Virus record (IMG/VR): IMGVR_UViG_3300018412_000032
Coordinates: 1-31,051 of that record
DNA from: a virus
Direction: 5' to 3' (one strand)
DNA: 31,051 nt
Position numbers and translations under genes: made by a program. Each line of letters starts with the position of its first letter. The stretch's first letter is position 1. This document shows positions 1 to 31,051 of the stretch, piece by piece. The notes below the pieces were generated by a model. That model searched no databases. It was not told the origin of the DNA and was given only the letters and a program-made list of their open reading frames with translations.

Positions 1-28
1 CGATGTCATTACAATGCTGTATAGCATG

Positions 29-352
29 TTAGTCCCTCTCATACATATCGGCTGAAGTGCATTGCCAGATGTTATGAATGAATTGCTCTAACCAAGCAAC
101 ATCCTTTACACATTCAATCTTAACATCCATGAATTCATCTCGTCCAGAGTCTCTGTATTGGAATTGAGCATCGGCAGTGTATGCGTCCATATCTCGATAC
201 CAATAAATGTTGATGAAATACATCCTGTTGTGTTGGTCATCGCGAATACATTTCTGGTAAGCCTTGCTTGCGTATTCTGGACAGAATGGTGTCTTAGGAA
301 ATTCTTTGTAGCCATTGTCCAGTAGTGATTGTTCGTTCATTGTATTGGTCAC
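29..352 (-). CDS. hypothetical phage protein, 107 aa
   Basis: Unrecognised small protein rich in aromatic residues, with three Tyr/Trp-rich stretches in the middle (YFINIYWYRD is the densest). It shows no signal peptide, membrane segment or clear motif. The GTG at 352 is chosen because AGGAG lies 7 bases upstream; an in-frame ATG at 340 lacks that spacing. It is the last complete gene of the minus-strand block and starts 3 bases after the deaminase stop, so it is probably translated from the same message. Function is unknown; the position only suggests co-expression with nucleotide metabolism. Confidence 0.75.
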   Translation of the reverse strand: MTNTMNEQSLLDNGYKEFPKTPFCPEYASKAYQKCIRDDQHNRMYFINIYWYRDMDAYTADAQFQYRDSGRDEFMDVKIECVKDVAWLEQFIHNIWQCTSADMYERD

Positions 353-354
353 AA

Positions 355-765
355 TTACTCTCCTATAGTCTCTCTAGCCATACCAACATCTGTGGTGTAG
401 ATTATCTCTTTCACGCCAGCATCTGCTAAAGCTCGCATACAGATGCGACATGGCCTACACATCTTAACATCACCATCTAGTCCACGTCTAAACACGTACA
501 CAGAAGCTCCTGTCAGATCCACCCCTTTAGATTTAGCCTCTACAATAGCAGCCATTTCAGCGTGTAAGTAGATAGCATCAGGCTTCCCTACAAGTGATGC
601 GTAATGATGCTGTAGGGGATGGGTTTTGGTTAGAGTGTTGTAGCCAGAGGCAACCAGTCTACGGTTTTGAGCAATAACACATCCGATATGGAATCTGTAG
701 TGATCTGATTGCTTAGACTCCTTTTCGGCTAGATGTAGAAAACGATTGTCTCTGGCTGAAAGCAT
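355..765 (-). CDS. deoxycytidylate/cytidine deaminase family protein
   Basis: Zinc-dependent deaminase of the dCMP deaminase fold, 136 aa. The HAE signature (His about residue 68, Glu 70) and the PCxxC signature (two Cys about 106 and 109) are both intact, giving a full zinc site and the proton-shuttling Glu. In phages this family makes dUMP from dCMP and so feeds dTTP synthesis, which fits the nearby dUTPase and ribonucleotide reductase. The ATG at 765 is preferred, with GGAGG 10 bases upstream; an in-frame TTG at 774 would sit inside the ribosome-binding site. Substrate (dCMP, cytidine or a nucleic-acid base) cannot be fixed from sequence alone. Confidence 0.88.
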   Translation of the reverse strand: MLSARDNRFLHLAEKESKQSDHYRFHIGCVIAQNRRLVASGYNTLTKTHPLQHHYASLVGKPDAIYLHAEMAAIVEAKSKGVDLTGASVYVFRRGLDGDVKMCRPCRICMRALADAGVKEIIYTTDVGMARETIGE

Positions 766-770
766 TTTAC

Positions 771-1040
771 TCAAGCCTCCACATCAATATGCAATTCATT
801 CACAATACGTTCACGAAGATTCTGTTCACGTTCGTAGATGGTATTGTGCAGAATGTTCATCAGCATCTTTGTCTCAAGTGGTGTTAGCTCAAGCTGGTCG
901 TGAAAGCCATCTTTAGCAACACGTAATGTCGTGGTGGGATTGCCCCCTGACAATGTATTGTTGATGTCATTTAGCGTAGATATACGATCCTTACATTCAC
1001 GCCAGCGTTTGATTAGGGTTTCGGCTTCGGGTAGTTTCAT
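771..1040 (-). CDS. hypothetical protein, 89 aa
   Basis: Unrecognised, predicted largely helical protein (MKLPEAETLI start, ending IDVEA) with a Lys/Arg-Glu-rich pattern that could form a short coiled coil. The open frame extends to 1157, but the ATG at 1040 has AGGAG 8 bases upstream and lies downstream of a good promoter (1074-1102), whereas the longer form would begin inside the nrdA terminator. It overlaps the start of the deaminase region and probably heads the small three-gene transcript that ends the block. Confidence 0.78.
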   Translation of the reverse strand: MKLPEAETLIKRWRECKDRISTLNDINNTLSGGNPTTTLRVAKDGFHDQLELTPLETKMLMNILHNTIYEREQNLRERIVNELHIDVEA

Positions 1041-1073
1041 TTGGGATTCTCCTGTCTCGATTGATTTAGACAT

Positions 1074-1102
1074 AGTGTAGGGGATGGATTGGTCTGGGTC
1101 AA
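1074..1102 (-). promoter_or_regulatory. sigma70-like promoter for the deaminase transcript
   Basis: Read on the minus strand, TTGACC (1102-1097), a 17-base spacer, then TACACT (1079-1074). It lies just after the nrdA terminator and about 25 bases before the ribosome-binding site of the 89-aa gene, so it would restart transcription for the last three genes. Confidence 0.6.
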
Positions 1103-1137
1103 GGGTGTAGCCCATAAATTTTCCGTATATATTTCGG

Positions 1138-1177
1138 GCAAAGAAAAGCCCAGACATCCTAGGGGGAAGTCTGGGCT
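1138..1177 (-). terminator. intrinsic terminator after nrdA
   Basis: Perfect 9-bp stem AGCCCAGAC/GTCTGGGCT (1147-1155 with 1169-1177) with a 13-base loop. On the minus strand the stem is followed by TTTTCTTT. It begins 17 bases after the nrdA stop codon. Confidence 0.8.
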
Positions 1178-1193
1178 GGGGGGTTAGGTTAGG

Positions 1194-2885
1194 TTAAGCC
1201 TCACATACCGTACATTCGCCAGTAGATGCACGTACACCCGCTAATGATCGCTGGTAATACAGACCTTTGATATAAGGATCTAGCATTGCCTCTTTAGTCA
1301 CTTTGGACACATATTCCTCTGACTCCTCAGCAGAAAAGAATAGGTTGAGAGACTGGCCCTGATCAATATATCGTTGGCGGTCAGACGCTTGCTTGATAAT
1401 GGACATCTGATCAATCTCATAGGCGGTTTTGAACACTTCCTTTTCTTCATCAGACAACCAGTTAACACCCTGAACAGAACCGAAGTTAGCCTTAACCTCG
1501 TCCATGGCTTTCTTATTGAAGATGCCACGGTCTTTCATCAGTCGTAGCAGTGACGGGTTGATACGAGAAATCTCACCACCGGCACTATTCTGGTTATACA
1601 CGTTTGCGACAATAGGCTCTATGCCTTGTGAAACACCACCACAAATCAAGGAAGTGCTCATTGTGGGCGCTACAGCCATCGTATGTGTGTTTCGTACACC
1701 ATGTCCCTTACACCATTCCGGTTCACCAAGTGTTTCAGCCATCCACTTTGAGGCACGTAGGGTCTCCTCAGATAGATACATAAACAGTTTCTTATTAAGA
1801 ACACGGGCCTCAAATGAGTCAAATGGAATCATGTTATCCTGTAAGTATGTAGCATACCCCAGAACACCTAGACCAAGTGCGCGGCTTTTGATAGTGAAAT
1901 CAACAGCTTTCTCAAGTCCGCGTATAGTCTTACCGAACTCAATAAATTCCTCTGCAACACAATCCAAGAATACTGTTGAGACAAATACAGCATCTGTATC
2001 TTTCCACTCATCATACTTAGAGACGTTCATGCTAGACAACACGCATGTGTATGTGTGGTTTTCATCAGAATGCAAATGAATCTCATTACAGAGCTGGCTA
2101 GCCTTAACCTCTAGGTTCAAGTCCTTATACATCTGTGGGTTCTGTCGATTTACCTTATCGCGGTAGAAGTGGTATCCCTTGCCTGTCACAGCTCTGATCT
2201 TCATCATCTTCTGATACCGCTCGATAGCATCTTTATCACCAGAGTTTAGACGATTGATAAACGCATCAGTGATAACCCACCCAATATTCAGGTCATCAGG
2301 GTTGTTATACAGATATTCCGCTACTTCATAGAAGTCTTTGTGGTCAATCTCAATATAACCAGCCCAAGCACCTCTTCGGTTTGAACCTTGCGTGATGTCA
2401 CGACTTACCTGTACGAAGTCTTTAATGACAGGTAGGACGCCGCTCGCCTTTCCTCCACGACTGATCTCCGCACCACGTGGGCGTATGTCACCCAAGTAAC
2501 TAGATGTACCAAACCCATTTTGGGACAGCACAGCAACCTCTTTCTGGCAGTCGTAGAAGTCGTAAACATTGTCTCCAACATAACCACCAGAACAACTAAC
2601 CGGAGTTCCACGAGTAGTCCCCATGTTGGTGAGAACAGGAGTTGCAGGTGAAAGCCACCCATTCCACATCACTTCAAAAAAGCGTTTCTCCCACTTCTCA
2701 GAATCAGGAAGATGTTTTGCAGCAGTCTTGGCTAGTCGCTCATACATACCTTTTGGTGTCTCATTGTCCATCAGGTACTTAGTCTTAATCATTTGATAGC
2801 CACCTGTTGTGTAGAACATTGGGCACTCACCAGACTCTTGTAGTTGTTTGCGTTCTTCTGAAAACTGATCGTATAGTGTTGTCAT
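1194..2885 (-). CDS. nrdA: ribonucleoside-diphosphate reductase alpha subunit, class I
   Basis: Large subunit of class I ribonucleotide reductase, 563 aa, which reduces ribonucleotides to deoxyribonucleotides. Visible landmarks are SPATPVLTN (79-87), first active-site Cys 98, thiyl-radical Cys 266 with Glu 268 (LCNEI), partner Cys 281, the PTMSTSLICGG loop, a YY pair near 540 that matches the radical-transfer tyrosines, and a C-terminal CTVC redox pair (558, 561). It is about 200 residues shorter than E. coli NrdA; no N-terminal ATP-cone is present, so dATP feedback inhibition is probably absent. Odd: Gln 264 stands where E. coli has Asn 437. AAGGAG lies 6 bases before the ATG, and the gene follows nrdB by 9 bases. 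Confidence 0.96.
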   Translation of the reverse strand: MTTLYDQFSEERKQLQESGECPMFYTTGGYQMIKTKYLMDNETPKGMYERLAKTAAKHLPDSEKWEKRFFEVMWNGWLSPATPVLTNMGTTRGTPVSCSGGYVGDNVYDFYDCQKEVAVLSQNGFGTSSYLGDIRPRGAEISRGGKASGVLPVIKDFVQVSRDITQGSNRRGAWAGYIEIDHKDFYEVAEYLYNNPDDLNIGWVITDAFINRLNSGDKDAIERYQKMMKIRAVTGKGYHFYRDKVNRQNPQMYKDLNLEVKASQLCNEIHLHSDENHTYTCVLSSMNVSKYDEWKDTDAVFVSTVFLDCVAEEFIEFGKTIRGLEKAVDFTIKSRALGLGVLGYATYLQDNMIPFDSFEARVLNKKLFMYLSEETLRASKWMAETLGEPEWCKGHGVRNTHTMAVAPTMSTSLICGGVSQGIEPIVANVYNQNSAGGEISRINPSLLRLMKDRGIFNKKAMDEVKANFGSVQGVNWLSDEEKEVFKTAYEIDQMSIIKQASDRQRYIDQGQSLNLFFSAEESEEYVSKVTKEAMLDPYIKGLYYQRSLAGVRASTGECTVCEA

Positions 2886-2894
2886 AATATCTCC

Positions 2895-3866
2895 TTACCA
2901 AGTGAATCGTGATTCATCCCAAGAGCGACTGTATTCTGAGTTAGTCCCAGCAAAGAAATCGCCAAACTGGATTGTAGAAATACTATCATAGAACCAGTCT
3001 GAAACAGGGTTATATTCTACATTAAAAATTGTACCTACACCAAGATTTTGTAGGCAAAGGTCTACACGGGATGCTACGAAGTTCTGCAACTGTTTCGATG
3101 TTATCCCATCAATACTTCCTTTTTCAAAGATCATATCAATGATACGACATTCATGTTCGTAAATCTTCTTACCTGCCTCGATGATCTTATCTTCAATCTC
3201 ACGTTTCTGGTTAGCGTCAAGCTCCATCTCTTTGATCAGAGTTCTGTAAAGCCAAGCCCCGGCCTCGCTATGTAAATGCTCATCTTTTACAGAGAAGTTG
3301 ATTCCACGTACAACATTGTTGAGCTTGTTCTTACCCTTAGCCTGAAAATGCTTCAGGAAAGCGAAGTTACTATAAAGCACAGCACCCTCTACCATACTGA
3401 AGATAGCAAGCGATGTCGGTAGATCTTTTGATGCCACCAAGTCATCAATAAACTCCATCCGAGTATTCAACTCAGGGTCATCTACATAAGACTCATAGAA
3501 CTCATCTGTATCCAGCATCATAGCTTCATTGATCTGGTTATAGAATGGGGCATGTACGTTCAGCTCAAAGAAGCTGAAGCAGTTAGCCATCCGCTCAATA
3601 TCAGGGCGTTTGAAGTATTTCTTCACTTTACCACCCCAATACTCGTTACCAATAGCAAGTTCATACAAAGTGAACAGTTTCAGTGTCGTGATAACACCAT
3701 GTCGTTCTGCCTCTGTCATGTTAACCATCAAGTCTTGGACATCCTTCTCTGTGTTAATCTCATCTGGGAGCCAGAAGATGCTCATCTGTGTTTCCGCAAA
3801 CTCAATAGCTTGTGGGTAGTCAAATGTGTAAGTAGTTTTTGGTGTAAGCAGTCGTGCTTTTTTCAT
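2895..3866 (-). CDS. nrdB: ribonucleoside-diphosphate reductase beta subunit, class I
   Basis: Radical-generating small subunit, 323 aa. The di-metal carboxylate set can be read: Glu 69 (first ligand, Asp in E. coli), Glu 101, His 105, Glu 160, Glu 196 and His 199. Tyr 109 lies four residues after His 105, the position of the E. coli tyrosyl radical, so a Tyr-radical enzyme is expected. The first Glu/His pair is spaced E-x3-H instead of the usual E-x2-H. The tail ends in DESRFTW, a likely alpha-binding peptide. Its AAGGAG site overlaps the end of the upstream endonuclease gene, which looks inserted between phoH and nrdB. Confidence 0.95.
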   Translation of the reverse strand: MKKARLLTPKTTYTFDYPQAIEFAETQMSIFWLPDEINTEKDVQDLMVNMTEAERHGVITTLKLFTLYELAIGNEYWGGKVKKYFKRPDIERMANCFSFFELNVHAPFYNQINEAMMLDTDEFYESYVDDPELNTRMEFIDDLVASKDLPTSLAIFSMVEGAVLYSNFAFLKHFQAKGKNKLNNVVRGINFSVKDEHLHSEAGAWLYRTLIKEMELDANQKREIEDKIIEAGKKIYEHECRIIDMIFEKGSIDGITSKQLQNFVASRVDLCLQNLGVGTIFNVEYNPVSDWFYDSISTIQFGDFFAGTNSEYSRSWDESRFTW

Positions 3867-3880
3867 TAAATCGTTTCTCC

Positions 3881-4630
3881 TTATCGGCAGAATTCGTTTG
3901 TTGTGTGCTGTTCAGAATAACCAGCTCCTTGAATATTCAACAAGTCTATCTGATGCTGTCTATATTCACAAGCTAAAAAGAACGCAAGTTCCTCTCCATA
4001 TGTCTTCACCGAGAAAGACTTCTTGCACATCTTGCCTGTAAGACTGTTCCAGTGAGCGCACCAATAGTCTGTGTACTTAGATTTAGTTGTATCCCTGTGG
4101 ACACCCTTAACACCACTTATATTGTTAGATCGCAATCCATAATTGTTGCGAGACTGCTCTTTTTGTGTAGCCCATCGGCAGTTATCTTTACTATACCCCT
4201 TGGAGTTATCAATCCTATCTAGAGTTATAAATTCCCCCTCAATTACAGGCTTTTCTCCCATATCGGCATAGAACTGCTTGAAGTCGTTCACCCAAGTCTC
4301 ACACACAGTTATACCGCGCTCGCCATAATCCTTGTAATCTTTATTGTTTGGATTTAGACATCGCTCTTTCATCTTGCACCAAGACTTGTATGTAGATGTG
4401 TTTTTCATCCCGTGATAATTGCTTGGTGTTTTACGCATCTCTTTGGAGCATTTGTTACATGCTTTCTTCTGACCGGAGTTGAACCTACCTATTGTAGTTT
4501 CGACATCGGCACCACAATCGCACTCGAACAACCAGTAATAGTCACCGTTCTTGGATTTTACACCCGTATTCCTTATCGCTGTCAGTTTGTGTTTCTTATG
4601 CCCTGTTATGTCTTTCGGATTTGATGCCAT
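3881..4630 (-). CDS. HNH homing endonuclease with AP2-like domain
   Basis: Free-standing HNH endonuclease, 249 aa. The N-terminus has a Cys-rich segment (CDC near 39-41 and CNKC near 57-60). The HNH core follows, with YGERGI, then LDRIDN and GYSKDNCRWAT between about 100 and 160. A C-terminal AP2-like DNA-binding segment begins at ISGVKGV. Such proteins cut a target in a rival phage and spread by repair of the break. It sits exactly between phoH and nrdB, where homing genes are common. ATG with GGGTGAT upstream. A paralogue of the same architecture lies at 6897-7670. Confidence 0.88.
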   Translation of the reverse strand: MASNPKDITGHKKHKLTAIRNTGVKSKNGDYYWLFECDCGADVETTIGRFNSGQKKACNKCSKEMRKTPSNYHGMKNTSTYKSWCKMKERCLNPNNKDYKDYGERGITVCETWVNDFKQFYADMGEKPVIEGEFITLDRIDNSKGYSKDNCRWATQKEQSRNNYGLRSNNISGVKGVHRDTTKSKYTDYWCAHWNSLTGKMCKKSFSVKTYGEELAFFLACEYRQHQIDLLNIQGAGYSEQHTTNEFCR

Positions 4631-4636
4631 GCTATA

Positions 4637-5422
4637 TCACCCAATATCTTCATATAGTTTATTAATGAACTTACTACCTTCACTACGCTGGTTATCCTCT
4701 GGAGTCATCTTAACATAACCCATCATCGGTTCACACTTAGACCAACGTACACCATGATGCTCCATAGTGATACGCTCAATCAAGTCTTTGAAACCATCCT
4801 GCCTGCGCTTAACTGAGTACGCTTGACCTGAGTCACCCAAGATAAGATACTTAGTATTAGTACCGCAACGCTCTGTCAGTAGCTTTAGTGTACGTGGCGT
4901 CATTGTTTGACTCTCATCAATAATCACCACAGCATTGTCGAAGGTTGCTCCGAGCAGGAAATTAGGAATTGTCAACCGGATACGATCCTTGGACATATCA
5001 TTCTCTAGCTTATTCTTAGACATCAGCTCCCAAAAGATTCGCTTAGTCGTGTCATAATGGCTCAAAAGTTTGTCTGTTTCTGAACCTGATAAATATCCTA
5101 TCTGGTCATCACCAGTTTCTGTCGGGTTCTTGATAAAGATTAATTGTCGGCAAGTGTGATCATTTTTCAACATGTTCAACGCAAGCCATAAACTCAAAGT
5201 CGTTTTGCCACAGCCGGAAGGAGCATCTAAAACGGTAAAGACATTCTTTTCAAAGGATTCTACACAATCCCTCTGCAAGCCTTTAGGTTCAAACCAGTCA
5301 AGGTTCCAGTCGTTCTCAAATTGTTTCTTCCGATCTTCTGTCAAAGCAATGTCTCCTAGTTCTTGTCGGCGTTCCTTACGACTCTTCCGTTCCTGCTGTC
5401 GTACACGATTCTGTCCAGCCAT
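4637..5422 (-). CDS. phoH: PhoH-like ATPase
   Basis: P-loop NTPase of the PhoH family, 261 aa. Walker A is DAPSGCGKTT (66-75) and Walker B is VVIIDES (165-171); the sensor-like segment LGDSGQ follows at about 195-200. The basic first 20 residues may contact nucleic acid. PhoH proteins are frequent in marine phages, and their role there is unsettled; proposed activities are helicase- and RNA-linked. The open frame begins with GTG at 5431, but the ATG at 5422 has AGGAGG 8 bases upstream, while the GTG overlaps that site. A hairpin terminator lies just upstream. Confidence 0.92.
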   Translation of the reverse strand: MAGQNRVRQQERKSRKERRQELGDIALTEDRKKQFENDWNLDWFEPKGLQRDCVESFEKNVFTVLDAPSGCGKTTLSLWLALNMLKNDHTCRQLIFIKNPTETGDDQIGYLSGSETDKLLSHYDTTKRIFWELMSKNKLENDMSKDRIRLTIPNFLLGATFDNAVVIIDESQTMTPRTLKLLTERCGTNTKYLILGDSGQAYSVKRRQDGFKDLIERITMEHHGVRWSKCEPMMGYVKMTPEDNQRSEGSKFINKLYEDIG

Positions 5423-5433
5423 TCTTACCACCT

Positions 5434-5466
5434 CCTAAAGAAAGTCGGGACACACAATGTGCCCCG
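5434..5466 (-). terminator. hairpin terminator upstream of phoH
   Basis: Nine-pair stem CGGGGCACA/TGTGTCCCG with a 3-base loop (5446-5466) and one G.U pair, followed on the minus strand by ACTTTCTTT. It separates the 99-aa gene from phoH. No clear promoter for phoH was seen, so it may only attenuate. Confidence 0.6.
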
Positions 5467-5487
5467 AATACAGCATCCTAGATTGTT

Positions 5488-5787
5488 TTACCAGATGTGT
5501 TGCACACCCATGATTTTGGCATCCACTCCTGTCAAATATTTCCATTTGGCAGCAGCATCCTCAAATTGTTTGTACCAGCCCTCTGTGAATGGTGTGTCTG
5601 GAAACTCAAAGCCAACATAACATTCGTTAATGTCACAATCGAAATATGGACTAGCGTAAGACAAACCGAGTTCTTCCAGTACCTCGCACTCGTCAATGTC
5701 TTTATCTCCGATGTACTTATTTACTGCGTCAGAAACATCGTCATAATAACCACCCACCAGCAACTTACCACTATAATCAATACCCAT
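5488..5787 (-). CDS. hypothetical protein, 99 aa
   Basis: Unrecognised acidic cytoplasmic protein with many Asp, Glu and Tyr residues (GYYDDVSDA near the start; DTPFTEGWYKQF near 65-76). The pattern of two acidic helices followed by a Trp-rich tail resembles many conserved phage proteins of unknown role. Start ATG has AGGAGG 7 bases upstream. It lies 11 bases after the dUTPase start region and is followed by a terminator hairpin. Confidence 0.8.
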   Translation of the reverse strand: MGIDYSGKLLVGGYYDDVSDAVNKYIGDKDIDECEVLEELGLSYASPYFDCDINECYVGFEFPDTPFTEGWYKQFEDAAAKWKYLTGVDAKIMGVQHIW

Positions 5788-5798
5788 ATCAAATCCTC

Positions 5799-6242
5799 CT
5801 ATCGCACACCAGTACTACCAAACCCACCTTCGCCACGATCTGTCTCATCCAAATCCTCCACCACATCCCACTCTGCCTTCTCATACTTCTGCAAGACAGC
5901 CTGAGAAATACGCTCTCCGTCCTTCACGACAAACGGCATTGTTCCACCATTAATAAGGATGACACCAATCTCGCCACGAAAATCGTAATCAACCACTCCC
6001 CCGATAGCATGTACGCCATGCTTCGATGCCAACCCTGAGCGAGATTTGATCTGGACATAATGCCCTTCTGGGATAGCCATCGCAATCCCTGTGGGGATAA
6101 TAGCTTGCTCTTGTGGAGCTAGTACAAAATGACCTTTCATGCTCTTGCTCAGATCAGCGTACAAGTCAAACCCTGCTGCACCTTCTGAACCATATGTCGG
6201 GATGATTGCATTGTCGGTTAGTTTCTTGATCTGTACTTTCAT
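5799..6242 (-). CDS. dut: dUTP diphosphatase (trimeric dUTPase)
   Basis: Hydrolyses dUTP to dUMP, keeping uracil out of DNA and supplying the dTMP precursor. All five dUTPase motifs are present in order: AGFDLYAD (23-30), SRSGLA (68-72), GVVDYDFRG (82-90, with the catalytic Asp at 85), GERISQ (109-114) and the flexible RGEGGFGSTG tail (136-145). At 147 aa the length is normal for the homotrimeric type. ATG with GGAGG upstream; it overlaps the previous gene by ATGA, so translation is coupled. Confidence 0.96.
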   Translation of the reverse strand: MKVQIKKLTDNAIIPTYGSEGAAGFDLYADLSKSMKGHFVLAPQEQAIIPTGIAMAIPEGHYVQIKSRSGLASKHGVHAIGGVVDYDFRGEIGVILINGGTMPFVVKDGERISQAVLQKYEKAEWDVVEDLDETDRGEGGFGSTGVR

Positions 6243-6688
6243 TCCGAATACCCCTCCATATTAACTCCTACGAAATCAACTGACTCAGAATAGTATCCGT
6301 TGGATTCACCCAACCAACGCAACCATAGACCGCCTTTAGTTGTTTCAATCTTGTAGAATGTATAGGTGTAGGATTCAAAATGGTCTACACCAAACTCGTC
6401 CGTGCCCTTGTAACCAGACTCACTTGACACTTCTTCAGCTGACAGGATTACACCACCAACAATACTCTTAGGGTCTTCATCCACATCTGCAATCAAAACA
6501 CACTCACAGCAATCTTGATCGTGGTACAAACAATAAACCCAGCCGTCCGTTGTTTCAATCCAGAACTCGTCATCATCAATGTTGCCTTTATCGACACTCT
6601 TTACAACCTTGCCAACCATATGATTAAGATCGTTTGTTTTGTGTTTCTTCGGAATCGTATATTCAAGCTTAGGTTTAAATTGTTTCAC
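6239..6688 (-). CDS. conserved phage protein, DUF7448-like
   Basis: 149-aa protein with the landmarks HDQDCCE (about 56-62), ESYTYTFYKIET (about 105-116) and RWLGESNGYYSE (about 124-135). This combination is familiar from a widespread phage and bacterial family of unknown function that I recall as DUF7448; the name should be treated as tentative. GTG start at 6688 with AAGGAG 8 bases upstream. It overlaps dut by four bases. Confidence 0.8.
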   Translation of the reverse strand: MKQFKPKLEYTIPKKHKTNDLNHMVGKVVKSVDKGNIDDDEFWIETTDGWVYCLYHDQDCCECVLIADVDEDPKSIVGGVILSAEEVSSESGYKGTDEFGVDHFESYTYTFYKIETTKGGLWLRWLGESNGYYSESVDFVGVNMEGYSE

Positions 6689-6717
6689 TTAGCATTCTCC
6701 TTCTCAAATTTAACAGG

Positions 6718-6885
6718 CTAATAATTCTCAAATTCTACACGATGATTTTGGTCAAAACTATCCCACACCAGATCATACATGTAGCTTGCATAGCTTTGCC
6801 AATATGGATGTGGTGTAGCTTGGTTTCGATGACACATCCTTGCTAAAGTACATTCATCATTCTTGCACATTGTAATGTCTGCCAC
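6718..6885 (-). CDS. small Cys-rich conserved phage protein, 55 aa
   Basis: Short gene found by reading the gap. A GTG at 6885 has AAGGAG 7 bases upstream and opens a 55-codon frame ending TAG at 6718. The product begins MADITMCKNDECTL and continues with ARMCHRNQA, giving three Cys in a pattern that could bind metal, then an aromatic WQSYASYMYDL stretch. Small proteins with a DITMC...C...C start are common in phages, with unknown role. It lies between the HNH/AP2 gene and the DUF7448-like gene. Confidence 0.75.
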   Translation of the reverse strand: MADITMCKNDECTLARMCHRNQATPHPYWQSYASYMYDLVWDSFDQNHRVEFENY

Positions 6886-6896
6886 AAGGGGTCTCC

Positions 6897-7670
6897 TTAG
6901 GATTTGATGATTTTCTTGTCATAGAGAAACGTGTCATCAGGGTAATCTATATCTAACACCTTATTCGTCAACCCAAGGGCCAGATTACTTCCTGAACTGT
7001 TACCTTCTAACTCTAGTAATGCTTTGTCATACCGGCATACCAGCAGTTCGTCATTCACTGAGTAACCCAAGTGTATATACTTTTTATTATGGCGTATAGC
7101 CGCTTTGAATTTACCAGACTTTTTATCGAAACTCACACCTTTATATGTTGAGCTTGCAGTCCCTCGTAACATTGTTTTGCGTCTGTTATATGATTGCTGT
7201 GCCCTGCTTGCCCATTCACAATTATCTTTAGAGTAATCCCCGTTTACATCCAACCTATCCAGAGTCAGTCCGCCCGAATCTCCCATATCTTCGTAAAAGT
7301 TTTCAAAACTTCTCCATCGAGGGTCGTAAGATATTCCCCTGCCACCGTACCTCTCATATGCTTGGTGGTTTTTATCGTCACACCTTGCTTTCATATTCCT
7401 CCACGCAATATACTCTACGGTTTTGGTCATACCGTGCGTTACACGGACTTCTCTGGTTGCGTTATAGTTTCGAATGTGTTCACGTTGTAAGCACCCGCAA
7501 GACTTTGTTTGCCCTGATGTAAAAGCCTTTTTGTTCATGTCCTTTACAGTCCCACAATCACAAACGACAACTAATATATCCAACCCCTCTTCACTTTTAT
7601 AGTAATCTCTACAAGTTAGCCTATGTTTCTTACTACCTAATAGAGTGACCGGATCTACATAACTACCCAT
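6897..7670 (-). CDS. HNH homing endonuclease with AP2-like domain
   Basis: 257 aa, same architecture as the endonuclease at 3881-4630 but clearly diverged. It has an N-terminal Cys cluster (CDCG near 38-41, SCGCLQ near 57-62), then YERYGGRGI, the LDRLDVNGDYSKDNCEWAS HNH core at about 137-155, and an AP2-like GVSFDKKSGKFKAAIRH segment. GGAG lies 7 bases before the ATG. The start overlaps the end of the phosphoesterase gene and the stop abuts the ribosome-binding site of the 55-aa gene, as expected for a mobile gene slotted into an operon. Confidence 0.88.
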   Translation of the reverse strand: MGSYVDPVTLLGSKKHRLTCRDYYKSEEGLDILVVVCDCGTVKDMNKKAFTSGQTKSCGCLQREHIRNYNATREVRVTHGMTKTVEYIAWRNMKARCDDKNHQAYERYGGRGISYDPRWRSFENFYEDMGDSGGLTLDRLDVNGDYSKDNCEWASRAQQSYNRRKTMLRGTASSTYKGVSFDKKSGKFKAAIRHNKKYIHLGYSVNDELLVCRYDKALLELEGNSSGSNLALGLTNKVLDIDYPDDTFLYDKKIIKS

Positions 7671-8658
7671 ATTTGTTCTCCAGATATTCTATATCAACAA
7701 ACATTGGATTGTAACTACCTTCACTAACATTGTGTTTAACAATGAATCCACGCCAGTGATGATTGCCTTGATGACCTTTGTAACCTTCTTGGTGAAGGTA
7801 GAAAGCCCCTGCCACGATACCCCATTGCTGCTTACCTGATGCTGGTAAGAACCTTGTAGCAATATCCAGTGTCTGCTTGTGGCCCACTGTAAACGACTCA
7901 CCAACTTTATTCAAGATGTTTTGTGCGCTGCCACTATAAGGTTTCCCGCTAAAAGGGTTTGCCATGTAGTGACAATATACAACACCATCAATCGTGACAG
8001 GTTTTAGGAAGTCATATACTTCCCACCCAAACTGTTTGTAACCAAGGCTGTCAATAGATAGGAATCCATGCAATTCTGGGTTAGCGTCTACGTGTCTGTC
8101 AATGCGAGATTCATGATTTCCTAGTGTCAGCACCATGCGTGGGCGATATACTTCCTCACCAGCTTCTGCCTGCTTCTTCTGCAACTTACGTAGAGGTTTC
8201 AACAACACCTCCATACCACGCTTAGCCGCCTCGATATCCTTAGCAACCCGCTTACCCTCTGCTGAACGCTTACCTTTGTCGTAGCTGGACAATGACTCCA
8301 TATCAGCATGATCACCCAAGTGAACAATTACATCAGGACGCTTATCTACAATATACTTACCAAGCAAGGCTAGATGATCTAAGCAAACATCTGGCTTAAC
8401 TTGCGTGTCTGGAATCACTAGGTGTGTACCACATGGTTTAGCGTCACGGACTGTCTTGATATACTGATCAGAATCTGCCTTGAGTTTACTGGTGATGGCT
8501 TGCACCAACCCAGTATCTTCTCGCATTCGAGACAGAATATCATTCACACTGCTTTTCTTAGAGGGTGTGCCCCACAATGCGTGTGAGATTTGTCGGGAGG
8601 ACATCCCTTGCTTGGACATCTTTAGAATCTGTTCCACTGTGTTATCATCGTGCTTCAT
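7663..8658 (-). CDS. calcineurin-like metallophosphoesterase with N-terminal helix-turn-helix
   Basis: 331-aa protein of the two-metal phosphoesterase superfamily. Metal-site motifs are visible: PDTQ (83-86), LGDHAD (114-119), LGNHE (179-183) and later GHKQT and a His-rich HQGNHHWRG. Residues 7-45 look like a helix-turn-helix (SSRQISHALWG). Substrate is unknown; related phage genes are often called DNA repair exonucleases or serine/threonine phosphatases without proof. The location among replication genes favours a nucleic-acid or nucleotide substrate. Its downstream end carries the inserted HNH/AP2 gene. Confidence 0.85.
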   Translation of the reverse strand: MKHDDNTVEQILKMSKQGMSSRQISHALWGTPSKKSSVNDILSRMREDTGLVQAITSKLKADSDQYIKTVRDAKPCGTHLVIPDTQVKPDVCLDHLALLGKYIVDKRPDVIVHLGDHADMESLSSYDKGKRSAEGKRVAKDIEAAKRGMEVLLKPLRKLQKKQAEAGEEVYRPRMVLTLGNHESRIDRHVDANPELHGFLSIDSLGYKQFGWEVYDFLKPVTIDGVVYCHYMANPFSGKPYSGSAQNILNKVGESFTVGHKQTLDIATRFLPASGKQQWGIVAGAFYLHQEGYKGHQGNHHWRGFIVKHNVSEGSYNPMFVDIEYLENKYG

Positions 8659-8941
8659 TCAGCTTCTCCTCAACAAGCTCAGTCCAATGTGCGCCACCGT
8701 TATAATGATACGTGTGAAATGAGATTGATCCGTCTTTATTCTCGGTCACTTCCGCAAATTCAGGTGCATCTGTTTCACCTTCGACTTCCCACTCTACTCG
8801 GAAGTAATTCTCCCCAATCTTAGTGAACACACCCCCTGTGTCCCAAGCGATGTCGTTGAGGTCTGCATTTGGAAACTCTTGTAGAATTACATCTTCGGTC
8901 ACAAGATATAATCGACCTTTGTTTCTTTCGTAATCGCTCAT
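8645..8941 (-). CDS. hypothetical protein, 98 aa
   Basis: Unrecognised acidic protein with alternating hydrophobic residues that suggest a beta-rich fold (YFRVEWEVEGE, SISFHTYHYNGG). GGAGG lies about 7 bases before the ATG. It overlaps the phosphoesterase start by 14 bases and the preceding gene by four, so it belongs to one tightly coupled run of genes. Confidence 0.78.
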   Translation of the reverse strand: MSDYERNKGRLYLVTEDVILQEFPNADLNDIAWDTGGVFTKIGENYFRVEWEVEGETDAPEFAEVTENKDGSISFHTYHYNGGAHWTELVEEKLNEAR

Positions 8942-9159
8942 TCTGTTTCCTCCATCATCTCCAGTTTACGCTGCATTGTGTCAATAATATCTTGAACATC
9001 CTTTTTAAGATCCTTGTGACCACGATTCCCTGCACACATAATCTTCTTGAGTGCGTGTTGGAAGCAAGGATCAGTTATACCCCAAAGATCAATCACACGA
9101 TAGATGTCCAGCTTACCGTGCCATTCACGGTAATAGTGGTTGTGTTTGTTTACTGTCAA
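8938..9159 (-). CDS. conserved small phage protein, 73 aa
   Basis: Small helical protein with the recurrent pattern DIYRVIDLWGITDP, then QHALKKIMCAG and GHKDLKKD. I have the impression of a broadly conserved family in phages with this type of replication module, annotated as hypothetical. No ATG is available until residue 41, so a TTG start at 9159 is the best choice; it overlaps the HNH stop (TTTGA), and AGGG/GGTGAG lies upstream. Function unknown. Confidence 0.72.
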   Translation of the reverse strand: MTVNKHNHYYREWHGKLDIYRVIDLWGITDPCFQHALKKIMCAGNRGHKDLKKDVQDIIDTMQRKLEMMEETE

Positions 9160-9692
9160 ATCTCACCCTCCTCCACTAACTCTCTAACACTTTGCTTACG
9201 AACACTTGCATTATTACTTGGCTTGTTATGTTTTGCAAGCAATTCCTGCAATTCTTTCACAGGCATCTTTGTCAGCTCAATGATGCGCTTCTCAATTGCA
9301 GCCTGCTCAAATGATATACCTTGCTTTTCCGAATATGATTTAACGCTATGACATGGTTTACAGACCAGAGCTAAGTCATCTGAACTAAGACACGTCATAC
9401 TCTCTACAAACGACTGTATATCTCCAATCTCAGTCAAGGTGTTCTCACCTTTGATATGATCCACTTGCAAGTCCTTCTGCAAGAAATCCTTTCCACACAG
9501 ATAGCATTCGCCACCCCACACCATATTACCAGTGTTCTCATTCAGAATACGTTTACGATTCTTCTTGATCACTTCATGTTTGATAGGACTCCTGTTCCAA
9601 CAGGCTCTGCGAATCCCTCCACGAAGCCATGCCAGAAACTTTGCCTTAGTTTTCCAGATGTGAGGAAACTCTTTCCAAGGCTCTTTGGTCAT
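9156..9692 (-). CDS. HNH endonuclease
   Basis: 178-aa HNH nuclease of the zinc-stabilised type: CYLCG (about 63-67), the catalytic DHIKGE (about 78-83) and CKPCH (about 111-115). The N-terminal half is basic. Unlike the two HNH/AP2 genes it has no DNA-binding AP2 tail and is embedded in the operon with four-base overlaps on both sides. It may therefore be a resident replication or recombination nuclease, not a homing gene, though homing remains possible. GGGAG lies 6 bases before the ATG. Confidence 0.85.
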   Translation of the reverse strand: MTKEPWKEFPHIWKTKAKFLAWLRGGIRRACWNRSPIKHEVIKKNRKRILNENTGNMVWGGECYLCGKDFLQKDLQVDHIKGENTLTEIGDIQSFVESMTCLSSDDLALVCKPCHSVKSYSEKQGISFEQAAIEKRIIELTKMPVKELQELLAKHNKPSNNASVRKQSVRELVEEGEI

Positions 9693-9955
9693 AGAGGACT
9701 CCCTTTCTCGTCACACGCCAACAAAACAGGTGCAGCAACTGCGTTCCAGTAGGACTCACCACCACACTTCCCGCATTTTACATGGAATCCCCATTCTGGT
9801 TCAGAGAGATGCACATGTTTGTAATCCAGTCCAGATACCGAGAACCACTCATTACAATTAGGACATTTAATATCAGCACCGTACTTTGACAGGTAACTAG
9901 AGCGAACCTTTCGTCTTGACCATTTGAACAACCATTTGTAAAATTTAGCAATCAA
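9689..9955 (-). CDS. zinc-ribbon protein, 88 aa
   Basis: A basic N-terminus is followed by two CxxC knuckles, CPNC (about 31-34) and CGKC (about 61-64), which would coordinate one zinc ion in a zinc-ribbon. Role unknown; such proteins may bind nucleic acid or act as adaptors. TTG start at 9955 with GGAGG 7 bases upstream; it overlaps both neighbours. This and the 73-aa gene both use TTG, unusual in the rest of the window. Confidence 0.78.
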   Translation of the reverse strand: MIAKFYKWLFKWSRRKVRSSYLSKYGADIKCPNCNEWFSVSGLDYKHVHLSEPEWGFHVKCGKCGGESYWNAVAAPVLLACDEKGSPL

Positions 9956-10551
9956 AACACGTCCTCCACATCATATTCGTATTCACCACAGTCTGCTCCA
10001 ACATTCACATCAGCGAATAGGTCAAAGTGTAATACATCATCAGATTCCCAACTGGACATCAGTGTCAGACCAGCACGGTTGATGTAACTTACACCATCAA
10101 TATCACCAGCATCATAACGCTTGATCAAATCCTTCATCCAGCGTCTTATGTCTAGTGGTAGCTTGTTTCGCCAATCTTCCTGTGCGTAGGGGCTGTTGGT
10201 GGTGATCCAGTTGATAGCTTGGTTGAAAGCATCTCGGTCGTACACGATCTTGCGGATTTTTGGTTTAGATTCAATCTTTAGTTGATTGAATGCAACATCT
10301 TTTGGATCGTACCAAGGCTTATCTGGGATACTGACAAATTTAGCCCCCTCTAGTGTCCTAGGGTTATATCTAATCCACTCAGTATCTTGTCTACACCAAT
10401 ACTGCCAGACGCCTGCGTGAATCCTGCTCCAGCTACTAGAGTAACAATCATTGATGTCAAAGTGTGTTGCCTTTGTAGGCGGTTCACCATAGCACTTAAC
10501 CAGCCCGTCAAAATGGTCTCGCTGCTCTTTAGTCAAGTCAGTATATTTCAT
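9952..10551 (-). CDS. hypothetical protein, 199 aa
   Basis: Unrecognised. The N-terminal 75 residues are rich in Trp and Tyr, the middle contains a basic segment (KPKIRKIVYDRD), and the C-terminus is strongly acidic and ends in DVEDVF. No catalytic motif is obvious. GGAGG lies 6-7 bases before the ATG, which overlaps the stop of the 37-aa gene by ATGA. Confidence 0.8.
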   Translation of the reverse strand: MKYTDLTKEQRDHFDGLVKCYGEPPTKATHFDINDCYSSSWSRIHAGVWQYWCRQDTEWIRYNPRTLEGAKFVSIPDKPWYDPKDVAFNQLKIESKPKIRKIVYDRDAFNQAINWITTNSPYAQEDWRNKLPLDIRRWMKDLIKRYDAGDIDGVSYINRAGLTLMSSWESDDVLHFDLFADVNVGADCGEYEYDVEDVF

Positions 10552-10661
10552 ACGTTTCCTCCGTAATACCAGATAGACATCTTGTAAATGTAATTCGACA
10601 CGATCATGGTGCTGGAAAGTGTGGATATTGTTAGGATGTATGGTAGAAAAAGTGTGTTCAT
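10548..10661 (-). CDS. putative 37-aa membrane peptide
   Basis: Short gene found by reading between the exonuclease and the 199-aa gene. The ATG at 10661 overlaps the exonuclease stop (ATGA), with GGAGG 10 bases upstream, and the stop overlaps the next ATG in the same way. The product is hydrophobic in its first 20 residues (MNTLFLPYILTIS...) and could be a single membrane span. The double four-base overlap is the main reason to believe it is translated. Function unknown. Confidence 0.55.
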   Translation of the reverse strand: MNTLFLPYILTISTLSSTMIVSNYIYKMSIWYYGGNV

Positions 10662-11146
10662 AGATTTAGTTCCTCCAATGTTTTCAGTCCGATGCGCTTC
10701 TTGTAATCAGGCCATATCTCACCCTTCCTGCGCATCATGTAGACAAGACTCAATTGTTCATCGGCTAATTCGACATACGTCTTTGTGACAGTGTTGCCCC
10801 GCCAGTCTTTGTACGTATGTGTATCACCGTAGTGACCTCTGTAAGCATTTAGTATCCGAGTATATATCTCTTGTAGAGAATTGCAACCCTCTAGGTACTT
10901 ACGGGCTGTTTTTTCTCCAACACCTTTATAGTTACCTAGGTCATATTTCTTTCGAATCTCTTGTGGCATGTTAGGCAGACCGGGGATGGAGTCTGTTGGA
11001 TCACCCATTAATGCTTGAACCCCTGTCCAGATGTTTGCCTCAAGCTCAGTCGTACACTTGAATTCGTCTTTAATAAATTGGAAGGTGCACCCGGCTACCC
11101 CGAAAAGGTCTTTATCTATACTTGCAAGACAAACATCCGTATCCAC
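10658..11146 (-). CDS. 5'-3' exonuclease, C-terminal part (after in-frame TGA)
   Basis: 162-aa frame carrying the second half of a FEN/T7 gp6-like exonuclease: the ASIDKDLF metal-site motif near residue 10, the GLPNMP segment with a helix-hairpin-helix-like KGVGEKTARKYL (about 74-85), and the C-terminal arch. It is in the same frame as the N-terminal part at 11153-11692, separated by TGA-TGC-GGT. The GTG at 11146 is the first start codon after the stop, but the ribosome-binding site before it is weak. Without the N-terminal acidic cluster this fragment should not be active alone; readthrough, reassembly of two chains or a nonsense mutation are all possible. Confidence 0.7.
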   Translation of the reverse strand: MDTDVCLASIDKDLFGVAGCTFQFIKDEFKCTTELEANIWTGVQALMGDPTDSIPGLPNMPQEIRKKYDLGNYKGVGEKTARKYLEGCNSLQEIYTRILNAYRGHYGDTHTYKDWRGNTVTKTYVELADEQLSLVYMMRRKGEIWPDYKKRIGLKTLEELNL

Positions 11147-11152
11147 ACCGCA

Positions 11153-11692
11153 TCACTCATAACTCTGGTACAGAGCACATGCGATAGCATCATCACATTC
11201 GCAGTCTGGTGTAACCCTAGCACCATATTTGTCAATCAGATGTTGTCTGGTCGCTTTTAGGTGGATAGGTTTCTCGTTAGATTTACGAGCATGTTTATAC
11301 TCAACCACACTGGCAACATCTTTGCGGAAATTCTTATCCCCGCTGAGGTAATAGATGTATTTACCTGCTTTGACATTCTTTTCAATGAATTTACAGAAGT
11401 TATCGCAGACTTTCTTAGCGTCATCTAATTCGCCATACACCTTGCGACTCTTACGCACCCAATCAGAGGTGTCTATGTTGAAGAATTCCCTAGCGTCCTC
11501 TTGGTGAATCCTACAAGAAGCTGCTGAATCAAACTCTTGGATCAGATCACCATCTTGGTCGTACAATTCATAGATTGTGTTCTCAACTGCTGCTGCTGAA
11601 CGATAGGCAATAATGTCAGCATCTATAACACAATACTTGTATTGCTTGTTTCGCATCTGTTCTTCAGTTGGACATTCTTGACGCTCTTCCAC
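11153..11692 (-). CDS. 5'-3' exonuclease, N-terminal part (ends at in-frame TGA)
   Basis: 179-aa N-terminal half of a T7 gp6/FEN-like exonuclease that would remove RNA primers and degrade host DNA. It contains the first acidic motif IDADIIAYRSA (about 23-33), YYLSGDKNFRKDVA (about 112-125) and the CECDDA metal cluster near 163-168, then stops at TGA (11155-11153). The same frame continues immediately into the DKD half. GTG start at 11692 overlaps the upstream endonuclease stop (TAGTG); an ATG 12 codons in is an alternative. A homing-type gene lies directly upstream. Confidence 0.8.
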   Translation of the reverse strand: MEERQECPTEEQMRNKQYKYCVIDADIIAYRSAAAVENTIYELYDQDGDLIQEFDSAASCRIHQEDAREFFNIDTSDWVRKSRKVYGELDDAKKVCDNFCKFIEKNVKAGKYIYYLSGDKNFRKDVASVVEYKHARKSNEKPIHLKATRQHLIDKYGARVTPDCECDDAIACALYQSYE

Positions 11693-12681
11693 TATTCTAT
11701 TCTCCCGTGTTTCTCAGAAACTCTGTTGAAAGCCTTTGTAAGTAGGTCTAATTCACTAACAGCATAGCACTCAGTACCACCACCAAACCACTCTTTTGGG
11801 ACATACTTCTTTGGTGTGTAGCTATTATGTATAGCTTTCTCCGTATCCCAAGCAACACCTGCTGGTAGTTTAAGCACATCCAGCACCTCAACATTTGCGT
11901 TTGGTATATCGGCTTTTAAATGACGCATTCTGGTTTTCATATCAGTAGTGATACCGACTTTTAAGAAATGTTCGTCATTATTAATGATCTCTAAAAGATA
12001 TAGATTGGAGTATTCATGTGCCAGTGTATAACTCTCCCGTGTTCTTGTACCCAGTGCATCATACCCGCAAAACCTACAACCATGCCCTATAGTCATATGG
12101 GAACTCAAAGCCTGCTCAAACTCCCCATGCCTTTTACAGACAATGCGAAGTCTTGTCCTACCAACACCAAGATACTCTCCCCCAACATAGCCTAGATACT
12201 CGTAGGTGTTGCCGTGCATCTTACGCATCTTTTCCCAGACATCATCTTCTGACAGTCTAGGTGGGCCTATTGGATGATTTTTGGTACATTCTGGACAAGA
12301 CCCGTTTTTAGCACTTAAATGATTTACGGGCTTTGTCTCGAATCTCCCATGTTTTTTGCATACTAGAACTATGGGCGTGTGCTCGTTCAGGTAGTCAACT
12401 TCCTCATACTCAAAGCGATCACCGAACTTATCAACTGATCTCTGGATAAACCAATCTGTGTCGTAAGTCGCCCTCACATGGGCAGTTGACGCACAACGTC
12501 TACAACCTCGTCCAGACTTGTGTTGCCCAGCCAATTGGTTAAACTCCCCGTGTACGGGGCATATAATTGTCACCTTGCTAGTTACTTTAGAGAACTCAAC
12601 TTTAGAGTAATCATAAAATCCTCCATGAACTTTCGTAGATTCCTCTATGAAAGATTCCTGCGTGTAACGTTTTCTTCCCAT
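11692..12681 (-). CDS. putative homing endonuclease, zinc-finger repeats plus T5orf172/GIY-YIG-type domain
   Basis: 329 aa. The first two thirds hold three repeated modules of about 60 residues, each with a CPxHGEF-like or CKxHGxF step followed by a CxxC pair (CRRC, CPEC, CRFC), typical of DNA-binding repeats in phage homing proteins. The C-terminal part has YLLEIINNDEHFLKVGIT followed by TRMRHLKAD, the signature of the GIY-YIG-related T5orf172 domain. It probably cuts near the exonuclease or ssb gene of competing phages. ATG at 12681 chosen; an in-frame GTG at 12687 sits closer to AGGAGG and cannot be excluded. Confidence 0.82.
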   Translation of the reverse strand: MGRKRYTQESFIEESTKVHGGFYDYSKVEFSKVTSKVTIICPVHGEFNQLAGQHKSGRGCRRCASTAHVRATYDTDWFIQRSVDKFGDRFEYEEVDYLNEHTPIVLVCKKHGRFETKPVNHLSAKNGSCPECTKNHPIGPPRLSEDDVWEKMRKMHGNTYEYLGYVGGEYLGVGRTRLRIVCKRHGEFEQALSSHMTIGHGCRFCGYDALGTRTRESYTLAHEYSNLYLLEIINNDEHFLKVGITTDMKTRMRHLKADIPNANVEVLDVLKLPAGVAWDTEKAIHNSYTPKKYVPKEWFGGGTECYAVSELDLLTKAFNRVSEKHGRIE

Positions 12682-12703
12682 TCTCACACCACCTCCTTAG
12701 ACG

Positions 12704-12736
12704 AGAAAGCCCCACCAGATCACTCCAGCAGGGCTT
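12704..12736 (-). terminator. putative terminator after ssb
   Basis: AAGCCC/GGGCTT stem (12708-12713 with 12731-12736, plus partial inner pairing), followed on the minus strand by only TTTCTC. It lies 16 bases after the ssb stop and before the endonuclease ribosome-binding site. The short T tract makes it a moderate call. Confidence 0.5.
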
Positions 12737-12751
12737 GATTTGTGTTAGTTA

Positions 12752-13396
12752 TCAGTACAGGTCAGCATCGTCATCTGTGTCGAACGGTACGTCATCGAAC
12801 TCGTCTTTCGGTTCATCTTTAGTAGGTACGTCCATCGCACAACCCATCACATCATCGAAAGCTGCGCCACCTCCGCCAGAAGTGTATGGTACATGCTCAA
12901 TCACCTTAACAGCTTTGAGCTGAACATTGAGCATACCTTCTTGGTTGCGATATCCGAACAGTTTAACCAACACCTTACTACCGTTGCCGATGTCTTCGGA
13001 GAAAGGTTTACCCTCGTTATCTACGACAGTGATCTTGTTCTTACCGCCCTTCTTGGTGAATTCTGGGCAAGTGAATTGTGCGCCACTGAGTCCTTCTACA
13101 GCATCATAGTTGAAGTCATCCTCACCAACTTGTTTAGATGTTGGGAATTTAATCTTCTTGAATTTATTTTTTTCTACACCAACAGTGAAGAAGGTTTTAT
13201 TCAGAAGGAGATCTTCTTCAAGCTCCTTTCGAGTCTCATCATCAACAAAAAGTGTAATCGAATACTCTTTGTCGTTAGTTTTCAGCTTAGTCTTTGGTTC
13301 GTACACCACAGACCAGTATGCTACAGCCTCTTTGATGTAGATGTCACCCGATTCAAAACCTTTCTTGTCGGTGGTCAGTCGGTTGATAATCGCCAT
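12752..13396 (-). CDS. ssb: single-stranded DNA-binding protein, T7 gp2.5-like
   Basis: 214-aa protein with a central beta-rich OB-fold-like region (FTVGVEKNKFKKIKFP near 67-82; GSKVLVKLFGYRNQEG near 143-158) and a strongly acidic C-terminal tail ending DDDADLY. The acidic tail with a terminal aromatic residue is the hallmark of T7 gp2.5-type SSB and is known there to contact polymerase and primase-helicase, both present upstream. GGGGG lies 10 bases before the ATG. It has its own promoter (13444-13472) and is flanked by hairpins on both sides, which fits high-level expression. Confidence 0.85.
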   Translation of the reverse strand: MAIINRLTTDKKGFESGDIYIKEAVAYWSVVYEPKTKLKTNDKEYSITLFVDDETRKELEEDLLLNKTFFTVGVEKNKFKKIKFPTSKQVGEDDFNYDAVEGLSGAQFTCPEFTKKGGKNKITVVDNEGKPFSEDIGNGSKVLVKLFGYRNQEGMLNVQLKAVKVIEHVPYTSGGGGAAFDDVMGCAMDVPTKDEPKDEFDDVPFDTDDDADLY

Positions 13397-13423
13397 AATA
13401 TATAATCCCCCTACGGAATAGTT

Positions 13424-13458
13424 TCTAAAATAAAGCCTGACAAATCTTACATCAGGCT
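13424..13458 (-). terminator. intrinsic terminator between dsbA-like gene and ssb
   Basis: Seven-bp stem AGCCTGA/TCAGGCT (13434-13440 with 13452-13458), loop of 11, followed on the minus strand by TTATTTTAG. Its loop contains the -10 box of the ssb promoter. Confidence 0.72.
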
Positions 13459-13472
13459 GGTGTTCGTGTCAA
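13444..13472 (-). promoter_or_regulatory. sigma70-like promoter for ssb
   Basis: On the minus strand, consensus TTGACA (13472-13467), a 17-base spacer, and TAAGAT (13449-13444). The start site would fall inside the terminator stem, so the ssb message would begin just past most of the hairpin. Confidence 0.72.
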
Positions 13473-13483
13473 TAGTTACTTTC

Positions 13484-13759
13484 TTAAAGATTCTCTACCA
13501 GATCTAGCAGCTCTTTGTCCGCTTCAATCTTCTCAGCTTTTTTCCGTTCATTGTACTCGATGTCATACTTGATCTGGGCAATACTATTAACGTACCCTCC
13601 GTCAACACCATATTTGTCCTGAACATACGTTTTACTGTCTTTGATCACATCCTTTGCTGAATCAATCTGTAGCATTGCATCTACAATCGTATCAACTTGG
13701 GACATGATGTTCTTACGTGATTCATTATCGTTCGGTAGTTCTTTTAGAAATTTGCTCAT
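13484..13759 (-). CDS. DsbA-like double-stranded DNA-binding protein
   Basis: 91-aa protein whose second half resembles T4 DsbA as I remember it: a helix ending KDSKTYVQDKYGVDGGYVN (about 41-59), then a run of charged helix to the end (LLDLVENL). T4 DsbA binds double-stranded DNA and assists late transcription, and its gene lies near the T4 SSB gene (32); here the gene also precedes ssb. Similarity is from reading only and covers about 50 residues. GGAGG lies 8 bases before the ATG. A terminator follows. Confidence 0.6.
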   Translation of the reverse strand: MSKFLKELPNDNESRKNIMSQVDTIVDAMLQIDSAKDVIKDSKTYVQDKYGVDGGYVNSIAQIKYDIEYNERKKAEKIEADKELLDLVENL

Positions 13760-13978
13760 TCACTTACCCTCCACAATGTCTTTTACCAGATCTTTGTCAA
13801 CCATATTGTGTTTGAACACTAGCATAGGAATCCATGCCAAGAGTACAGCTTGCCAATATGTAATATCCTTTACATTAAAGATATCCACCATGATGTCGTC
13901 CCAGAAACACCAAATAAAGAATGATTGGAGTGCCCATGTAAAGACAACGAGAGTTGTGATTGTAATAAATTTGACCAT
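13760..13978 (-). CDS. small membrane protein with two predicted spans, 72 aa
   Basis: Hydrophobic protein with two likely membrane segments, about 3-25 (FITITTLVVFTWALQSFFIW) and about 41-56 (YWQAVLLAWIPMLVF), and a charged C-terminal tail. Role unknown; the place in an early replication operon allows membrane anchoring of replication, superinfection exclusion or lysis timing, with no evidence for any. ATG overlaps the upstream stop (TAATG) with GGAGG 10 bases before. Confidence 0.72.
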   Translation of the reverse strand: MVKFITITTLVVFTWALQSFFIWCFWDDIMVDIFNVKDITYWQAVLLAWIPMLVFKHNMVDKDLVKDIVEGK

Positions 13979-14220
13979 TATTCAGTTTCCTCCTGCTTAT
14001 TGTTACGTTTGCGGCGGGTGTTGCGCTTGGGTTTGTCTGCTACAGGTTCTTCTGATTGAGTGCCTACAGACACCTCTTGCTTGGATTCATCTTGAGCCAG
14101 CCCCTTAGTGCCAGCTTGGTCTTTACGGCGCAGTAATTCAGCTCGTGCTGCAAGTCCTCGTGGGCTATTCTCGTTAGCCATCACCTTGAGCTGTTTGTCA
14201 GTGAATGTAGTCATGTTCAT
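13978..14220 (-). CDS. hypothetical basic/low-complexity protein, 80 aa
   Basis: Starts with a short predicted helical segment (TDKQLKVMANENSPRGLAARAELLRRKD) of the kind seen in small phage regulators or scaffolds, then a disordered tail rich in Glu, Lys and Arg (KRNTRRKRNNKQEE). The basic tail suggests nucleic-acid contact. It is directly downstream of a near-consensus promoter, with AGAGGAG 7 bases before the ATG. Function unknown. Confidence 0.72.
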   Translation of the reverse strand: MNMTTFTDKQLKVMANENSPRGLAARAELLRRKDQAGTKGLAQDESKQEVSVGTQSEEPVADKPKRNTRRKRNNKQEETE

Positions 14221-14252
14221 ATTGCTTCTCCTCTTGGTTAGTGTTGGTGTAG

Positions 14253-14279
14253 ATTATATTGTTCAGGTTGTTGTGTCAA
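14253..14279 (-). promoter_or_regulatory. near-consensus sigma70 promoter
   Basis: On the minus strand, TTGACA (14279-14274), a 15-base spacer, and TATAAT (14258-14253). Both boxes are perfect; the spacer is two bases short of optimal. It drives the 80-aa, 72-aa and DsbA-like genes. Confidence 0.7.
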
Positions 14280-14297
14280 CATCATTCTTTAAAATAT

Positions 14298-14507
14298 TTA
14301 CGCTGGTGTAAAGTATTTACGCCACACTTCCTTGATTTCATACTCTGACGTATGATCTTGTGCATGAATCTCGAACAATGTCTGGATAAATTGTTCAGCC
14401 TGTTCTCTGGTGGAGTATGTGCGTAGGTATGTCGTCTCGAATTCTTTGCTAGATTGATCTAGGTAGGTACGATAGATGTCATACACACGCTCGATTGTTG
14501 GTTGCAT
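14298..14507 (-). CDS. hypothetical protein, 69 aa
   Basis: Unrecognised helical protein rich in Tyr, Glu and Thr (YDIYRTYLDQSS near 9-20; STREQAEQFIQTLFEIH near 32-48). No signal or membrane segment. AGGAG lies 7 bases before the ATG, and a good promoter with a terminator hairpin sits directly upstream, so it can be expressed separately from the polymerase genes. Confidence 0.75.
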   Translation of the reverse strand: MQPTIERVYDIYRTYLDQSSKEFETTYLRTYSTREQAEQFIQTLFEIHAQDHTSEYEIKEVWRKYFTPA

Positions 14508-14535
14508 CTGGGATCTCCTGTCAGATGTCTGGGGA

Positions 14536-14576
14536 GAAATATAGCAAGCCAGATGAATCGTGTCAAGTGGCTTGCT
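14536..14576 (-). terminator. terminator hairpin after the GIY-YIG gene
   Basis: Perfect 9-bp stem AGCAAGCCA/TGGCTTGCT (14543-14551 with 14568-14576), 16-base loop, followed on the minus strand by ATATTTC. It begins 7 bases after the GIY-YIG stop codon. Confidence 0.6.
14538..14566 (-). promoter_or_regulatory. sigma70-like promoter for the 69-aa gene
   Basis: On the minus strand, TTGACA (14566-14561), 17-base spacer, TATATT (14543-14538). The -35 box is in the loop of the terminator hairpin and the -10 box lies in its tail. Confidence 0.72.
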
Positions 14577-14582
14577 TGGGGT

Positions 14583-15296
14583 TTAGACAAGTTTTCTCTT
14601 GTATCTCTGGATCACATCATACTCCCTGCTGTCTATATATGGTTCCAGCTCCTCCGGTATCTCGTTCGCGTCCAGCCTTATCCATAAATAATTCATATAA
14701 GATTTCTTGTTTCCATTACAAGCAGCATAAATGTTCTGCCACTTCCACTCATGGTTATAATGTAAAGCCTGCTGGACACTTCTCCACACATTGATGATCT
14801 GCCCATCTCTTGTCAACTGCAAGAATATGCTACGCCTTGTGTCAGATACTTTATGCCTCATCTGCTCTTTCAAAGCATCATCTTCCCAGAGTTTGCTTGA
14901 AGCCTTGCTTATAGCATCTCTATGAGCTTGACTGATTTCCCTAGCACGTAACTTCCTTCTTGTTTCCTCGTGAACTATCATCCCTGTTGAGGAGTCCATC
15001 CTGAGGTTATATCCATATTTCCTGTCAGTCGAGTGCAACTTCTCCATCCAGTGAAGCTCCCTCTCAGAGATCAGTCTTTCATCAACACTTTCAAATGTCT
15101 CTAGGAAGATGAGTGCAAAGGACTCCTCATCATATTTCTTAAAGGCGTTGTAAAGGTGTGGATTGCAGTCTTTATGCCTTTCTTCCTTCCTTAGATGACA
15201 TAAGTGATGTATCCACCGCTTCTCTGCGTTTATAGATTTCCCAACGTAAATCTTCCAGTTGTGTGTATTCACAATTCCATAGATAGCTATCGTCAT
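14583..15296 (-). CDS. GIY-YIG homing endonuclease
   Basis: 237 aa. The N-terminal nuclease has IYGIVN (4-9) then KIYVGKS (14-20), the conserved Arg in EKRW, and the metal-binding Glu in ERELHWMEKL (about 79-88). Following segments resemble NUMOD modules: a Lys/Ser-rich repeat near 110-145 and DGQIINVWRSVQQAL near 165-179, used for DNA recognition in I-TevI relatives. The ATG at 15296 overlaps the polymerase TGA by one base with GGAG 8 bases upstream; a longer frame to 15326 lacks such support. It sits directly after the polymerase gene, its probable homing locus. Confidence 0.9.
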   Translation of the reverse strand: MTIAIYGIVNTHNWKIYVGKSINAEKRWIHHLCHLRKEERHKDCNPHLYNAFKKYDEESFALIFLETFESVDERLISERELHWMEKLHSTDRKYGYNLRMDSSTGMIVHEETRRKLRAREISQAHRDAISKASSKLWEDDALKEQMRHKVSDTRRSIFLQLTRDGQIINVWRSVQQALHYNHEWKWQNIYAACNGNKKSYMNYLWIRLDANEIPEELEPYIDSREYDVIQRYKRKLV

Positions 15297-17407
15297 CAGT
15301 GGATCTCCAGCCAGTTGTATCCGCATTGGGCAGTACCTGTAACTAGGACATCTAGGCCAAGACGTTTGGACGCTTCGCCATACATATCTGTCATAAGTTT
15401 CATACCGATTTCCTTTTCTTCCAAAGGAAACTCCGCAGTTAATTCGTCGTGAATTGACAGTATCTGATGACCTTTCAGCTTCATCCGGTTCATCTCAAAG
15501 TTCAGCCAGCAAACTGCCTCCTGTTGTACTTGTGCCTCTGACCCCATAAGGAGGTAGTTCAGAAGTTTGTGTTCAGACATACAGTACACCCAAGTGCCAC
15601 CTGCGACCTCTATAAAACCACCTCTTCCATAAGAGTTCTCCTTGAACTGCTTGCGCAAGCGTTCTTGGAGCCTGCCCATTGCTGGGAGCTTTTCAGTGAA
15701 GCTTTCTTTTATACGCTTTCCATCGGATGCTGTCTTGAATTTAAGTGTCGTAGCAAGCTTCTGATCTCCGGCACCGAACAAATATGCGTACACGCCATTT
15801 TTGCAATACTTCCTTGTGTCGGACAGGAACTTTATAAGATCCTTGTCCTGAGTCTGTCTTGCTTCCTCAACCATGCCCGGATCAATTACGCCAAAAGCAA
15901 TGCCGTTCATAGTGTGTGGGTCTGTCCCTACGTACCTGTGATCGTCATCAAACTCTGTTCCAGTCAACACTGCATTTGTGTATTCAGGGTCTCCCATGAA
16001 ATTTGCAAGCAATCGTAGTTGCGCTGAGTCCATGTCAACAGACACAAGTACCTTGCCCTTGTCTGCTACCCAAGACTTTCGCATCTGCGCTCCATACAGT
16101 GCTGCTGATGAAGGGCAATTTACGATATTTTTTTGGGCACCCCTGCCCGTTGAAGTTGACCACGCCATACATCCAGAACTGATCCTTCCATCAATACGTA
16201 ATTGGTTAATCCAGCCCTTGCTATCGTCCTTTTCGTTCTCAAATGTCCTGCGTCTGTGCGTGTACGTGTTATACTCCGCAATCATCCTACCAAGCTCACC
16301 ATCAATACTATCAAAACTATCCTCAGTCAGCTTTGGTGACTTCGGTATTAGATTACCCCGCTCGTCCCTTTCAAACTTACCCTCAGAATCTTTCTGATAG
16401 TTCCATTGTGTAGGCTTCCACCCGACACTCAACAGGTAGTCTTTGATGACAGCGTGTTGCGACATCGTTGCATCTTCATAGTAGACTTTTGTGTAAGGCC
16501 CTTCGACAAGTGTCCCGCTTGATAGTGGGTCTTGGTCTATATCAAAATGCGAAGCTGTGTGCTTGTCATATTTACCATTTTTTAAGAAGATCCTCGTTGT
16601 TGGTAAGTATGCAGGCTTGGCGACTTTCCCATTCTCGTCATATCTTGTTGAAGGAACCCTCTTAAACACGTCTGGCATCTTAGCTTGTACGTCTTCCCAA
16701 GTACATTTTTGGGATTTCACTTTTAGTTGCTTCGGTAGTAATGGTTCGATCTTAGATCGCAAGTCTTCCAGCAACCCGTCCAGCTCCATTACACAAGCCA
16801 TCATGTGCTCGACATCTCCCTTTGTCCCGTACAACTCCTGCTTGGTGTACCAGTAAGACGTTGCTTGTGTCCTACGAATCTGATTTTTAAAATCCAAGCC
16901 TATCTTGGCTGCTTCGTTGTCAAGAAACTTCAACGTCCTGCTGTTGATCTCTATGTCAACAAGAACACGATTGAGTTTATCTTCGTCCCAATACGTCCAA
17001 TCCTCGATAGGAGGCTTCGGATATTTGAACAGAAGTCCGTAATACTCCAGTCCGTGATTTCCTTTAGTCCCTTTCAGTTTAGGACGGTCATACACTTGGC
17101 ACTTGCTCTGTATAAAAGTGTCCCAGCACTTGCTGAACGGGACAGTGTTTCTATTCCACAGTTCAGGAAAGAACTTCTCAAGCACATGGTAGTCGTAACC
17201 CATGATGTTATGTGCAACGATTTTATCGTAGCTCTTTAAAAATCGTACACCGTCAGCAAGTGTTCCACTGACAGGGAACTCCTTGCATTTTTCGTGGGTG
17301 AATACGTACCTCTCACCTGTTTGCTGGTCTTGTGCTGCAATGACCCAAATTTTTGTTATCTTATCAAGAAGTCCGTTGGCCTCAATATCGAATACAACTG
17401 TTTTCAT
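15296..17407 (-). CDS. DNA polymerase, family A, T7 gp5-like
   Basis: Replicative polymerase, 703 aa, close in length to T7 gp5 (704). The N-terminal 3'-5' proofreading domain opens with FDIEANG (Asp 6, Glu 8). Polymerase motif A is SVDMDSAQLRLLANF; motif B, in the O-helix, reads KNGVYAYLFGAGD and keeps Tyr where T7 has Tyr 526; motif C is SIHDELTAEF near the C-terminus. All catalytic acids are present. GGAG lies 5 bases before the ATG. It is read just after the primase-helicase gene. Whether it needs host thioredoxin, as in T7, cannot be judged by eye. Confidence 0.96.
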   Translation of the reverse strand: MKTVVFDIEANGLLDKITKIWVIAAQDQQTGERYVFTHEKCKEFPVSGTLADGVRFLKSYDKIVAHNIMGYDYHVLEKFFPELWNRNTVPFSKCWDTFIQSKCQVYDRPKLKGTKGNHGLEYYGLLFKYPKPPIEDWTYWDEDKLNRVLVDIEINSRTLKFLDNEAAKIGLDFKNQIRRTQATSYWYTKQELYGTKGDVEHMMACVMELDGLLEDLRSKIEPLLPKQLKVKSQKCTWEDVQAKMPDVFKRVPSTRYDENGKVAKPAYLPTTRIFLKNGKYDKHTASHFDIDQDPLSSGTLVEGPYTKVYYEDATMSQHAVIKDYLLSVGWKPTQWNYQKDSEGKFERDERGNLIPKSPKLTEDSFDSIDGELGRMIAEYNTYTHRRRTFENEKDDSKGWINQLRIDGRISSGCMAWSTSTGRGAQKNIVNCPSSAALYGAQMRKSWVADKGKVLVSVDMDSAQLRLLANFMGDPEYTNAVLTGTEFDDDHRYVGTDPHTMNGIAFGVIDPGMVEEARQTQDKDLIKFLSDTRKYCKNGVYAYLFGAGDQKLATTLKFKTASDGKRIKESFTEKLPAMGRLQERLRKQFKENSYGRGGFIEVAGGTWVYCMSEHKLLNYLLMGSEAQVQQEAVCWLNFEMNRMKLKGHQILSIHDELTAEFPLEEKEIGMKLMTDMYGEASKRLGLDVLVTGTAQCGYNWLEIH

Positions 17408-17462
17408 ATGTTCTCCGTCATCAATATATCATTTGAATGCGTAGAGACAGTGTTTACAAGTC

Positions 17463-19340
17463 TTAATACATCTCTTGCAATACCGCATCTTCCTTGGTAT
17501 TCATCAGAAAATCATCTTCTTCAAAATCCAACTTGGGATTATCCCCGATTGCTGTTTTAATGTCAAGTTCCTCCAGTGTCTCATAAGGGTCTACTGTTGA
17601 GTATAGATGAGTTGTATCCACATCATATCGCAACCAACCTGCATTACCAGTAGTGCCTGTTCTGCGACACTTCACCAACTGAATCTTAGTAGAATTCCTA
17701 ACCGATGCAGAATCGTGCATTTTATCTCGACTCAACAGAATCGTATTGAAAGCAATCTGGTTAATGCTACTGCTGCCCATCAAATGATACTCTGATACAT
17801 TGTGTGCGTTATCACCTTCTGGTTTACGCATGTGACTCACAAGGATTACACAAGTTTCAGTCTGTTTTGCAAACTTGAGAATCGTGTCCATAAACTCAAT
17901 AATAGCCCCATTGTCAGAACTATTCACAGCACACTGTAACGGATCAAGAATAATTACATCGCAATTCTCGACCTTAGCTAAGTAGTTGAGTTTGTCAAAG
18001 ATTTTCTCATTAGTAAGACTGCCCAAATGTTCGACATACACAAACTTGTCTCGCTTAACCATTGAATCAAAGAATCGTTTCTTCAATCCGGTCATGTCAA
18101 TAGTTGAACGATCCACTTTGCGTAGATTAATACTAGCGTCCAAAGAAAGTAAGTCGCGCACAACCTCTCGCTTTGTAGTCTCTAGGTACATTGCACCAAC
18201 CTTAAATGGTGTGTTCTCCATGATGTTATACGCAATGTTATTAATCATTGTACTCTTGCCGATGCTCGTCAAAGCACCGATCACAGTAACCTCCCCTCGC
18301 TCCATGCCACCACCCATCATATCATTGAGCGTTGACCAGCTATCAGGGAATGGAATCTTTACGTTACTATCTTCGTTTTCAAAGTCATCCCACATCTGAC
18401 TAAGATGTAGTACATCCACTGGTGAATACTGTTCTGCACCCCAGAATGCTTTGACAATCTCATTAAATTCACCTCGACTAGAGTGTTCACAAGCATCTTT
18501 TCGTGAATATTGAGCAATCTTAGCTTGGCCTGCAAATAGAATCTTGGCAACCTTTTCAGCACCCTCTTTACCTGCCTTATCATTATCGTACATGATAATT
18601 ACATTTTCAAAACTGGTGATGAAATCGTAGTTATTCTTAATCTGTTTTAGTGCGGATTCACCAACTGTCGTACTTACTACAGGTGTGATGAACTTCTTCA
18701 ACACCATTCGACCGTCTTTCTTTTCCACATTCATTGCTGTGAAGATTGCTTGAGCATCTTCCTCGCCAGATGCTAGGACAATATACTTACCACCTTTGGT
18801 GAATTTACTTTGCCCAAATAGCTCACAATCACTCTTGACCATACCAATCGGGTAAAATGGCGGCTTGTCTACCTTCTCCCCATTATTTTTTGCCTGCTTA
18901 ACCCCATCGTCTCTGGTGTGCCAACCAACCAATTCACCGTCCTTTGTTGAAGGATAATAACGATGTGATACATTGCCATCTTCATCAAACCTAGTGCGTA
19001 CATCATAGAATTCGGACACCACTGCCGGAATCCTACGTTCCTTCCATCCTCGAATTTCAAGATTTAAAATATCATCCACTTTACGCCGTACCTCCTGAGT
19101 CATAATAAAAGGTTTACCTGATGACTTTGTAGCAAAATCAACTAGGATCTCACCTTCCTCATCAATCACGCCTAAACTAACCAATTCTTTCATTCCGATG
19201 AAGCCACATTCGCTCCAACAATGACCATCAATCACCTTCTTGTCGTCAATCACTTTCTCATATAATGAAAGTGAATCACTTGAACCATGTTTCGGACAAG
19301 CTACATGTCCCAGTAGACTACCTTCAACCATCTCCCCCAT
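17463..19340 (-). CDS. bifunctional DNA primase-helicase, T7 gp4-like
   Basis: 625 aa, hexameric fork helicase fused to a primase. N-terminal zinc motif: Cys 15, His 18, Cys 41, Cys 45 (CPKH...CWSEC), slightly different from the four-Cys type of T7. The TOPRIM primase core has SGEEDA (191-196) and YDNDKAG (251-257). The RecA-like helicase has Walker A GALTSIGKST (355-364), Walker B VIILDP (462-467) and VSHMRKP (501-507). GGAGGG lies 6 bases before the ATG. It should act with the polymerase, SSB and exonuclease of this block. Confidence 0.95.
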   Translation of the reverse strand: MGEMVEGSLLGHVACPKHGSSDSLSLYEKVIDDKKVIDGHCWSECGFIGMKELVSLGVIDEEGEILVDFATKSSGKPFIMTQEVRRKVDDILNLEIRGWKERRIPAVVSEFYDVRTRFDEDGNVSHRYYPSTKDGELVGWHTRDDGVKQAKNNGEKVDKPPFYPIGMVKSDCELFGQSKFTKGGKYIVLASGEEDAQAIFTAMNVEKKDGRMVLKKFITPVVSTTVGESALKQIKNNYDFITSFENVIIMYDNDKAGKEGAEKVAKILFAGQAKIAQYSRKDACEHSSRGEFNEIVKAFWGAEQYSPVDVLHLSQMWDDFENEDSNVKIPFPDSWSTLNDMMGGGMERGEVTVIGALTSIGKSTMINNIAYNIMENTPFKVGAMYLETTKREVVRDLLSLDASINLRKVDRSTIDMTGLKKRFFDSMVKRDKFVYVEHLGSLTNEKIFDKLNYLAKVENCDVIILDPLQCAVNSSDNGAIIEFMDTILKFAKQTETCVILVSHMRKPEGDNAHNVSEYHLMGSSSINQIAFNTILLSRDKMHDSASVRNSTKIQLVKCRRTGTTGNAGWLRYDVDTTHLYSTVDPYETLEELDIKTAIGDNPKLDFEEDDFLMNTKEDAVLQEMY

Positions 19341-19360
19341 ACAATACCCTCCAAATCAAT

Positions 19361-19382
19361 CTGGGGCCATCTCTGGCCCCTA
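19361..19382 (-). terminator. hairpin upstream of the primase-helicase gene
   Basis: Perfect 7-bp GC-rich stem GGGGCCA/TGGCCCC (19363-19369 with 19374-19380) and a four-base loop. On the minus strand it is followed by AGATTGATTT, a weak T tract. It may attenuate or protect message ends; a full terminator is uncertain. Confidence 0.45.
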
Positions 19383-19386
19383 AATC

Positions 19387-19566
19387 TTAGCCCAAATAAT
19401 ACTCAACCGGATCATTCAGCACAATCATACACGCCTTACCCTTCTTGTCCAACCACTTCCATGTAATACTATTCTCTTTCCCATTCCATTTAGGTGTACG
19501 ATCCAAAGCCGCTGTCACATTATCCTCATAGAATTTGTCGAATTGTTCTTTGCTGACACGTTTCAT
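19387..19566 (-). CDS. hypothetical protein, 59 aa
   Basis: Short gene read from sequence. ATG at 19566 overlaps the ClpP-like stop (ATGA), and the frame runs 59 codons to TAA at 19387. The product begins MKRVSKEQFDKFYEDN, has a WKWLDKKGKACMIVLND stretch and ends VEYYLG, a plausible small mixed alpha/beta protein. Translational coupling supports it; function unknown. Confidence 0.7.
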   Translation of the reverse strand: MKRVSKEQFDKFYEDNVTAALDRTPKWNGKENSITWKWLDKKGKACMIVLNDPVEYYLG

Positions 19567-20486
19567 GCACCATCCTCAACCAGCTCCAATTCCTCTGTCT
19601 CATAATACCAACCAGATTGTAGGCAGTGACTCTCCCCATCAATATAAGTGATGTAATCTTCATGTCCAATCTCATCCTCGCCACCACATGCGTTCGAGAT
19701 GACACGAACATGATCACCTACCTTGAATTTATGCTTGTTGTTACAGGTACAACTCACACACCGATTGTTCAGACCAGACCCTAGCTGGTATTCGTGACCA
19801 GACGTATCCTCAGAACACTCTACAGAACCCTCTACATCAAACTCGTCACAACACTCTAGTTCAGCCTCAATAAACGCCTCAGCCTGTTCGTCTGCTTCTT
19901 TCTGCATACGTTCGTTACGGGCTTCCACCATCTTTTCAAGACGTTCTTCAATCTGTTCTGCATTGAGCCAGAAGTCCTTGCCATCTAGCACACGATCAAT
20001 CTCATCATCGGTCAAAAAGTCTTGGTAAACATCCTTGTAGAAGAACTCAAGCCAGTCTCGGAAGTGGTCAGCCTGTGCAAAATTCTCACTCATTTTCCCG
20101 ATGAAGCCACCTGATGCGGCATGTACCAACATCGTAGCATACGGACTCACACTGAATGAATGACACTTGAGAAAGATCATACTAGCCGCACTGTGAGCGC
20201 AACCACTGATGTGACCATGCACATATCCATCTGTACCAGTGATGGCTGAACAAAACTCTACGGCTGTATCTAGTGCTCCACCATTGTTGTTCAGAACAAT
20301 GGTGACTGAATCATTCTCACCCAGATCCTCAATGATGTTTAGCTCGTGTGTGTAATTGACAGGGGTGTCTACATCATCGTTGAGACGAATCTTGTAGGAA
20401 TTAACCTGCATTGATTGGTGCTGTACTCGATTGATTCCACCAGAAGCCAGCAGAATACCTTCCATTTCCATATTAGCCTTAGTCAT
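19563..20486 (-). CDS. ClpP-like serine protease with Cys-rich and SH3-like C-terminal extension
   Basis: 307 aa. Residues 1-190 match the ClpP/crotonase fold: NNNGG (66-70), nucleophile Ser 99 in GCAHSAAS, His 122 in MLVHAASGG and probable Asp 171 in GKDFWLNAEQ. The triad is complete. The remaining 115 residues are unusual: an acidic helix, a Cys-rich segment (about nine Cys, including CVSCTC) and a KFKVGDHVRVIS segment resembling an SH3/KOW-like barrel. Phage ClpP homologues often process capsids, but no capsid gene is near, so a role in host takeover or protein turnover is as likely. ATG at 20486 has AGGAGG 7 bases upstream; a longer frame to 20528 lacks one. Confidence 0.88.
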   Translation of the reverse strand: MTKANMEMEGILLASGGINRVQHQSMQVNSYKIRLNDDVDTPVNYTHELNIIEDLGENDSVTIVLNNNGGALDTAVEFCSAITGTDGYVHGHISGCAHSAASMIFLKCHSFSVSPYATMLVHAASGGFIGKMSENFAQADHFRDWLEFFYKDVYQDFLTDDEIDRVLDGKDFWLNAEQIEERLEKMVEARNERMQKEADEQAEAFIEAELECCDEFDVEGSVECSEDTSGHEYQLGSGLNNRCVSCTCNNKHKFKVGDHVRVISNACGGEDEIGHEDYITYIDGESHCLQSGWYYETEELELVEDGA

Positions 20487-20511
20487 ACTCTTTCCTCCTA
20501 CGTTGATTGAA

Positions 20512-20796
20512 TTATTCACCAATATCACTAATCACAATATCACATCCCACCACCTTACCAGCCTTCTTGACCAGCTTCGGATGATAACTATACCGATAAC
20601 TCTTGCCAATATCAACCTTATCCAGATCAATGTTATCCTTCTCTGTCTGATCCAGATCATTCCACCAATCAACCGCCTCGCACATGTCAACGAACAACTT
20701 AGCTGATTCTGGAGATGGGAACTTGACTGGCTTACTGTACTTGACAGACTCTTGGCTAATATAACCTTCTTCTACTGCTGTAATTTCGTATGACAT
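20512..20796 (-). CDS. hypothetical protein, 94 aa
   Basis: Unrecognised acidic protein, with FPSPESAKLFVDMCEAVDWW near the middle and a Lys/Gly-rich strand pair at the end (KLVKKAGKVVGCDIVIS). No membrane segment. It follows the SleB-type gene by one base and precedes the ClpP-like protease, consistent with co-translation. Function unknown. Confidence 0.75.
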   Translation of the reverse strand: MSYEITAVEEGYISQESVKYSKPVKFPSPESAKLFVDMCEAVDWWNDLDQTEKDNIDLDKVDIGKSYRYSYHPKLVKKAGKVVGCDIVISDIGE

Positions 20797-20797
20797 A

Positions 20798-21274
20798 TCA
20801 GTATTTCTCCTTCATAAATGAATGTTCGCCTATCATAGCAACAACATTCATTCGCTGCAACCATTTCGGCCTACGTTCCAACTTGCTTTCATTCACATAC
20901 CACTTAGCCCCGTTGGTGTAATCAGCAATATACCCGTTCTGAACATCCAATGCAACCCTCACAGACCACCATAAAGCATCAGCATCTGGGACAGACATGT
21001 TGCTAAGATGTGTCTTCGGTTGACCATTGTTACGATAGCTGTATTGATACGGCTGAGACAGCACCTTGCAATACGTATCAGGGAAGCGAACACTCTCGAC
21101 ACGATTCTTAGCCACAAGAGCTACAGCATATTGTCCTGCCAGTGGTTCTCCTCTAGACTCGTGATAAACCATCTCAGCCAAGCACAACACCTCACCAAGA
21201 GGCTCTGTAGGACTGTGTGGATAGGATGATAGTGCCTGAGCTATCACTACAGATGCGATTGTGTTTGTTAGCAT
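20798..21274 (-). CDS. SleB-type cell wall hydrolase, possible endolysin
   Basis: 158-aa protein of the SleB/CwlJ-like hydrolase family. VYHESRGEPLAGQYAVALVA (about 36-55) carries the catalytic-type Glu, followed by KNRVES and FPDTYCKVLSQPYQYSY, all typical of the family. The N-terminus (IASVVIAQALSS, residues 6-17) is weakly hydrophobic and rich in Ala and Ser. That could be a signal-anchor-release segment, although no positive charge precedes it. Its place at the promoter-proximal end of the replication block is unusual for a lysis gene. AAGGA lies 8 bases before the ATG. Confidence 0.85.
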   Translation of the reverse strand: MLTNTIASVVIAQALSSYPHSPTEPLGEVLCLAEMVYHESRGEPLAGQYAVALVAKNRVESVRFPDTYCKVLSQPYQYSYRNNGQPKTHLSNMSVPDADALWWSVRVALDVQNGYIADYTNGAKWYVNESKLERRPKWLQRMNVVAMIGEHSFMKEKY

Positions 21275-21327
21275 ATTTGTGTCCTTTTAATTACGGTCGC
21301 ATAATATATAGATGGATGTAATCCAGA

Positions 21328-21825
21328 TTATCTGGACAAGAGTATAGCATCTAGATCATCTTCGTCAAAGTAATCATCGCACATTGCTGACACAGCCACT
21401 TTATCTCGCTCAATAAATTCAAGGGCCAGTTCACACGCTTGCAGATACCTGCGTGATTGTCTCTCCTCAATGTCTAGGAACCAAGAAACTTTGCTTGCAG
21501 TGATCTCGTCAAACTTACCTAACAGGTATACAAGTTTACGTAGTGACAAAGGCCTTTGCTCACCGTCCTTTCGATACCAATTCACACGACACACTCCAAC
21601 AAGGATGTTCTCAACTCTTGGATCTAGACTAGATATAGACCTATTACCAAAGCTTACAAAATAATCACGGTATTTGTTTATGATCACTTTTGGCTTACGC
21701 CCTTTGCAAGACACCTTATCTACATTATCAGGATATTCTTCTCCAGAGAAACGCATCTTCAATTTAGTCTTTTCAGACATTGTGCTCATCTTACTCAACG
21801 GAAGAATCTCTTTAGACCAGCTCAT
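21328..21825 (-). CDS. hypothetical protein with possible winged-helix region, 165 aa
   Basis: Unrecognised. The first 55 residues are basic and Ser-rich. The segment SLRKLVYLLGKFDEITASKV and the following WFLDIEERQSRRYLQ look like a helix-turn-helix (about 93-130). The tail is acidic (DDYFDEDDLDAILL). Being the second gene from the divergent control region, it is a reasonable candidate regulator or origin-binding protein, by position and helix pattern only. GAGGAG lies 8 bases before the ATG; TAATG overlap with the upstream gene. Confidence 0.72.
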   Translation of the reverse strand: MSWSKEILPLSKMSTMSEKTKLKMRFSGEEYPDNVDKVSCKGRKPKVIINKYRDYFVSFGNRSISSLDPRVENILVGVCRVNWYRKDGEQRPLSLRKLVYLLGKFDEITASKVSWFLDIEERQSRRYLQACELALEFIERDKVAVSAMCDDYFDEDDLDAILLSR

Positions 21826-22061
21826 TACACACTCTCCTCTCGTTTCAAGTTAGCCCACATTACATCATACACTCTGATTGATTGCAACATCCAATTCAGA
21901 ATGTCTTGCTCATACACTGACAAAGATTTCTCTGTCAGACGGTAGTAGTGGATGGCAGCAGCACTAGCCTTGTCTAACATACCACCAGCATCTTGCCAAG
22001 CATCCATCTCAGCGTTAGCTGGAATCCCTCCTACCCAATGTTGTATTTTGTGTTGTTCCAT
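21825..22061 (-). CDS. hypothetical protein, 78 aa, first gene of the minus-strand block
   Basis: Small protein beginning MEQHKIQHWVGGIPANAEM; the rest is helical (GMLDKASAAAIHYYRLTEK, then YEQDILNWMLQS). The frame extends to a GTG at 22088, but that codon lies within the promoter, while the ATG at 22061 has AGGAG 6 bases upstream. It is the first gene transcribed leftward from the control region. Function unknown. Confidence 0.75.
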   Translation of the reverse strand: MEQHKIQHWVGGIPANAEMDAWQDAGGMLDKASAAAIHYYRLTEKSLSVYEQDILNWMLQSIRVYDVMWANLKREESV

Positions 22062-22088
22062 CCCGTTCTCCTGTTCGATGTCTGACAC

Positions 22089-22117
22089 AATGTAGCTGAT
22101 CGCGATTGATGAGTCAA
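22089..22117 (-). promoter_or_regulatory. leftward sigma70-like promoter
   Basis: On the minus strand, TTGACT (22117-22112), 17-base spacer, TACATT (22094-22089). It gives a leader of about 20 bases before the 78-aa gene and is the natural start of the replication transcript. Confidence 0.68.
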
Positions 22118-22149
22118 TGGTTGTTAGTCACAATTGTGTTCAGCCACCC

Positions 22150-22303
22150 AGTCTAGATATCTAGTCCAAACATCTAGTCTAGATATCTTATCTAGATATA
22201 TAGTATTTATAAGTATATTAATAATTAAATAATACTAGCTAATATATCTTGTTAAGAAGTCTAGTCTAGATATCTTATCTAGATGATCTAGTCTAGATAT
22301 CTT
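22150..22303. other. candidate replication origin: iterons around an AT-rich tract
   Basis: The motif GTCTAGATATCT occurs four times in the same orientation, at 22151, 22177, 22264 and 22291. The two inner copies belong to an exact 25-bp repeat (22173-22197 and 22260-22284). The two pairs bracket an almost pure A/T tract at about 22196-22256. Each repeat contains the palindromes AGATATCT and ATCTAGAT, so a dimeric protein could bind. Iterons beside an easily melted tract are the classic build of an initiator-controlled origin. A repressor operator array is the alternative. No initiator gene is identified; the 165-aa protein is only a positional candidate. Confidence 0.6.
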
Positions 22304-22368
22304 GACCAGATCGCCTAAGCGAAGCGTACATCTTCTGTGATAGTGTTGTCAATACCCTTTTCAAAGAT

Positions 22369-22392
22369 TCTTAACAAAATGTCTTGTTAAGA
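22369..22392. promoter_or_regulatory. inverted repeat, possible operator
   Basis: Perfect 8-bp arms TCTTAACA/TGTTAAGA separated by 8 bases. The half-site CTTGTTAAGA also occurs at 22249-22258, at the edge of the iteron region. It lies upstream of the rightward promoter and may bind a repressor. Confidence 0.45.
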
Positions 22393-22471
22393 TGTCGTAG
22401 CAAGCATCATATGTATATGTAAATACTTGTTATTACTAGTGATTCCTTGCTAGAGATGGTGTCATCCCTTG

Positions 22472-22506
22472 TGATCAGAGGTGTAGGCTTCGCCTGAATG
22501 TGATCA
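22472..22506. repeat. hairpin/cruciform-forming sequence
   Basis: TGATCA at both ends (22472-22477 and 22501-22506) with an inner AGGC-TTC-GCCT stem (22485-22495). It sits just upstream of the rightward -35 box; function not known. Confidence 0.45.
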
Positions 22507-22513
22507 AAATGTC

Positions 22514-22543
22514 TTGACACAACACCCCAGACAAGACTAATCT
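22514..22543 (+). promoter_or_regulatory. rightward sigma70-like promoter
   Basis: Consensus TTGACA (22514-22519), 18-base spacer, TAATCT (22538-22543, weak). It lies about 30 bases before the first plus-strand gene and opposes the leftward promoter across the control region. Confidence 0.55.
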
Positions 22544-22574
22544 AGTCAAAACATCCAAACAAGAGGGCTTAACC

Positions 22575-22892
22575 ATGATCGTAAACGTAACAGAAACATT
22601 CCGTGTGAACATTGACAACTATGGCAATCACCAACCAGAGTTCTTCAAACCATCTAGGCTGATTGAGAAAGGCAAGAATGCTGGTGAGATGTCTGAACCA
22701 AAGTGGGTGAGTGCTGGTAAGTATTACCGCAATGTCGCTCAGGCAATCTGGTGGGGGATTGAGAACGAGTATATCCCTGATGAACATGAACAGATCGTTG
22801 ACGGAAGTGTTAGTGTGAGATTCTACCTTGAGCGTCTTGAGGACAGAATTAATCAGCTACAGTCTCTGCTGAACACAACACAAGCGAAATAA
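22575..22892 (+). CDS. hypothetical protein, 105 aa, first gene of the plus-strand block
   Basis: Unrecognised. The N-terminal half is beta-like (MIVNVTETFRVNIDNYG), a WVSAGKYYRNVAQAIWWGIE segment follows at about 45-64, and the C-terminus is a probable coiled coil (FYLERLEDRINQLQSLL). AGAGGG lies upstream of the ATG. Immediately downstream of the rightward promoter, so probably early. The stop codon lies within the hairpin stem at 22890-22897. Confidence 0.75.
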   Translation: MIVNVTETFRVNIDNYGNHQPEFFKPSRLIEKGKNAGEMSEPKWVSAGKYYRNVAQAIWWGIENEYIPDEHEQIVDGSVSVRFYLERLEDRINQLQSLLNTTQAK

Positions 22893-22930
22893 GCCTCCAG
22901 AATACCCCTGAGGCTTACGAAAACAGGGGT
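22890..22930 (+). promoter_or_regulatory. two overlapping, mutually exclusive hairpins
   Basis: Stem A pairs TAAGCCTC (22890-22897) with GAGGCTTA (22910-22917). Stem B pairs ACCCCTG (22904-22910) with CAGGGGT (22924-22930). The 5' arm of B is in the loop of A and the two share base 22910, so the RNA should form one or the other. No T tract follows either stem. It could be an attenuator-like switch or message-end protection. Confidence 0.5.
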
Positions 22931-22990
22931 AGAAGGCACGTTCTGGTATTATTTGAATGCGACTTCAGGGTAAATTTAATGAGGGACTGT

Positions 22991-23215
22991 ATGAACCCAA
23001 TTGAGCTGAACAAGATCAAGCCGCAAGTGATCGCTAACGAATGTTCTAAGCAACACATCATCAACGTGATGCAGATCCAGATTGACTTGCTGAAGATCGC
23101 CAAGGAGCTTTCTGAGCAAGTGGATTCGCTCAATGAGAAATCTGGTGAAATTGGTGCTGGAAAGTGTTTGACAATGAAATCTCTCGCATCTACACTACTC
23201 ACATATCTTAAATGA
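22991..23215 (+). CDS. hypothetical helical protein, 74 aa
   Basis: Mostly helical: MQIQIDLLKIAKELSEQVDS is a likely coiled coil, followed by a Gly-rich turn and a short terminal helix (LASTLLTYLK). The ATG at 22991 has GAGG 6 bases upstream; an ATG at 22979 with AGGG 8 bases upstream is nearly as good and adds four residues. No known family recognised. Confidence 0.7.
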   Translation: MNPIELNKIKPQVIANECSKQHIINVMQIQIDLLKIAKELSEQVDSLNEKSGEIGAGKCLTMKSLASTLLTYLK

Positions 23216-23230
23216 CTCGGAGGAAACAAC

Positions 23231-23542
23231 ATGTATACAATCAACTACAGCCTGATCAAAGACACTGGCGAAGAACTCTTGTACGAAGTGTTGGTGAATG
23301 TTAGTCGCTATGAGAACGTGAAAGGCAATCCTAGCACCTACGATAGCGATTGGGATTATCACGGCTACACTGACATTGATTGGGATATTGTTCGTACAAC
23401 ATGTACCAACGAAGATGACAACGAATGGATTGTTGATGACATTGATGCTGAGTTGACAGACGGAGAGATTGAAGAATTTAATGAATATGTGACTCAACAT
23501 CTAATCGAGATACTTGTAGATGAGGAACGTGATTATGAATAA
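23231..23542 (+). CDS. strongly acidic hypothetical protein, 103 aa
   Basis: Asp, Glu and Tyr dominate (TYDSDWDYHGYTDIDWD near 36-52; DDIDAELTDGEIEEF near 69-83), so the protein should be very negatively charged. Small acidic phage proteins sometimes mimic DNA to block host nucleases or transcription factors; here that is only a composition-based idea. GGAGG lies 8 bases before the ATG. It overlaps the next gene by 8 bases. Confidence 0.75.
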   Translation: MYTINYSLIKDTGEELLYEVLVNVSRYENVKGNPSTYDSDWDYHGYTDIDWDIVRTTCTNEDDNEWIVDDIDAELTDGEIEEFNEYVTQHLIEILVDEERDYE

Positions 23543-23699
23543 ACCATCCCTACACCAAGACGCTCGCATCTACATCCCAAAAGAACGTCTAGACATGTTG
23601 ACAGCATACGAGCAATACGTAACAATGAACACACATCTTGAACGGGGCATGTTCAAGAATCTAGCCAAGAAGATTAGGGGGAATAATCATGTGGGCTAA
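23535..23699 (+). CDS. hypothetical protein, 54 aa
   Basis: Short gene overlapping both neighbours. ATG at 23535 has GAGG 9 bases upstream and the frame ends TAA at 23697-23699. The product begins MNKPSLHQDARIYIPKERL and ends in a basic helix (FKNLAKKIRGNNHVG). The IYIPKERLDML pattern recalls small DNA-binding or antitoxin-like ribbon-helix proteins, but this is weak. Confidence 0.6.
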   Translation: MNKPSLHQDARIYIPKERLDMLTAYEQYVTMNTHLERGMFKNLAKKIRGNNHVG

Positions 23700-23946
23700 G
23701 ACAACACTAGACAAATCCATGAAGCCGATTCTGGCTCCGGCTCGAAACAATCTGGCACGTAGCTTGCGCCAGTATCGTAAGCTATGTCAAAAGGGTGATC
23801 GGTATAGTTATGAAGGAGCTATCCAGTTTGGAATCTGTCTAGGTGAGCAGAGTCAAGTGATGATGGCTGAACGTCTTGCAAGGGATGTACGTCTTAAGAC
23901 CATGTACGAGATGTATGAGGCGAAGGAAAAGGGTAAGTTTATGTGA
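23689..23946 (+). CDS. hypothetical basic protein, 85 aa
   Basis: Arg/Lys-rich helical protein (NNLARSLRQYRKLCQKGDR near 20-38; MMAERLARDVRLKTMYEMY near 58-76). GGGGG lies 6-7 bases before the ATG. Last gene before the tnpB element and apparently complete. The charge suggests nucleic-acid or membrane contact; no family recognised. Confidence 0.72.
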   Translation: MWAKTTLDKSMKPILAPARNNLARSLRQYRKLCQKGDRYSYEGAIQFGICLGEQSQVMMAERLARDVRLKTMYEMYEAKEKGKFM

Positions 23947-24030
23947 GAAAGGATTGTCTAGCCAAGGATGGCTTACACAAGATAATCCTTTTAAGGGAAA
24001 AACAGAAAATTATAAAGGGGTTCCAACACC

Positions 24031-25254
24031 ATGAGTGAAATTCTAAAAGCATACAAATTCAGGATCTACCCTGATCAAGAACAACAAACCAAACTTAATC
24101 AGACGTTTGGGTGCGTTCGTGTGCTTTGGAATCACCTAGTTGCCAATTTCAACGCTTATGGCACAGAAGAATACCAAGAGAAATACTCTGAAAAGGAGAT
24201 AAAAGCTAATCCTGATCTGTTCTTTCTAAAAGACGTGTCTGCTGCTTCATTACAACAAAAACGAAGGGATTTCAACGAAACCAAGTCTCAATTCTTCAAC
24301 CAAAAAAGAAAAGTGAAGCTCGGTAGAATGAAGTTCAAAAAGAAGTCCAACAAGCAATCTTACCGCCTTCCTAATCAAAAATTTAAACTGGATCGAGACA
24401 ACTCTTTGATTCAGTTAGAGAAGATTGGCAAGGTGAAGGTTGTTTTAGACCGTAAAATTGAAGGAGATTTTAGATCAGTCACCGTCTCTAAAACACCTAC
24501 TAACAAATACTATGTTTCAATTCTGGTCAAGACCAATGTTAGCCCACTACCCTCAACAGGAAATATGGTTGGTATTGATGTTGGCTTGAAAGATCTGTTT
24601 GTTTTATCAAACGGGCTTGTGGCTAACAACCCGCGCTGGTTTAGAAAGAACCAATCTAAACTAGCTAAGGCTCAAAAACACCTATCAAGGAAGAAGCGAG
24701 GCAGTTCTCGTTATGAGAAACAAAGACTTAAAGTAGCTAGAATCCATGAGAAGATAGCTAACCAACGCTCTTACTTCACCCACAACATGAGTAGTTCTCT
24801 TATTAAAAACTTTGATGTTATTGTGACAGAAGACTTGAACATCGCTGGATTGAAGAAAACCAATCTAGGAAAGTCTGTATCAGATGCTGGTTGGTCTGAG
24901 TTTATTAGACAACTTGAATACAAGTCAAGTTGGTATGGTAGAACATTTGTTAAGATTGATAGGTTCTATCCTAGTTCTCAAATTTGTTCTTCTTGTGGAC
25001 ATAAGGATGGGAAGAAATCTCTTGATATCAGAGAATGGACATGTTCTAACTGTGGAACCGCACATGATAGAGATTTGAATGCAGCCGACAACATCCTTGT
25101 TAAAGGCTATTCCGATTTAACAGGTCTTTCAATTAATGATTCATCGGCTGAGTTGGTCGATTACAAACGTGGAGAGGATATAAGTCTTTTTGATGATTCT
25201 CATCATTTAGCAGCCTCGTTGAAGCGTCTAGATAAATCTATAGATTTATCGTAA
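24031..25254 (+). CDS. tnpB: TnpB, RNA-guided nuclease of IS200/IS605 elements
   Basis: 407 aa, normal length for TnpB. The N-terminal helix-turn-helix-like start KAYKFRIYPD and a basic wedge region precede the RuvC core: Asp 183 in GIDVGLKD, Glu 267 in VTEDLN, and Asp 348 in HDRDLNAADN. The zinc finger is intact (Cys 319, 322, 338, 341). All catalytic residues are therefore present. TnpB is guided by an omega RNA made from the element's 3' end and cuts double-stranded DNA beside a target motif, which helps the element persist. AAGGGG lies about 9 bases before the ATG. In a phage it could behave like a homing nuclease. The last 20 codons overlap the right-end palindrome. Confidence 0.95.
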   Translation: MSEILKAYKFRIYPDQEQQTKLNQTFGCVRVLWNHLVANFNAYGTEEYQEKYSEKEIKANPDLFFLKDVSAASLQQKRRDFNETKSQFFNQKRKVKLGRMKFKKKSNKQSYRLPNQKFKLDRDNSLIQLEKIGKVKVVLDRKIEGDFRSVTVSKTPTNKYYVSILVKTNVSPLPSTGNMVGIDVGLKDLFVLSNGLVANNPRWFRKNQSKLAKAQKHLSRKKRGSSRYEKQRLKVARIHEKIANQRSYFTHNMSSSLIKNFDVIVTEDLNIAGLKKTNLGKSVSDAGWSEFIRQLEYKSSWYGRTFVKIDRFYPSSQICSSCGHKDGKKSLDIREWTCSNCGTAHDRDLNAADNILVKGYSDLTGLSINDSSAELVDYKRGEDISLFDDSHHLAASLKRLDKSIDLS

Positions 25255-25256
25255 CT
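25100..25256 (+). ncRNA. predicted omega RNA (reRNA) scaffold region
   Basis: In this family the guide scaffold overlaps the tnpB 3' end and the guide is the first 15-20 bases beyond the right end. Here the perfect palindrome at 25231-25250 would be the terminal stem, and the guide would start around 25251-25257. Placement is by family rule; no covariance model was run. Confidence 0.35.
25231..25250 (+). repeat. perfect 20-bp palindrome at the tnpB right end
   Basis: Two 10-base arms, GATAAATCTA and TAGATTTATC, without spacer. It encodes the last TnpB residues and may be the element's right-end hairpin. Confidence 0.75.
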
Positions 25257-25385
25257 ATGCTGGATAAGTATGGACGAGACGTTCTGGATACGATTGTCTC
25301 AGTGGTGTGTTGGGACGGGAAGTGTTATGAGATTGTTGAAAAGAATTTGCTTGTAGGTGTTGCACAAGAGGAATGTGTGGGCTAG
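25257..25385 (+). CDS. 42-aa open frame downstream of tnpB, possible gene remnant
   Basis: The ATG lies 2 bases after the tnpB stop, with no ribosome-binding site. The product (MLDKYGRDVLDTIVSVVCWD... ending QEECVG) has protein-like composition. It may be translated by coupling to tnpB, or it may be the 3' part of a gene split by the element: an ATG-GCT-TAC with AAGG upstream sits at the proposed left end and can join this frame. Confidence 0.35.
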   Translation: MLDKYGRDVLDTIVSVVCWDGKCYEIVEKNLLVGVAQEECVG

Positions 25386-25404
25386 AATGTCTTTAACGAA
25401 TCAA
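25386..25404 (+). repeat. 19-bp leader repeat, copy 1
   Basis: AATGTCTTTAACGAATCAA, exact copy also at 25977-25995. Both copies lie about 18 bases before the start of a plus-strand gene and are followed by similar sequence (CAACAG then the ribosome-binding site). Confidence 0.75.
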
Positions 25405-25422
25405 GCAACAGAGGACACATAG

Positions 25423-25671
25423 ATGAACAAGTATGACCTAGCAAGCAAAGCAATCCGTATGTATAATTCATGCACTACATTCAAGCACATGCAGCATACA
25501 GACAAGTGGGTTGGGATGGCTGAACAAGACTGGGACATTGATATGAGTCTAGAAGTGAATCGTGCTAGACATGCTAAGATATATGAGCTGAAACGATCTC
25601 TGCCAGAAAGCCAAGTACGTTGGTGGAATCGCTTGGAACATCTTAAATTTCGTGCAGCAATGTTTTCTTAA
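25423..25671 (+). CDS. hypothetical protein, 82 aa
   Basis: Unrecognised; amphipathic helices with many Met, Trp and His residues (FKHMQHTDKWVGMAEQDW near 20-37; VRWWNRLEHLKFRAAM near the end). GAGG lies 8 bases before the ATG. Preceded by leader repeat copy 1, so it probably shares regulation with the 96-aa gene downstream. Confidence 0.7.
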   Translation: MNKYDLASKAIRMYNSCTTFKHMQHTDKWVGMAEQDWDIDMSLEVNRARHAKIYELKRSLPESQVRWWNRLEHLKFRAAMFS

Positions 25672-25693
25672 TCAGAGCAAAGTGGTGTACGAA

Positions 25694-25987
25694 ATGGGTG
25701 CATTTGATTGTGAACTAGTAGCAATGGGTTACAGCTTCCCAAAATCCGAAACAAGGTACCAACCTTCAGCTCCAGAAGGATTCTATATTTCTTGGGATGG
25801 CTCCAACGGCGGAGCAACTGGTAAGTGGTTTGATACTAAGACTGATGCTAGAGCTGCTTACCGACAAAAGTTTGCAGAAGGTAAGCACCCTAGTGCATGG
25901 TTTGAAGCAGGCGACCTACCCAAACGGAAAGATTGTTGGTGTGACCGTTGTCAGTATTTAGCTAAAAGGAAAAACCAATGTCTTTAA
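25694..25987 (+). CDS. hypothetical protein with C-terminal CxxC, 97 aa
   Basis: Contains FYISWDGSNGGATGKWFDTK, followed by ARAAYRQKFAEGKHPS, and ends with a CWCDRCQYLAKRK knuckle that could bind zinc. The frame is open to a GTG at 25652 overlapping the previous gene, but the ATG at 25694 gives a more natural start; its ribosome-binding site is weak (GTGG). The 3' end carries leader repeat copy 2. Confidence 0.65.
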   Translation: MGAFDCELVAMGYSFPKSETRYQPSAPEGFYISWDGSNGGATGKWFDTKTDARAAYRQKFAEGKHPSAWFEAGDLPKRKDCWCDRCQYLAKRKNQCL

Positions 25988-25995
25988 CGAATCAA
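25977..25995 (+). repeat. 19-bp leader repeat, copy 2
   Basis: Exact copy of 25386-25404. It overlaps the end of the 97-aa gene and lies 17 bases before the 96-aa gene start. Confidence 0.75.
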
Positions 25996-26012
25996 ACAAC
26001 AGGAGAATCCAA

Positions 26013-26303
26013 ATGAAACACATCACTAAACAAGAAGCTCTAACCAAAATCAACTCCAGCAACGGACGTGTCTTTGGTGTCGTATTCGAGAAGGCTGACG
26101 GAACAATGCGTAAGATGTCTGGACGTATTGATGTGACCAAACACCTCAAAGGAGGGGTGGCTACATACAAGGGCAAGGATGGATCTAAGCAGAATATCGG
26201 CCTGTATGAGATGGCTGGCAAGAAGAGTGGGTATAAGTGTTTTAGTCTGGATCGTCTGAAAGAGATTCATATTGATAATGAAGAATATGTGGTGGAGGGC
26301 TGA
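26013..26303 (+). CDS. conserved small phage protein, possible SH3-like barrel, 96 aa
   Basis: Beta-rich pattern: RVFGVVFEKADGTMRKMSGR (about 19-38), then a GGVATYKGKDG loop, then CFSLDRLKEIHIDNEEYVV. Phage proteins with a V-F-x-K-x-D-G-x-x-R-x-M start are common and I recall them as SH3 barrel-like; function unknown. AGGAG lies 8 bases before the ATG. Preceded by leader repeat copy 2. Confidence 0.72.
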   Translation: MKHITKQEALTKINSSNGRVFGVVFEKADGTMRKMSGRIDVTKHLKGGVATYKGKDGSKQNIGLYEMAGKKSGYKCFSLDRLKEIHIDNEEYVVEG

Positions 26304-26306
26304 GGA

Positions 26307-26504
26307 ATGAATACAATCAAGAAAGCTATACTTGCGAGCGCAATCGCTTTGTTCACACTATCTTCAACAGGGTGTGTTACAGTGAACAGGTATAAGCAAT
26401 CAGGTGCAGCTAAGGCGTGTCGGACTCATGGGGGTACTGTCCAATACAATCTTGTTTCAACAACATGTGTGCTTCCTAGTGGAAGGTCTTTTACGACGTA
26501 TTAA
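26307..26504 (+). CDS. small lipoprotein, 65 aa
   Basis: Signal peptide with basic start (MNTIKKAI), hydrophobic core (LASAIALFTL) and a lipobox-like SSTGC with Cys 23 as the lipidated residue; Ser at -3 is less usual than Leu. The mature part of about 43 residues has two more Cys that could form a disulfide. Small phage lipoproteins of this kind may block superinfection by binding receptors (as T5 Llp) or act as Rz1-type spanins; no spanin partner was seen. Follows the previous gene by 3 bases, with GAGG just upstream. Confidence 0.75.
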   Translation: MNTIKKAILASAIALFTLSSTGCVTVNRYKQSGAAKACRTHGGTVQYNLVSTTCVLPSGRSFTTY

Positions 26505-26533
26505 TAGAGGGGTGGATCTCACAAAGCCAAGAC

Positions 26534-26620
26534 ACCATTTAAGGGAAAACTTTGACAGAATAAGACACAGGGTAGTTCTTCATTTGCGGACGTACCATTT
26601 TAGAGAAAAGTTCGACAAAT
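26534..26620 (+). repeat. two imperfect direct repeats with 60-bp period
   Basis: ACCATTTAAGGGAAAACTTT at 26534 and ACCATTTTAGAGAAAAGTTC at 26594, both followed by GACA. About 22 of 27 bases match. They lie in the 189-bp gap between the lipoprotein and the endonuclease gene. No matching -10 box was found, so a promoter role is unproven. Confidence 0.5.
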
Positions 26621-26693
26621 AGGGGTGTGGTCAGAATTTAAGCCCGATTGGTTTAGGTTGAATTTGCTATAAGAGAACAGGTTGAGGGATAAT

Positions 26694-27503
26694 ATGAAAA
26701 ATCACAAGTTATACACTTTTCAAAAAGATGTTAGGTTGGATTGGTCACAGAGGCATGGCTGTGAGGTAGAAGTGCTGGAATTTTGCAGGGATACTTTAGA
26801 TGTTACAGTAAGAAACAAATTTGGCGTTGTTAGTGCAGTGCCATACGTACAATTCAAGGCTGGTGCGTTAAACACCGACACCTTAGAGCTGCTCGATGAT
26901 TTTAAAAACAAATCAGGTGGATTCAAATTTGGTATAAAAGATGCCGAAATTGTAAGCAAGCTGGCTTATCGAAAATGGGGCAGAATTATTAATTCTTGCT
27001 ATAACACTAACAATCTGTTAAAAGACCCTAGTTACTTAAATGTAACTGTTTCAGAAGAGTGGCGATATTTTAGCAATTTTCAAGACTGGTTTATTGAGAA
27101 TTATAAAGAAGGAGCATGTATAGAAAAAGATCTGCTCAGTCCTTTAAATGATAAAAAGTATTCCTCAAAAACTTGTGTATTTGTCAGCAGAACTCTAAAT
27201 GCCGAACTAAGTTTACACAGGAGAAGTTATAGGATAACTGGGTATCTAGGTGTGCAGCCTACGAAGAACGGAACCTTCTCGGTAAGGCTCAAAAATGCTG
27301 ACGGTAAGAAGGCCACTGTAGGCACTTATGATGATATAGAAGTTGCACACAAGAGGTGGCAGTATGCAAAGGCAGATGTATTAGAGTGTAAATTAAAAAG
27401 GGGTGACTATGCCGAGTATGACAGAAATATCGTAGAGCAGATAATTACTAAACTTAGATACAATGCAGAGAATGATATTGTGAGTGAGAAATTAGCAACC
27501 TAA
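26694..27503 (+). CDS. HNH/AP2-type homing endonuclease family protein
   Basis: 269 aa. The middle region has WGRIINSCYNTNNLLKDPSY, then FQDWFIENY, then the EKDLLSPLNDKKYSSKTCVF core (about 140-160) of the N4-like HNH group, followed by an AP2-like YLGVQPTKNGTFSVRLKNA segment and a C-terminal helix. GAGGG lies 5 bases before the ATG at 26694; a TTG at 26682 is less likely. It is more AT-rich than its neighbours and stands alone between two non-coding stretches, as expected of a mobile gene. A fully active HNH site cannot be confirmed by eye. Confidence 0.75.
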   Translation: MKNHKLYTFQKDVRLDWSQRHGCEVEVLEFCRDTLDVTVRNKFGVVSAVPYVQFKAGALNTDTLELLDDFKNKSGGFKFGIKDAEIVSKLAYRKWGRIINSCYNTNNLLKDPSYLNVTVSEEWRYFSNFQDWFIENYKEGACIEKDLLSPLNDKKYSSKTCVFVSRTLNAELSLHRRSYRITGYLGVQPTKNGTFSVRLKNADGKKATVGTYDDIEVAHKRWQYAKADVLECKLKRGDYAEYDRNIVEQIITKLRYNAENDIVSEKLAT

Positions 27504-27726
27504 AAATTTGGAAGATCGGTTTCGGTTGAGGGAGCAAGGAGATGAAATGCTGAAATTCTCCGAGCTAAAATTTTTGGTAATATCGGTTTTGTTTCAGGAA
27601 AACCTGTTTTCATTTTCTGAGATTTTCCCGACCCCCTTTTTAGGTCATTTTTAACAAATCATTTAAAATCAATAACTTAGGCGTAACAGGGTAACAGGCA
27701 CCTATGACTAGTGGCCTGCGGGCGCA

Positions 27727-27754
27727 GTGGTTACTAACGTTAGTGGTTACTAAC
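27727..27754. repeat. tandem repeat with central palindrome
   Basis: GTGGTTACTAAC twice with a 16-bp period (27727-27738, 27743-27754). The junction forms the palindrome ACTAACGTTAGT. The whole lies inside a wider inverted repeat CCTATGA/TCATAGG (27701-27707, 27756-27762). Operator or recombination-site-like. Confidence 0.55.
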
Positions 27755-27788
27755 CTCATAGGCCAGCAATGGCGCGGCTTCCAGCTTA

Positions 27789-27856
27789 ACATGTCCGAAA
27801 AATACATGTTTGCGTAGAATCGCCAGCCTGTAATCATGTCTCAGAAATACATGTTT
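27789..27856. repeat. two imperfect 23-bp repeats ending in TACATGTTT
   Basis: Copies at 27789-27811 and 27834-27856, 45 bp apart. They share ATGTC, then an AAATACATGTTT end; the first copy also has ACATGT at both edges. They lie immediately before the SOS box, suggesting a multi-site control region. Confidence 0.55.
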
Positions 27857-27867
27857 AACCCCCCACA

Positions 27868-27883
27868 CTGTATAAATATACAG
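27868..27883. promoter_or_regulatory. LexA-type SOS box
   Basis: CTGTATAAATATACAG fits the LexA rule CTG-N10-CAG with an AT-rich centre; with the flanking A and T it is an 18-bp palindrome of two 8-bp arms and an AA centre. Binding by host LexA is inferred from the match to the gammaproteobacterial consensus. Confidence 0.7.
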
Positions 27884-28154
27884 TCTCTAAATAACGCCCA
27901 CGGTCGGCCCTCCTCCTCTGAGGTAGCAAAACTATCTGTTCACAATGTAAATATATCAGAGTATTACCAGACGTTGCAAGCGAGTATTTGAAATAAATTT
28001 ATCCTAGTAAGCTGGTGATAATTTGTTGACTGTATTGTATTGTTCGTGCTATCCGCGTGCATACGCGTTAAACAAAAGGCGACTATAACAGGATGTTATA
28101 TGTATATATTGATACGTAATAAGTGAATTTATCTAAAATTTTCTGTTTTTGTTG

Positions 28155-28182
28155 TTGACGCCATGCCGAATTGCTTTATACT
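28155..28182 (+). promoter_or_regulatory. strong sigma70-like promoter for the distal small-gene module
   Basis: TTGACG (28155-28160), 16-base spacer, TATACT (28177-28182). It lies about 190 bases before the first gene of the module. Confidence 0.7.
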
Positions 28183-28296
28183 TAGTTACATAAGGTTGGC
28201 GACCTGAACAGCTAAAGGCTACATTCATGCTTTGCGCGGCTATAGTTGAGCGCACTATGTCCCCTCATCGTTTAAGGGATCGAGCATAGAAACAAG

Positions 28297-28310
28297 AAGG
28301 CTTAAGCCTT
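28297..28310 (+). repeat. 14-bp perfect palindrome in the leader
   Basis: AAGGCTTAAGCCTT, located between the promoter and the first gene. Possible operator or RNA stem. Confidence 0.5.
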
Positions 28311-28370
28311 AAAGTGTATTCCAGCGAGTATGCTTTAAAACTTAAACCAGAAAATGTAACAGGTGAAAAC

Positions 28371-28610
28371 ATGAATACTTCAATCGATCCACGTTTTAAC
28401 ATCCTACTGGAAAATGCTGAGTATAATTCATTCGCCATTGAAGTGGCTAGCGTTATAGATGAAATGCTTGAAAGCGAGGAAATTACAGCGGGTGAAAAAG
28501 GCCGTTGGTTTGGCCTTAAAAAATCAATGTTAGCTGTTATAGCAGATTCTGATTTTATTGATCCCGACTGGCTACAATCTGAGCTTGATTTTTGGGGCTT
28601 GAATTATTAA
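28371..28610 (+). CDS. acidic hypothetical protein, 79 aa
   Basis: Glu/Asp-rich helical protein (VIDEMLESEEITAGEKGRW near 27-45; ending SELDFWGLNY). The frame is open from 28314, but the ATG at 28371 has AGGTGA about 5 bases upstream, the pattern seen in this module. First gene after the strong promoter. Not recognised. Confidence 0.7.
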   Translation: MNTSIDPRFNILLENAEYNSFAIEVASVIDEMLESEEITAGEKGRWFGLKKSMLAVIADSDFIDPDWLQSELDFWGLNY

Positions 28611-28624
28611 GCGTAGAATTATCC

Positions 28625-28649
28625 GGCTGTATTCCTTTCGAGTGCAGCC
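28625..28649 (+). other. intercistronic RNA hairpin
   Basis: Ten-pair stem (28625-28634 with 28640-28649, two G.U pairs) with loop CTTTC, between two genes. No T tract follows, so message processing or stability is more likely than termination. Confidence 0.5.
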
Positions 28650-28692
28650 TAGTAATTCAATGCAACACAACACAAACGAAAGAGGCACCACA

Positions 28693-29001
28693 ATGTATAT
28701 AACAGTAACCGAAAGCATTTTCCGTGACCGTTTCCAATCAATCCGCCCGGATAATTTCAGCTATGAGGCGCTGGGCCTGTTATTTGACTATTTTGATGAC
28801 ATGGCTGATGACACTGATTTTGAATTGGACGTTATAGCTATTTGTCTCGACTACGAGGAATCAGACGCGGGCGACATACGCTCGAACTATGATCTGGATG
28901 AGGAGGATTATTCAGACTATGAAAGCGTAAAAGAGTGGCTAGAAGAACAGACTTTCGTAATTGGTGAAACTTCTAGCAGCTTTGTATTCCAATCGTTCTA
29001 A
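28693..29001 (+). CDS. conserved acidic protein of mobile elements, 102 aa
   Basis: Pattern YITVTESIFRDRF, then RPDNFSYEALGLLFDYFDD, then ELDVIAICLDYEES; I recall closely similar hypothetical proteins on plasmids, integrative elements and phages, often beside anti-restriction genes. Net charge is very negative. The ATG at 28693 has GAGG 7 bases upstream; the longer frame to 28642 is not supported. Function unknown; an anti-defence role is only suggested by this association. Confidence 0.75.
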   Translation: MYITVTESIFRDRFQSIRPDNFSYEALGLLFDYFDDMADDTDFELDVIAICLDYEESDAGDIRSNYDLDEEDYSDYESVKEWLEEQTFVIGETSSSFVFQSF

Positions 29002-29063
29002 CCAATAAACGCGCCTGCTATATGTGGGCGCAGTATTCCCTAAAGTGTAATAGGTGAAAAGCT

Positions 29064-29348
29064 ATGCCATATAAAACTATTGGCAATGTAGAAATGGTCG
29101 GTTTTAAATATATCGGCATCTTAGAATTAGAAGAGCACGACACTTACTTTGAAGTGTATGCAAACGATGAATATGTAGTATTTGGTGGTGCCTGCAATGT
29201 TGGGTTTATTGAAAGTGGGCACTATAAGCGAGAAGAATATCAGACATTAGACGAAAGCCTTCAGGAATTACATGCCGATCTTGAAGTTTTATATCAGGAC
29301 GGAAAACACTATACTTCCGATAACTTCGACTGCAACGACAGGGTTTAA
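29064..29348 (+). CDS. acidic hypothetical protein, 94 aa
   Basis: Beta-rich start (VEMVGFKYIGILELEEHDTY) and acidic C-terminal helix (LDESLQELHADLEVLYQDG). AGGTGAAAAGCT before the ATG gives the module-type ribosome-binding site. It follows the 102-aa gene after 62 bases that contain a GCGCC/GGCGC hairpin. Not recognised. Confidence 0.7.
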   Translation: MPYKTIGNVEMVGFKYIGILELEEHDTYFEVYANDEYVVFGGACNVGFIESGHYKREEYQTLDESLQELHADLEVLYQDGKHYTSDNFDCNDRV

Positions 29349-29352
29349 GAAT

Positions 29353-29625
29353 ATGAAAACATACGTATGTATTCTCGAAAATATCAATGGCAAGTGGGTT
29401 GTGCCCTGTGGATCTGATTCCTATGTAGTCCTAGATGGACGTTTAAACGCCGACAATGCACTGAATCAAGCCATTGAGCATTTCACACGTGTAAAACCTT
29501 CAGCTAAGGCCGTTGCAGTGTATAAGGCCCAGTCACTAGGTCATAGTGGTCGCGTTGTAGCTACATGGCCTTATGGTTGTGAAAACATGTTCACAGCAGC
29601 AGTTAATCGAGGCGCTTATAAATGA
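29353..29625 (+). CDS. hypothetical protein, 90 aa
   Basis: Begins MKTYVCILENINGKWVVPCG, continues LNADNALNQAIEHFTRVKPSA and ends with a Gly/Arg-rich tail. Looks like a compact alpha/beta domain of about 80 residues. The ATG at 29353 is preferred over the longer frame at 29272, which overlaps the previous gene by 77 bases. Overlaps the next gene by ATGA. Confidence 0.7.
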   Translation: MKTYVCILENINGKWVVPCGSDSYVVLDGRLNADNALNQAIEHFTRVKPSAKAVAVYKAQSLGHSGRVVATWPYGCENMFTAAVNRGAYK

Positions 29626-29798
29626 AGCAGGCAAAAACAGAGCAAGGGTTTCGGGGCTATTGGACAACAACGTATCGTAAAAAAGTAGTAGCGCGGCATA
29701 ACAGTTTGATCCTACTTGAACAGGAATTGAAGGCTCAAGGTTACACTGAACACAGGGTAAAATTCTATAAAGGAGGCGAACGTGTTTACTCAATTTAA
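29622..29798 (+). CDS. small basic protein, 58 aa
   Basis: ATG overlaps the previous stop (ATGA). The product is Lys/Arg/Tyr-rich (FRGYWTTTYRKKVVARH near 10-26; YTEHRVKFYKGGERVYSI at the end), consistent with a nucleic-acid-binding peptide. Unrecognised. The stop lies inside the next gene, which overlaps by 17 bases. Confidence 0.62.
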   Translation: MKQAKTEQGFRGYWTTTYRKKVVARHNSLILLEQELKAQGYTEHRVKFYKGGERVYSI

Positions 29799-29874
29799 AG
29801 CGGATTTTATCGGCGGGTTAATTTGGGCGATTATTATCGCTGTAGTGTTTCAGATTATTCTCATTAATGCTTAA
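29782..29874 (+). CDS. 30-aa single-span membrane peptide
   Basis: GTG at 29782 with AGGAGG 5 bases upstream, the strongest ribosome-binding site of this module. The product is MFTQFKADFIGG followed by a hydrophobic stretch (LIWAIIIAVVFQIILINA) to the end, a single membrane span. Such peptides may block host functions or superinfection; the role is unknown. Confidence 0.6.
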   Translation: MFTQFKADFIGGLIWAIIIAVVFQIILINA

Positions 29875-29895
29875 TCAATTTCAATAGGTAGAATT

Positions 29896-30084
29896 ATGAT
29901 TATTTCTCAGTCCGCAGAGTTTGACGTTATTTTGAAAGAGAATCTCGACTATAAAGGGGAAAAGGTGTTCACTGTTATTTATGGATTGCAGGTAGAACAA
30001 TTCGAGGATCTACTAGTTGCTTTGGATGAATACACCTCCTGTATCAGTCATGCTGCAACTTGTGAAGGCTATTTTGGGGAGTAA
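29896..30084 (+). CDS. acidic hypothetical protein, 62 aa
   Basis: Begins MIISQSAEFDVILKENLDY and has an acidic helix (VEQFEDLLVALDEYTSC) and two Cys near the end. AGGTAGAATT precedes the ATG. Stop overlaps the region of the next start (TAATG). Not recognised. Confidence 0.68.
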   Translation: MIISQSAEFDVILKENLDYKGEKVFTVIYGLQVEQFEDLLVALDEYTSCISHAATCEGYFGE

Positions 30085-30089
30085 TGATT

Positions 30090-30293
30090 ATGAAAGCGCA
30101 AATCACAAAAGAGACGTTCTCGGCACTAATCCGAAAAGATGCTGATTACAATTTCCGATTAGTGGAGACTGACATACAGTCATATGGTGCAAGGGAATAC
30201 TATTACAGTGACAAATTAGATTGTAAAGTAATGTATTACACATGTTACGCGACAGGTATATCTGAAACATATATCATTGATTGCAATTATTAA
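30090..30293 (+). CDS. hypothetical Tyr-rich protein, 67 aa
   Basis: Basic start (MKAQITKETFSALIRKDADY) followed by a Tyr-rich stretch (YGAREYYYSDKLDCKVMYYT). The ATG at 30090 has GGGGAG 8 bases upstream; an ATG two codons earlier is too close to that site. Not recognised. Confidence 0.66.
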   Translation: MKAQITKETFSALIRKDADYNFRLVETDIQSYGAREYYYSDKLDCKVMYYTCYATGISETYIIDCNY

Positions 30294-30307
30294 GGCGGAA
30301 TAACATC

Positions 30308-30397
30308 ATGGCAAGGATCACCACTAAAGATGAGCGTAAGCAGCACAAGGCGCAACGTAAAGCCCGAAGGAATGCGCGTGGCAAGTTGTGGCAATAA
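30308..30397 (+). CDS. 29-aa very basic peptide
   Basis: ATG at 30308 with AAGGCGG upstream; 29 codons to TAA at 30395. Eleven of 29 residues are Lys or Arg (ERKQHKAQRKARRNARGK), and it ends GKLWQ, like the GKLWK end of the 98-aa protein downstream. Possibly nucleic-acid-binding. Short length keeps confidence moderate. Confidence 0.5.
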   Translation: MARITTKDERKQHKAQRKARRNARGKLWQ

Positions 30398-30420
30398 TGT
30401 ATAACAGAGAATATTCTTAT

Positions 30421-30452
30421 GCCGATATGGTCTAAACTGTATCGGCTTTTTT
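30421..30452 (+). terminator. intrinsic terminator
   Basis: Seven-bp stem GCCGATA/TATCGGC (30421-30427 with 30440-30446), followed by six T. Closes the transcript ending with the 29-aa gene. Confidence 0.9.
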
Positions 30453-30520
30453 GTTTGTATTGTTCGCAAATTTCGTTATACCTAACTCATCGAATCAATT
30501 TATATTAGTAGGTGAATTAT

Positions 30521-30817
30521 ATGAACAACTCAACTCTCTTCACTAAAGCTCACGCGCTGACTAAAGCCACTATACAAGCTGGAGATTCCTACCATGCCGT
30601 TTTCGGCGCTTGTCTAAAGCATATTCTCGCGCGTACAAAGAAGGCTGAGAACATCTTGTCTGAGCTCACAGATAAGACCAGTCGAATTGATCGATTGGTG
30701 ATAAAATTGAGTGCACGTATTGAACGGCATCGCGCTATGATGGTATCAGGTCGCAGCTCGATTTATGATACACTATATGATGTAGAAGGCATTAAACATG
30801 GCAAACTGTGGAAGTAA
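30521..30817 (+). CDS. hypothetical protein, 98 aa
   Basis: Starts MNNSTLFTKAHALTKATI, with AGDSYHAVFGACLKHI near 20-35, a pattern seen in small proteins of phages and plasmids; then a basic helical region and the GKLWK end. The ATG at 30521 has AGGTGA about 5 bases upstream; a GTG at 30512 overlaps that site. Stands between two intrinsic terminators, so it needs its own promoter; TATACC at about 30476-30481 may be a weak -10 box. Confidence 0.7.
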   Translation: MNNSTLFTKAHALTKATIQAGDSYHAVFGACLKHILARTKKAENILSELTDKTSRIDRLVIKLSARIERHRAMMVSGRSSIYDTLYDVEGIKHGKLWK

Positions 30818-30825
30818 TAAGCTGG

Positions 30826-30862
30826 CCCGGATTATCTTAACAGGTAGTCCGGGTTTTATTTT
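30826..30862 (+). terminator. intrinsic terminator
   Basis: CCCGGA/TCCGGG stem (30826-30831 with 30848-30853) with extra inner pairing, followed by TTTTATTTT. Ends the last gene of the window. Confidence 0.85.
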
Positions 30863-30930
30863 GTCTGAAATAATGTATTCAGGATACATCTTTATCAGTG
30901 TTTCATGTGGAACATTTGCCACCATTGGTG

Positions 30931-31051
30931 CCTGAATCAATCCTTGCCTGAATCAATCCTTGCCTGAATCAATCCTTGCCTGAATCAATCCTTGCCTGAA
31001 TCAATCCTTGCCTGAATCAATCCTTGCCTGAATCAATCCTTGCCTGAATCA
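30931..31051. repeat. 16-bp tandem array reaching the window end
   Basis: CCTGAATCAATCCTTG repeated seven full times plus nine bases, without a mismatch, from 30931 to the last base. True length is unknown because the array runs off the window. Position after the last gene suggests a genome-end or packaging-related element, or an assembly break caused by the repeat. Confidence 0.9.

Follow-up and report, generated by a model that had tools for sequence, protein, structure and literature searches.

Does an in-frame TGA in the exonuclease gene of an uncultured phage mark a broken gene, a recoded gene, two separate genes or an error in the sequence? We analyzed the complete IMG/VR virus record that carries this codon (the window, 31,051 bases, from an environmental sample), and consider it probable that the exonuclease gene of this lineage acquired a nonsense codon recently, through substitution of one base. 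The gene and its parts are located as follows.

10658..11692, minus strand: interrupted 5'-3' exonuclease gene (phrog_107, T7 gp6-like, FEN superfamily), assigned from the translation, the PHROG matches of both halves and intact relatives
11156..11692, minus strand: N-terminal part, 179 codons, with D24/D26 and E165/D168 (numbering of the relative)
11153..11155 (read 11155-11153), minus strand: in-frame TGA stop; an Arg codon stands at the aligned position in relatives G001 and G002
10658..11152, minus strand: C-terminal part, 164 codons plus stop, with the IDKD and GDxxD motifs and the 5_3_exonuc C-terminal region

The minus-strand frame from 11692 to 10658 comprises 345 codons with a single internal TGA and a terminal TGA at 10660-10658, and its translation reads CECDDAIACALYQSYE up to the internal stop and CGVDTDVCLASIDKD after it. 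This bears out the first-pass annotation, which had placed a TGA at 11155-11153 in frame within the exonuclease. The interrupted frame is not a product of chance, since the single open frame of the relatives passes through the same place. In a PHROG profile search, the phrog_107 profile was matched over both nuclease halves, in adjoining ranges (111-233 for the N-terminal part and 245-367 for the C-terminal part) and with E-values of 1.4e-25 and 1.4e-20, respectively, compared with 1.8e-50 for an intact relative. As in other phrog_107 exonucleases, the halves match in order and D24, D26, E165, D168, D195, D231 and D234 are conserved; the homologues that we opened have one frame each, whereas the window gene differs by one internal TGA.

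Alignment with nine phage homologues, with residues numbered as in the intact relative P0001, identified two groups of nearly invariant residues: D24, D26, E165 and D168 precede the stop, and K194, D195, D231 and D234 follow it. The metal-binding acid clusters are therefore found on opposite sides of the stop, as had been proposed, and E165/D168 are parted from D193/D195. In the relatives these acids are carried by one polypeptide, while in the window D24/D26/E165/D168 and D193/D195/D231/D234 are not. In the homologues, the segment that joins the ExDD and IDKD motifs varies in length, and because the stop lies within this segment, many inserted residues should be tolerated there. An AlphaFold model of the relative was set aside as evidence: its mean pLDDT was 61, values for residues 163-215 near the stop were below 50, and its top Foldseek match, the T5 flap endonuclease, was weak (E = 0.014).

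The two relatives, G001 (IMG/VR 3300036944_000329, 54,010 bp) and G002 (3300043120_000014, 24,009 bp), come from different samples and are 100% identical to each other across 24 kb. Their exonuclease proteins share ~93% identity with that of the window and the genes have the same neighbours (the SSB gene, a slot for homing-endonuclease-like genes, and the downstream genes), but they differ in having an Arg codon at the stop and another homing-endonuclease-like gene upstream. Both carry one open frame of 345 codons, with a single base changed in the window at the stop position, and both align codon for codon across the gene, in agreement with the earlier reading that neither a frameshift nor missing sequence is involved. 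The alignment with homologues that the first-pass annotation had proposed as a check thus shows that Arg replaces the stop in these relatives, which do not share the TGA. A pattern scan of IMG/VR that allowed any base at the changed position returned neither TGA nor other alleles beyond G001 and G002, leaving the window as the only contig that carries the exonuclease TGA, and a scan of a genome-contig collection found no relative.

Further relatives were reached through the downstream neighbour gene. L083 (342 aa) and L085 have a diverged, intact exonuclease at the same genomic place, while that of L084 is cut off by the contig end; an internal TGA had been flagged for two more relatives, which in L083 proved to be the terminal stop of the gene. 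Homologues encoded as two genes, which the first-pass annotation had raised as grounds against its reading, were looked for, and no naturally split homologue was found among the cultured-phage homologues opened or the distant relatives with the gene at the same place, all of which have a single frame. In a tblastn search of cultured phages, each homologue was in one piece among the matches listed (60 of 1373 records). In Rheinheimera Barba and PGN6866 phages, what looked like splits were annotation overlaps with a single exonuclease CDS, and the case of Klebsiella K54lambda1.1.1 was set aside, as the annotation of this record shows many incomplete pseudogenes all along the stretch.

The age of the stop can be approached from the divergence around it, part of which lies in the following tract.

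11016..11218, minus strand: low-divergence tract common to the window and G001/G002, containing the stop

Between the window and G001, dN/dS is 0.046 for the N-terminal part and 0.044 for the C-terminal part, and the C-terminal part has 11 nonsynonymous differences where ~13.7 would be expected at the N-terminal rate. Equal values on both sides give no sign of long decay, and imply that the stop is very recent, that full-length protein continues to be made and used, or that the stop is not in the phage. Around the stop, dS falls to 0.087, compared with ~0.8 elsewhere, and the tract holds 5 differences in 187 bases, with none of 2000 permutations within the gene as extreme. Because about a dozen such tracts recur in the window, this one can be attributed to ordinary mosaic exchange, and a special role for it, as a homing-endonuclease target or a nucleotide-level signal, was rejected. 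Had this exchange been recent, the stop inside the tract would be young and would have arisen afterwards.

The first-pass annotation had left four options: a nonsense mutation, readthrough, two reassembling chains and a sequencing error. Since the relatives carry an Arg codon, a nonsense mutation or a sequencing or consensus error fits, whereas a conserved readthrough signal or a natural two-gene enzyme does not. TGA is moreover a normal stop in this phage, because at homologous gene ends it is either shared between the window and G001 or swapped with TAA or TAG (355-774, 5799-6242, 15296-17407 and 26013-26303). Of 50 predicted frames in the window, 19 end in TGA, 28 in TAA and 3 in TAG; without the interrupted N-terminal part, 18 ordinary TGA ends remain, which together with the swaps rule out whole-genome recoding of TGA, already considered unlikely at first sight. 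It is improbable that UGA readthrough is functional here, with a small but sufficient fraction of ribosomes making the full-length enzyme, perhaps as dosage control. Such readthrough would agree with the equal dN/dS before and after the stop and with the variable surroundings of the stop, which may accept many residues, and in-frame stops that leave constraint intact have been described as widespread among the genes of bacteria (PMC7918605). Programmed readthrough or selenocysteine insertion would be recognized by conservation of the stop, but the relatives have a sense codon there. RNA downstream of the TGA folds slightly worse than shuffled sequence (z = +1.3), which, with the lack of any Rfam match at the gathering score in the window, discounts a SECIS or other recoding structure as a stimulating signal; no tRNA was found in the window either. 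In E. coli, the leaky context is a UGA followed by C, and here the base directly after UGA is U. We give still less credit to the proposal that tolerated UGA misreading makes the exonuclease, with a young stop in a variable loop switching the dosage of a replication nuclease. Reassembly of an active nuclease from the N-terminal part (residues 1-179) and a C-terminal part started at the following codon seems very improbable.

11144..11146, minus strand: GTG two codons past the stop, the sole start-like codon before the DKD motif, with background-level ribosome-binding potential

The position of this GTG was correctly noted in the first-pass annotation. In favour of two chains, the break falls where the sequence between the acid clusters is variable, and the short distance from the stop to the GTG makes termination-reinitiation conceivable. 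The restart suggested there gains little credit from a ribosome-binding energy at background: -2.4 kcal/mol, a value equalled or bettered by 47% of random sites and weaker than that of 41 of 45 window genes; the GTG start of the exonuclease itself reaches -7.4. In the intact relatives, moreover, the codon lies inside the gene and encodes Val, and, as described above, the homologues opened include no naturally split gene.

A more serious competitor, though one we hold to be clearly the less likely, is a consensus or base-call error, in which the TGA would have arisen in assembly or through low coverage, the sampled phage population having a sense codon. The window is a single contig from a metagenome-derived collection, the TGA is one isolated substitution with constraint unchanged past it, and there is a second isolated nonsense difference.

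6718..6720, minus strand: second premature stop, TAG (read 6720-6718), in a small gene (~6886-6688), with a Trp codon in G001/G002

This TAG takes away ~10 residues and is milder than the exonuclease TGA. Against an error, this small gene, also affected by a substitution, is the only other broken one: no further frame breaks or premature stops were found in the remaining main-strand genes shared with G001. Only ~5% of random substitutions yield stops, so that two stops made by error would imply dozens more errors. Selection should act against a nonsense allele in a replication gene, but the contig has this one as its consensus, and an error, dispensability or useful readthrough becomes more likely for that reason.

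Under a recent nonsense substitution, a point mutation would have turned a sense codon in the variable stretch into a stop, and translation would mostly end after residue 179. The released N-terminal part would lack half of the metal-binding acids and little or none of the C-terminal part would be made, so that exonuclease activity would be lost or strongly reduced. The phage might simply have carried a defective allele at the time, or might be sustained by the 5' nuclease of host DNA polymerase I, by co-infecting intact relatives, or by UGA misreading, a low background of which may supply some enzyme. Host DNA polymerase I can reportedly take the place of the phage 5' nuclease in T4, where one of the two suffices (Hobbs and Nossal 1996, cited in PMC3012046), and by analogy loss of the exonuclease need not be lethal to the phage. 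Amber and opal alleles of phage replication genes and in-frame stops in bacteria (PMC7918605) have the same trait, a single-base stop in an otherwise constrained gene; the window allele differs in belonging to an uncultured phage contig known from sequence alone. The finding most likely reflects an ordinary point mutation, or a base-call error, and not a new mode of stop reading.

The gene is surrounded by replication genes, with a PolA-type polymerase, a primase-helicase and a gp2.5-like SSB nearby. The exonuclease is indeed T7 gp6-like (phrog_107), as the first-pass annotation had it, but the phage as a whole is not of the T7 type, given that the G001 contig is 54 kb with tail-fibre genes and that the window has ribonucleotide reductase, PolA-type replication and many homing-endonuclease genes. 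One of these lies directly upstream of the exonuclease.

11692..12687, minus strand: free-standing homing-endonuclease-like gene (DUF723 plus T5orf172/GIY-YIG-type), which G001 does not have at this place

Its TAG overlaps the GTG start of the exonuclease. Between the SSB and exonuclease genes, the window (11692-12687) and G001 (23591-24193) have different free-standing homing-endonuclease-like genes, that of G001 belonging to a repeated family with copies at two further places in G001, and L083 (1579-1641) has none; judging from gene order, this slot is a putative insertion hotspot. Immediately upstream of each of the two broken genes lies an inserted homing-endonuclease-like gene (11692-12687 and 6897-7670), which may be a coincidence (n = 2). 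A GIY-YIG endonuclease-like gene beside the DNA polymerase shows 100% protein identity between the window (14583-15326) and L032 (4800-5540), while the L032 polymerase is only 76% identical to that of the window, a contrast that points to recent transfer of the endonuclease gene. The exonuclease gene also looks like a cassette that has been exchanged at a constant position, since between L083 (1641-2669) and the window (10658-11692) the neighbours are 81-94% identical but the exonuclease only ~35%. A TnpB-like transposase-associated gene (phrog_506) sits amid small phage genes at 24031-25254 of the window. In the phosphoesterase gene (7663-8658 in the window; 4345-5049 in L083), the first 54 residues are 89-94% conserved in G001 and L083 and the rest is unmatched; the protein is predicted to be a fixed N-terminal segment joined to varying downstream domains.

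For annotation, the exonuclease should be recorded as one interrupted gene, and not as two genes or a recoded gene; beyond annotation the consequence is small. If the stop is real and the phage grows, this lineage would be a natural test of whether a phage 5'-3' exonuclease is dispensable where host DNA polymerase I is present.
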